Shown here piece by piece: positions 1-64,000 of a stretch of DNA of 64,000 bases (the stretch's first letter is position 1; every line of letters begins with the position of its first letter). This DNA is from Pelagomonas calceolata (taxonomy: Eukaryota > Sar > Pelagophyceae > Pelagomonadales > Pelagomonadaceae), in assembly GCA_918797485.1 (NCBI GenBank), contig CAKKNE010000003.1, positions 4,278,001 through 4,342,000 on the forward strand. The letters run 5' to 3'. Below the pieces are notes generated by a model. It did no database searches and was not told the origin of the DNA. It worked only from the letters and a program-made list of their open reading frames with translations. The position numbers were made by a program, and so were the translations under genes.

Positions 1-7
1 CACGCAG

Positions 8-11436
<11,429 letters not shown>

Positions 11437-11713
11437 GCCTCGGGGGGTCGTTTTTTTTGGGGGGGGGGGGCGTAGATCGGGGCGTAGGTCGATGGCCCAG
11501 CGGTCTGAACCACACGTCGATCTCGGGACGTTGCGAGGGGGGGGGAGGCACGGGGCGTGCATGTAGGGGTAGAGGCGCACGGGCGGCGCGCTCCGTATAG
11601 GGTGGACAAGTGGAGCATGCGAGGTGGATTTCGCGGGCTCGCGAGACGCCGGTTTTGTTTTAGAGCTAGGCAATTTTTATGTGCATTGGGGTAAGGTGGG
11701 GGGGGAGGGGGGG
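11437..11713. other. Convergent intergenic region between PRP8 and the receptor kinase
   Basis: 277 bp separating two 3' ends. It holds a G-homopolymer stretch (11459-11470) and, at about 11496-11553, one copy of a dispersed repeat (AGCGGTCTGAACCACACGTC core) also found at 20949-21010. No gene is visible. Confidence 0.7.
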
Positions 11714-14700
11714 CTACGGATCGAGCGCCAGCACGGGGTCCCGCGCCGTCGCCGCGCTCGCCACCACGCGCCGGAACTCCTCGTATGACAGCTTTTTGTC
11801 GCCGTCCGCGTCGAGCGCGCCGAAGGCCAGCATCAGCTTATCCCTCGTGCCGTCTTCCTGGTGGATGCGCGTCATGTCGTCGAGGCCCAGCAGCCGCGCG
11901 AAGTCGGCCTCGATGCCCGTCGAACTTCGCGCGCCGCGGAGCGCCTTGATGGCTTCTATCACGGAGATGTGTCCGTCGCCCGAAATGTCGACGCGATTGA
12001 AGACCTTCCTGAGCGCATCCTCTTGCGCTTCGGTGAGCGCCACCTCGGCCGTATCATCTTCGCGCGCAACGAGCGCCCCCGCGCCTTGGAAGATGTCCAG
12101 GGTCCGTCCCAAAAAGGTCCCCGCGGAACCGCCCTGCGCCGAGTCGTCGTAGCATAAATTGATTTCCTCCGGGTCGGCAGCTTCGTCCGCAGGTTCCTCC
12201 GGGTCGGCGGCTCCAGCCTCGCCGGACGCCGGCGCGAATTGCGGCTTCCGCGCCGCCAGCTTCTTGGCGCCCACGAGTGACGCGAACAAGCCGCGCCGCG
12301 CGGGTGCCGGCGCCGGCGCCGGCGCCGGCGCCGGCCGAGCCGCCGGCGCCGGCGCGGGCTGGCTCTCGTCGACGACGGGTTTGGGCTGAGCGGCCCGCCC
12401 TTTGGAGAACAGGCCGCGCTTCCTGGCCGCGGCGGGCGCGGGGGCCGGCGCGCCGGTCGTCGGCTTGCGCGCGGCCGGCTTCGCCTGCTTCTTCGGTGGC
12501 GCTTTCTTCGGTGGCGCTTTGGCGGGCGCCTTGGCTGCCGTCTTCGTAGACTTTCCATACCACTTCGACCGCGTCCCCGCCTTGGTCGCTCGTGCCGCCG
12601 GTGCCACGCCCTGGTCGTCGAGGAAGGCCGTCGTCACGGGCCCGAAGGACTTCCAATTCGCGAGCGCCTCCGGTGTCGCCGGGTACGCGCCGTGCGTCTT
12701 TTTCAGCGCCGCGCGCGCCGGTGCGCCGTACCACGTCCGCATCGGCTCGAAGACCGTGTTGATCCTGCTCGTCGAGTCCGCGTTCTTCGCCGCTTTGGCG
12801 CCTCCCTTGACCGCCGGCGACGCGCTCGAGGTGTCCTCCTCGACAGACTGCGCGTCGGCGGACTTTGCCGCGGCCTCATCCGACTGCGCCGCCCGGAACA
12901 TGTTCATGACGGAGCTGGCCAGAGACCGTGAGGACCCTTGACCGCTCGCGACGCTGGCGGGCGGAGGCGCGTCGCCGGCCGTGGGCGAGCTGGCGCTCCA
13001 GGGGCGGCTGATCGAAGAAGGGCGACGCGGCGTCGTCGCCTGGAGTTCCTTGCAAATGTCGGCGAAGCTCGGGCGAGCGTCCGGGTCCTGGGCCCACGCG
13101 CGCTCCATGAGAGAGCTGAGGTCGCGGGGCATGGACTTTGGTACGTCCAGCCTCTGCTCCTTGATGAGCTTGTAGAGAATTTGTTGCGGCTTGAGTCCCG
13201 CCCAGGGGATCCCACGGTCGTAAATCTCCCACAGGACGACCGCATAGCTGTAGACGTCGGACTTCTCCGTGAAGGTGTTGTCCTCAAATAATTCCGGCGC
13301 CATGAACGCGGGCGTCCCCGCGGCGCTGTCTCTCATCGTCGCGGTCGTCGTGAACGTCTTCAGCTCCTCGCAGCGAGAGAGCCCAAAGTCGGTCACCTTG
13401 CACCGCCCGTCGTGCGTGAGCAGCACCTGTGTGGAAATCAACATTTTACGGCGCGTTCGTGCCGAATCATCGCGTCGTCCTCCACGCCATCGACGCGACG
13501 CCTGCTCGATGGCGTGGCGATGCCGATTCCTCGCCGCTCGACGGAGCCAGCACGGCCGCGTCATCACCGAGAAATGACTTAGTGAAGAATTATCGGGTGC
13601 ACGCGACACACTGGTTGATTTCCACACAGAGCAGCACGTTGTGGGTCTTCAAGTCGCGATGCTCGATCTTGCAGCTATAGAGGTGCGCCATGCCCAGCGC
13701 CACGTCCGCCGTCCAGAAGCGCTGGTACTCCGGCGTGATCACCTCGTCGTCGCGGTCGAGCGCGTGCCGCAGCGATCCGCCGGGCAGATACTCCATCACG
13801 AGGCCGAGGAAGGATGGGTTGGTGGTGACGACGCCGAGGACCTGGACCGTGCGCGGATGCCGCAGGCGGATCATGATCCCTAGCTCGGTTTTGAACGACG
13901 AGAGCATCTTCGTGCGCTTGAGGGCGGGGACCCCGACCATGCTGATTTTCTTCAGGCAAACAATCTCTCCGCCCAGGTAGCCGCGAAAGACCGCCCCCTG
14001 GCCGCCCTCCGCGAAAGGCAGTTCCTCCACGTCCTCGAGCTCGAGCTCGGACTGCCCCAAGGCCGCCTCTTTCATGCGCTTGACCAGCTCCCGCGACTTC
14101 GTCTTCCGCAGCGCCCCGCCGAGCTCGTGGACGTTTCGTCGAATAGACGCGTTGCGTTCGTTGCCAGCCTCGATGGCCGCCAGGATCCGCTTGTCGCGCG
14201 CCGCGCCCGCCTGGACGGCCGCCATGAGCTTCTCGTCCCGTCCCACGCCGGCTTTGACGGCGACAAGGATCGACTTGAGCTGCTGCTTGTCCACGGTTCT
14301 ACCATCCAGCCTGCGCGCAAATCAACCAGTGAGTCGGGTGCACCCGATAATTCTTCACGGAGTCCTTTATCGGCGAGAACGCGGCCGTGCTGGCTGAATC
14401 GAGCGGTGAGAGACCACGCCGCCACGCGATGGCCTTCGAGACGCGCCGCGACAATTTGATTATGCACTGCATCCAGCATTTTGTTCATCTTCTTGTCCAA
14501 CTTGCTCAGGCCCTCCTTGACCTCGAGCCGGAACTCGCGCATCTCGACCGCGATCTCCGTCGGCGGCACGCGCGCGTCGACCGCGACCGACGTGATCGCG
14601 ACGGCGTCCTCCGAGAGCGCCGCCGCCGCCGCCTCCTCGGATTCTCCTTTCTCGACGACGCGCTTCGCGACGAGCGCCGCGATGGACTGCTCGATCTGGT

Positions 14701-17700
14701 AGGTCCGCTCCATCATCTGAGAATCGATCGCCAACCGGTAGCTCAGTCGGAAGACGCCCAGCTGCTCGACGATGCGCTTGTCGATGAGTCCCAGCTTCTT
14801 GACATGGCTCTGCATGGTGAACGCGCGCTTGAGCCAGCCCTTCTGCCCGAACGCGCGCACGGCCGCGTGGAATTCCTTCAGTAAGTCGATGAGCCGCTGC
14901 ATGTTCGCTTGGGCAATATCTTTGCCGTCTGAGCACTTCGAGACGTTCTTCGACATGAGATCAACCACGTCCAAGACGTCAATGACGCGTCTTGCCGCAA
15001 CCAGCACATCGTCTGCTTTCTCCGAGAACTCCTCGACGTCGCCGAGAATCCCCTTGGCGACCTGGCACAGCGGTCCGACGAGCGGCAGGCCGCTCGCAGC
15101 GCCGAGCAGGGCCGAGGTCACCGTCATACCTCGCTCGACGACAGCCGTCGTCTCCTTGTGCCGCTGCAGCAGAGCCTCGCGGGTCTTCGGGTCGTAGCCC
15201 TCGTCGGTGCTTTGAAGCGCCGCCGCCTCGCCGCCTCGCCGCAGCGCTGCCTTTGCCCGTCTCCTGCGCCAGACGACGCCGCCGCCGAAGAGCGCCAGGA
15301 GGACGACAGCCCCCACGGCGCCGATGCCCGCGCTCATCGCCGCGTCTGGGCCGCCGCCGCCGCCGGAGCTCCCTTCGCTAGCAGTGGTGGCAGGGGCGTC
15401 GCCGTCCGGCTGGGGTGCCAAAGCCGTCGTAGGCGTCCCGACCGCCGTCGTTTCGACGTCTGCGAAGTCTTCATCAGCACCAGCTTCCGTCGCGGCCTTC
15501 TTCACCGCGGCGCTTACGTCCTCGGTCGAGCTGTCTTCCATCAACGTGCTGACAGATGCAGCGGCCGCCTCGGTCTCTACGGCCACGGTGTACGTGACCA
15601 CCACCGAGCCGGCGTCGTCGAGGCGACGACGGAGGTGACGGCGCCTGGCCTGGGAGATGTCCACGCTCACAAGAGACGCGTCGACGCCACATAGATCGGC
15701 GACGGCGGCCACGAACACGTCGACGCTGGCCAGCGCGGTTTCGTACGTGATGCCGTCGAAGGTGAGGTCGCCGGACACGACAAATGCCGGCGTGCCCACG
15801 GGCGACGGCGTCGGGGGCAGCGGTTCTTGCCAGGAGCCAACACACCAAACTCCGCAGTAAGTCTCGCACTCATCTCTTCCGTTCCAACAGGCCTGGACCG
15901 TCGACACCGCCGTGCAGACGCCGCAGTCTCCGGTGGAGCAACAGTAGCCCGGAGCTGGCGTCGGGCTGCTCGTCGGACCCGGAGTCGGCCGCGGCGTCGG
16001 AGCGAAGACGGGCGCCGCCGTCGGATTTCCGGGCGTCGCGGTCGGCGAGGGCGACGGCCTCGGCGTCGGTGCTCGCGTTGGCCGCGGTGAGGGCCGCGGC
16101 GTCGGCGCTGGGATTGGTGATGGAGTCGGCCGCGCCGTCGGCAATGGCGAGGGTATAGGTGTCGGCCGAGGCGTCGGCTTCCAAGTCGGATTTGGCGTAG
16201 GCCGTGGCGTCGGCTGCGGCGTCGGGCGCGGCGTCGGGCTGAAGACCGGCCGCGCCGTCGGGCTGCCCGGCCTGACGGTGGGCGACGGCGATGGGCGCGG
16301 CGTAGGCCGCGGCGTCGGCGACCAGGTCGGCGAAGGCGTGGGTCGCGGTGTCGGCAACGGCGTGGGTCGCTGCGTAGGCCTCGGCGTCGGGGCTGGCGTC
16401 GGCTTCGGCGTCGGCTTCGGCGTAGGGCGCGCGCTGGGCGCGGGCGTCGGCACGGGCGACGGGCGCGGCGTAGGCCTTGGCGTCGGGGCTGGCGTCGGCT
16501 TCGGCATAGGGCGCGCGCTCGGCGCGGGCGTCGGTTTCGGCGAGGGCTGGCGAGTTGGTCGAGAGGTAGGCCTTGGCGTCGGGCTGAAGACGGGGCGCGG
16601 CGTCGGGTCACCAGGCGTGGGGGTTGGCGGTGGCGATGGGCGCGGCGTCGGCTGTCGCGTCGGCCGCGGGCTGGGTCGAGGCGTCGGCGCGAAGACTGGT
16701 GCTGCCGTGGGAGTTCCAGGCACCGGCGTCGGATGCGGCGAGGGCCTCGGGGTCGGGCGCGGCGACGGCGACCGCGTCGGCATAGTTGTGGGCCGCGAGG
16801 TCGGCTTCGGCGTGGGTGTCGGCGTCGGTCGCCGCGTTGGGCGCTTGCTGGGCGCGGGCGTCGGCCGCGGCGTCGGCGTCGACGTCGGTTGCGGCGTCGG
16901 GCGCTTGCTGGGCGCGGGCGTCGGCCGCGGCGTCGGCGTCGACGTCGGTTGCGGCGTCGGGCGCTTGCTGGGCGCGGGCGTCGGCCGCGGCGTCGGGCGC
17001 CTGCTGGGTGCGGGCGTCGGCCGCTGCGTAGGAATCGGTGTAGGCTTCGGCGTCGGAGACGCCGTGGGGCGCGGCGAAGGAGACGGCGATGGCCGTGGAG
17101 TTGGACTTGGAAGCGTCGGGCGAGGCGTCGGACCAGGCGTGGGTCTTGGCGTCGGCCTCGGGCAGTTGGCGAGGTTGTTGACTTGCACGACGCCGCACGA
17201 CGTCGACTCGCACGGGGTGCCGGAGAAGCTGTAGTACAGGTCGACGTCGTCGTCCACGCACCAGCCGAGGTCCTGGTTGAAGGCCGAGTCGGCGAACATG
17301 TAGCTCATGTCCGTGACGCTGTCGACCGCCCAATCACCGATGTCCTGATTGAAGCTGGATGCTTCCTTGAACATGTCCGCCATCGACGTTACACCTGAGG
17401 TATCCCAAGCGCTAATGTCCTCGTTGAAAGACGAGGCGTCCTCGAACAACTCATCCATGTCCGTTACCCCGCCAGTCTCCCACGTGGAAATGTGGCCGTA
17501 CGTCGCTGTGGCGCCAGTCGGATTCGAGAGCCACACTCCGACTGCTACTCTGATTTTCCAGTTGACCATGACGCTGCCAATACCCGGGAGGATGTTGCAG
17601 TTAACTCCCCCCACGATGCCGCACCACGTCGACTCGCACTGGGCGGTGTCGAACGCATCGTCCAGGTCCACGTCATTGTTCAGGCACCAGCCGAGGTCCT

Positions 17701-18691
17701 GGTTGAATGCTGTCGCGTCCTTGAACATGTCGTGCATGTCCGTAACCGCTCCAACGTTCCAGCTGCTAATATCCTGATTGAAGGAGGTTGCTTCCTCGAA
17801 CATATTGTCCATATACGTGACACTGTGGACCAACCAATCGCCGATGTCCTGATTGAAGGAGGTTGCTTCCTGGAACATATTGGCCATCGTTGTGACGCCC
17901 GAGGTGTCCCACGCGCCGATGTCTTGGTTAAAGGCCGAGGCGCCTTCGAACATGTACTCCATCGTTGTGACGCCAGAGGTGTCCCACGCGCCGATGTCTT
18001 GGTTAAAGGCCGAGGCGCCATCGAACATGTACTCCATCGTTGTGACGCCCGAGGTGTCCCACGCGCCGATGTCCTGGTTGAAGACCGAGGCCGAAAAGAA
18101 CATGGAGTACATCGACGTGACGCCTGAGGTGTCCCACGCGCCGATGTCCTGGTCGAAGGCCGAAGCGTAGTAGAACATGGTGTCCATCGTTGTGACGCCG
18201 GAGGTGTCCCACGCGCCGATGTCCTGGTCGAAGGCCGAGGCCGAAAAGAACATGTAGTGCATCGTCGTGACGCCGGAGGTGTCCCACGCGCCGATGTCCT
18301 CGTTAAAGGACGTCCAGGAGAACAAATACGACATGTCCGTCACCCCTCCAGTCGCCCACGTCGAGATGTGGCCGTACGTCGCCTCGGCGGCCGTCGCGTC
18401 CGAGAGCCACGCGGCGACGGCCGTTTTAATGTTGCTGTCGGTCATGGCGTAGCCGAGCTTGCGCCGCGTCGCCGCGACGGATGTGTTTGCCGCTCCAAAC
18501 GGCCGAGCCGCCGCGAGGTGCGGCGAGGCCAGCAGCACGCCGAGGGCCAGCCCGCGCCCCGCGGAGCTGCCGGAGCCGGACAAAAGGGTGCCGACGCCCG
18601 TGATCGCAGCAGCGGAGCTGCGCGCCGTCGCCAGGACGGCGATGGCGAGCCAGGTCGTCGTGGTCGTGGAGGGGCAGCGCCGCGTCGGCAT
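11714..18691 (-). CDS. Receptor-like transmembrane protein kinase with DUF285 and Pro-Thr repeats and C-terminal EF-hands
   Basis: Exons on the minus strand: 18691-14478, 14310-13638, 13426-11714; 6600 nt, 2199 aa. Order seen: hydrophobic N-terminus (about 14-30, likely signal); about a dozen ~25-aa DUF285/BspA-type repeats (about 100-495, [20 protein letters not shown] type); Pro-Thr-Arg-rich stalk (510-909); Cys-rich segment (910-955, [13 protein letters not shown]); a module of about 115 aa (about 970-1083, possibly SEA-like); one transmembrane helix (about 1122-1143) followed by RRRR; a helical region; a kinase domain (about 1500-1760) with [19 protein letters not shown] and GTPAFMAPE, so probably active and TKL-like; an Ala/Pro/Lys-rich linker; and two EF-hands near the end ([24 protein letters not shown]). 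I infer a surface sensor with calcium-responsive kinase output. Ligand and substrate are unknown. Both introns are transposon insertions, and removing them restores the kinase motif exactly. Confidence 0.88.
13427..13629 (-). mobile_element. Introner element, 203 bp, perfect 16-bp TIRs, 8-bp TSD
   Basis: On the + strand the unit starts CTGTGTGGAAATCAAC and ends GTTGATTTCCACACAG, perfect inverted repeats. It is flanked by AGCAGCAC at 13419-13426 and 13630-13637. On the gene strand the upstream duplicate reads GTGCTGCT and supplies the GT donor; the element's own CAG is the acceptor. The intron is 13427-13637. Excision restores [15 protein letters not shown] in the kinase catalytic loop. There is no room for a transposase, so it is non-autonomous. 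Confidence 0.93.
14311..14469 (+). mobile_element. Introner element, 159 bp, inserted in opposite orientation
   Basis: Flanked by CATCCAGC at 14303-14310 and 14470-14477. It starts CTGCGCGCAAATCAACCAGT and continues with blocks shared with the 203-bp elements (GGGTGCACCCGATAATTC, CGCGGCCGTGCTGGCT). Relative to the gene it is flipped compared with the copy at 13427. The intron (14311-14477, minus) starts GC, from the duplicated GCTGGATG, and ends GCGCGCAG. The GC donor restores frame as [11 protein letters not shown]; the nearby GT would give an in-frame stop. Confidence 0.9.
15965..17160 (-). repeat. Pro-Thr stalk repeats, with an exact 60-bp tandem
   Basis: Tandem coding repeats of the [10 protein letters not shown] type. 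The 60 bp at 16861-16920 and 16921-16980 are identical, which indicates recent expansion or concerted evolution. The reverse strand gives a long Gly-Val open frame that is only a shadow. Confidence 0.85.
17210..18385 (-). repeat. DUF285 repeats, 75-bp period
   Basis: Repeating 25-codon units with the core [13 protein letters not shown] and FNQ/FDQ. Units between about 17880 and 18300 are the most alike; those nearer 17350-17800 are more diverged ([13 protein letters not shown]). This family is best known from surface proteins. Confidence 0.85.
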
Positions 18692-19306
18692 CGTTTCCGA
18701 AATGCTGCCGGGCTGCCGTCTGGGGGTCTGTATGCGCGTTGGCGCTGCTTTTTAGCTCCTTTGGGAGCACAGCGAGAGCGAGTGTGGGCGAGAGACGCTG
18801 GTGCGGGCGCAATTGCAAGTAAGGTCGCCGACGCGAGCCCACCAGGCCCACGCTTGAAGGCTCGCGACATCGGCTCTAGGGCGTAAGGACCGGCCCAACG
18901 GAAGCTGGGCGAACAAAAACGACGCGCGCGCGCCATCGGAGTGCACAAAGAACCTACCTAGGAGTGCCCGGGGACAGATATTACGTGGGCGACGCTTCGT
19001 CGATGGCCGCGAGCGCCGCGAGGAGCGCGCGGCAGCGGTCGCCGTCGGAGACGTAGAGCGCGCCGGCCGGCGACTCGGCGGCGACGCTGGATCTCGGTCA
19101 CGCGCCAGAGGGGGTCGGTTGGGACCGCCTCGCAGTCGACTAAAAGCACCCGAACGACCAAACCCAGCTCCATGCGGCGCAGGCGGGGGTACTATCAACC
19201 CCCGTGAACGATAATTGACGCTGAGGAGCCCCGAGAGGCGACGTGAAGGGGGTCTAAAAATTGGGGGTCTCCGAGATTTATCTAGATCCTACCCGCATAC
19301 TAGTAC
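18692..19306. other. Intergenic region upstream of the receptor kinase
   Basis: 615 bp between two minus-strand genes. It presumably holds the kinase promoter. No clear TATA box. The only gene-like content is the small broken frame at 18981-19173. Confidence 0.6.
18981..19173 (-). pseudogene. Possible small gene or exon remnant with a frame change
   Basis: From an ATG at 19173 the minus strand reads MELGLVVRVLLVDCEAVPTD and on to LWRVTEIQ. The protein-like sequence then continues in another frame (SVAAESPAGALYVSDGDRCR) to a TAA at 18981-18983. Codon use is coding-like on both sides of the shift. It could be a frameshifted small gene, an unannotated tiny intron, or a last exon of the upstream glycosyltransferase. 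Function unknown. Confidence 0.3.
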
Positions 19307-20050
19307 TCACGTTACGGGCCTCAGTCGACACGCGGGCAGCGACGCCGCGATCCGGTCGTTCCGCTCCTGGTAGAGGCGGTCCACGTGGCCCAGCATCTCG
19401 GGCCGCTTGCGCACGCCGTGGGGCTTGCCGTGGACCGCGTCGACGCCGTAGAGCACGTCGCGGACCGAACGCATGCTGTTGTAAGTGTTATACATGTCGT
19501 ACTTGGCCAGCGAGTCGCCGGAAAAGTGCGAGGCCATGACGACGCGGAGGCCGATGTTCTCGTGCCGCGTCAGCACGGCCGTGAGCACCTTCTGGTCGAC
19601 GCCGCCGCACGACGAGCCGACGGTGACCGCTCGGAGCCGCTCGTAGACGTCCAGGCTCGGTTCCAGCAGCATGATGCCGGCGTTGAAGCAGATGTAGTCG
19701 GGCCGGCTGAAGTTGACGGCGTAGAAGCCCGGCGGCGCGCGGAATACCCGCCCCACCTTGCGCCGGTCGAAGCGCGGCAGGACGAGGACGTCGCCGTCGA
19801 TGTAGAGCACCCGCTCGTACTGCGTCAGCGACCAGAGCGCGTCCTTGCGGTGGCTCCAGTCCGAGAAGTCGTAGCGCGACACGTTCCAGTACGCGCCCAC
19901 GACCGCCGTCTGCGCTTCCGTGAGGCCGCCCTGCACGAGCGCGACGCGCGGAATCGCCGGGTCCACGGCCGCGAGCTGGCTGCCGAGGCCCGCGACGACG
20001 CAGGCCCAGACCGTCGTGACGTTGTGCATCAGCGTGGCGATCGCGTACAT
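19307..20050 (-). CDS. Glycosyltransferase, GT8/glycogenin-like
   Basis: 247 aa. GT8 enzymes transfer sugars from nucleotide donors with retention of configuration. Visible signs: an N-terminal segment of the type MYAIATLMHNVTTVWACVVA; LYIDGDVLVLP with the metal-binding DxD at about residue 90; FNAGIMLLEPS, the usual NAG(I/V) acceptor loop; and a downstream HFSGD-type segment. It is shorter than most GT8 proteins and has no clear membrane anchor. At the stop codon the sequence also reads as a strong splice donor (AAC|GTGAGTA), so the true C-terminus may lie in a further exon downstream, possibly in the region around 19173. It runs in the same direction as the kinase. Confidence 0.75.
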   Translation of the reverse strand: MYAIATLMHNVTTVWACVVAGLGSQLAAVDPAIPRVALVQGGLTEAQTAVVGAYWNVSRYDFSDWSHRKDALWSLTQYERVLYIDGDVLVLPRFDRRKVGRVFRAPPGFYAVNFSRPDYICFNAGIMLLEPSLDVYERLRAVTVGSSCGGVDQKVLTAVLTRHENIGLRVVMASHFSGDSLAKYDMYNTYNSMRSVRDVLYGVDAVHGKPHGVRKRPEMLGHVDRLYQERNDRIAASLPACRLRPVT

Positions 20051-20942
20051 CGTAGTGTCGAGGAGGCCGCGGCGCCGGGTGTCTCGGGCAGCGCTAGCGC
20101 GTCAGGCGTACCATGGTACCACGATTCACGCGACCAACGTGCAACATGACATGTACATGCAAGGAGCTCTAATTATACAGCTCTATACGCTGCATGAGCA
20201 AAAAAAGTTAAAAAAATCTGCATGGGCAGACTAGGGGGGCAAAAGCGACATCATAAATTCGTTACTAGAAATTCGTCGAGCAAAACTCGGGACTCGTAAT
20301 TGAGAAAATTCGTTACTTGGAACTCGCTGCCAAAAAATTCGTAATTCGTTATTCGTCGCGGCCGGATTCGTTATTCGCCGATTTGTGCCAATCTTGCTCA
20401 AGGGCGTCCGCGCGGCGCGAGGCGCGCCGCGAGACGTCCCGCCTCGTCGGAGCGGAGCTCTGGGTGCGCGCCCTGGGCCGCGGAGACGCGCCGATGATCA
20501 GCGTGCAGGCGGTCGCGAGCCCGGGGCCGGCACGGTCGACCGCGGTCGGGTACCACCCACGTGCAAGACCCTCCCTTCTACCGACTACAAGAGCTCCGGA
20601 CGGCCTGAGATAGTGGTCGAAATCCGGGGTCCGACTACTTCCCGACTACTTCAGCCTGGGGGCCGGGGCAGCCCGGGGGCTACTATACGCGGTTTTGGGG
20701 CCTTCCCACGCTGTCCAGTACATCCTAGGGCCGTTCCCAGGCCATAACTAGGCCAGAGGACCAGTAAATGGAGCCTCGCCCGGTACTTTTCCGGGCGTGG
20801 TATCGCCGAAAGTACCGAAATTTTGCGGGTAAGCCCAGGTGCCTTGCCGCGAAACTGCGCAGCGCGAGATCTCGCGGTGCCGCACTTGGTGCCGCGTAGA
20901 TCGAGCTAGTAGTAAGTATATCATGTTTTAAGACGTGGGGAT

Positions 20943-21010
20943 GGCTCCCCCCAGCGGTCTGGAACCACACGTCGATCTCGGGACGCGGGGAGGGGGAGGG
21001 AGGCATGGAA
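20943..21010. repeat. Dispersed repeat, copy 2 (partner 11496-11553)
   Basis: It shares AGCGGTCTG(G)AACCACACGTC, then GATCTCGGGACG, then G-rich sequence, in the same order with the intergenic copy after PRP8. It is about 9.4 kb away. Confidence 0.8.
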
Positions 21011-21059
21011 CCCCGCACGAACCCCGCACCCGCATGCGATGCAATGTTAGTGAAACCGA

Positions 21060-21330
21060 GCCCGCCAGCCGACGGGTTTCCCGCCAGCCGGCCAGCCGGA
21101 TTTTGTCCCGGCGGGCCCGCCGGGGTCGAGGTCTCCGACAGGTCCGGCCGGCTCCCCCCCCTGGCGGGTGGAGTTTCCTTGCCGGCGGGCCCGCAGAGCC
21201 GGCTGGGGGCACGTAATGCAGGTTTAGACCGGAAAATTCAGGTTCTAAGTGACCCGGCGGGTCCGGCGGGCCCGCCAGCCGGGCCCCCTGGCCGGCGGCC
21301 GCCAGCCGGCTAGCTCTAGGTAGACGTATT
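21060..21330. repeat. GC palindrome cluster
   Basis: Repeated GGCGGGCCCGCC-type palindromes and CCGGCGGGTCCGGCGGGC tandems, with CCAGCCGG words in both orientations. It should form stable hairpins. No reading frame is supported. Confidence 0.7.
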
Positions 21331-21613
21331 TGGGCCGGCCGGCCGTTTCCCCCGCCAGCCGGGTCGAGGGCCCGGCCCGCGGTCGACCCCCCTGAGCCGG
21401 CCGGGCTGGTTTCACTACGATGCATCACCAATTTTGCTGGTTTGCATTGCACTACTGGCAGTGCTGGTCCGTCGGGCTGCTTTCGACGACGACGACGCCG
21501 CATCGACGTCACGCACGCGAAAATATAGCGTTCTGAGGCTGCCCAGGGACTGCAGTCAGTCCAGCCTGGGGGCTGCCGAAAAAAGCAAGGATGCACGGGT
21601 CGTAAACAACACA

Positions 21614-23779
21614 ATGCGCGTCCTCGAGCGCAGCCACGGCCTGCGCCGCTCGGTCAGCGGCACGCTCCGCCCACGCGAGGCTCCACAAAAGCCAAGGAGG
21701 CGGCCCTACGTCGTCGCGGCATTCATACTTGTTGTCTTCGGAGCGGCCACGCATGTGTACATCGATTACGAGGCGGTCCACGCTGGTGATGTCGAGAAGG
21801 CGAACGCGCCCAAGGAGAAGACGGACCGGGAACCAGTCAATGTGGTCGTCCGCGTCCTGAGCCGAAACAAGGGCGCGGCGGAGGACGTAGCTAGACGGTT
21901 CCGGGCCGCCTCGCCGAAGCGCGTCGAGCTCTGGGAGACTAGTGACTCTTCAGAAGCTAGAAAAACGCGGTTGAAAGAAGAAGGTTTGATCATAAGGCTG
22001 CTCTCACCGCAAAAGACAACAACTCGTTATTTCTTGGAGATGCTCTCCGAGGACGAGGAGGACGCGTTTTTGATTGATGGGGATCAATTCAGTCTACCGG
22101 GCGCCGTCGTCTCGTCAAAGGAGAGCATCAAGGCCATCAAGAAGACCCTGACCAACGAGAAGGGCAAATTACGGTTCGAGAGTGGTGACGGCTGGTGGTC
22201 ACAACCAATCAAGATGGTGGCGCTGACGAACGGTGGATTGAAAACGCACGGCGGCCACCAGTGGCTTCAATCATTCCGGGCGTCGCTAGATGAGTTGGAA
22301 GGTTTGGTTGAGGGTCGATCACAAAGTACAATGGACCTGGCCGGCCAACTAGCTCTCAGAGAGGCCTGGTGGCGCGCTCCTATTGAATTAGGAAGAGTTT
22401 TGACCGCGTCTTCGTTTGTGCTGTGGGAGGTTCCTTCCCCCAGTAAATTCGAGCATGACAAGCCGGGCTCCGTCCAGCGCGCGCTGCGGGATTCAAGGAT
22501 AGCATCGCACCAGACGTCGAAGCGGCTGTTAGATGCGGTCGAACGGGAGCGCAAAGTCTCGGACAAGGCCTGCCCTAGACAGAAGCCCCCGGCGCCGAAA
22601 CACGGCGTCGTCGTGGTGAGCGGCGCGGACGCACGCACCCCCGGTGATGATGCTGGATGGGACGCGCCGCTCGGCCTTACGTCTCTCCCGAAGGGCGCCT
22701 GCAAGCCGGCGGCCTGTGATGACGTTCGTGCTCAATTGGGAGGCGCGAAAGCGAATTGGGCAAAGCATTGGTCGTACCCGTTCGTGTTCGGTGTGACCTC
22801 TTCCCTAGCGCCGCACTTGGATGCGTTAGGATTGAAGAACTTCGAGTTCGCGAAGCCGTTCTTGCTGATTGATGCCTTGCATGGTCGAGCGCGATCATTA
22901 AGAGATCAACCGCGCAAGGGGCACTGGCTCGCTTGGTTGGATCACGACGTCTGGCCCCACCCGGAGACGGCGTTTTCCGATGTAGGTTCGTTGGACGTCT
23001 ATTTGGATGCTGTGGACGCGAAGGCGTCGATCGCATTGGGCAACTTCCGTTCGCTCAATACTGGTGTTTTATTTGCGAGATTGGACCTGCAGGGCCGGGC
23101 CATCCTCCACGAGTGGGCCCTTACATCAGCGTCGGGTGTCGTCGAGTGCCAGCCCTACGACCAGGCCGCGTTGCAATTAGTTTTATTGGCTCGGCTCCAA
23201 GCCAAGACCATCAAGACGCCATTATTCACAAGTCCCTTCGACTACACTTGTACGAAGGCACTAGGCTGCGGCGGCACGCCCGAAAAGCCTTTTGGGATGT
23301 GCAACCCCCACTACCATGCATCGGTCAAAACATTATTGAGGGCGCGGAACCGGTGCGGCTCGCCGAACTGCGACCAGCACTTTGATCGGGGGCGGGCCAA
23401 CGATATCCTAGGAGAGGCCGGCTTCTTCACGATCACGGAAGACGTGAACCGCCCCAGGCCGCAGTGCTTCGATTCGCAACGATTGGATGGGTGTAGGACG
23501 CGGCCGGGGGCGAACTTCGATGTCGTGTCGAGGGAGGCGTCGAAAGCCTGGCTCTTCAACCACAAGGGCCTGGATCTGTTCCTCCGGTCGCGGCCGCGCG
23601 GCGCCAATAATGATGAAGGGGTTTGCGCGGGCCGCGCGTTCCGGGGCGGCGTCGGTGACACGCCCAAACAAAAATGCACGAAGAGCGACCAGGCGGCCGG
23701 GAAGTGCCGCAAGGTTGCTCGCCCCTTGTCGGAAAAGAGAACAAAAAAGAAGCGGCGCATTAAGAAGCCGGCGGGGTAG
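21614..23779 (+). CDS. Putative type II membrane glycosyltransferase
   Basis: 721 aa from the first good ATG at 21614 (the frame is open upstream but only with non-ATG starts). A basic N-terminus (PQKPRRRPY) precedes one hydrophobic segment, VVAAFILVVFGAATHVYI (about 33-50), the layout of a Golgi type II protein. The central part has DAFLIDGDQF. The C-terminal half has KGHWLAWLDHDVWPHPETAF, with an Asp-x-Asp-like metal site, then LNTGVLFARLD, typical of nucleotide-sugar transferases. Cys-rich loops (FDYTCTKALGCGG, CGSPNCDQHF) suggest a lumenal fold. The C-terminus is Lys/Arg-rich. The exact GT family is not clear; DxD, LNTG and topology are the basis of the call. Confidence 0.6.
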   Translation: MRVLERSHGLRRSVSGTLRPREAPQKPRRRPYVVAAFILVVFGAATHVYIDYEAVHAGDVEKANAPKEKTDREPVNVVVRVLSRNKGAAEDVARRFRAASPKRVELWETSDSSEARKTRLKEEGLIIRLLSPQKTTTRYFLEMLSEDEEDAFLIDGDQFSLPGAVVSSKESIKAIKKTLTNEKGKLRFESGDGWWSQPIKMVALTNGGLKTHGGHQWLQSFRASLDELEGLVEGRSQSTMDLAGQLALREAWWRAPIELGRVLTASSFVLWEVPSPSKFEHDKPGSVQRALRDSRIASHQTSKRLLDAVERERKVSDKACPRQKPPAPKHGVVVVSGADARTPGDDAGWDAPLGLTSLPKGACKPAACDDVRAQLGGAKANWAKHWSYPFVFGVTSSLAPHLDALGLKNFEFAKPFLLIDALHGRARSLRDQPRKGHWLAWLDHDVWPHPETAFSDVGSLDVYLDAVDAKASIALGNFRSLNTGVLFARLDLQGRAILHEWALTSASGVVECQPYDQAALQLVLLARLQAKTIKTPLFTSPFDYTCTKALGCGGTPEKPFGMCNPHYHASVKTLLRARNRCGSPNCDQHFDRGRANDILGEAGFFTITEDVNRPRPQCFDSQRLDGCRTRPGANFDVVSREASKAWLFNHKGLDLFLRSRPRGANNDEGVCAGRAFRGGVGDTPKQKCTKSDQAAGKCRKVARPLSEKRTKKKRRIKKPAG

Positions 23780-24297
23780 TAACGTTGTTTATACATAGGA
23801 GAAGTCCCCTCCTGCCCGCGCCTCGGACTCGTACAACAACTGCGCTCAGATGTATCGAGGTACCCGGGCAGCGTATCGGCGCGGATCCGTTGCGCCCCGC
23901 ACGAACCTGCTGGTTGCAACCGGCGCTCGGCGTTGCGAGCGTTGCCACGCGCCAGGTGCACGGGCTGCCCGTCGGATGCCGCCGTGGCAGTCGTCTGCTC
24001 CCGCCCGCAGCGCAACCACGAGCCGCGCGCGCCGGAGGCTGCCTCCATAGTGTCGGCGGCAGTTTCGCGGCAAGGTGGTCGGCAGGGCCCTTGCATAGGA
24101 TCACAGCTACGCCGAGGGCGTCGGGCGGTTTGCCACGACGGGCGGCAGGCGCGCCCGCGGTCTTCGCGCCCGCACCGCTATAGGGCCGTATCGCGGCAAG
24201 GTCATTCATGGTTTAGAGTTTTGGGGGTTCGGAGAGTTTGGGGGGTTTAAGGTTTTACGGGGGCCATTTTGCCCACCATACTACCGGCCCCCTGATG
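23780..24297. other. Intergenic region
   Basis: About 520 bp. Overlapping frames on both strands (Arg/Ala/Gly-rich) are not convincing. It ends in a G/T-rich run near 24220-24260, just before the shared 5' module. Confidence 0.5.
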
Positions 24298-24470
24298 TTA
24301 GGGTGCTAGGACTAGTGGGCGGAGCCCCTGCCCAGGGCTGGGGAGGGACACCGCGCGTCGCCGATTCATCGGCGGCGGGCGCTGGCCGCTTCTTTCATAA
24401 CAGCGTACCTCCTTCTAAGCAGAACCGCCTCGGCAAACCCCAGAACAATGTGCAACGTTCGCCCGTTCAA
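24298..24470 (+). repeat. Shared 5' module, copy 1 (partner 43555-43787)
   Basis: Two blocks, GTGCTAGGACTAGTGGGCGG (with CCGCGCGTCGCCGATTCAT) and CATAACAGCGTACCTCCTTC (through CGCCTCGGCAAACCC and ATGTGCAACGTTCGCCCG), recur in the same order upstream of the + strand gene at 43992. It may be a promoter-bearing repeat or a mobile element remnant. In this copy the final ATG is in frame with the downstream gene. Confidence 0.8.
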
Positions 24471-24488
24471 CTACGCCTCCCCATCAAA

Positions 24489-24512
24489 GCTAGTGTCTTA
24501 CAGACCGCTAGC
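24489..24512 (+). repeat. GCTAG...GCTAGC short repeat, copy 1
   Basis: A 24-bp unit with GCTAG at its start, TGTCTTACAGACC inside and GCTAGC at its end. Other copies are at 27760-27783, 29336-29359 and, reversed with 2 bp missing, 55153-55174. Confidence 0.8.
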
Positions 24513-24591
24513 TCGTTCCTTTTTTGTTTGGCCTGTGACTATTGTAGGCAAGGACAGCACGTCGTATTACTCTGCACAAGCTCCAGCCGTC

Positions 24592-27564
24592 ATGACCCGC
24601 TCGGGCACGGGCGGGGGCAAGGGCAAGGGCTCCAAGGATGCCAAAGCCACAGCCAGGGTCAAAGCCCCCAAAAAGGGCCAGCGCCGCGCGCGGCCGCAGC
24701 AGCCGACACGCGAGCAGTTTTCGGAAGGAAATGATGCTCACAAAGTCGAAGCCAAACGGCAGATCATGATCGCCATCAAGCGCGGCCGCACGGATCAGCC
24801 CGCCATCCGAAAATTCATCACGGACGACGAGGAGAAGCTGGACCAGAACCCCTTATTTTATGGCGATAGCACGAGAAGCGTTGCGTTAGGCCATTATATT
24901 CGGAAGGTGTTGAGGGAGACTGGTAACGAAGCGAGCATCGCGCCGCCGACGCGCGTGGTGGCGTGGCACATTGGCACGCACGCCGGCACGTGCGAGTTCG
25001 ACGAAGCTTCGACCGTCATGGTCCTCGACACCGGCGAGGACGAGTCGGACGGCGTGCGGCCCGAGCGAGTGCTGTGCTTCCAGTCGTTGCGGGGCAACGA
25101 AGTCTGCTATGCGGGCGGCCTGCGCCGCCAATCGATCCGCATCGCGCCGGAAGCCACGAGAGAGTCTCTGGCGCGACGGCTCTTCTTCGCACGGCAGGGC
25201 TCCGTCGACGAGCCGATGGACGAGCCTGCAGTCGGAGCGCCGGAGGGGGCCGTCTTCGACCGCGAGGTGCTCTGGCGGGGCGAGGAATGGCGGTCGCCGC
25301 GCGACACGATCGAGGCCGGAGGACCCCCGACGCCTTCGTGGTGCGTCTGGGCGGCCTGGACCCAGCTCTCCGACGGCGACGACGCGGCGACGCTGCGGCG
25401 GAGCCGACGCCGCGCGCCGAAACCGCCGCCGCGGGGCGCCTGGAGGGTGCGCTGGTCGGACGACACGGAGTCGCTCGCTTCGCGCGACGACGTCCGCATC
25501 TGCCCCGCGCGCCTCCCGATCGAGCCGACGGCCGAAGACCTCGCAAGGCTCGCGGCCGAGATCTCGCTGGAGGACTGCGTCGCGGAGGCGGTCTTTTCGA
25601 TAGATGTCGAGTCGCGCGCGGCGCTGTGCCGCCACCTGGCCCACAAGGGCGAGGAGAGCGCGATCGTCGACGCCCGCGTGAAGGACTGCGTCGAGGCCGA
25701 GATCGCGGTCCGGGACACGCTCGACGCCCTCGGCCTCGCTCTGCCGCGCTTCATGGGCGGCGGCTGGACCCGGGTCGCCCCGGGTCAACGTCTCTCGGAG
25801 GACGGCGACGAGATCCTGGTGCCGTGGGTGCTCGACGGCGTCCGCCAGTCCGACGCGCGCTTCCCAAACACCGATGAGGGTCGCATCAAGGCGGACCAGT
25901 TCGTGCTCGAACACTGCGGCCGGGCCGTGCGCCTGGCGCAGCTGCGGGCGAATCTGGCGACGGTCCAGCGGAACCCCTCGGTGACGGTCGCGCAGCTCCC
26001 CCACCCGCCCGGCCCAAGCGTCGCCGCGGCGTGGCGGGGCGAGGCCACGGAGCTGCCGACGGACGGCTCGACCTACGCGCCGGCGGGGCAGCGCCGCGCC
26101 GTCGCCGTGTCGTCACTGCTGCTGCGCGGCGCCGCCGACGCGCCCGCGCCGCCCCCACTGGATCGCCCTCGAGGCGTGACCCCGGCGCCGCCGCCGCCGA
26201 AGGAGGAGTCCTCGACGCAGAAGGCGAAGAAGAAGAAGGCGAAGCGCCGGCGCAAGCCGCCGCAGCCGCCGCCCGCTCCGAGGTTCGGCGACGCCGACGC
26301 GATGCCGCCGCCGCCGCCGCGCGAGCCGCCGACGCGCGGGCGCGCGCTGGACCGCTCGTCGCGACCGCCGCGCGCGCGGTCGCGGTCGCCGCCGCCGCGC
26401 GGGCCGCCGACAGCGCGCGCGGCGCTGCGGCGCCGCGACGCTGCCGCGGACGACGCGGGCGACGACGCCGACGCGATGCCGCCGCCGCCGCCGCCGCACG
26501 CGCCGCCGTCGCGCGGGCGCGCGCCGGGCCACTCGTCGCGAACGCAGCGCGCGCCGCCGACCGCGACCGCGCGCGCGGCGCCGCGCCGGCGCGACGCCGC
26601 CGCGGAGAGCGAAGCGGTGGTGACGAAGGAGCAGGCGCTGGGGCTACTGGAGGGCGCCTTTGACGGCGCGTCCGCCCTCTCCGTCGCGGCGCTGCGCGAG
26701 CGCTTTGGTACGGCGCTAGCGTCGCTAGAAGATGAGTCGCCGCGGACGCTCCCTGCAGGCGGGCGCGCGGTGCGCGGCGACGCGGCGCCGGCGGTCGGCG
26801 AGAAGCGCGGCCGCGGCGGCGTCGAGCGACCGGTGGCGCGCGCGCCGCGGCCGCGGGCGCGGTCGATGAGCGTGAGCGACGGCGAGCGCGAAGCGCCCTT
26901 CACGGCGCCGCCGATCCAAGATGAGGTCTACGACAAATATAGGCGCACCATTCAAGATACAATTGAAAGGGAGAAAGGCCAAACGAAGAAAAGTGTCGAC
27001 CAGTACGCGCTACAGGCGACGCAGGACCATAAGAAAGAGGAGCTGTTGCGGACTGAGAAGCTGCACATTAAGGGCTGCCTTCGGTTTGGCGTCGGTATCG
27101 CGTGCGATTGGTGCTTGCGGGTGCCGTGCTCTCGCCCGGAGGTGTTCGGGCAGACTTGTGACGATGAAAGGATCGATGTCGCGTATTTGAGAGCGCGGAA
27201 GCTGCCTCCGTCGAAGCGTTTGGATTTTATGAACAAGGCCATCTTGGATGATCCGGACGGGCCGGGACGCTATCTTCTTGAGAAGATTTACGGCTGCAGA
27301 AAGCCGCTCGACGACACGCAGTACAGCGCCCTGCGCCGACTGTGGGTGGTCGCTAGCATCCGCACGCCCCAGGAGTTCGTTCGAGAGGCGCTCGTCCTGC
27401 GGCCGTATCAATTCGCGGCGCGGTGGAGCGGCGGTCGCAAACCCGTAGAGATGCCGCGCTACACCGGCGCCGCGCGGGTGCGACTGGTGACGAAGGTCGT
27501 CGACGCCGCCACTGGATTGAGGACGGTTCGGGAACAGGCCGCGGCTCTACCACCGCTCTCCTAG
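24592..27564 (+). CDS. Unrecognised basic/proline-rich protein
   Basis: 990 aa from the ATG at 24592 (MTRSGTGGGKGKGSKDAKAT). The frame extends upstream to an ATG at 24448 inside the shared 5' module, giving a product 48 aa longer. I do not recognise the family. The N-terminal third looks globular (VVAWHIGTHAGTCEFDEAST, VLCFQSLRGNEVCYAGG). The middle (about 530-740) is Pro/Arg/Ala low complexity with PPPPPPREPPTRGRA repeats. The C-terminal ~230 residues are again well ordered (HIKGCLRFGVGIACDWCLRV, then RLDFMNKAILDDPDGPGRYL) with a CDWCLRVPC cysteine cluster that could bind a metal. Coding bias is strong throughout. It could be a nuclear or chromatin-associated protein, but nothing seen proves that. 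Confidence 0.75.
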   Translation: MTRSGTGGGKGKGSKDAKATARVKAPKKGQRRARPQQPTREQFSEGNDAHKVEAKRQIMIAIKRGRTDQPAIRKFITDDEEKLDQNPLFYGDSTRSVALGHYIRKVLRETGNEASIAPPTRVVAWHIGTHAGTCEFDEASTVMVLDTGEDESDGVRPERVLCFQSLRGNEVCYAGGLRRQSIRIAPEATRESLARRLFFARQGSVDEPMDEPAVGAPEGAVFDREVLWRGEEWRSPRDTIEAGGPPTPSWCVWAAWTQLSDGDDAATLRRSRRRAPKPPPRGAWRVRWSDDTESLASRDDVRICPARLPIEPTAEDLARLAAEISLEDCVAEAVFSIDVESRAALCRHLAHKGEESAIVDARVKDCVEAEIAVRDTLDALGLALPRFMGGGWTRVAPGQRLSEDGDEILVPWVLDGVRQSDARFPNTDEGRIKADQFVLEHCGRAVRLAQLRANLATVQRNPSVTVAQLPHPPGPSVAAAWRGEATELPTDGSTYAPAGQRRAVAVSSLLLRGAADAPAPPPLDRPRGVTPAPPPPKEESSTQKAKKKKAKRRRKPPQPPPAPRFGDADAMPPPPPREPPTRGRALDRSSRPPRARSRSPPPRGPPTARAALRRRDAAADDAGDDADAMPPPPPPHAPPSRGRAPGHSSRTQRAPPTATARAAPRRRDAAAESEAVVTKEQALGLLEGAFDGASALSVAALRERFGTALASLEDESPRTLPAGGRAVRGDAAPAVGEKRGRGGVERPVARAPRPRARSMSVSDGEREAPFTAPPIQDEVYDKYRRTIQDTIEREKGQTKKSVDQYALQATQDHKKEELLRTEKLHIKGCLRFGVGIACDWCLRVPCSRPEVFGQTCDDERIDVAYLRARKLPPSKRLDFMNKAILDDPDGPGRYLLEKIYGCRKPLDDTQYSALRRLWVVASIRTPQEFVREALVLRPYQFAARWSGGRKPVEMPRYTGAARVRLVTKVVDAATGLRTVREQAAALPPLS

Positions 27565-28558
27565 TTTGTCGTGTAAGCAATAGTTGTTTTCCAGTGACTG
27601 CGTTTTGGGCCTGGCGGCGGCCCCGCGGTGCAAAGTGAAGGCCCTCCGATTTTCGCCTTCACTCCGGAAGTATCGATGCGTATGCTCCGATACTTAGTAC
27701 AACGAGTGGAAATTTCTTTCCTCGGCCTCACACGCGTGGGCACGCTTGGCTGCTTGCTTGCTAGTGTCTTACAGGCCGCTAGCCAACAGTGCAGCAGCTC
27801 CTCGTACGTACGCGTGGGCCTAGCGCATTGAACGACTGCTGCGGGAAGCTCCAAGTGAGCCTTACTTTGTCCGCAACACTCGTACGTCCGAGAAGATGGC
27901 TGTCGTGAGCTTTGGGTGGTGAGGAGCTGTGCTCTCCCACAGCCTCGCAACACCAACAGTGTCGCGCGCGTCCAAACGGTCCGCGCGGCAAAGCGACGTG
28001 TGCGATTGACCAAACTAGTTCGGCGCAGTGTCGACGCGCGCTCACGGTAGCCGAATGCCATGGCGCGCCATGGGCGAGAGCTACACGTGCTCCCACGGAA
28101 GCATAGGTCGAAGGACGCGGCGCCGACCCTACGACGGTACTCTGAAAGCATTAGCTCGGCTCTACCGCGCGGGCGTGTCGTCGACGCGGCGTGCCCAAGT
28201 CAGGTCGCGGCTGGCGCGCCGAGAGGTAGACCTCTACACCGCGAGGTGCTGGGAGACCTACTCGTGGCGATCGCGACTCGAAACTGACCAGCAGCGATCA
28301 CGCCGGCGGCCACTTGGCGGCCATTTTTAGAGGTGGCGCACAATGTTATTCGACGCGCGCGGCATCGCCTCGTTTTGGACGCCGCGCCGACCGCGAATGT
28401 GCGGTGAAGCGTGCGAGCGGCGTGGTGGCGCGGTGCGGCGTTCTCCGACTCGGCGCGCGGCCGCGGTCGTGCGGCATCGAGTGTGGTCTATGACCGGAAT
28501 CGAGGTCACGGTCCCCTAGGAATACAAGAGTTCAAGTTCAAGGTAGTTATAACTGCGC
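27565..28558. other. Intergenic region
   Basis: About 1 kb containing copy 2 of the GCTAG short repeat (27760-27783). Several open frames occur but their composition and overlaps do not support a gene. Confidence 0.5.
27760..27783 (+). repeat. GCTAG...GCTAGC short repeat, copy 2
   Basis: Same 24-bp unit as 24489, one substitution (GGCC for GACC). It is preceded by GCTT, as is copy 3. Confidence 0.8.
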
Positions 28559-29143
28559 CTAGGCGAGGCACTTCCCCTCCGCGTCAATGCACTCGTCCAT
28601 CCACCGGATGGACTCGTCCTCGACCTCCGGGCCGTAGCGGAAGAGCTTGGCCGCCTGGTTGTAGAAGCCGCCGAAGTAGTTGTTGACCGTCGCCCACTCT
28701 GCGCGGACGTGACCCCAGTGAACGCGTGGCCCGAGAGACGTACGCCCGAGAGTCCAGAACCGCAGCGCCGTCGAGCAGGTCTCTCGACGATGGCGTGGGG
28801 ACGGGCGATTAACCGGGGCAAGTCGAAGGCGCGTTCGACGCCGTCGCGCACCAAAGAAACAATTCTTCGGGTGGTCCACAGCCGACGAGAAGACGTGGTC
28901 GATGGCCGAATTCTCCACCAAATAATCGAGCACCTTCAGGTAGGCCTGGCGCGTCTGCGCGTCTTCCGCGCCCTCGATGCGCGTCTTGAGGTCCGGGACG
29001 CGCATGAGGACCATGACCTCCCAGCCCGAGTACTCCTCGTAGCCCTCGATGTGGGCTAAAGATATCGCTTTGCGGTACAATTGGAGGTTGCCGTCGTGGG
29101 AGTCGCGAGGGCCAGTGCTACCGCGGCCGAAGTAGGCCCCCAT
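28559..29143 (-). CDS. Hypothetical protein, two exons, 5' end uncertain
   Basis: Exons 29143-28852 and 28698-28559 with a 153-bp GT-AG intron (28699-28851), giving 143 aa from the ATG at 29143. Splicing joins DHPKNCFFE to WATVNNYFGGFYN, which removes an Arg-rich stretch. The frame reads as coding upstream of that ATG too (SYLGSQDCPVYEHV, back to about 29190) with no other ATG, so the real start may be in an upstream exon with an acceptor near 29195. Composition is that of a globular soluble protein (YEEYSGWEVMVLMRVPD; DESIRWMDECID). I do not recognise a family. The intron contains GTCGAGAGACC/GATGGCGTGG words found in PRP8 introns. Confidence 0.65.
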   Translation of the reverse strand: MGAYFGRGSTGPRDSHDGNLQLYRKAISLAHIEGYEEYSGWEVMVLMRVPDLKTRIEGAEDAQTRQAYLKVLDYLVENSAIDHVFSSAVDHPKNCFFGARRRRTRLRLAPVNRPSPRHRRETCSTALRFWTLGRTSLGPRVHWGHVRAEWATVNNYFGGFYNQAAKLFRYGPEVEDESIRWMDECIDAEGKCLA

Positions 29144-29512
29144 GACATGCTCGTAGACCGGGCAATCCTGCGACCCCAGGTACGATTTTTTATCCTCTGT
29201 CCTGAGGTATTTTTTTTATGCCTTGTCAAGAGCCGTTTAGCGCGTGACGGTTTCAGCCGAGCTTCCTCAAATAAGCTTGAGCGAGCTCGGGCGGCGAGAT
29301 TTACCGCGACGCGGCGTTTTGGGAACTCGATGCTTGCTAGTGTCTTACAGACCGCTAGCTCGAGGCGGGAGAGTCTCTAGAGATTAAGACAAAGCTAAAG
29401 CTAAATCACTAGCGATCGAGCCCCGGGCCTCCTGAGCCCGCGGGTTTCTACGTCGACAGCCATTCTAGAGATTAGCGCTGCGGCGGGAGGTTCGGGCCCG
29501 TCCGAACATAAC
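29144..29512. other. Intergenic region
   Basis: Probably includes the missing 5' coding part of the minus-strand gene up to about 29195. The rest holds an A/T run (29208-29217) and GCTAG repeat copy 3 at 29336-29359. Confidence 0.5.
29336..29359 (+). repeat. GCTAG...GCTAGC short repeat, copy 3
   Basis: Identical in its 24 bp to copy 1 at 24489-24512. Confidence 0.8.
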
Positions 29513-29932
29513 ATGCAGAACATGCGAGCCGCGCCGGCCGCGCGCCCGCTGCGGCCCGAGCCCCGGCGGCCGCCGCGCGGGGCGCGCGCCTGCCCGCCGG
29601 CGCCGCGCCGCCCGCCGGCGGCGCCGCGCCTCGCCGCGCTGCCGGCCGGCGTCGCGCTGCCCTACCTGCCGGCGCTCGACGCGGGCGACGCGCCCGCGCG
29701 CGACGCCGCGCCGACCGCGCCGTCGACGCCACCGTCGCCGCGGCGCGCGCTCTCGCCCGTGAACGAGGCCGAGGCGACGTTCGCGCCGCTCGCCGCGCCG
29801 GGCCTCGCGCGCTGCAAGTCGGCGCCGCCGGTGACGCCCGCGACGAAGCGCCGCCCCGGGCGGAAGCGGGCCGCGGCCGCCGGGCGGGCGCGGACGCCGG
29901 CGAAGCGCTGCCGCGCCGTCAGCATACCCTGA
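29513..29932 (+). CDS. Small low-complexity ORF, doubtful
   Basis: 139 aa, Ala/Pro/Arg-rich, ending with a basic stretch (KRRPGRKRAAAAGRARTPAK) that resembles a nuclear localisation signal. There is an ATG start and G/C third-position bias, but no domain. In such GC-rich DNA an ORF of this size can be accidental. Confidence 0.35.
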   Translation: MQNMRAAPAARPLRPEPRRPPRGARACPPAPRRPPAAPRLAALPAGVALPYLPALDAGDAPARDAAPTAPSTPPSPRRALSPVNEAEATFAPLAAPGLARCKSAPPVTPATKRRPGRKRAAAAGRARTPAKRCRAVSIP

Positions 29933-30336
29933 AAATCACACCCGCCCCGCCCCTTGTCTCTTGTCCCTTCTGTTGCACCCCCCGCCCCGCCAAGTAATGT
30001 GGATGTACAGCCTCCATCTGTTCAACATATTCCGGCGTCGGGATATGTTATACACAGTGACTGCGCGCGTACAGTGCAAAGTCAGATGATGGTTAAATGT
30101 CGCTGATGATAGTCACATATTATATTCCCGTAGCACGGCTCGAGCGTGATCGCCGCGGGCGCTGGGGCCCGTGACGGCGCCGAGCAGACGGGTCTGAGAC
30201 GAGTCAGACGACGCCGCGGCCCTGTCGACTCAGTGTCGAGTATAGACCAGGGCTCCTCCGCCCCAAGAAACAAGGGGAAACCCGAATTCACGTCGCAAAG
30301 GCGTCAGCCATCAAGGGAAGAGAAATGGCACAAGCC
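29933..30336. other. Intergenic region downstream of NOG2
   Basis: 404 bp, lower GC in its first half (C-rich tracts then ATATGTTATACACAG). Likely holds the 3' ends of the flanking genes. No gene seen. Confidence 0.5.
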
Positions 30337-31863
30337 CTACTCCCCCTCCCCCGACGGGCGCCGACTCGGGTCCTCGGGCGGCGCGACGAAGTGCGGGATC
30401 TTGCCCCGCTGCCAGTCGTTGATGAGCTGCACGGCGACGGTGTGCGCGTCGGCCTCGCCGCCCTTCCGCAGCCGCCCCGACTTGCGCGCCAGCGCGTCCA
30501 CGAACGCCATAGATTGAGCGTGGTCCTCCTGCTCGGACACGCCCGCCAGCCCGTCGAAGGGCACGTCGTAGGTCCTTACAATATGTTGTGGGTCGCACCG
30601 TCTCAATAGAGACGCGATATACACAGAAGGGTCGGGCAGGCGCTCCGCCCGGACCACGCCCTTGAGGACCGCCGCCGCCTCATCATTATCATCATCATTA
30701 TAAACGACGCCGGGGCAGTCGATGAGGTTGACGCGTTTGGTTAGTGCGACGTACTGCCAGATTTTTGTTTCCCCGGGCACGGGCGCAACTTTACAAACGG
30801 CCTTGGCGCGCAGCGCGTTGATCACACTCGACTTGCCGACGTTCGGGTAGCCGACGACGCCGCAGCTGATCTGCTTCGCGTCACTTTTTAAATGGGCGAA
30901 CTGCCTCAAAACATCGATCAGCGCGCCCTTCCCGAAGGGCTTCGTCTGCGACGCGCGGAAGGCGAGCGTCGGCGCCGTCTCACCTAAAATGGCGATCCAC
31001 CTCCTGACCGACCAGTTCGGCACGAGGTCGCACTTGTTCAGCACGAAGACCAAATGCTTGTGCGTCGCCTGCGTCTTTAAGTGAGACACGACGCGCGCGC
31101 ACGTCGTGCCCGGCGGGTCGCGCGCATCCACCACATGGAGGACGACGTCCGAGCAGTCCAGGACCTTATAGAGCTCGGCCCAGATCCGCCGCGACTGGCC
31201 CTTGGCGAAGAGGTCGCGCCCGGTCGCGTCCGTCGACTCCCTTTCCAAGATCTTGGCCTGCTCGCTGCTCCGGGCCCGCGCGTCGGCGCCGCCGCCGTGG
31301 CGGGCGTCGTAAGCGTCGGCCGCCCGCCGCGCCTTCGCGGCGAGCGCCTCCAGCGAGTCGGCGGCGCCCCGGACCCGCTTCCGGGCCGTCCCCGAGCGCT
31401 CGAAGGGCTCCGCGGCCAGGAGCTCCTCCCTCTTTAGTTTCGCGGGCCGCGCGTCCGAGGGCTCCTCGACCAGGGCCGTCGGCACGCGCTTCCGGTGGAG
31501 CACGACGGAGAAGGGGTCGCGCCGCGCCTCGCGCAGCTCGTGGCGGAACTTGTCCAGTTCTTCCGGTCTGATGGTCCGCGTGTTGCCGAACCAGCGCCGG
31601 TCGGGCGCCACGCGGCCCGTCGCGCCCGTGATCTCGGCGTTGCCCGCGCGGTCGCGCCGCGCGAGGTCGCCCTCCACCACGACGCCCTGCTTGTCCCGCT
31701 TGACCTTGCCGCCCGTGTACAGCTTCAGGCGCTTGATCGTCGCCTTGTCCCGGAGCGAGCCGCCGGACCGGTTCGCCTTGCGTCCGGGGACGCGGTCGGG
31801 GTTCGCGGACGACGCGCCCCGGGAGAAGGCGGGCAGGCGCGGGCCGGCCTTCTTCTTGGCCAT
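30337..31863 (-). CDS. NOG2: Nucleolar GTP-binding protein 2 (NOG2/GNL2-like)
   Basis: 508 aa from ATG 31863 (MAKKKAGPRLPAFSRGASSA); the frame stays open upstream without an ATG. NOG2 is a GTPase of the YlqF/YawG group that acts in late nucleolar and nuclear maturation of the 60S ribosomal subunit. The circularly permuted G-motif order is visible: NKCDLV (G4) at about 290, then GYPNVGKSSVINAL (G1) at about 350, then a G2 segment around VPGETKIWQY, then DCPGVVY (G3). The NOG2-type N-terminal NGP1NT region is present (DRRWFGNTRTI, FRHELREA). Lys/Arg-rich N-terminus fits nucleolar targeting. Intronless. Divergent from the ankyrin gene at 32239. Confidence 0.93.
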   Translation of the reverse strand: MAKKKAGPRLPAFSRGASSANPDRVPGRKANRSGGSLRDKATIKRLKLYTGGKVKRDKQGVVVEGDLARRDRAGNAEITGATGRVAPDRRWFGNTRTIRPEELDKFRHELREARRDPFSVVLHRKRVPTALVEEPSDARPAKLKREELLAAEPFERSGTARKRVRGAADSLEALAAKARRAADAYDARHGGGADARARSSEQAKILERESTDATGRDLFAKGQSRRIWAELYKVLDCSDVVLHVVDARDPPGTTCARVVSHLKTQATHKHLVFVLNKCDLVPNWSVRRWIAILGETAPTLAFRASQTKPFGKGALIDVLRQFAHLKSDAKQISCGVVGYPNVGKSSVINALRAKAVCKVAPVPGETKIWQYVALTKRVNLIDCPGVVYNDDDNDEAAAVLKGVVRAERLPDPSVYIASLLRRCDPQHIVRTYDVPFDGLAGVSEQEDHAQSMAFVDALARKSGRLRKGGEADAHTVAVQLINDWQRGKIPHFVAPPEDPSRRPSGEGE

Positions 31864-32238
31864 CTTCGCCGCGGCGGCGCGGGCGGCGGACCGCTGCTTG
31901 CCGACGAGTCCGTGTCGCACGACGCGCAGCGGTTCGCTGCTTGCTGGATGGTTCTTGAGCACGTCGCTCGCAACGAGACACAGCAGTGTGCGGCCGTGAT
32001 CGCCGGGTTTCGTGTGTGCGCAAGGAAACTCTCCGAGGTCCCGTGGGCCGCTCCACGGACAGCTGGGGAGGAGTCCAACTACATCCTCCGTCAGCCCGCG
32101 CGGAGAGCAACAAGCTGGGGAGAGATAGGCATGAGAGATGGAGAGCTGCCCTTTCGGCCGGGGGCTGCATAATTCCTCCGTCCAGCCGCGCGGAGAGAAC
32201 AGCGAGGGCTGCCCCTACCGCACGCACGGATCTCGTCG
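31864..32238. promoter_or_regulatory. Bidirectional promoter region with a duplicated element
   Basis: 375 bp between two gene starts. An imperfect ~28-bp unit is repeated at 32084-32112 and 32174-32201 (TCCTCCGTC...GCGCGGAGAG). Each copy contains CTCCG...CGGAG, a short inverted pair that could be a binding site. Function is inferred from position only. Confidence 0.5.
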
Positions 32239-32865
32239 ATGCGGCGGCTCCCGCTCCTGCTCCTGCTGCCCGCCCGCGGCGGGAGCGCAACGGTGGACTT
32301 CGACGCGGCCGTGAGGGCGGGCGACGTCGCCGCGGTCGTGGGCCACCTCGACGCGGGCCGCGACGTCGAGGGCCAATCAATGGGGAGCACGCCCCTGCTG
32401 CGCGCCGTGGCGCACCGGCGCGTCGCGGTCGCGCGCGCGCTGCTGGACCGCGGCGCCGACCCCGACGTGCGCGGCTCAGGGATGCGGTCGCCGCTCGCGG
32501 TCGCGGCGCGGTGCGCCGCGCCCGGCGACGACCACGCCACGGCGCGCTGCGCCGCGATCGCTTCGGCGCTGGTGGAGTACGGCGCGGACGTCGACGGTTG
32601 CGACTCAATGGGCTGGTCGCCGCTCTTCCACGCGGCGCGCGCGCGCAACGTTTTGATGTTGGAGACGCTGCTCGCCCTGAACGCGTCCGAAAGTTTGATG
32701 GAGCGCTACAACGACGAGGACATCTACTCGGGCCACCGCCGAACGTACGTCGAGCACGCGCGGCGCTTCGCTTCTCCAGACGACGACGAGTGCCGCCTCG
32801 GGTCGGCGGCGGCGCGGCGCGCGTGCGGCGCGCTGCGGGCGTGGCTCGCGGCGCGGGGGGGCTGA
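32239..32865 (+). CDS. Ankyrin-repeat protein with signal peptide
   Basis: 208 aa. The N-terminus MRRLPLLLLLPARGGSATVD is a good signal-peptide candidate. Ankyrin repeats follow: FDAAVRAGDVAAVVGHLDAG, then GSTPLLRAVAHRRVAVARAL and LLDRGADPDVRG, then GWSPLFHAARARNVLMLETL. The C-terminal ~50 residues lie outside the repeats. Ankyrin repeats mediate protein binding; partner unknown. A secreted or lumenal ankyrin protein is unusual but not unknown in stramenopiles. Confidence 0.75.
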   Translation: MRRLPLLLLLPARGGSATVDFDAAVRAGDVAAVVGHLDAGRDVEGQSMGSTPLLRAVAHRRVAVARALLDRGADPDVRGSGMRSPLAVAARCAAPGDDHATARCAAIASALVEYGADVDGCDSMGWSPLFHAARARNVLMLETLLALNASESLMERYNDEDIYSGHRRTYVEHARRFASPDDDECRLGSAAARRACGALRAWLAARGG

Positions 32866-32893
32866 TGTTAGTAATGTGGCCAGTACACAACAT

Positions 32894-33927
32894 GAGGTGA
32901 AAACTCCCCTAGATATATATCAACGCCATAGCCCCCTATCGCCGGATCTATGGCTACATTACTCTCGCCTATCAGCACGCTATATCAGCCGGCACGTGCC
33001 CGAGGCTGATATTTCCCTATATCCCGTATCTTCTTACTTATCCAAGTGGATCAAGCCCGGCGCTAAGTAGGCGCCGTAAAAACACCGGGGTGAACCTAAA
33101 GTAAGTTCACTTCACTGGGGGGAACAGCGGGAAACGAACCCACGAAGCCCAAGTGAGGCTAACCCCATAAGTAACCTACATGTCTAGCAACATATACAAC
33201 CATAACTCGAGCGTGAGGGACATAGGAAAGCTATTCCCGGAAGAAAAGCGGCTCGGCACGAAAGCGAGCGACTTGGTAAGCGGAATAGCACTGACTGCAT
33301 GCCTCGACATTGATGAAGCGTTCGATGTACTCGGCACACCACCAGAGCAAAGGGTTGCCATACTTGCATCTACTGTGTTTTGTGCGGACACGCCCCATGG
33401 CGTGGTGGTTAAGCAAGCGATTAGCGGAGCAATTAGAGAGTACAAAAAGACCGTACCACTGCCATAGCAATGCTGGAATTGGATGGCAATGTCAGTGAGA
33501 GTATCACGAGGCTCTAGATCGAAGCTCTAGATTGCGAATAATGCAAGACCAAAGGAGTACCGGACGTCCCCCATATAATCCTCAATTGTGGCGTGGGAAG
33601 AACTGCGACCGCGTCTACCGGCGTGCCCGTCGTGAGTGCGCGAGACGTGTCTATCTACAAACTACGAATAGTGGTTCAGGGGGGGGGTAGTTACACAAGC
33701 ACGCGACGGATCAGCTGCGGCCGGCACGCGCATGAAGCCCCACGCGGATTTCGTGGACATGGCGCACCGGACGACCACTCACTTCGCGAGCTGAAGAGCG
33801 TCGGCCATGTGTCAAGGCCGGCCTGATGAGGCAGCCCGCCGCCTGAGGGCAAGTCGAATGCTAGCAGCTAGCCTGACTCGCTGCGCCTGAGACTCTGAGT
33901 GTGTGCTAAATAAATAAATAAATAAAG
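32894..33927 (+). mobile_element. AT-richer repeat element, copy 1, with TAAA tail
   Basis: The first ~427 bp (32894-33320) are duplicated almost exactly at 40542-40975, roughly 7.6 kb away in direct orientation. Base composition is clearly lower in GC than the genes on either side. It contains a conserved small ORF (33180-33467) and ends near 33904-33925 with tandem TAAA units, as found at the 3' end of some non-LTR retroelements. No reverse transcriptase is present, so the element class is uncertain. Confidence 0.65.
33180..33467 (+). CDS. Small repeat-associated ORF
   Basis: 95 aa (MSSNIYNHNSSVRDIGKLFP...). The copy at 40831 keeps the start and the first ~45 codons with several amino-acid changes, then diverges. 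Function unknown. Codon use is unlike the neighbouring G/C-biased genes. It may be a protein of the repeat, or non-coding. Confidence 0.35.
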   Translation: MSSNIYNHNSSVRDIGKLFPEEKRLGTKASDLVSGIALTACLDIDEAFDVLGTPPEQRVAILASTVFCADTPHGVVVKQAISGAIREYKKTVPLP

Positions 33928-33938
33928 GGGAATTCTTA

Positions 33939-34070
33939 AGGTAGATAGTAACACTAGCCCCTTACCTAAGGTAGATAGCAGCGTACTAACGCAGATAGTA
34001 ATTGTTGTACTGCGTTCTAAGATAGATAGTAATGATGGCCCGCGAACCTAATGTGGATAGCGTACGAGGG
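33939..34070. repeat. TAAGGTAGATAG imperfect tandem
   Basis: Five diverged units, each starting TAAGGTAGATAG or a close variant (TAACGCAGATAG, TAAGATAGATAG, TAATGTGGATAG), spaced about 20-32 bp. They follow the TAAA tail directly. Confidence 0.75.
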
Positions 34071-34229
34071 TCGGCGACGGCGATGCATCGATTACAATCT
34101 TGCCTTCCGTCGTCGGCGGCGGCGGCGACGCCGTCGGCGCGGCGGCCATCGACGCGACGGCCGGCGACGGGCTCGCGAAACTCGCACACGCTTTCATAAG
34201 GTTCTCGGAAGTAATGATCCAGACTCGGG

Positions 34230-34248
34230 TTTTTTTTTTTTTTTTTTT
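34230..34248 (-). repeat. 19-nt A tract overlapping the stop codon of the sulfotransferase
   Basis: On the minus strand the last sense codon AGT is followed by TAA and an uninterrupted A run; the stop codon shares two A with it. It could be a retroposed poly(A) tail or a chance homopolymer. Confidence 0.8.
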
Positions 34249-35185
34249 AACTCGGCGGCCTCCGTCCGCGGTCCACCGTGCCGTCCGCTCGCCAGCAGCC
34301 GAAGCCCGAGCACGCGTCCAGGCCGTGGTCGCGCCGCAGCGCGTGCCAGATGGCGCCCTCGCGCCGGACCGCCGGGAGCGCCAGCACCGCGTCGAGCTGC
34401 GACGGCGAGAGCGCGCGGTCCGCCGCGGCGTCGCGCCGGTTCACGTTGCGTCGCGATACGTCGACAAACCTGGGCGCCCGCTTGGCCCCGGCCAGCCAAG
34501 CCGCCGCCTCGCCGCCCGGCGCGTCCGGGAAGACCGCTTTGCACCTGCGGAGCACGGCCAGCGCGACGTCCGACGCCCGCGAGAAGTTGCCCCAGAAAAG
34601 CCCGTACGAGAGCCAGTGCTCCACGACGAGGCCGCCAGCCGCGGCGTGGAATTGTGAAGCGCCCTCGTCCCGCGCGAACTGCGACACCGTGCGGTTCCGC
34701 CCGCCCGAGCTGCGGCGGTGGAAGTGCAGGTAGTGGCTCACCATGCGCGCGACGGGGTCCCGCGACGCGATGACGCAGTCCACGTCGTCGAGCGCGTCGA
34801 CCGGCGGCTTTTCGCGCGAGGCCCAGGCCCACCGCCGGGGCGCGCCGCATCCGGCCGAGCCGCCGATCTCCGCCAGCGTCTTGAGCAGCGGCCCGGGCTT
34901 GAAGTGTCCGGCTGCGACGGTCGCGCAGGCCGCCCGGTCGCGCCACTGGTCATTCGCCAGGACGCGCTCCGTCGCCTCGGAGGGAAGGCCCCCGCTCCCG
35001 GGCACGAGCGAGACCGCTCTTGGGAACGTCTGGAGAATGACGTGCCGCAGCGAGGACCCGCCGGTCTTGGGCAGGTGGAAGAACAGCAGCGGCCGGTCGC
35101 GCGTCGGGGTCCGGCGCACGCCGGCGGAGGCGCGCGGCTTCCTGGCGGCTGCGATTGCGACGACGGGCAAGAGGCGCAGCTTCAT
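34247..35185 (-). CDS. Sulfotransferase (Sulfotransfer_2-type)
   Basis: 312 aa. Sulfotransferases move sulfate from PAPS to sugars or other acceptors. The 5'-phosphosulfate-binding loop is LLFFHLPKTGGSSLR (about 33-47) and the 3'-phosphate-binding motif is SRDPVARMVSHYLHF (about 140-155), both typical of the Golgi carbohydrate sulfotransferases. The short hydrophobic N-terminus (LRLLPVVAIAAA) may be a signal or anchor. NRT and NFS are N-glycosylation sites. Intronless, and the stop codon runs into a poly(A) tract, so a retrocopy origin is possible. Likely acts on cell-surface polysaccharide, together with the glycosyltransferases in this window. Confidence 0.85.
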   Translation of the reverse strand: MKLRLLPVVAIAAARKPRASAGVRRTPTRDRPLLFFHLPKTGGSSLRHVILQTFPRAVSLVPGSGGLPSEATERVLANDQWRDRAACATVAAGHFKPGPLLKTLAEIGGSAGCGAPRRWAWASREKPPVDALDDVDCVIASRDPVARMVSHYLHFHRRSSGGRNRTVSQFARDEGASQFHAAAGGLVVEHWLSYGLFWGNFSRASDVALAVLRRCKAVFPDAPGGEAAAWLAGAKRAPRFVDVSRRNVNRRDAAADRALSPSQLDAVLALPAVRREGAIWHALRRDHGLDACSGFGCWRADGTVDRGRRPPS

Positions 35186-36409
35186 ATTGGTTGCTTTACT
35201 TCACGCTGCCCCTTCCGGCGCGGCGAAGGCGCCGTCCATCTATGCGCTTCGAGGTGCGCTGCGGTATGGGTCGACGCGACGGCGTCAATTTGTCTGCTCC
35301 ACGGCGCGCACAGGGGGGAGCCCACTGCCAATTTCGACCGACGACTCATATATAATTCGTACTATAGATAGATTCCAGGAGGAGAGTTTTAGCCCGGGTA
35401 CGTGGGGCGACCGAAAAAATCAAGACGTTCCTAGCGAGCGAGCGACGGCCGGGGGTAGCGACGGAATACGCGGATAGACGAGCGATGGCGCCCCGTTCCC
35501 GGCAAAAACGCCAATTACCTGAGGGCCCCCAGTAGTCGCCGTAGCGGTCTTGTTGGACCCTATACTACCCCAACGATAGTCAATTACAAGTATATGCCAT
35601 CTACATTATAAGAAGGGTACTTTTTGCTGCCTACACTCGGGACGTGAACATCTTTATCTGGAGCTCGCGTAAGTCGGTCGATCATGAAGCAAATGATCGC
35701 GTCAAGGTCCATGGTGAAGTTACACGGGCTGATGGCCGCAGGTCCAAGTATTTTGCAATATGAGTGAGATCTTGGGGTCCCGGGACGAACTAGGCGCGAG
35801 GAGTTTTCCGAGAAGGTAATCCTATGTGGTAGACGTTCAGGCCGGTTATCTGGCCCGTCCCATAACCGAAGTGCCTCAAACGCGAATTTATTTTATAAAC
35901 CACCGGTCTGGGGCCAATCCAGTGCCCCGCGTACGCACAGTCGTCCGCGGAGAACGGGCAAGTCGGTCGATTGTGAATAGAACAACGGCGTTATGGTCCA
36001 CCTGGATGGTGTCGTCGCTGATACTCGCGGGTCCAGGTATTTTGCCGATTTTTGTATAAACGCGGGGCGCGAATTCGTCGTTTCGCGCGGCTCTAACGGA
36101 GTACATGATTATGCTCACTAGACGTTCTGGCCGGCTGCATGAACTCTGTAGACCTCTAACAAACGAAAGGAAACGAACATAAACGCGAGAGTTGTCTCGT
36201 AGAATTTTTCTCCAGCCCTCGGAACGTGGGCCGTCGGCTCCGGTTCCGTCGATTGTGGATGAAAACTGGGCTGGAGTATATATAAGCGCCGGCTCGATCG
36301 CGTGATTGCCGCGGCCCAGGTTTCGGACTCGGAGGAGCAGCCCCCCCAAAAGCGCGCGCGCGGCTAGTACTACGGGGCAAACTTGAAGTAACCTAATCCT
36401 TACGCCCGG
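35186..36409. other. Intergenic region with diverged tandem duplication
   Basis: 1.2 kb, lower GC than the genes. A unit containing AAGTCGGTCGAT...GGTCCA.GTATTTTGC...TAGACGTTC.GGCCGG occurs at about 35667-35850 and again about 290 bp later. Minus-strand frame 35888-36349 has no domain and was not called. Confidence 0.6.
35655..36145. repeat. Diverged tandem duplication, 290-bp offset
   Basis: Anchors: AAGTCGGTCGAT at 35668 and 35958, CAGGTCCAAGTATTTTGC and GGGTCCAGGTATTTTGC, and TAGACGTTCAGGCCGG at 35828 against TAGACGTTCTGGCCGG at 36119. The constant offset shows a real duplication with much later change. Confidence 0.6.
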
Positions 36410-37264
36410 CTAGAGCTCCATCGCGTCCGCGTCCGTCACCTCGACTTGCGTCGATAACACGGCCGTCGCCTTGACGGGGACGAGGGCCTTGGGTCTCACA
36501 TAAGCCTCGCGCAGCGGCCGCGTGTCGTTGGGCGTCTCGTAGCCGCGGAGCACCGTCGCCTCGCCGCCCGTCCGGATGATCGTGACGTCGACGTTAGAAC
36601 CGGAGCCGAGGTCGTTGAAGATGCCCGCGCGGATGGCGTCCTTGACCAACGCGATCGCCGCCGCCTCGTCCAGGTTATCCGCGTAGCGCGTCTCGAAGAC
36701 GCTCATCGCCGCGAGGCTCCCGGAGCCCATGGTCACGTAGGGGAGCCTGGCCGTCGACCCGTGGGGGTAGATCTGGTACAGCGAGGGGCCGGTGCAGTCC
36801 ACGCCGCCGAGCACGAGCGCGGCGCTGACGTGGCCCTGGTACCGGAAGAGCGTCCGCTTGAGGAGGGTCGTGGCGGCGACGACGCGGGACTGCGTGCCCG
36901 TGCCCAGCCGCAGCAGTTCGAGCTGCGACGCGATGAGCTCCGTCGTCTTCTCCGTGTCCGCCGCCGTGCCCGCGCCGCAGCAGTAGATGTTCGGCGCGAG
37001 GTAATGAATCTTCTCGCAGTTCTTGTCGGCGACCTCCGAGCCGCCCGTGGCGCGCGTGTCCGCGCCGAGGACCACGCCGCCGGCGTAGACGACGCCGCAG
37101 ATGGTCGTGCCCGTCGACATGGGCTCGGGCATGCTTGCCGTCGCGCCGGCGGCGGCGGCGAGCCGCGCGTTCCGCGCCGCCAGCCCGAAGTCGAAGCCGC
37201 CCGTCTGCGGGGGCTCCTTCGGGAGCACGTGCTCGCCGCCGGGGGCGACGCGCAGCTGGGCCAT
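36410..37264 (-). CDS. 20S proteasome subunit beta 2 (PSMB7/PUP1-like)
   Basis: 284 aa from ATG 37264. Beta 2 is the catalytic subunit with trypsin-like specificity. The propeptide ends before [20 protein letters not shown], placing the catalytic threonine at about residue 52; the Asp and Lys partners fit DTRAT and the KNCEKIHYL segment. Mid-protein [20 protein letters not shown] and [13 protein letters not shown] are characteristic of the beta 2 type. A C-terminal extension (about 30 residues) fits the arm that embraces beta 3. Intronless. Head-to-head with CK2 alpha, 351 bp apart. Confidence 0.94.
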
Positions 37265-37615
37265 GGCTGGCTGGTCCGCCGATGTTGTAGGAGCGGTGCG
37301 TTTTTGATTGCCGCGGGGGTCTCTTTTAGGCGGCGGCGCCCCGGCGCCCGCAGCAAAACCCAAAATTCGGGTCCCCGCGACCACGCAGGGCTCCGCGCGT
37401 GCCCGCGCCCGGCCGCAGTGCTCGGATGGGAGTCGTTCGCGCTCCGTGCGGGTTTGCCATCTTTGCCCCTCCAATATCTCTTTGGACCAGCAGCACGAAG
37501 CTAGCTAGCCGCTAGCCGCGGAACCCGCGTTGCGAGCGCCGGCCGCCCTCCACGCCGCGGCCCCCCGCCGCGCGGCGCGCACCGCCCAGGCGACAACCCC
37601 CCAGCGACAACAACC
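37265..37615. promoter_or_regulatory. Divergent promoter region, proteasome beta 2 / CK2 alpha
   Basis: 351 bp between two ATGs on opposite strands, so it must hold both promoters. GC-rich with GCTAGCTAGCCGCTAGCC near 37499. No TATA box recognised. Confidence 0.6.
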
Positions 37616-38810
37616 ATGCAGGACGGCCTGAGCCGCGCCCGCGTCTACGCCGACGCCAACGCGCGGCGGCCCCGCGAGTACTGGGACTACGAGAGTCTGA
37701 CGGTGCGCTGGGGCGAGCAGGAGGACTACGAGGTGGTGCGGAAGATCGGCCGGGGCAAGTACTCCGAGGTCTTCGAGGGCGTGAACGTCGCGAACGACTG
37801 CAAGTGCGTCGTCAAGATCCTGAAACCCGTCAAGAAGAAGAAGATCAAGCGCGAGATCAAGATCCTGCAAAATCTGTGCGGCCAGACGAACATCATTCGG
37901 CTGCTCGACGTCGTGCGCGACCCGCAGTCGAAGACGCCGTCGCTCGTCTTCGAGCATGTCAATAACGCGGACTTTAAGGTCCTGTACCCTACCTTAAAAG
38001 ACGCGGACGTGCGCTACTACATCGACCAACTACTCATTGCTCTGGACTGCTGCCACAAAAACGGCATCATGCACCGCGACGTCAAGCCCCACAACGTCAT
38101 GATCGACCACGAGAAGCGGGAGCTGCGCCTCATCGATTGGGGGCTGGCCGAGTTTTATCATGCCGGGCGGGAGTACAACGTGCGCGTCGCGTCGCGGTAC
38201 TTCAAGGGGCCCGAGCTGCTCGTGGACCTCCAGGAGTACGACTACGCGCTGGACATGTGGTCGTTAGGGTGCATGGTCGCGGGCATGATCTTCCGGCGCG
38301 AGCCGTTCTTCCACGGTCTTTGGACGGTGTCGATCGTGGTCGCGCGTAGCCCTCGGACGTCGCGCGTGTCCGCGCAGGCCACGACAACTACGACCAGCTC
38401 GTGAAGATCGTCAAGGTCCTGGGCACGGAGGAGCTCTTCCGCTACCTGGACGCCTACGACTTGGAGCTCGACCCGCATTTCGACGGGCTGATCGGCCGGC
38501 AGCCGAAGAAGGCGTGGGAGAAGTTCATCAACGTCGAGAACCAGCACCTCGCGCGGACTCGGCGTCGCCGTTGACCTTCAACTTTTGATCTGGTCGCCTT
38601 GGTGGTCCCGGGAGAGTCGACGCGGCGCAGGTCAGCGAGGAGGGTATCGATTTTGTGGCCAAGTTGTTGCGCTACGACCACCAGGAGCGATTGACGGCGC
38701 GCGAGGCCATGTGCCACGCGTGGTTCGACGCGGTCGAGGGCCGGGACCTCGTCGCGCGGGGCGTCGATCGCAACGATCCGAACGCGCACGCGCTGCCGGG
38801 GAAGATGTAG
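37616..38810 (+). CDS. CKA: Casein kinase 2 alpha subunit (CK2 alpha)
   Basis: 350 aa from exons 37616-38315, 38378-38550 and 38631-38810 (1053 nt). CK2 is a constitutively active Ser/Thr kinase. Visible: [20 protein letters not shown] at the N-terminus; the Gly-rich loop [33 protein letters not shown] with the catalytic lysine and the CK2-specific basic cluster; [19 protein letters not shown] (DWG in place of DFG, as in CK2); [26 protein letters not shown]. Splicing joins this last block to [10 protein letters not shown] and then NQHL to VSEEGIDF, as in the family. The first intron (62 bp) is GT-AG, the second (80 bp) GC-AG, and the second has the GACTCGGCGTC and TTGACC/TTCAAC words of class II PRP8 introns. 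Confidence 0.95.
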
Positions 38811-39012
38811 TAGGGGCGCTGCTTCTTCCTTCATAAACTTCGTTACGAGCACAGTGCCAATCACAGTACCGCGCTCTGTGGGGGCGGGTCGGCACGACGT
38901 TCGGCACGCGGGACGTGCTAGTACACGTCGGACTCGCACTGCGGCCCACCCCAGCTCCGGCGGCGTGCGGGTACCTTGGGCGACTGCGCGCCGCCGTATT
39001 AACATGCAGCTA

Positions 39013-40317
39013 TTACTCCGCGAGCGGCCCGAGGTCCGGGGGGCCCGGGCCGGCGTCGGTGTCGAGGACGCTCGCGCCCTCGAGAATCGATTGGTTCTCC
39101 AGCGCCCGCGACGACGCCGCGAGCGCGAGCGCCGGCCGCCGCGCCGCGGGCCGGCGTACGTCCCCCGGCGGCGGCGCCGGGTCCGTCGGCGGCAGGCGTA
39201 CCCGGAGCGCGTCGCCGGCGGCCGGCGCGGCGGCGCCAGCGCCGGCGCCGGGCTCGCGCGGCGCCTCGGCGGCGGCCGGCGGCGGCCGCCGCCGCCGCCG
39301 GTAGCCGGGCGGGTCCGGCAGCGTCAGCGTGTCCCGGCGGAGCGTCGGCGGCTCCTTGGGCGGCGCGCCGACGCAGACCGACTCGCGCGCGTAGACCGTC
39401 CCGGTCTCGTTCCGGGTCTCGCGCCAGGCGATGGTCGGCTCCGGGCCCTGCGTGCCTTCGGCGGCGTCCCGGAGGTACTGGAGCGCGAGGCACTTGAGCA
39501 GCTGGGCCTTGCTCTCGACGGACGCGGCCGTCTTGTACTTGTCCGCGACGAAGCGCTGGCGCAGCGCGATCTTCTTCCGCGCTTCCTCGTCGGCGCGGAT
39601 CCTCTCCCGCAACTCGCGCGTCTCCCGTTCCAGCGTCGCGCGGCGGCGGCGCTCGTCCCTCTTAGATTGGGCCTTCTGCGCGTCGAGGCGCTCCCGCTTG
39701 AACGCCCGCTCGGCCCGCGTGCGTTGCCTGCAAATGTCCGCGGCGATGGAATTACCAACGAAGACGGCGTCCTTCGCGGGAAGCGGTCGGTACGGCTTCG
39801 CGTCGGGGGCCTTGGACCGCGGCGCGGCGTCGACGAACGGCGCCCCGGGCTCCCGCCGCCGCAGCCGCGACCGCTGCGCCGCGCGGTCGAGGTGCGGCCG
39901 CTCCCTCGGGCCGGGCGCGACCGGGGCCGCCCCTCCGTCGACTTCGAGGAAGTGCCGCTCGCGGTACCGCCGCCGCTCGACGTCGAGGGCGAGGGCGTCG
40001 CGCTTCCGCCGCTCGCGGTCCACGCGCCGCCGCGCGCGCGCGTGCTCCCGCACGTCGACCTCGGCCATGCTAAAGGCTCTTCGGGCGAGCGTCTCCTGCC
40101 GGAGCAGCGCCGCGCGGTCCTGGCTCCGGGTGGCGAGCAGCGCCGACGCGGACGTCGGCACGCGGTAGCCGAGGTCGGGGTTCGCCCGCGTCGACGTGAG
40201 GAACGCGACGGGCACGCTCGTGTCGAGGGCCTCGTCCTCGGTGCATGCGTCGTCGCCGAAGCGCGGGGCCGGAGCCTCCAGGAGGGGCAGCTCCTCGTCC
40301 TTGGACTCCTCGACCAT
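39013..40317 (-). CDS. Charged coiled-coil protein, unknown
   Basis: 434 aa from ATG 40317; the frame is open about nine codons further with only a TTG. Rich in Arg, Glu and Ala. Long helical stretches of the type REHARARRRVDRERRKRDAL and AFKRERLDAQKAQSKRDERR, then LRERIRADEEARKKIALRQR, suggest a coiled coil around residues 90-330. The C-terminal 100 residues are Pro/Ala-rich and probably disordered. Coding bias is strong. No family recognised; a cytoskeletal or flagellar structural role would fit but is only a guess. It converges on CK2 alpha. Confidence 0.7.
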   Translation of the reverse strand: MVEESKDEELPLLEAPAPRFGDDACTEDEALDTSVPVAFLTSTRANPDLGYRVPTSASALLATRSQDRAALLRQETLARRAFSMAEVDVREHARARRRVDRERRKRDALALDVERRRYRERHFLEVDGGAAPVAPGPRERPHLDRAAQRSRLRRREPGAPFVDAAPRSKAPDAKPYRPLPAKDAVFVGNSIAADICRQRTRAERAFKRERLDAQKAQSKRDERRRRATLERETRELRERIRADEEARKKIALRQRFVADKYKTAASVESKAQLLKCLALQYLRDAAEGTQGPEPTIAWRETRNETGTVYARESVCVGAPPKEPPTLRRDTLTLPDPPGYRRRRRPPPAAAEAPREPGAGAGAAAPAAGDALRVRLPPTDPAPPPGDVRRPAARRPALALAASSRALENQSILEGASVLDTDAGPGPPDLGPLAE

Positions 40318-40541
40318 CTTCGCGAACTGCCGCGTGAGGCTCAAGCGTGATGGCAGCCCCTCCCTGCCCGCTGCTTACCACAGCGCGGGGCCGGGGGGCC
40401 CCAGGGCAGGGCCCAGGGTCGCGTCTCTGCCTCTCTGCCAGCACAACACGGGACGCGCCTGAGTCGTCGCCCGGAGCTCTCGGCGGCGGCCGAATAGATG
40501 CCGCGAAAATTCGGGTTTTTCGTGCTGCCATACTTGGCGGT

Positions 40542-40975
40542 GAGGTGAAAACTCCCCTAGATATATATCTGCAACGCCATAGCCCCCTATCGCCGGATCT
40601 ATGGCTACATTACTCTCGCCTATCAGCACGCTATATCAGCCGGCACGTGCCCGGGGCTGATATTTCCCTATATCCCGTATCTTCTTACTTATCCAAGCGG
40701 ATCAAGCCCGGCGCTAAATAGGCGCCGTAAAAACACCGGGGTGAACCTAAAGTAAGTTCACTTCACTGGGGGGAACAGCGGGAAACGACCCTACAAAGCC
40801 CAAGTGAGGCTAACCCCATAAGTAACCGACATGTCTAGCAACCTAGATAACCATAAGTCGAGCGTGAGGGACATAGCGAAGCTATTCGCGGAAGAAAAGC
40901 GGCTCGGCACGAAAGCAGCCGACTTGGTAAACGGAACAGCACTGACGAAATGCCTCGAAATCAACGAAGATGAAC
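40542..40975 (+). repeat. AT-richer repeat, copy 2 (partner 32894-33320)
   Basis: A near-identical direct copy: it differs by a small TGC insertion after GATATATATC, a few substitutions, and small changes in the ORF part. It ends where the two diverge after about 40975. No matching TAAA tail follows. Confidence 0.85.
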
Positions 40976-40980
40976 ATTGA
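40831..40980 (+). pseudogene. Truncated copy of the repeat-associated ORF
   Basis: 49 codons (MSSNLDNHKSSVRDIAKLFA...) aligned to the first half of the ORF at 33180, then a different end and TGA. Both copies have substitutions that change residues, so neither is clearly under constraint. Confidence 0.4.
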
Positions 40981-41493
40981 AGTTGAGATACATCCTTGAG
41001 TAGAAGGGCATCTGATAGCCTCTACAGCCAGGATCGAAGCCATCAAAAGACCATGCTTCGCCAGAACCATACTGTTCCTCTGCTGAGGTGACATTCTTTT
41101 AATGTGATTTAGTGCAAATAACATAGTGAATTTAGACTGGCGTGGGCGATTCGTTGTGTGTAGGGTAAGTAAGTAGGGAAGTAAGGAGAATAGGGGTATT
41201 CACCGTACTATAGTTTGCACCTACGGTACTCTTGCTAAGGTATGAATATACATACCGATACCGCAGTACCTACGGTACCTACGGTACCTACGGTACTAAT
41301 ACCGCAGTAAGCAAAGCAATAAAATTATTGCACACAAGGTTGGCCGCAGCATCCCAGCCACGGCAGCGTCGAAGGCGCGGCATAAGCCAGGGACCATGAG
41401 GCTGCTCCGCCACACCGGACCGCGCGCGTATCGTTTCTGTCTTGACGCAAGGGCGCTCGTGGGCAGCACCCGGCCAGCTCGGCGCACGACGCG
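40981..41493. other. Intergenic region upstream of the two-domain glycosyltransferase
   Basis: AT-rich. At about 41265-41297 it has four tandem copies of TACGGTACC, with related CTACGGTACT at 41221. A similar palindromic field lies upstream of the gene at 48534. Confidence 0.65.
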
Positions 41494-43386
41494 ATGAGGC
41501 GCGTCCTCCTGCTGCCGCTCGTCGCCTGGGCGAAGTGCCGGACCGAGGGCGGCCCGCGGCGCTGGCCGGCCGCCGCGCTCGACCGGACGCGCTTCTACGC
41601 CTGGGTGAGCTGCAAGGACGCCCCCCTGCTCACCCACTTCCTCGACTGGTACCTCGGCCTCGGGTTACAATTAACAAAACCCGGCTGGGCGCGCGTCGTT
41701 CTGCACTGTCTGGACAAAAAGGACCGGAGAGCCTCGCTGCAAGTGCTGGAGGCACGCGACGTCCATCGTAACGTCCATCACAACGACGGGCCCTTCTCCG
41801 CCGTCATAAAAACGAAGGACGCGAACGTGTATCTGGCGAGCCTCCCGCGCGACGCGCTCCTGGTCCGAGCGGACCTGGACGAGCTTTTCGACGCCGCGCC
41901 GGCGACGATCGAGGCCGCCCTGCGCGAGGACGGCGGGTTCGTGCGGGGGCGTTTCGTGGATCGGATCTCCGGGGACTGGCGCCTCGCGCCCGTCGCCGCG
42001 AACCGGAGCCTCGGGGCGCAGTTCCCGCGGAGGTGCGCGGCGACGCACGCGGTCTTCGGCGGCAACGACCGGAAGTGGATCCTCGTGCCGCGCATCTTCG
42101 GTAACAGGTCCGTGGTCTTCAAGACGTCGCACAATGTGTACGACGCGCCCCTAGTCAAGCGGACGAGCGACGTGATGCACTACCGCTTCGACCAACGGGC
42201 CTTCGGGCTGCTGCGGGACAAGCGCGACGCCTACGCCTCCCGGGAGGACGTGCAGTCGGCCTTCGCGGCGACGATGTACGACGGGATGCTCGGCGCGTTC
42301 GCCGAGGGGAGCGACGGCGTCGCCTTCCGCCCGGCGGCGCGGAAGGCGATCGCGTACGCGCTCGACGCCCAGTCGTCGTGTCTTTGCGGCGGGGACGTTT
42401 TCGAAGCGCCGCGGGGCGCGGTCTACGCGGCCACGGGCGGGGCCGACTACGTAGACCTGGCCATGCTCAGCGCGAGTCAGCTCGGAAGGGACGCGCGCGT
42501 GCGCTTCTTCGTGGAGGAGGACACGATGCGGTACTGCGCGGACCGCGCGAAGGCGCTGCGACGCGCGACGTGGGCCTGCTCCGTCGTCGACGCGTCCTCC
42601 CTCGCGGCGGACGGCGTGGTCGCGCCGCCGGCGGTGAGCCTGAAGTGGAAGCGGCTGGCGGGGGGGTGGACGGAAAAGGTGCGGAGGGGCGTCGAGGGGC
42701 GGATCGCGGGCATCCTGGCGATGCTCGCGTCGCCGTTCGAAGAAACATTATTTCTGGACGCGGACACGGTGCCCTGCTTCGATCTGGAGCGGCTGTTCCG
42801 GGCGACGGAGGGCGCCGAGGGGACGTCCATCTTCGAGGCGTACGATTTCCTGATGGCCCACGAGTTCCACACGCTGCGCGGGTTCTTGGGCGAGGAGGCC
42901 CACGGCGCGCCGGACGTCTTCGGGCTGCTGAACGCCGGCGTCGCGTTATACCGGTGGCGCGACGCCGTCCGGCGGTTCCTCATGAAGTGGCTCGAGCTGT
43001 ACGTGGACGACCTCGAACGCAAGCTGGCCGACCCGCGCGCGTACGATCCGGGCGACGGCCGCGCGTTCCAGCGCCAGCCGGCGATGCAGTGGGCCGCCTT
43101 CCGGAGCGCGGCGCGCGACGGGCTGCGGGTCCACGCCCTGAGCCCGGTCTGGAACGCGCGGAGCTGGCGGCCGGCCTTCTCGGGGCACGCGAAGCGGACG
43201 ACCTCCGACGACTGCTGCGCGGCGCACAAGTTTACTTCTACCACGATCCTCGTGGACCACCACTGCAACGCGTCGCGCCTGCCGGCCTGCGGCGCCCGGG
43301 GGTCCCTGGACACGGCGGGCCTCGACGTCATCGGCGACGTGCGCCACGCGCGGCCGCGCCTCGGGTGCCCGGGCCGGGCGCACTAA
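41494..43386 (+). CDS. Two-domain glycosyltransferase candidate, secretory pathway
   Basis: 630 aa, ATG 41494, with a short hydrophobic N-terminus (MRRVLLLPLVAWAKC). The N-terminal half has FYAWVSCKDAPLLTHFLDWY, LLVRADLDELFD (DxD-like) and VMHYRFDQRAFGLL, which resemble GT92/GT2-type enzymes. The C-terminal half has its own transferase features: ILAMLASPFEETLFLDADTV with a DAD metal site, FEAYDFLMAHEFHTLRGFLG and GLLNAGVALYRW, as in nucleotide-sugar transferases. I infer two catalytic modules in one lumenal protein, perhaps adding successive sugars. One of the halves may be inactive. Intronless. Confidence 0.7.
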   Translation: MRRVLLLPLVAWAKCRTEGGPRRWPAAALDRTRFYAWVSCKDAPLLTHFLDWYLGLGLQLTKPGWARVVLHCLDKKDRRASLQVLEARDVHRNVHHNDGPFSAVIKTKDANVYLASLPRDALLVRADLDELFDAAPATIEAALREDGGFVRGRFVDRISGDWRLAPVAANRSLGAQFPRRCAATHAVFGGNDRKWILVPRIFGNRSVVFKTSHNVYDAPLVKRTSDVMHYRFDQRAFGLLRDKRDAYASREDVQSAFAATMYDGMLGAFAEGSDGVAFRPAARKAIAYALDAQSSCLCGGDVFEAPRGAVYAATGGADYVDLAMLSASQLGRDARVRFFVEEDTMRYCADRAKALRRATWACSVVDASSLAADGVVAPPAVSLKWKRLAGGWTEKVRRGVEGRIAGILAMLASPFEETLFLDADTVPCFDLERLFRATEGAEGTSIFEAYDFLMAHEFHTLRGFLGEEAHGAPDVFGLLNAGVALYRWRDAVRRFLMKWLELYVDDLERKLADPRAYDPGDGRAFQRQPAMQWAAFRSAARDGLRVHALSPVWNARSWRPAFSGHAKRTTSDDCCAAHKFTSTTILVDHHCNASRLPACGARGSLDTAGLDVIGDVRHARPRLGCPGRAH

Positions 43387-43554
43387 GTACGGCGTAGTTG
43401 TGTGCGCCTTCCGTCGCCGCCGCGAACGGCGGCCGCGCCATCCGGCAGATCATCCGGCGGCCGGATCGAGCCGCGGGACGGGGACCCCCCGGCCGGTAGG
43501 TTGCGCCACTCCGCCCCCAGCCCTGCCCAGGGCTGGGCAGGAAAAGTCGTTTTG

Positions 43555-43787
43555 ACGGTGCTAGGACTAGTGGGCGGAGCCCACCGCGCGTCGCCGATTC
43601 ATCTTTCATAACAGCCGGCTCGGTATCCTAGGCGCGCAGGAAGAAGACCTCTAGGGGCTTGATGTATGTCCTTTTTTCCTTTAGGATTCCTTCCTTAATT
43701 ATTTATTTATCATAACAGCGTACCTCCTTCTAAGCAGAACCGCCTCGGCAAACCCCCCCGAACAATGTGCAACGTTCGCCCGTTCAA
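43555..43787 (+). repeat. Shared 5' module, copy 2, with a 95-bp insertion
   Basis: The two blocks of the module at 24298-24470 are present, separated here by 95 bp (43616-43710) flanked by the direct repeat CATAACAGC (43607-43615 and 43711-43719). Copy 1 has one CATAACAGC and no insert. The insert has no clear inverted ends. It precedes the gene at 43992 by about 200 bp. Confidence 0.8.
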
Positions 43788-43991
43788 TCAACTTGCCCCG
43801 CGACTTCCCGCAGGCGACGGACCGCGGCGACGCCTTCGGCAGGGCGCTCGCCACAGCGCGGTATACATACTAGAACCCCCTAGCGTTGGTTTAACCCTTC
43901 TTGTCCACTGCCGGTCGGACGGCGGGGGACGGCTGCCCGGGCGGCGCGCCGCCGCCCCGTCCCGCAGAGGCCGCCCGAGGCCGAGGTCAAG

Positions 43992-45812
43992 ATGCCCATG
44001 CTCCAGTACGCCGAGGTCGACGAGAAGGCCTGGCGGCCCTTAGAGATCCAGGAGCGGCTCGACGCCTACTATTCCTTCCGGGAGGCGCGCCACGAGGAGC
44101 TGAAGCCGCTGCCGAAGAAGGCGGACCCCTTCGCGCACCGCGAGCTCAGCTTCATCCCCGCCGAGTCGCTGGGCACGCTGCCCGAGACGGCGCACATGAC
44201 CATCGCCGCGCGCCGGGCGTTCTTCAACCCCAAGAGCCGCGAGGAGATCATCGCGGACCTCGAGAAGCGCCGGCTCGAGGCCGAGGCGCGCCAGGCCGCG
44301 CGGGAGGAGGCGGAGCGGCTCGCCCTGCGGGAGGCCGAGGCCGCGGCCGAGGCCGAGGCCGCGCGCCTCGAGGCGGAGCAGGACGCCGCGGACGAGGCCG
44401 CCGGCAAGAAGAAGAAGAAAAAGCGGAAGAAGAAGAAGAAGGCCGCGGGCGGCAGCCGGCCCGCGTCGGCGGCCGTCGAGCGGCCCAAGGTCGCGGCCGC
44501 GAAGCGGCCGCTCAGCGCGCCGGCGAAGATCGCGCGGGCCCTGCCCATCCGGACCTACGCGACGGAGTTCCGGGGCGCGGTGCGCGGCCTGCCGGACGCG
44601 CCGACCTGCGACGTCAAGGCCGCGCCCGGGTCGCGGACGGGCCACCGCTCCGCGATCCTGTCGGACAAGGAGGTGTACGCGGTCAAGGAGCCGAGCGTCG
44701 AGGACGGCCCCGTCGACCCGGACCCGACGCCGCGGAACGCGGACGGCACGCCGCGCGAGCACCGGACCGTCGAGTTCACGGGCACGCTGCTCATGCGGCT
44801 CACGAGCGCGACGCCCTGGGCGAACGTGCGCTACACGCTCGACGGCAGCGCGGTCAAGCGCACGTCGCGGATCTACCGACGGCCGCTCGAGCTGAGCAAC
44901 CACTGCGTCGTGCGCTGCGTGACGTCGAAGCGGGGCTGGTCGTCCGGCGAGCTGATCGTGCGCTTCGTGCGCATGGCCGACAAGCGGGGCATCAAGGAGA
45001 AGATGCTGAACGCGGCGAAGCGCGGCGCGGCGCTCGGCCTCGTGGACCAGCGGCGCATCTCCCGGGGCGACGCGCCCGACGCCGTCGAGGACATGGACGA
45101 CACGCAGCTGCTCCTGCGGGCGGTGCTCGCGCAGGACGTGCCCTCCGTGCGGGAGATCGTCAGCGGCGGCGCGGCGTCGCCCGACGGCGGCGGCCTGGGG
45201 ACGCCGACGCCGCTGGTGCTGGCCTGCGAGAAGGGCGCGACGCTCGTCGCCCAGGTGCTGGTCGGCCACAAGGCCGCGATGCAGCTCCCCGCGGAGGGCA
45301 TGGTGACGCCCCTGCAGGCGGCCTGCGGCGCCGGCGCGCTCGCGTGCGCCCGGCTGCTGATCGACGCGGGCTGCCCGCCGACGGGCGGCGCGGCGGACGA
45401 AATGGGGCGCGTCGCGATCCACCGGGCCGCCGCCCGGGGCGCCGCCAAGTGCTGCGAGGCGCTGCTGCGGGCCGGGGCCGCCGTCGACGCCGCGGACAAG
45501 GAGGGCGACCAGGCCCTCCACGCCCTGTGCGCGAACGTGGCGGGCCCGGCGGCGGGCGAGCTCCCGCGCGGCATGGAGGTGCCCGACTACCTGGCGTGCG
45601 CCAAGGTCCTCGTCGACGCCGGCGCGCCGCTCGAAGCGAAGGGCGCCGGCAAGAAGCCCCTGGCGCTCGCCGCCCTGCGGGCGGCGTCGGCGACGTCCAC
45701 GGCGCAGGCGGACCTGGCCAACGCCCTCTCGGAGCTGCTGCTGGCAGCGGGCGCGAAGCCGCCGCCGCCGCCGGGCGAGGAGAAGAAGGGCGGCGGCAAG
45801 AAGAAGAAGTAG
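43992..45812 (+). CDS. Ankyrin-repeat protein with Lys-rich segment and possible chitobiase/Fn3-like domain
   Basis: 606 aa. The N-terminus (LDAYYSFREARHEELKPLPK, FIPAESLGTLPETAHM) is followed by an Ala/Glu/Arg helix (about 85-135), a Lys run (KKKKKKRKKKKK, about 137-150), then a small beta-rich domain around residues 265-330 (ANVRYTLDGSAVKRTSRIYR, RCVTSKRGWSSGEL) that resembles the CHB_HEX_C/Fn3-associated module. From about 370 on come ankyrin repeats (TPLVLACEKGATLVAQVLVG; TPLQAACGAGALACARLLID; VAIHRAAARGAAKCCEALLR). The C-terminus is again Lys-rich. The mix suggests a cytoskeletal or axonemal scaffold; that is inference. Confidence 0.75.
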   Translation: MPMLQYAEVDEKAWRPLEIQERLDAYYSFREARHEELKPLPKKADPFAHRELSFIPAESLGTLPETAHMTIAARRAFFNPKSREEIIADLEKRRLEAEARQAAREEAERLALREAEAAAEAEAARLEAEQDAADEAAGKKKKKKRKKKKKAAGGSRPASAAVERPKVAAAKRPLSAPAKIARALPIRTYATEFRGAVRGLPDAPTCDVKAAPGSRTGHRSAILSDKEVYAVKEPSVEDGPVDPDPTPRNADGTPREHRTVEFTGTLLMRLTSATPWANVRYTLDGSAVKRTSRIYRRPLELSNHCVVRCVTSKRGWSSGELIVRFVRMADKRGIKEKMLNAAKRGAALGLVDQRRISRGDAPDAVEDMDDTQLLLRAVLAQDVPSVREIVSGGAASPDGGGLGTPTPLVLACEKGATLVAQVLVGHKAAMQLPAEGMVTPLQAACGAGALACARLLIDAGCPPTGGAADEMGRVAIHRAAARGAAKCCEALLRAGAAVDAADKEGDQALHALCANVAGPAAGELPRGMEVPDYLACAKVLVDAGAPLEAKGAGKKPLALAALRAASATSTAQADLANALSELLLAAGAKPPPPPGEEKKGGGKKKK

Positions 45813-46217
45813 CGGCGGCGGCGCGTAAGACGCCCGTGGAGTGTTCCGGTGCCGGGGTTTCGCGTAGTGCGGCTAGCCCCTCTCGCGCGGACCCCGGATG
45901 CGTCGCCACAGCGCAGGCCTTCGCTCCCCCGATTCGCCGATGATCAACGATGGTTAGTAACTCTGTCCTAGCCCGACGGATGGGTCCCGGAGGAGCGGGA
46001 GCGACTAGTCACTAGAACTAGAACCCAAACCAAACCGAGCGTTTCGTGCGGGGTGTGGGGGGCTAAAAACCCGTCGTCGTCGAGAAGAGATTATAATATT
46101 ACTCGGCTCTGAGCAGAGTTAATACACTATATAGGACCCCTTTGGTCGGCGCGGCGGCGGGCACGGATTGCACTCAGAACTCCGGGGGCAGCGTCGCGGC
46201 GCTCAAGCTGCCGCCCC
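45813..46217. other. Intergenic region
   Basis: 405 bp between two + strand genes, with a short AT-rich zone (46090-46140) just before the Tubby-like gene. No additional gene seen. Confidence 0.55.
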
Positions 46218-48149
46218 ATGCCGCCCCCCCCGCCGCCGCCGCCCCCCGAGGACGCCGGCGACGACGCGCGCGCCTCGGCGGCGGCCGCCCTGCGCGCCCG
46301 GTACGCGCGGAGCCTCGGCGGTGCGCCCGAGTACGGCGGCACGGACCGCCGGCGGCGCGCGGCGCCGGCGCGGTCGCCGGAGTCGCCGCCGCCGGCCCGC
46401 CGACGCTCGCCGCGCGCGGAGGGGGGTGGCGGGCGGCGGACGGAGGGCGACGGCCCGGCGCCGCGGCGCCGGCCGACCGCCAGCGACGACGGCGACGACG
46501 AACACGCGGCGCCTCGGCGCGTGGGCTCTCCGAGGACCGGCGGCGACCGGACGCCGCCGCGCCGCTGGGGCGACGGGTCGCGCGAGGCCGCGGACGACCC
46601 GGCGCCGCGCCGCCGCGACCGCCGCGCCGCCGACGACCGGACGCGGCGCCGGCGTGACGACGGGAGGCGCGACGCCGCCGCAGCCGACGCCGGCGACGGC
46701 TCGCCCGCCGCGGGCGGCGCCGAGGCGTCCCCGCGGCGCCGGCACCGGGGGCGCAATGGCGCCGCCGGCGGCTCGCCGCGCCGGTCGCGCTCGCCCGCGG
46801 CCGCAGCCGGCGCCGACGCGCCCCCGCGGCGCCGGGACCGGAGGCGCGGCCGCGACGGCGACGGCTCGCCGCGCCGGTCGCGCTCGCCCGCGGCCGCAGC
46901 CGGCGCCGAGGCGCCCCCGCGTCGCGACGGCGACGACGCGGTCGGCGCGCGCCTCGACGACGCGCTGGCGCGGGGCCTCGCGCGCCGGGACGCGGCCGCG
47001 GCCCGCGCGACCGCGGGCGCGGCGGCGAAGACGCCCGCCGTCTTCGACGGGCGCGCCATCCCGTTCGTGCTGCGGCGGCTCCACGCCTTCGTGACCGCGC
47101 CGGCGCCGGGCGGCGGCGCCACGGTCGTGCGCTGCTTCATCGAGCGGACGCGGTCGGGCGCGCACGCGCTCTTCCCGCTCTACAAGCTCTACGCGGACCA
47201 CGAGGACGGCACGGGCCGCCTGCTGCTGGCCGCCCGCAAGGTGCCCGCGGCGTCGCCCTACTACGCCATCTCGACCGCGGCGTCCGACGCTGCGTGGAAC
47301 TCAACCAGTGAGTCCGGTTATCCCGAGATGTATTGCGGGGACCTTGGTGAACCTCCACGCCATCGAACCGACGCGGTCGCGGCGACACCGCCGCGTTGAC
47401 GGCGTGGGGCGCCCGAAATTTGATGCCCACGCAGGTCCGACGTCTACAAGGCGCGCGCCAAGCGGAGCAGGCACTACCTCGGCAAGCTGCGCGCCGCGCC
47501 GGCGGCCGCGGCGGCGCCGCGCGAGTACGTCCTCTACGACGCGGGCGGCCGCGCGGACGACGCGCGGCGGCGGGCCCTGCGCCGCGAGCTCGCGGCCGTC
47601 GTCTTCGGCGGGCCGGCGCGCCGCTTCGAGGTGGCGCTGCCGCGCGCGCGCTGGCGCGCGCGCGGGCCGGACGAGGGCCGCGACGCGGAGGCGCTGGACC
47701 CCGGCGTCGCGACGGTCCGCGAGTTCCGGCCCGCCGAGCCGGCGGCGGGCCTGCGGCACGCGTTCGACGTCGTCCGCGGCCGCGGCGCCCAGAACGTGCT
47801 CGACGCGGACTCGGTGTACGTCGCGCACGCGCGGACGTCGAAGTACGACCCGCTGTCGAGCTGCCTCGTCGACTTCCGCGCGCGCGCGGCCGTCGCCTCG
47901 GTCAAAAACTTCCAGCTCGTCGCGTCGGCGCCGGTCGAGGCCCACGAGCGGCGCGCGTACTACGACCGCGACGGCGAGGGGCGCGGCCTCGCGGACGACG
48001 ACGCGGCGCTGCCCGTCGTGCTCCAGATGGGCAAGGTCGGCAAGGACTGCTTCAACATGGACTACACGTTCCCCTTCTCGATGCTCCAGGCGTTCGCCGT
48101 GTGCCTGGCGCGCTTCGACACGGGCGTGCCGCTCGCGACGACGCGCTAG
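46218..48149 (+). CDS. Tubby-like protein (TULP family)
   Basis: 592 aa from exons 46218-47281 and 47435-48149 (1779 nt). Tubby domains bind phosphoinositides and in many species carry membrane proteins to cilia. The N-terminal ~270 residues are Arg/Ala/Asp low complexity with RRSRSPAAAAGA repeats, likely disordered. The Tubby domain follows: TVVRCFIERTR, LYKLYADHEDG, LLLAARKVPAASPYYAISTA, then after the intron KRSRHYLGKLRA and EYVLYDAGG, and at the end the family signature GKVGKDCFNMDYTFPFSMLQ followed by AFAVCLARFDT. The intron interrupts the domain exactly where Tubby sequence resumes and is a transposon-type insertion with an 8-bp duplication. Confidence 0.92.
47290..47434 (+). mobile_element. 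Introner element, 145 bp, 8-bp TSD
   Basis: Flanked by GTCCGACG at 47282-47289 and 47435-47442. It starts CTGCGTGGAACTCAACCAGT and ends TTTGATGCCCACGCAG, imperfect inverted ends related to the other elements. The duplicate gives the GT donor and the element the AG. It has CTCCACGCCATCG in common with the 203-bp copies. Excision restores the Tubby reading frame. Confidence 0.9.
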
Positions 48150-48533
48150 CACGCGTCCGGTAAGATGTATATACTAGTAGTTGCGCGCGCATGGTTGTCC
48201 GGGTCGGGCGACAACAGGCTAAGTATTGGCGTGTCACGTTCCGTGTCACTTTGGTTTGGCCCTGGGGTTGGCGTGGTCCGGGGGCCCTGGGGTTGGCGTC
48301 CGTTGTGGCAACGGCCTCTTGTCCACTCATAAATCTCCCAACTTTATCTTAGCTTCACTATCCTAGTTATTTCAACTATACTTGAATACCCGGCCGTAGG
48401 TACCTACGGTACGGTCCGTACCTACGGTAGGTCCGTAGGTACCGTACCATAGGTAGGTACCGTAGGTACCTGCGGCACCGATCTGGACCTGCTGCAGCAC
48501 GGCAAAGGAGAGCGGGGCCTTTTCGTTCGCTTG
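48150..48533. other. Intergenic region with palindromic GGTACC field
   Basis: Contains a GGGCCCTGGGGTTGGCGT tandem pair (48258-48300) and, at 48398-48475, many overlapping GGTACC/CCTACGG/CCGTAGG words ending about 60 bp before the next ATG. Confidence 0.65.
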
Positions 48534-51500
48534 ATGGACGACCGGGCCCTCATCGACGAGTATCGCGCCTGGTGCGCGGCGCACCTCCACCCGCGGCGCG
48601 GCGCGACCCTCGTCCGCGCGCTCGAGGACGTCGTCAGCGCCGAGCTGAAGCGCGGCGACCCGTCGCGCCTCGTCGAACGCATGCGCGCCGGCGCGCTCGA
48701 CCAGGCGGCGATCGCGGCCGTCGTGGAGCGGCGCGGCCCCGCCACGGTGCTGGGGCAGCGCGACGCGCGGCGCTACGGGTCGCACCGCGCCGTCGAGCTC
48801 GCGCTGCGCCACTTCGTCGCGTGCGCGCAGCTGCGCCGCGCGCGGCCGGGCCGGCGCGCGGTCTCGGCCGAGGAGCTCGCGTTCTTCGACGACGGGGACG
48901 GCGCGGAGGCGGCCGCGGCGGCGCCCGGGTCGCCGGCGCCGGCGGCGCCGGCCGGGCCGCAGCCCTTCCGCGACGCCTTCGACGAGGCCCAGTACGTCCT
49001 CGAGGAGGCCGTCGCGGCCGGCGCGGAAACCCCGCCGCCGACGGGCGCGCGCCCCCACCGCGCCGCGCCGCGCAGGTCGCGGAGCACGTCCACGCGCGCC
49101 CGACGGCGCCCGCCGAGCTCGCGCGCGCGATCGGCGACGCCGCCGCCCTCGCCGCGACGCTGCGCGGCGCCCGGCTCGCGCCCGCGCGCGCGCGCCTGCG
49201 CGAGGTCCTCGCCCGGTACGACTGCACGGCGGCGACGCTCGCGGGCGGGTCGCTCGAGGCCTTCGTCGCGGCGCGCGTCGAGGGCGGGCGCTTCGCGCTC
49301 GCGGGCCGCGCCGGCCAGCGCCACCGGCCGCTCGTCGTCGCGCGCGAGGCCTTCGACGGCTTCCCCGCGCCCCGCGACGCGGCCGGCGCGGCGCTGGTCG
49401 ACGGCGCGGTCGCCGAGCTCGTGGCCGCGGCGGACGACTGCCGCGTCGGCGACTGCGCGCGCGCGCGGCGTCCCCCCCGCCGCCGCGGCGACCGCGCACG
49501 ACGACCCGACGCCGCGCAGGTCGCCTTCGTCGAGCGCCTCCTCGCGGGCGGCGGCGGCGGCGGCGGGCCGCGCGCGGCGCTCGCGCGGCGCTGGGTCCGC
49601 GACCGCGGGCCGCCCGTCGACTGGCGCGTCCTCGGCGCGCCGCCCGCGGAGCGCGTCCGGCGGCACGCCAAGCTCGCGTGCGACGGGAACGACCTCTCGG
49701 CCGCCGCGCGCGTCGTCCCCCGCCCCGCGGGCCCGGGCCCGTCCGCGTCCGTCTGGGGCGACGAGGGCTTCGCGGACGCGCACTCGCACCCGGCTCGACC
49801 GGGATCGCCGGACGGGCACGGCGACGCGGACGGCTTCCCGCCGACGCCCTACGACGCGCTGCAGCGCCGCGTCGAGGAGGCCGCCGCGGAGAGGCTGGAA
49901 GCGGAGCGCCACGCGCGCCTGCCGCTCCACCTCCTGACGCGCGCGCTCGCGTCGGCGGATGCCCTCGAGGCGGCCGGCGGCGCGCGGCGGGCCGCGCTCG
50001 CGGCGGAGTTCCGGCGGCACGGCGCGGCGCGCCTCGCCGACCTGACGTCCGGCGCGCGCGCCGCGTCCCCGTCGCGTGTCGCGCGCGGCGCGCGAGAGAC
50101 GCGCGCCCGGCCGCCGCAGGCGAGGACCTCGCGGCCTTCCTCGCCGCGCGCCACGACCGGTTCGAGGTCGACGTGGCGCAGAACGTCACGCTCCGGGGCG
50201 GCCACGCGCCGCAGACGTGGCGGCGCGACGCCGAGGCCCGCGCCGACGCGCGGCTCGCGCGGCTCCTGGAGCGGGGGCCCGTGGCGATCCAGCGGCTGTG
50301 CGAGGACGCCGCGGACCTGCGGGACGCGTTGCAGGGGTCGCTGCCGTCGTACGTGCGCAACTGCGGCCGGTACGCCGTCGAGAGGCGCTGGGACGGGCGC
50401 GCGCGCGTGGCGCCGCGGCGCGAGGACCGGTACGCGGCGCTCCAGCGCGTGGTCGAGGGGGCGGTCGCGAGCGTCTGCGAGGCCGTGGGGCTCGCGCCGA
50501 CGGCCGCGCACGTCGAGGACGTCGTCGGGTCGCGGTCGAAGCTCGACCGGTTCCTGGAGCGGGGCGGCGCGCGGGCGCCGCCGGCGCTGCGGGCGCTGGC
50601 GGACGCCTACCGGGACCGGGACGTCGCGTCGATCCGGAGCCTGTGCTCGGGCTGCCCGTTCCGCGACTGGCTCAACCGGAGGCACGGCCCGTTCCGGACG
50701 GACGCCGCGGGCGTCGTCCAGCGGCGGGCGCCGGAGCGCCGGGACGACGCCATGGAGACGGCCGTGGCGCTGGCGTGCGCCGAGCTCCTGCCCGCGGGGC
50801 ACGCGCGTCGGCCGCGTCCCGCGCGCGCGCCGTCGACGCAGACGCGACCGCCGCGCGCAGGCGTCGACCGTCGGCGCGCTCGACGCGAACCTGCGGGCCG
50901 CGCTGCAGTCCGGCAGCATCAACGGCGCGCCGCTCGGCCCGCGCTGCCGGCGGTTGGTGGACGCGGCCCGGCGACGGAGTTTCGCGACGGCCCTGGAGTG
51001 CTGCGGCCGGCCGCTCGGCGAGTTCCTGAGGCTGTGGTGCGACCGCTTCGACGTGGACGCCGACAACTTCGGGGCCGGCTCCGGCGTGCGGCAGCGGTCC
51101 GGGGACGACGAGGAACCCCGGCGATCGGACGGCGCCCGGCGGCGGTCGCGCTCGCCGCGGCGGCGCTCGCGCTCGCGCTCGCGCTCGCGCTCGCGCTCGC
51201 GCTCGCGGCGGCGGCGCCGGTCGCCGTCGCCGCGTGGGGGGTACGACTGGCCGCGCGCGCGCGGCTACGACCGCCCCCGCGCGCGGCCGCCGGCGCCGGC
51301 GCCGCGCGGCTACGACCGGCCCCGCGCGCGGCCGCCGGCGCCGGCGTCGCCGCGCGGGCGGGCCCCGTCGCCGCAAGGCTACGTCCGGCCGGGGTCCATG
51401 GCCGCGTCGGCGTACTGCTTCCAGTGCGGCAGCGCGGAGCACGCCTCCTGGGCCTGCACGGTGCGGCCCGCGCGGGCGCACAAGATCCTGTGCAGCCACA

Positions 51501-51835
51501 TGCTCGACGCGGGCCGGTGCCCCTTCGGCAGCAAGTGCAACTTCGCGCACGATGCGGTGCCGCCCCATTTGCGGGGGACGGCCGCGGGAAGGGCGGTGGC
51601 GGCGGCCATGCCGGGGAAGCGCTACGCCGCGCCGCCGCCGGCGAGCGCTGGCTGGGGGTCGCCCCCCGCGCAGCCGCCCGCACAGAGCGGCTGGGGCGCG
51701 CCGCCCGCGCCGGCGCCGACGGGCTGGGGCGCGCCGGCCCCCGAAGCCTACCGGCGGGCGCCGGTCCGGAAGGCCTGGGCGCCGTCCGCCGCGCCCGCGC
51801 CCGCGCCCGCGTCGGACCTCGACGCGCTCCTGTGA
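48534..51835 (+). CDS. CCHC/CCCH zinc-finger RS-repeat RNA-binding protein
   Basis: 1016 aa in my model: 48534-49010, 49076-49456, 49520-50051, 50117-50802, 50861-51835. The frame changes at three introns (65, 65 and 58 bp) force splicing. The 63-bp intron at 49457-49519 is in frame and is inferred from its resemblance to the others. The first ~800 residues are Ala/Arg-rich helical repeats without a known domain (ALRHFVACAQLRRA; RLVDAARRRSFATALECCGR). Then comes an RS stretch (RRSRSPRRRSRSRSRSRSRS), RPPAPAPRGYDRPRA repeats, a CX2CX4HX4C knuckle (CFQCGSAEHASWAC) and a CX8CX5CX3H finger (CSHMLDAGRCPFGSKCNFAH). The C-terminus has GWGAPPAPAPTGWGAP repeats. RS plus zinc fingers points to pre-mRNA or mRNA binding, possibly splicing. 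Confidence 0.78.
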
Positions 51836-52162
51836 GTGACGCGTCGCCTAAATGTGTGTACTCCGTAGTGGAGATTCCCACCTGCACTAATATGATCCGA
51901 CCGGTCGAAAAGCAGCAATCCGAGCGCCGAGCGCCTTTTGAACGCGACTCGGACCCTAAAGTCTCCGCCCGGTCGAAATGCAGCTTCCCGCACTGCAGGT
52001 ATAATTTCTACTTCCCGAAGAAGCGGGGGCATCACGATGGACTTTTGCGAGGGGGAATATATATATATACCGACGGGCCCGATTTAGTCGGCCCGGGCCG
52101 GGAACCGAACTTGACTCGGAAGTTACAATTTAATACAAAGGGTAGCGTGATAAGATACTAGT
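51836..52162. other. Convergent 3' region, zinc-finger gene / PP5
   Basis: 327 bp, AT-richer. The word CCGGTCGAAA.GCAGC occurs twice (51900 and 51970). No gene. Confidence 0.55.
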
Positions 52163-53611
52163 TTACAACCCAAAAGGCGACGCGCTCGCGTAGGCCATCG
52201 GCCGCAGCGGCGGGTGCGGCACCGCGTCGTACGTCGTGAACTTGGGCTCGAGCGCCGCCGACAGGTGGATGAAGGCGCCCTTGTTGCCCATGGCGTCGCA
52301 GTAGTTCGGCGCGCTGAAGACCGTGATCAACGACCCGCCGTGCTCGACCTCGTAGCCGTTGTCGCGCACCTCGTGCGACCGGACGACCAAATCTAAACCG
52401 TTTCTCTCGAGGAAGGCCCGCGTCACGTCGGGCCCGAACGACAGGCCCACGCCGCGCTTCGAGGGGCTCCGCCCGTCCTGCGCCTGCGGGTCGCTCCACA
52501 GGAGGTCGCACATCAGGCCCGCGTCGGGCGGCTCCCGGTTCCGGCTCACCTTCCGGACGTCGTCGAGCGTCACGCCGTCGTCCGACGACAGGCCGCCGTG
52601 CGTCACGAACACTTTTTTCTCGACGCACGCCGCCAGCGGCAGCCACTGGAAGCACTCGTGGAAGAGCGCGAGCACCGTCGCGTCGTACTTGTGCCGCACC
52701 TCGCCCTCGAAGCCGTAGATCTTGCTCATGTTCTTCGTTTCGTGGTTGCCCCGGTTGATGTGGACGCCGCCGGGGTGCTGCACCTTCAGCGCGAAGAGCG
52801 ACAGGACGACCTCGAAGCTGAACGAGCCCCGGTCCACCAGGTCGCCGTTGAAGACGTACGGGTTCGAGGAAGAGGGCCGGCCGTTAATCTCGAAGATGTG
52901 GAGCAGGTCGTAAAACTGGCCGTGCACGTCGCCACAGATTGTGATGCGGTCGCGGTCGCCGATCTCGAGATCCACGAGGCTCTTCTCCGCCTCGAGGAGC
53001 TCCTTCGTGCGCAGCAGGATCTGGAGCACGTACTTCCTATGAATGAGCTTCTGCGCCCGGAAGCGCTCCAGCATTTCTGTTATAAATTCGTCCGTCGGCG
53101 CGCCGTCCTCCGGGAGGTGCGGGCCGTCGTAGGCGGCGTCCACGCTTATCGTCGCGACGTCCAGGGACGCGCTGAGCGGCGCCGCGTCTTCGCTCTCGAT
53201 GGCGACCGCGAAGGCCAGCTGCTTCGCGGCGCGCTCGCACTCCTTCAGCTTGAGCCGGGCGTCGCGGTCGTTCGGCCGCAGCTTGCAGACCGCCCGGAAG
53301 TCGCGCAGCGCGAGCTTGTACTTGCCGAGCGCGAAGTTCGCCGAGCCCCGCCGGTAGTACGCCTTGATGTAGCTCGCGTCCAGCCGGATGCTCGCCTCCG
53401 CGTCGGCGATGGCCAGGCCGTAGGACTCGGCCTTGATGTGCGCCATCGCCCGGTTCGAATACAGGACGGGGCTCGACGGGTCGGCCTCGAGCGCGCGCGA
53501 GTAGCAGGAAATGGCCTCGGCGTAGCGGCCGCGCGCCAGCGCGGCGTTGCCCTCGTTCTTCAGGGCGAGGCTGGCGTCGGCGCCATCGCTCCGCGCGTCC
53601 TGCGCCGCCAT
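52163..53611 (-). CDS. PPP5: Serine/threonine protein phosphatase 5 (PP5)
   Basis: 482 aa. PP5 joins a TPR domain, which binds Hsp90 and inhibits the enzyme, to a PPP catalytic domain. N-terminal TPRs: ALKNEGNAALARGRYAEAIS, ALEADPSSPVLYSNRAMAHI, AYYRRGSANFALGKYKLALR (about 16-120). The catalytic domain shows the metal-binding triad GDVHGQFYDL, NGDLVDRGSFS and NRGNHETKNM, then HECFQWLPLAA, THGGLSSDDG, LLWSDPQ, RSHEVRDNGYE and FSAPNYCD. Length and order match PP5. Intronless. Its start faces the ankyrin-SAM gene across 416 bp. Confidence 0.95.
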   Translation of the reverse strand: MAAQDARSDGADASLALKNEGNAALARGRYAEAISCYSRALEADPSSPVLYSNRAMAHIKAESYGLAIADAEASIRLDASYIKAYYRRGSANFALGKYKLALRDFRAVCKLRPNDRDARLKLKECERAAKQLAFAVAIESEDAAPLSASLDVATISVDAAYDGPHLPEDGAPTDEFITEMLERFRAQKLIHRKYVLQILLRTKELLEAEKSLVDLEIGDRDRITICGDVHGQFYDLLHIFEINGRPSSSNPYVFNGDLVDRGSFSFEVVLSLFALKVQHPGGVHINRGNHETKNMSKIYGFEGEVRHKYDATVLALFHECFQWLPLAACVEKKVFVTHGGLSSDDGVTLDDVRKVSRNREPPDAGLMCDLLWSDPQAQDGRSPSKRGVGLSFGPDVTRAFLERNGLDLVVRSHEVRDNGYEVEHGGSLITVFSAPNYCDAMGNKGAFIHLSAALEPKFTTYDAVPHPPLRPMAYASASPFGL

Positions 53612-54027
53612 ATGGCCTCCCGCAGTGCTGGCCTCCCGGTGCTGTGGCTCCCGGTGAGGCGCGCGAGCGGTCGGCCCCGAATCTGTACAGGGGTCGTCCG
53701 AGCGCGTGTTCCAACTGTTATGCGGCGCGCTTTTTGCAAATATTGCAAATTAATACAGGCGAGTAAGAAAAACCCGCACGTGGGCTACTTCGCGCGAACC
53801 CCTCCCGCAATAAGTCTCGCGTAAGTTTGTTTGAGGGCGGCGCTGGTACAAGCTCGTAAGTATCAAGCTCGTAGTTATGCTGTGAACTGCCCGCCTTCAC
53901 TTCGAAATAGCGGGCAACGAGCCTCCGCTTCGACCGCTGGAGCTGCCCGCGCACGCGCTCGGGGTGTTCAGCTGCTGTCAGGAGTAGTTGCGCGTGTTTT
54001 TTCGACCTGTTCGTCGGGGCGCGCGCG
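53612..54027. other. Divergent promoter region, PP5 / ankyrin-SAM gene
   Basis: 416 bp between two start codons on opposite strands; it should carry both promoters. No specific site recognised. Confidence 0.5.
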
Positions 54028-54876
54028 ATGCTCCAGGCCCCCTTCCCCGTCAACGCCGCGCGCGCCGGCGACCTGCGGGCCGTCACGGCCTGGCGCCAGC
54101 GCTGCGCGACGACGGAGGCCAACCCGGTCGACGCGCGCTTCCCCTTCGACGAGTGGCGGCCGCTGCAGCTGGCGTGCGCCGAGGGCGACGCCGCCGCGGT
54201 CGAGACGATCCTGGCGGCGGGCGCGGCCGTCGACGCCGCCGACCTGTCGCGGATCGCGCCGTGCTCGACCGGGCTGCAGGTCGCCGCGCGCTACGGCCAC
54301 GCCGAGGTCTGCGCGGCGCTCGTCGCGGCCGGCGCGCGCGCCGCCGCGCGCGACCGCCTCGGCTTCGCCGCGCTGGACTACGCCGCGGCGCACGGCCACG
54401 CGCGCGCCGTGGCCGTGCTGCTCGACGCCGACGCGGCCTGCGCGTGCGACCGCGCGCGGGCCGCCGCGCTCGCGCGGCGCGCGGGCTTCGCCGGCGTCGC
54501 CGCGACGCTCGACGCCGCGGCGGCGCGCGCGGCGTCTACGCGGACCGACCGCGACAAACTGAGGCGGTGGGTCGAGTCGATCGGCTGCGGCGCGTTCTTC
54601 GACCGGCTCCTGGCGCTGGGCTACGACTTCGCGCTCGTCGCGGAGCAGGGCCTGGACGCCGCCGACGTGGAGGCGCTGGGGATCCCGGCCGACAAGCCCG
54701 GCCTGGCCAAGAAGCTGCGCACGCGCCACCGCTTCCCCTTCGCGGGCGGCTCCGCGGCGTCCGGCGGCGGCTCGGACGAGGACGACGGCGCGTCCGACGA
54801 CGAGGGCGAGGACGAGAGCGGGTCCGACGACGACGACGAGTCCTCGGGCTCCGGGTCGGGGTCCGAGGAGTCCTGA
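54028..54876 (+). CDS. Ankyrin-repeat and SAM-domain protein with acidic tail
   Basis: 282 aa. Ankyrin repeats occupy about 8-170 (VNAARAGDLRAVTAW; WRPLQLACAEGDAAAVETIL; TGLQVAARYGHAEVCAALVA; AALDYAAAHGHARAVAVLLD). A SAM domain follows (about 178-235: LRRWVESIGCGAFFDRLLAL, then LDAADVEALGIPADKPGLAK). The tail is Asp/Ser/Gly-rich (DEDDGASDDEGEDESGSDDD). ANK plus SAM is a scaffold or oligomerisation combination. No catalytic domain. Confidence 0.82.
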   Translation: MLQAPFPVNAARAGDLRAVTAWRQRCATTEANPVDARFPFDEWRPLQLACAEGDAAAVETILAAGAAVDAADLSRIAPCSTGLQVAARYGHAEVCAALVAAGARAAARDRLGFAALDYAAAHGHARAVAVLLDADAACACDRARAAALARRAGFAGVAATLDAAAARAASTRTDRDKLRRWVESIGCGAFFDRLLALGYDFALVAEQGLDAADVEALGIPADKPGLAKKLRTRHRFPFAGGSAASGGGSDEDDGASDDEGEDESGSDDDDESSGSGSGSEES

Positions 54877-55365
54877 TAATGTTTCCGAGTCAAGATCTCG
54901 AGCTTATTGAGCTACTAGTAGCCCCTGGGCCACTGCGGCAGAACCACGCGGCCGCCCTGTTCAAGAACCGCCTCTACCGTCGCTGGGGCATCAAGACGGC
55001 GCGAGTACGCCCAGATCAAGATCGACGGCCTCCGGCGCGTCGGCGGGACCCGGACTTCACCAACGCGCCCGGGCACGGCGACGACGACGCACGCTTCTAT
55101 GACCGGCAGCAAGCTTACGTACACGCTCGCGGGGGATAGCTCCTCCCACGGTGCTAGCGGCCTAAGACACTAGCAAAATTACTCGAGCGTCGCGGAGCCT
55201 CGCGGAGCCTCGCGTACGCTTGACGCGGTGGCATAATTCGCACTATTCTTAAAAGCGGTGCGGCCTCGCGCGCGTTTAAACGGCGCTGGGCGCCACCCGG
55301 CAACGGGCCGGCCGCGAGCGGCATTGAGCCCCGCGGCGGCACCAGCGAAATCGACGCTATAGGCG
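54877..55365. other. Intergenic region with a possible gene fragment
   Basis: 489 bp. 54879-55139 on + encodes MFPSQDLELIELLVAPGPLR and then FKNRLYRRWG; a second frame nearby reads REYAQIKIDGLRRVG. Both look somewhat coding but neither completes a gene. A CGCGGAGCCT tandem at 55192-55213 and the reversed GCTAG repeat at 55153-55174 follow. Confidence 0.4.
55153..55174 (-). repeat. GCTAG...GCTAGC short repeat, copy 4 (reverse, 2 bp shorter)
   Basis: Reads GCTAGCGGCCTAAGACACTA then GC on the + strand, the reverse complement of copies 1-3 apart from a missing 2 bp. Confidence 0.75.
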
Positions 55366-56004
55366 ATGGCCGCCCTCGAGGAGCGCGCGGCGCTCACGGG
55401 CGAGGCCTCGCACCTCTTCCGCATCCGGCGGACGCTGCTCAAGATGCTCAAGAAGCGGTCGTACGTCGTCGACGCGGCGCAGCTCGCCATGACGCCGCGG
55501 GGCTTCGTGGACCAGTTCGGCGACCAGCCGAAGCGGAACGACCTGACGATCCTCGCGGAGCACGAGACCGACGCCGAGGACCAGCTCTTCGTCTTCCTGC
55601 CGGACGACGACAAGGTGGGCGTCAAGACCATCAAGCAGTACTGCGAGATGATGAAGGAGGCGAGCGTGAGCCACGCGATCCTCGTGGTGAAGCAGGGCGT
55701 CACGCCCTTCGCCAAGACCGCGCTCCAGGAGATGGCCTCCACGTACCTGATCGAGCACTTCCGCGACGCCGAGCTGCTGGTCGACGTGACCGAGCACCGC
55801 CTCGTGCCGGCGCACGCCCTCCTGTCGCCCGAGGACCGGCAGGCGCTCCTGGACCGCTACAAGCTCCGGGCGGAGCAGCTGCCGCGCATCCAGCGCACGG
55901 ACCCGGTCGCGCGCTACTACGGCCTCAAGGTCGGCGACGTCGTCAAGATCGTGCGGCCGTCCGAGACGGCGGGGCGGTACGTGACGTACCGCGTCTGCAT
56001 CTAG
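55366..56004 (+). CDS. RPB5: RNA polymerase subunit RPB5 (RPABC1)
   Basis: 212 aa, the usual length. RPB5 is shared by nuclear RNA polymerases I, II and III and sits at the lower jaw. The eukaryotic N-terminal domain is visible (FRIRRTLLKMLKKRSYVVDA, FVDQFGDQPKRNDLTILAEH, VGVKTIKQYCEMM), followed by the conserved C-terminal assembly domain: ELLVDVTEHRLVPAHALLSP, RYKLRAEQLPRIQRTDPVAR and YYGLKVGDVVKIVRPSETAG, then RYVTYRVCI at the end. Intronless. Confidence 0.96.
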   Translation: MAALEERAALTGEASHLFRIRRTLLKMLKKRSYVVDAAQLAMTPRGFVDQFGDQPKRNDLTILAEHETDAEDQLFVFLPDDDKVGVKTIKQYCEMMKEASVSHAILVVKQGVTPFAKTALQEMASTYLIEHFRDAELLVDVTEHRLVPAHALLSPEDRQALLDRYKLRAEQLPRIQRTDPVARYYGLKVGDVVKIVRPSETAGRYVTYRVCI

Positions 56005-56291
56005 GGGTTTAAAATAGAATAAGCTCTCGCTCTCGCTGGGCGGCGGCACGTGAGGACCGGTCAAGCATGCCCCAGTTCATGCCCCGCGTCGGCGCCGCGG
56101 GCAGCGAAGCAAACTTGCGAGTGAATTAGAAACCGAGGCCCGGACGGAGGACATGCCATGGTCCACATCACCGCGCTGGGCGCTCTTCGCCCCAGGCTTC
56201 CCAGAAGCGACACTCCAGCTATGTCATGGGGCCGCCCTGTGTCTTGGGCCCATGGGCAGCATGGCATGAGGAATTGGCAAGTTCGAAACAT

Positions 56292-59200
56292 TTACTCCGC
56301 GGCGCGCTCGTCCCGGGAATTGGCGAGCTCGTCCGCGGGCCGGCCGGGCCTCCGGATGGTGGTCACGGTCTCGACGGGCGGTAGCCCCCTCCGCGTGCCG
56401 GCGAGCACCTCCTTGTCCGGCAGCGCGTCGGCCTCGATCATTTTCACCCTCGACGCCGGCCTCTCCTGCAGCCCCCGTGCCAGATCCGCCGCGCCGATCT
56501 CCTTGCGCCGCGCCGCGCCCCAATCTTTCATCGTCTCGGACAGGTGCCCGTGCGCGTCCATGGCCCGCGTCAGGTAAAAGTCCTCGGCGCGCTCGGCGGC
56601 GCGCGCCTCGGTCAGGCCGACCAGGCCCTCCAGTTTCAGGTTGCAGTCGTCGGCGAGGCGGGCATGCTTCAGCAGGTTCTTGTTCAGTCGCGTCGCGTTC
56701 GCGTCGACCGATCGCAGCAGGAGCGGGTCCGCGGTCCGGAAGAACTCCTCGTGGTTCCGCCACCGCTCGCCGAAGTGGACGCGCCGCCGCAGGCGCTCCT
56801 TGACCTCGGGCAGCGCGCGCTCGTGCGCCTCCAGCAGGGGGGCGATCGTCGCCGTCAGGGCCTTCTGAAGCCGCGCGGGGATGAGGGGCCCGACGCCGTT
56901 CACGGCCTCGTAGCGTACCGGCGCAGCGGGCACCGGTTGCCGCTTCTCCAGCTTCGTGCTCCGCACCGTCGGCGCGAGGCGATCGTCCTGCGGCACGGCC
57001 GCGAGCTCGAGCGCGCCCGCCGCGCCGGCGGCGACCGCCGGCGCGGGCAGGACCTTGGGCGGCGGCCGCGCGGCGTCCGCCCGCAGTCGCCTCGTCGTGA
57101 GGGCGTACTTGGCCGGGTCCATCTTGACGCGCGCCGCGACGGGCCCGAGGGCCTCGGCGACCGGCGCGGCGCGCGGCGACGCGTCCCCGGCCGCGGGCGC
57201 GGCCGGGGCCTCCCCGGTGGGCGGCGCCTCGTCCGCCCCGCAGAGCTCGACCTGTGCATAAATCAACCAGTGAGTCGGGTGCACGGCGAAAACGCAGCCG
57301 TGTAGAAGCGCCGCGACAACTTGATTCATGCACTGAGCTCGACCACCGCCTCCTGGACCCGCACCAGCTCCCCCACGAGCAGCGCCGTCGCGCGCCGCTC
57401 CGCGAGCAGGGTCCCGACGACGGTCCCCAGGAGCTGGACCGGCGGCATGCCGCTGTCGCCGCAGAGCTTCCGCACCCGCTCCTCCTCGGCCTTCATGCGG
57501 TCGAGCTCGACCTGGAGCTTCCCGAGCACCTGTGTGGAAATCGAAATTTTACGGCGCGTTCGCGCTGGATCGCCGCGTCGACCTCCACGCCATCGACGCG
57601 ACGCCTGCTCGATGGCGTGGCGATGCCGGTCCCTCGCCGCTCGACGGAGCCAGGACGGCCGCGTCATCGCCGAGAAATGACTTGGTGAAGGATCATCGGG
57701 TGCACCCGACGCACTGGTTGATTTCCACACAGCCGAGTGCCCCCTCGGCCTCGACGCGCTTCAGGAACTCGGACTCCTTCTCGGCCTCGGCGATCTTCAG
57801 CACGCGGCGCACGCGCGCCACCGCGGTCTCGGCCGCCTTGGCGTCGTCGCGGCTCCTGACCTGCAGCGCCAGCACCTTCTCCTGGAGGATGTCGCGCTGG
57901 TGCTCCAGGTCGTAGGCCCGGTGCTCCATGTTCGCGTCGCACGCGCCCGCGGCGTCGAACAGCGGCACCTGCCAGCCGATCGCCCGCAGCCGCCTTCGCT
58001 TCGCGGCCAGCTCCGCCACGAACGCCTGGAGTTTCTCCTTCGCGAAGCGCGAGCCGCCCGTCGCGGCCGCCGCCTCGAGGCCGTCCCGCGCCGCGACGTC
58101 CGCCAGGATCGTCCGCGACAGGTCCCGGGCCTCGGTCGCGAGCTGCTCGCGGTGGAGCGCCGAGGTCGCCTGGACCACGTCGTCGCCGAGGTCCTCCGGC
58201 GCGGCGCCGGCCGCGCGCGCCTGCGTCTCCCGTAATCGCCGCGCCTCGGCCTCCTCGGCCTTGCGCCGCAGCTCCTTCTCGCGCGCGGCCGCCTGCGCCT
58301 CCAGCCGCCGCAGCTTCTTCTCGTACTCCTTGCGGAGCGCGTCGTCGCCGCCCGCCCGCAGGCGCTCGGCCTCGGCCGCCAGCGCGGCCTTCGCGGCCGC
58401 CTCCGCCGCCGCCGCGTCGGCCCGCCGCGCGCCGCGCGCCGCGATGCGCTTCTTGTACTTCTTCTGCAGGGAGACGATCGTCGCCAGCGCGCGCACGGCG
58501 TTGTCGCCCGGCGGCGCCGCGCCCAGCCGCAGCAGGAGCTGCGCGACCAGCCGGTGCAGCCGCGGGAGCGGCATCCTCGAGGTCATGTCCGCCTGCAGCT
58601 CCGCGAGGCCCGTCCGCACCTCGTCCACGAGCGACTGGAGCTCCCTGCACCTGCGCTCCTGCGCCGCGACGCCCTTCAGCTGCCGCTGGACCTGGCGGTC
58701 CGCCGCGTCTCCCGCCCGCGCCGCCGCGTCGACGTCGCCCGCGAGCGACGCGATCTCGTCGCGGGCCGCGCGGAGCCGCGCCTCGAGGTCCGCCGCGCCG
58801 CTCGCGGCGCGCTCGAGCTCCGCGGCGTGCCCCTCCGCCAGGGCCTCGAGCGCCCCGGCGTGGTCGGCGGCGGCCGCCGCGGCTTCGCGCCGCAGCGTCT
58901 CCAGCGCCGCGGCGTGGTCCGCGGCGGCCGCCGCGGCGTCTTCCTTCATTTGCGCGAGCGCCGCGTCGTATTCCGCTTGCTTGGCCTCGAGCTGGGCTCG
59001 CAACGCGTCGAGCGCCGCGTCGTCGCTCGGCGCCGGGGCGTCGCGCCGCGCCTGCTCCGCCAGGGACGCCTCGTCCCGCCGCGCGGCCTCGCGCGCCGCC
59101 GCGGCGTCGGTCTGCGCCTTCGCCAGCGCCTCCTCGTGCGCCGTTTGCGCCCGTGCCAAGGCGTCCGCGGCCGCTCCCTTCGCGGCGTCCAGCGCGGCGG

Positions 59201-62200
59201 CGTGCTCGGACGCCAGCGCCTCGAGCGCCGCCGCGTGCTGCCCGGCGAGGGCCTCGGAGGCCTCCCGCAGGGCGTCCATCTCCGCGTCCAGCGCCTCGCG
59301 CAGCCGCGCGAGCTGGTCCTCGTGGTCGGCGATCGTGATCGACCCGTCGATGCCGCTCTCGAGCGAGGCCGAGAGGCGCGCGGCGCGCGTCACGGCGCGG
59401 TTGAGCGCCGCGGCGCAGGCGTCGAAGGCCGCGCGCTCGGCCGCGAGCGCGTCGTCCAGGTACGCCGCGGCCCGCGCGAGGCCCGCGGCCTCCTCGTCCC
59501 GCCGCCGGGCCTGCTGCGCGGCCTCGTTCGCGGCCTCGCTCGCGGCCTCGCTCGCGGCCCGCCGCAGCGCGTCGCCGTGCAGCGCGGCGAGCGCCCCGTT
59601 GACGGCCTCCGCGGCCGCCGCGCGGTCGCGCTCGCCGGCCGCGGCGGCGAGCGCGGCAACGCGGTCGCGGTCCGCGGCGGCCGCGACGTCCTGCGCCGCC
59701 GCCACGCGCCGGTCGGCCGCCTCGCGTAATTTGTCCTCGAGGTCGGGGTCGCCGCGGACGACCTCCTCGACGACCGTCTCGACGGCCGCCGGCGCGGCGG
59801 CGAGGGCGCCGAACGCCGCCTCCGACGCCTCGCACCGCGCGAGCGCGCCGGCGCGCGCCGCCTCCGCCGCGTCGCCCCGCGCGAGCGCGTCCGCCGCCGC
59901 CCGCTGCGCCGCGTCGAGCGCCCGCTCCAGCTCCGCCCGCACGCCCTCGAGCCGCAGCGCCGCGGAGGACGCCGCGCTGCCGGCGGTCGTCGGGCGGCCG
60001 GAGCCGCTCGTCGGCGGCCGCTCGGCCGTCGGCGGCCGCTCGGCCGTCGCCGGCCGCTCGGCCGTCGCCGGGCGGATCTCCTCGACCCGGTCCGCCGCCT
60101 CGTCGGCGTCCTCCTCGCCCTCGGCGAAGCCAAAGGCCGACGCGAGCGCCGCGACGTCCTCCTCGGGCTCCGCGGGCTCCTTGGCCTCCTCGGCGATCGC
60201 CACGAGCTTCTGGAGCTTGTCGATCTCCAGGTGCGCCTCCGCGAGCTCGCTCCGCAGCGCCGCGAGCGTCCCCCGCAGCGCCTCGACCTCGGCCTCGCCG
60301 GCCATGGCGGCCTCGGCCTCGTCCTCGGCCATGCGCAGCGCGTCGCGCTCGCGCTGCTTCGCCTCCGCCTCCGCGCGGCGCGTGGCCTCGCGCTCCTCCT
60401 CCCGCGCGGCCTCGGCCGCGGCCAGCCGCCGGGCGGTCTCCTCGTCCCGCAGCCGCGCGGCCTCCCGGAGCGCCTCCGCCTCCTCCGCCGACGCCCCGAG
60501 GGCGGCCCGCGCCTCCGCGGCCGCCGCGTCGCGTTCCGCCTCGAGGCGCGCGCATCGAGCGGACGCGTCGCCGAGCTCGGCCTCGAGGGCCGCGACCCGC
60601 GCCCGCGCGTCCCCGAGCTCCTCCGTGAGGCGCTCGACCGTCGCGTCGCGGCCCGCGAGCTCGGTCTGGACCTTTGCGAGGGCGGCGTCCGCGTCCGCCG
60701 CCCGCGACGCGCCCTCGCGCTCGCGCCGCGCCGACTCGACCCCGCCGCGCGCTTCGGCGGCCGCGGCCGCGGCCTCGCACGCGTCGTCGCGCTGCGTCTC
60801 AAAAGCGGCCCTCGCGTCCGCGAGGCTCTGGATGATGGCGTCCCGGGCGCCCGCGATGTCGGCCGCCGCGTCGGCGACCCCCGCCGCCGTCGCGGCGTCC
60901 TGCCGCGCGGCGACGCACTCGACGTACGCGGCGTGCGCGCGGCGCTCGTCGACCGTCCGCTCCGCCTCGGCCAGGGCTCGCCGCAGCGCCTGCTCCTGGG
61001 CCGTGCCGCCGTCCACGAGCCGCTGCGCGGCCTCCTCGCGGTACGCGGCGAGCTCGGCGTCGAGCGCGGCCCTCCGCGCCTCGAGCGCCCCGATGTCTTC
61101 GGTCTTGGCGGCGGTGTCGGCCTCGAGCTCCGCGATCCTGCGCGCCGCCGCCGCCGCGGCCTCCTCCTTCTCGCCCAGGACGCCCTCGAGCTCGGCGACG
61201 CGCGCGTCGCTCTGCGCGGCGCGGGCCTCCGTGTCCGCGAGGAGCGCGTCCCGCTCCCGCAGCTCGTTCTTCAGCCGCGCCGCCTCGCGCTCGCGGTCGG
61301 AGAGCTGCTCTAGCACGCCGCGGGACTCCTCCCCGAGCCCGCCCGACGCCCGCGCGCGCAGCGTCAGGTTCTCCTCGTGCAGGTCCTCCGCCCGCTTGCG
61401 CTCGTGCTCGCGGGCGAAGGTCGCGTCGTTCAGCCGCGCCTCGAGCGCGGCCCGCTCCTGCTGGAACGCCGCCTCCCTCGCTTGCACGCGGGCCTCGTTC
61501 TCCTCGAGCCGGCGCTCCGCCGCGGCCGCGCGCCCCCGGGCCTCCTCCTTCGCCTCGTACGACGCCACGTACTTCTCCTCGAGGCCCTTCATCGCCGCCA
61601 GCATGAGCATGCGGCAGATCTTCCACTTCCGGCGCTCCCGGTCGCAGTTGCCGTGGATCAGCGCCTTCATGTTCGAGATCTTCTCGTGGACCTGCGCCTT
61701 CGTCTTCGCGTGGGCCTCCTCCGCGTCCGCGAGGAGCGACCGGAGCGCGTTCGCCGCGACGTCCGCGGCCCCGTGGGCCCGCCGCCGCGCGGCGAGCGCG
61801 GCGTCGTCCTGGCGCTTGACGACCTCCCGGAACGCGAGCTGGGCCTCCGCCTGGTTCAGCTCGTCCTGCGCGGCCTCGCGACCGCGCTCGGCGTCGCGCA
61901 GCGCCCGCGCCGTCCGCTGGAGCTCCTCTCGCGCGCGTTTCACCTCGCCGAGGCCCCCGCCCTCGCACCAGAGGCGCCGCTCGGCGTACGCGGCGGGCGC
62001 TGCGTCCGCGCCGTCGGCCCACCGGAGCAGCCTGTGGGGCCGGCGCGCCGCCACGGGCCGCGGCTCGTCCAGGAACATGGCCTCGAACACGCACCGCCGC
62101 AGCTCCGCCAGGGCGGGCAGGGCCTCGCCCAGCGCGTCGCACAGGTCGTCGAACGTCGCGCAGGCCACCGCGACGATGTCGCGCGACGGCGGCGGGCGGC

Positions 62201-63206
62201 CCTCGTCGCACGGCGCCTGGGTCAGCGTGTGCTGCGCCGCCGCCGCCGAAAACCGCGCCAGGAGTTTCGTCGACAGCGCCACGGTCCGCTCCTCGTCGGC
62301 GCGCGCGTCGAAGGACTTGAGCCACCGGTCGAGGAAGAACCGCGCGGCCCGGTCGGGCGGCCGGATCGCCTGCCGCGCGCTCAGGTCCGCCTGCAACGAC
62401 GCGGGTGGCGCGTCGTCCGTCTCCCCCGCGGCGTGCCACTCCGCGCGCAGGCGGGCGGCCTCCTCGTGGACGGCGAGTCTGGACGGCAGGCGGTTGGAGC
62501 CCGAGCCCAGGGCGACCGCCGACGCCGCGCGCCAGGGCTTCGGGTCGGCCGGCGGCGCCAGCAGGTAGCGGCCCAGTTTCAGCGCGGCCCGGTCCCGCGT
62601 CTTCGGGCCCTCGAGGGGCGGCAGCTCGGCGCCGACGCGCCCCGACGGGAACGCGGGCGCCGCCGCGGGCCGCGCGATCCGCGAACCTTGGCCCGTCTCG
62701 CGGCGATCGGGCCGCTCGAAGGCGTGCGCGAAGGACCGGATCAGGTCCTCCTTCGCCGGCAGGGGGCTCGCCGGCCGCGGCGCGTCCGGGGCCTTCCTCC
62801 GGGGCCGCCGGCCCTCGCTCACGAGCGCGACCGGGCGCCGGGGCGGAGACGCGCTCGGGTCCGGCCCGAGCGCGCCCCGCGCGGCGCCGGGCTCGAAGTG
62901 GGCCAGGGGCGTGGCCGCGCGCTCGAACTCCGGCGAGGGCGGCGGCGACGCCAGGCCGACGCGGCGCCCCGCGACGACGCCGGCCGGGTCCGCCGCCGGC
63001 GCGTAGGCGAGGCCCTCCAGGCCGAGGCGCGGCGGCGGCGCCCTCGTTTGTGCCGGCTCCGCCGGCTCGGCGTTGATGTCGCGCGACCGGGGCGGCAGCT
63101 CGGGCAGCGCCGCCGCCGGCTGCAGCGGCGCTCCCTCGACGGAGCCGACGCGGGGCTGCCGCCCCTTGCGGGCCGGGGCGCCCCGCAGGGCGAACGAGTG
63201 CTCCAT
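56292..63206 (-). CDS. Giant coiled-coil protein
   Basis: 2203 aa from exons 63206-57741, 57529-57344 and 57251-56292 (6612 nt, phase 0 at both joints). The first ~280 residues are Pro/Arg/Ala-rich and probably disordered. A more globular stretch follows (FLDRWLKSFDARADEERTVA, LRRCVFEAMFLDEPRPVAAR). From about 440 to 1800 it is almost continuous heptad-type Ala/Glu/Arg sequence (AELEGVLGEKEEAAAAAARR; LDAEMDALREASEALAGQHA) with a few breaks, including a TAERPATAERPPTAERPPTS repeat. The C-terminal exon has a distinct ordered domain (PLIPARLQKALTATIAPLLE, VHFGERWRNHEEFFRTADPL). Likely a centrosomal, basal-body or Golgi tether type protein; family not recognised. Both introns are introner insertions. 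Confidence 0.85.
57252..57335 (+). mobile_element. Introner element, 84 bp, 8-bp TSD
   Basis: Flanked by AGCTCGAC at 57244-57251 and 57336-57343. It starts CTGTGCATAAATCAACCAGT and ends TTGATTCATGCACTG, imperfect inverted ends. Relative to the gene it is flipped compared with the copy at 57530, like the copy at 14311. The intron on the minus strand is GTCGAGCT...GCACAG (92 bp); excision joins QEAV to VELCGADE. It is the shortest well-bounded copy. Confidence 0.9.
57530..57732 (-). mobile_element. Introner element, 203 bp, sister of 13427-13629
   Basis: Same length and roughly 90% identical to the element at 13427-13629, including CTGTGTGGAAATC at one end and GTTGATTTCCACACAG at the other. 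The flanking 8-mers are CCGAGCAC (57522-57529) and CCGAGTGC (57733-57740), so the duplication has two changes. On the gene strand the upstream copy is now GCACTCGG, giving a GC-AG intron (57530-57740, 211 bp) that joins AEG to VLGKL. Confidence 0.88.
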
Positions 63207-63589
63207 CGGGTGTCCGTCGACGGCGATTTAGCAGGTCGTGCAAGCTCTCTGTCTCGGCGCTGGAGCCTCTTCGTGCCAATCTGATACGGTGGGCGCGGAG
63301 CACCCGTGCGGCAGACCCCGGACCCTTGCGCACGGCGTGGGCGACGACTGGCTTTCCGACACGCGGGTAGCCCCGCCGGCAGCCAGGACCCCGTGCCGGG
63401 GGCACTTAACGGTACGGGGCAGATCTCGGACCTGTCGTGGCCGAGGAGTCCCGGGCACGACTCGCGCAGCGCTATCTCGAGCGCTTTCCCAGTACTACCT
63501 CGCGCGAAACCTCGTAAGAACACTCGGGGCGACGGCGGGCGAGGGCGCGGGCGTGCGGTCACGCAGCCCCCGCGACACGAGTATTTTTC
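63207..63589. other. Intergenic region upstream of the giant coiled-coil gene
   Basis: 383 bp between two minus-strand genes; presumed promoter of the coiled-coil gene and 3' end of the methyltransferase gene. No motif recognised. Confidence 0.5.
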
Positions 63590-64000
63590 TTAATTTCTAT
63601 GCCACCCGGCCGGGCAACAGGCCGCGAACAGCGCCATATCTCTCACACAGAAGTAGTTTTCCGTCTCCATCAGGCAGTCGTAGCCGCTTTCCATGACGTG
63701 GCGCAACGCCCCCGACGCGCTGTGCATGATGTGCATGTGCTCGAAGACGATGAAATACGGCGTGATCTTCGACAGGTCGACGGATCTGACAATGATCTGG
63801 TCGTGGCCCTCCGCGTCCACCGACAACACGACCAGGTCGTCCCGCAGATCGTGCTCGTCCAGGAGCGTCCGCACCGTGGAGGCCCGGACCTCGACGTCGA
63901 CGACGAGTGCTTCCAGATTCGGAATCCAGTGCTTGTGCTTAAGGATGTTCTTCAGCGACAGCGACGCGATCTGACTCGTGAACGAGGCCGGAAACGCCTT
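63590..64000 (-). CDS. FkbM-type methyltransferase, C-terminal part
   Basis: About 136 codons are in the window and the frame runs off the right edge (KAFPASFTSQIASLSLKNIL... at the edge). The pattern LVVLSVDAEGHDQIIVRSVD followed by LSKITPYFIVFEH fits the FkbM SAM-dependent methyltransferase family, where a (D/I)xEG motif lies near the C-terminus. FkbM proteins are often linked to modification of surface sugars. The last residues (CVRDMALFAACCPAGWHRN) have three cysteines. The start and the SAM-binding loop are outside the window. Confidence 0.7.
   Translation of the reverse strand, partial: KAFPASFTSQIASLSLKNILKHKHWIPNLEALVVDVEVRASTVRTLLDEHDLRDDLVVLSVDAEGHDQIIVRSVDLSKITPYFIVFEHMHIMHSASGALRHVMESGYDCLMETENYFCVRDMALFAACCPAGWHRN

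Follow-up and report, generated by a model that had tools for sequence, protein, structure and literature searches.

A probable DNA-transposon introner in a kinase gene of Pelagomonas calceolata and its family in the genome

Results

The host gene and the insertion

The window, that is, the whole stretch of DNA analysed here, covers 64,000 nt of Pelagomonas calceolata (GCA_918797485.1, contig CAKKNE010000003.1, positions 4,278,001 to 4,342,000), and its minus strand carries a gene interrupted by two introners. With both introners removed, the frame is open for 2,219 residues, beginning with N-terminal repeats and a Pro/Thr-rich stalk (both recognized by eye) and continuing with the kinase and EF hands found with Pfam. 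The product resembles a surface receptor kinase rich in repeats. An Aureococcus kinase, P0054, carries PF03382. The features of the locus, and the other introner relatives of the window, are listed below.

11714 to about 18690, minus strand: host gene; the genome also holds close and more diverged paralogs of the kinase
11714..13426, minus strand: downstream exon, with the C-terminal kinase half and then EF hands (Pfam PF07714 134-258, PF13405, PF00036)
13419..13426: 8-bp target duplication AGCAGCAC, exon-retained copy; on the minus strand GTGCTGCT, the first codons of VLL
13427..13637, minus strand: predicted GT-AG intron, 211 nt, phase 0, between HRDLKTHN and VLLTHDG
13427..13629: introner element, 203 bp, of non-autonomous DNA transposon type, identified by its family matches
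13427..13442, plus strand: left inverted end CTGTGTGGAAATCAAC; the family end of 15 bp is 13427-13441
13614..13629, plus strand: right inverted end GTTGATTTCCACACAG; the family 15 bp are 13615-13629
13630..13637: 8-bp target duplication AGCAGCAC, intronic copy; minus-strand 13637-13636 is the donor GT
13638..14310, minus strand: exon between the two introners, with the N-terminal kinase half (PF07714 8-132, Pfam query 13638-14294)
14303..14477, minus strand: second introner of the kinase gene, a predicted GC-AG intron, phase 2
47282..47442, no strand assigned: introner relative 47290-47434, perfect 8-bp duplication GTCCGACG
57244..57343, no strand assigned: 84-bp introner relative 57252-57335, variant ends, perfect duplication AGCTCGAC
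57522..57740, no strand assigned: 203-bp introner 57530-57732, duplication CCGAGCAC / CCGAGTGC with 2 mismatches

Direct reading and a script both confirmed the coordinates, the letters and the exact 8-bp duplication given for the insertion in a preliminary description of this DNA. The inverted ends had been called perfect over 16 bp, which is true of the kinase copy; the end shared by the family is, however, 15 bp long (CTGTGTGGAAATCAA, from the consensus of fetched copies), and base 16 pairs here through a change private to this copy. Read on the minus strand, the last two bases of the left inverted end are the acceptor AG. The proposed division of labour, in which the duplicated target gives the donor GT and the element end gives the acceptor AG, is supported by this sequence, by the sense-side donors of the family and by the uninterrupted sites reported below.

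The junction was said to be scarless, and excision of 13427-13637 (211 nt) is indeed predicted to rejoin the kinase reading frame. Since the PF07714 match stops at 132 in the upstream exon and resumes at 134 in the downstream one, the kinase domain loses almost nothing at the break. The intron length is not a multiple of 3, and its retention leads to an in-frame stop after 15 codons. In the predicted fold of the intron RNA the two ends pair with each other (z = -3.56 relative to shuffled sequences), but this is expected from the inverted ends, so that the fold is no evidence of function.

Allowing up to 3 mismatches, the 16-mer end occurs 7 times in the window, where chance would give 0.13. 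The second introner of the kinase gene has an element of 159 bp (14311-14469) with decayed ends, flanked by perfect CATCCAGC copies, and is older-looking than the first. Elsewhere in the window, positions 48393-48476 contain GTAGGTACCTACGG-like repeats that are nearly palindromic.

A large family of related copies

In the genome (32,445,274 bases in 8 contigs), the exact 16-mer end was found 717 times (381 + 336) in 32.4 Mb, while the reversed 16-mer, used as a control, was found 0 times. BLAST with the kinase copy gave 871 candidates, and the best 40, the query's own locus included, match it wholly or nearly so at 93-100% identity; 39 of these 40 are other family members, 93-96% identical. 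Of the fetched copies, 31 are exactly 203 bp long; these differ from their consensus by 3.3% on average, with 78 of 106 variants confined to one copy; the kinase copy departs from the consensus at 9 positions. Beyond the 15 bp, the consensus ends continue with AATTT on one side and CCAGT on the other. The spliced peptides of sampled copies are unlike each other (judged by eye among the peptides listed, leaving out pairs with more than 2 duplication mismatches), which indicates insertions at unrelated genic sites.

On contig 1, 71 distinct exact ends out of the 717 were paired into 68 elements, 62-511 bp long, a sample biased towards a single contig and towards elements with at least one perfect end. 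Two contig-1 ends had no partner in reach; at L065 and L076 the search was followed another 2.4-2.5 kb and none was found. Duplications of 8 bp with at most one mismatch flank 50 of the 68 pairs (30 perfect, 20 with one mismatch), and the other 18 have two or more mismatches; when flanks of different copies are cross-paired, only about 1% reach one mismatch or fewer. This first pairing had partly used the duplication to pick partners, 13 of the 71 ends having more than one candidate, but re-pairing by end similarity alone again gave 50 of 68 (29 perfect, 21 with one mismatch, 18 others). For the close relatives of the kinase copy, itself included, the ends of the BLAST set gave duplications with at most one mismatch in 26 of 29 (22 perfect, 4 with one mismatch, 3 with more). 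L031, with an incomplete match, was left out of the close-relative and pooled counts.

One copy with otherwise good ends, L011 (G000:C5:4041166-4041368), has the 8-bp flanks GTTCTGGC / ACCAGAAC, which are not a direct repeat and instead share 7 of 8 bases of an inverted repeat. This may be chance among the copies examined.

Uninterrupted and filled sites among the paralogs

Empty sites were searched in the same genome with the joined 400-nt flanks of the insertion. The site is uninterrupted in 8 diverged loci (L110-L116, L118), 67-75% identical where aligned; one further locus, L117/L119, is not counted among them. The preliminary description had anticipated a single GTGCTGCT in a related strain lacking the insertion; such a single copy is present at the uninterrupted site of L116, a diverged paralog of the same genome and not a related strain.

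About 90 kb from the kinase gene, a close paralog (C3:4200315-4200868) carries this insertion too, in the same place and with the same duplications and splice-site ends. Its introner has 57 nt fewer inside and keeps, at end position 16, the family base that the kinase copy has changed. Both genes are about 94% identical over a 2.6 kb alignment. The simplest reading would place the insertion between the split from the diverged paralogs and a recent gene duplication. As the close paralog contains the same insertion, the kinase copy is not newborn: the earlier idea of an intron seen at birth holds in that a transposon insertion appears to act as an intron, but not for the age of this copy, which predates the gene duplication.

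Splice donors and target preference

In the good contig-1 copies, GT or GC is found at one duplication end in 50 of 50, against a background of 31.6%, and re-pairing by end similarity alone again gave 50 of 50. Pooling the good contig-1 copies with the close relatives of the kinase copy produced 74 distinct copies whose duplications differ at no more than one base, and each of the 74 follows the same rule. The gene direction was assigned, with the splice letters unused, from a reading frame open across as much as 480 bp of the joined flanks; if more than one was open, the choice fell on the frame with the highest G+C contrast at third positions. In 56 of the 59 copies oriented in this way the duplication starts with GT or GC on the sense side (42 GT, 14 GC), while 3 have neither, and the 15 pooled copies without an open frame all have GT/GC at one end. 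Across the frame-oriented copies, the predicted acceptor AG reads as the end of the element.

Either end can stand on the acceptor side: with the donor side defined by GT/GC, 48 of the 74 copies were typed at both ends, 32 in one order and 16 in the other, the rest having at least one untyped end (20) or an ambiguous donor side (6). Both family ends read TTGATTTCCACACAG toward the exon. Within this end, TTGAT is presumably a possible branch site.

The target of a cut-and-paste transposon has two-fold symmetry: in the duplication, positions 7 and 8 mirror positions 2 and 1 but are free of the donor requirement. A is enriched at position 7 (24/56 against a background of 18%, p 1.5e-5), whereas C at position 8 is not (20/56 against 31%). 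T occupies position 2 in 42/56, but this is confounded by splicing; positions 4 and 6 are also somewhat enriched in G, and position 5 in T. At the antisense duplication end, GT/GC occurs in 11/39 copies against a background of 17.4% (p 0.065) and GT in 6/39 (p 0.019), compared with 37/39 for GT/GC on the sense side. The enrichment of A7 and of antisense GT suggests that some target preference of the transposase is real. We read the main signal as a probable hAT-like T2/A7 preference, to which a splicing filter imposing G1 would be added.

Environmental and transcript-labelled sequences

The best 120 of 2,903 environmental protein matches were considered, and 62 of them were read at the motif. 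Two proteins, P0019 and P0020, end exactly as the unspliced reading does at the kinase introner, and both cross the second introner's site without interruption. Seven others (P0001-P0004, P0007, P0008 and P0009) run straight through the site of the kinase introner and may come from insertion-free DNA or from spliced RNA. P0009 is a UniRef match named Pelagomonas calceolata, identical neither to the kinase gene nor to its close paralog. P0014-P0017 look chimeric. For the kinase introner, we regard these environmental proteins as no more than supporting evidence.

In the tryptophanyl-tRNA synthetase copy L063, P0328 (46-kb contig) continues at the junction into a stretch resembling the element, and P0284 (38-kb contig) runs through it, which suggests presence/absence variation of this introner. 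Two environmental tryptophanyl-tRNA synthetases, P0284 and P0351, end in NTDSAVRLGA, as if entering an intron absent there from the reference L063 gene.

For the aldolase copy L037, with duplications differing at 2 bases, the protein P0121, labelled as an MMETSP transcript (439 aa, strain not given), is 100% identical across the predicted junction. P0121 also has a 46-residue insert after SFW, absent from most close relatives examined, which looks like a retained 3n GT-AG intron. Given this apparently unspliced intron and the strain not being given, P0121 might also derive from an allele that lacks the introner.

Candidates for the mobilising transposase

Among five transposase families searched in the genome, only hAT gave matches, at two loci:

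L041:3550-7200: hAT element with ends CAGGGCAGCA, a 714-aa open transposase frame and a perfect 8-bp duplication
L042:3022-5890: hAT element with ends CTAGGTTGCC, an 832-aa open transposase frame and a perfect 8-bp duplication

Both are apparently single-copy, and protein searches returned no further full copies and one short 56% fragment. Their ends differ from those of the introner and they were rejected as its direct partner. No autonomous partner with introner ends was found in the samples in which ends were paired. For MULE and Merlin/IS1595 transposases there was no match in the genome, with positive controls; KDZ and P-element-like transposases gave no match either, but their controls were equally silent and their absence is thus not established. 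Searches of viral contigs with two end patterns gave 0 matches each, in a collection from which relatives of this genome may be excluded.

The terminal bases of hAT elements generally follow YARNG. The introner end CTGTG departs from it at position 2, as does the hAT element at L042 (CTAGG). From the target pattern and the duplication length, hAT would have slightly better than an even chance of being the superfamily of the introner, which we offer as a lead and not as a filing.

Discussion

Our main reading, with a probability of roughly 0.92, is that the insertion is a non-autonomous cut-and-paste DNA transposon serving as a spliceosomal intron. A trans-acting transposase, most likely of hAT type, would have cut a target with an 8-bp stagger in the kinase exon, and the 203-bp element would have been pasted in with duplication of GTGCTGCT. 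The upstream duplication copy would then provide the donor GT, and the inverted end of the element the acceptor (...TTGATTTCCACACAG). The removed segment is exactly the element plus one duplication copy, so the predicted mRNA is scarless. The two ends have an identical 15-bp sequence resembling an acceptor, which allows the element to work in either orientation. In almost every insertion that survives, the duplication opens with GT or GC on the sense side. The insertion had been presented as showing this process directly, which overstates the case: the anatomy, the family, the target duplications, the uninterrupted paralogous sites and the sense-side donors were read as such, and we infer from the DNA the splicing of the kinase copy, the hAT transposase and the branch point within the inverted end.

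That this could be an ordinary old spliceosomal intron, bounded by repeats only in appearance, agrees with its GT-AG spliceable borders and with the conserved gene around it, but the same 203-bp sequence occurs at unrelated sites with site-specific 8-bp duplications, and 8 paralogs in the genome lack the element, making such an origin very improbable. No more credible is a spread by reverse splicing of RNA: the copies are intron-like and lie nearly all where a donor is available, yet inverted ends, duplications fixed at 8 bp and both orientations relative to the donor side are not expected from that process. A MITE that is not spliced, leaving a broken gene or a retained element, would explain why P0019 and P0020 enter the element and stop. 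Retention would cut the kinase in mid-domain, yet the frame downstream is intact with EF hands after it; donor dinucleotides track the gene sense across the family; and the close paralog lost its 57 nt from the inside of the element but kept both intron ends. We consider this improbable, though somewhat less so than the two former explanations.

Among the alternatives, the least improbable concerns the GT/GC rule, which could come from the target preference of the transposase alone rather than from selection for splicing. The enrichment of A7 (24/56), mirror of T at position 2, the antisense GT (6/39, p 0.019) and the GT/GC at one end in 15 of 15 pooled copies without a frame all point in this direction. 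Against it, C8, the mirror of G1, is not enriched (20/56), while G1 itself is found in at least 56 of 59, and GT/GC reaches 11/39 on the antisense side against 37/39 on the sense side. Preference alone is thus an unlikely source of the rule, and we retain a transposon whose insertions are filtered by splicing. Tentatively, and at somewhat less than even odds, the hAT-like nTnnnnAn target taste may pre-adapt its cargo for intron making, with selection adding the G1 filter: T2/A7 gives a donor T on either strand and the acceptor is present at both ends, so that only the edge G would be needed for splicing in either direction.

Huff, Zilberman and Roy (2016) reportedly described the introner mechanism in Aureococcus anophagefferens and Micromonas pusilla. 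Those introners, known to us by second-hand description in the available text of two papers (PMC7789003, PMC9860276), are also short non-autonomous DNA transposons with inverted ends and a target duplication, carrying one splice site and taking the other from the duplicated target, with scarless removal; they belong to other species, and the likeness is one of description, not of compared sequences. In the available part of the Pelagomonas calceolata RCC100 genome paper (PMC9481584), the genome has 32.4 Mb in six nuclear contigs plus plastid and mitochondrion, Aureococcus introners have a characteristic length of about 210 bp, and the RCC100 introns show a 210-bp length peak that is likened to introner elements. 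The 211-nt kinase intron fits this peak. That account is based on length alone in the part available, and its Supplementary Note 3 may already describe inverted ends and duplications (PMC9481584).

A survey of introners in eukaryotes reports, in the text available, families in which the element brings the 3' splice site and the duplication provides the 5' one (PMC9860276). Its Symbiodinium example has a 4-bp duplication and the same division of splice sites as Pelagomonas; in its Aureococcus sp. example both splice sites belong to the element and the mRNA gains 12 bp, whereas the Pelagomonas introner adds nothing. The string "pelago" is absent from the main text of this survey. Amoebophrya introner elements, as described in the available text (PMC7789003), are likewise repeated introns with inverted and direct repeats, but the direct repeats are of 3-5 nt and are reported mostly for introns whose splice sites are non-canonical, in contrast to the 8 bp and GT/GC-AG of Pelagomonas. 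Hermes, a hAT element, generates 8-bp duplications with an nTnnnnAn target pattern according to the part seen of PMC10368747; Pelagomonas shares the duplication length and an enrichment of A7 that is independent of splicing, but differs in that no transposase is linked to its introner ends and its two genomic hAT elements end otherwise. The introner-like introns of mirusviruses, as treated in the accessible portion of PMC12768974, have no bearing on the kinase copy. In literature excluding supplements, we found nothing beyond the RCC100 genome paper joining introners with Pelagomonas, or its introns with transposable elements, and we make no claim that this family is absent from print.

Already known are the mechanism, from Aureococcus and Micromonas, and the introner-length introns of Pelagomonas. 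Added here are the anatomy of this copy, the uninterrupted and filled sites within one genome, the count of sense-side donors including GC, and the mirror test, together with a splice-independent A at duplication position 7, as in the target pattern of Hermes (hAT). The insertion offers a well-resolved example of an intron gained through DNA transposition in a marine picoalga. Its filled site, a filled paralog that later underwent a deletion and eight relatives with the site uninterrupted are all present in the same genome. The mirror test on both edges of the duplication parts splicing selection from target preference and is applicable to other introner families.
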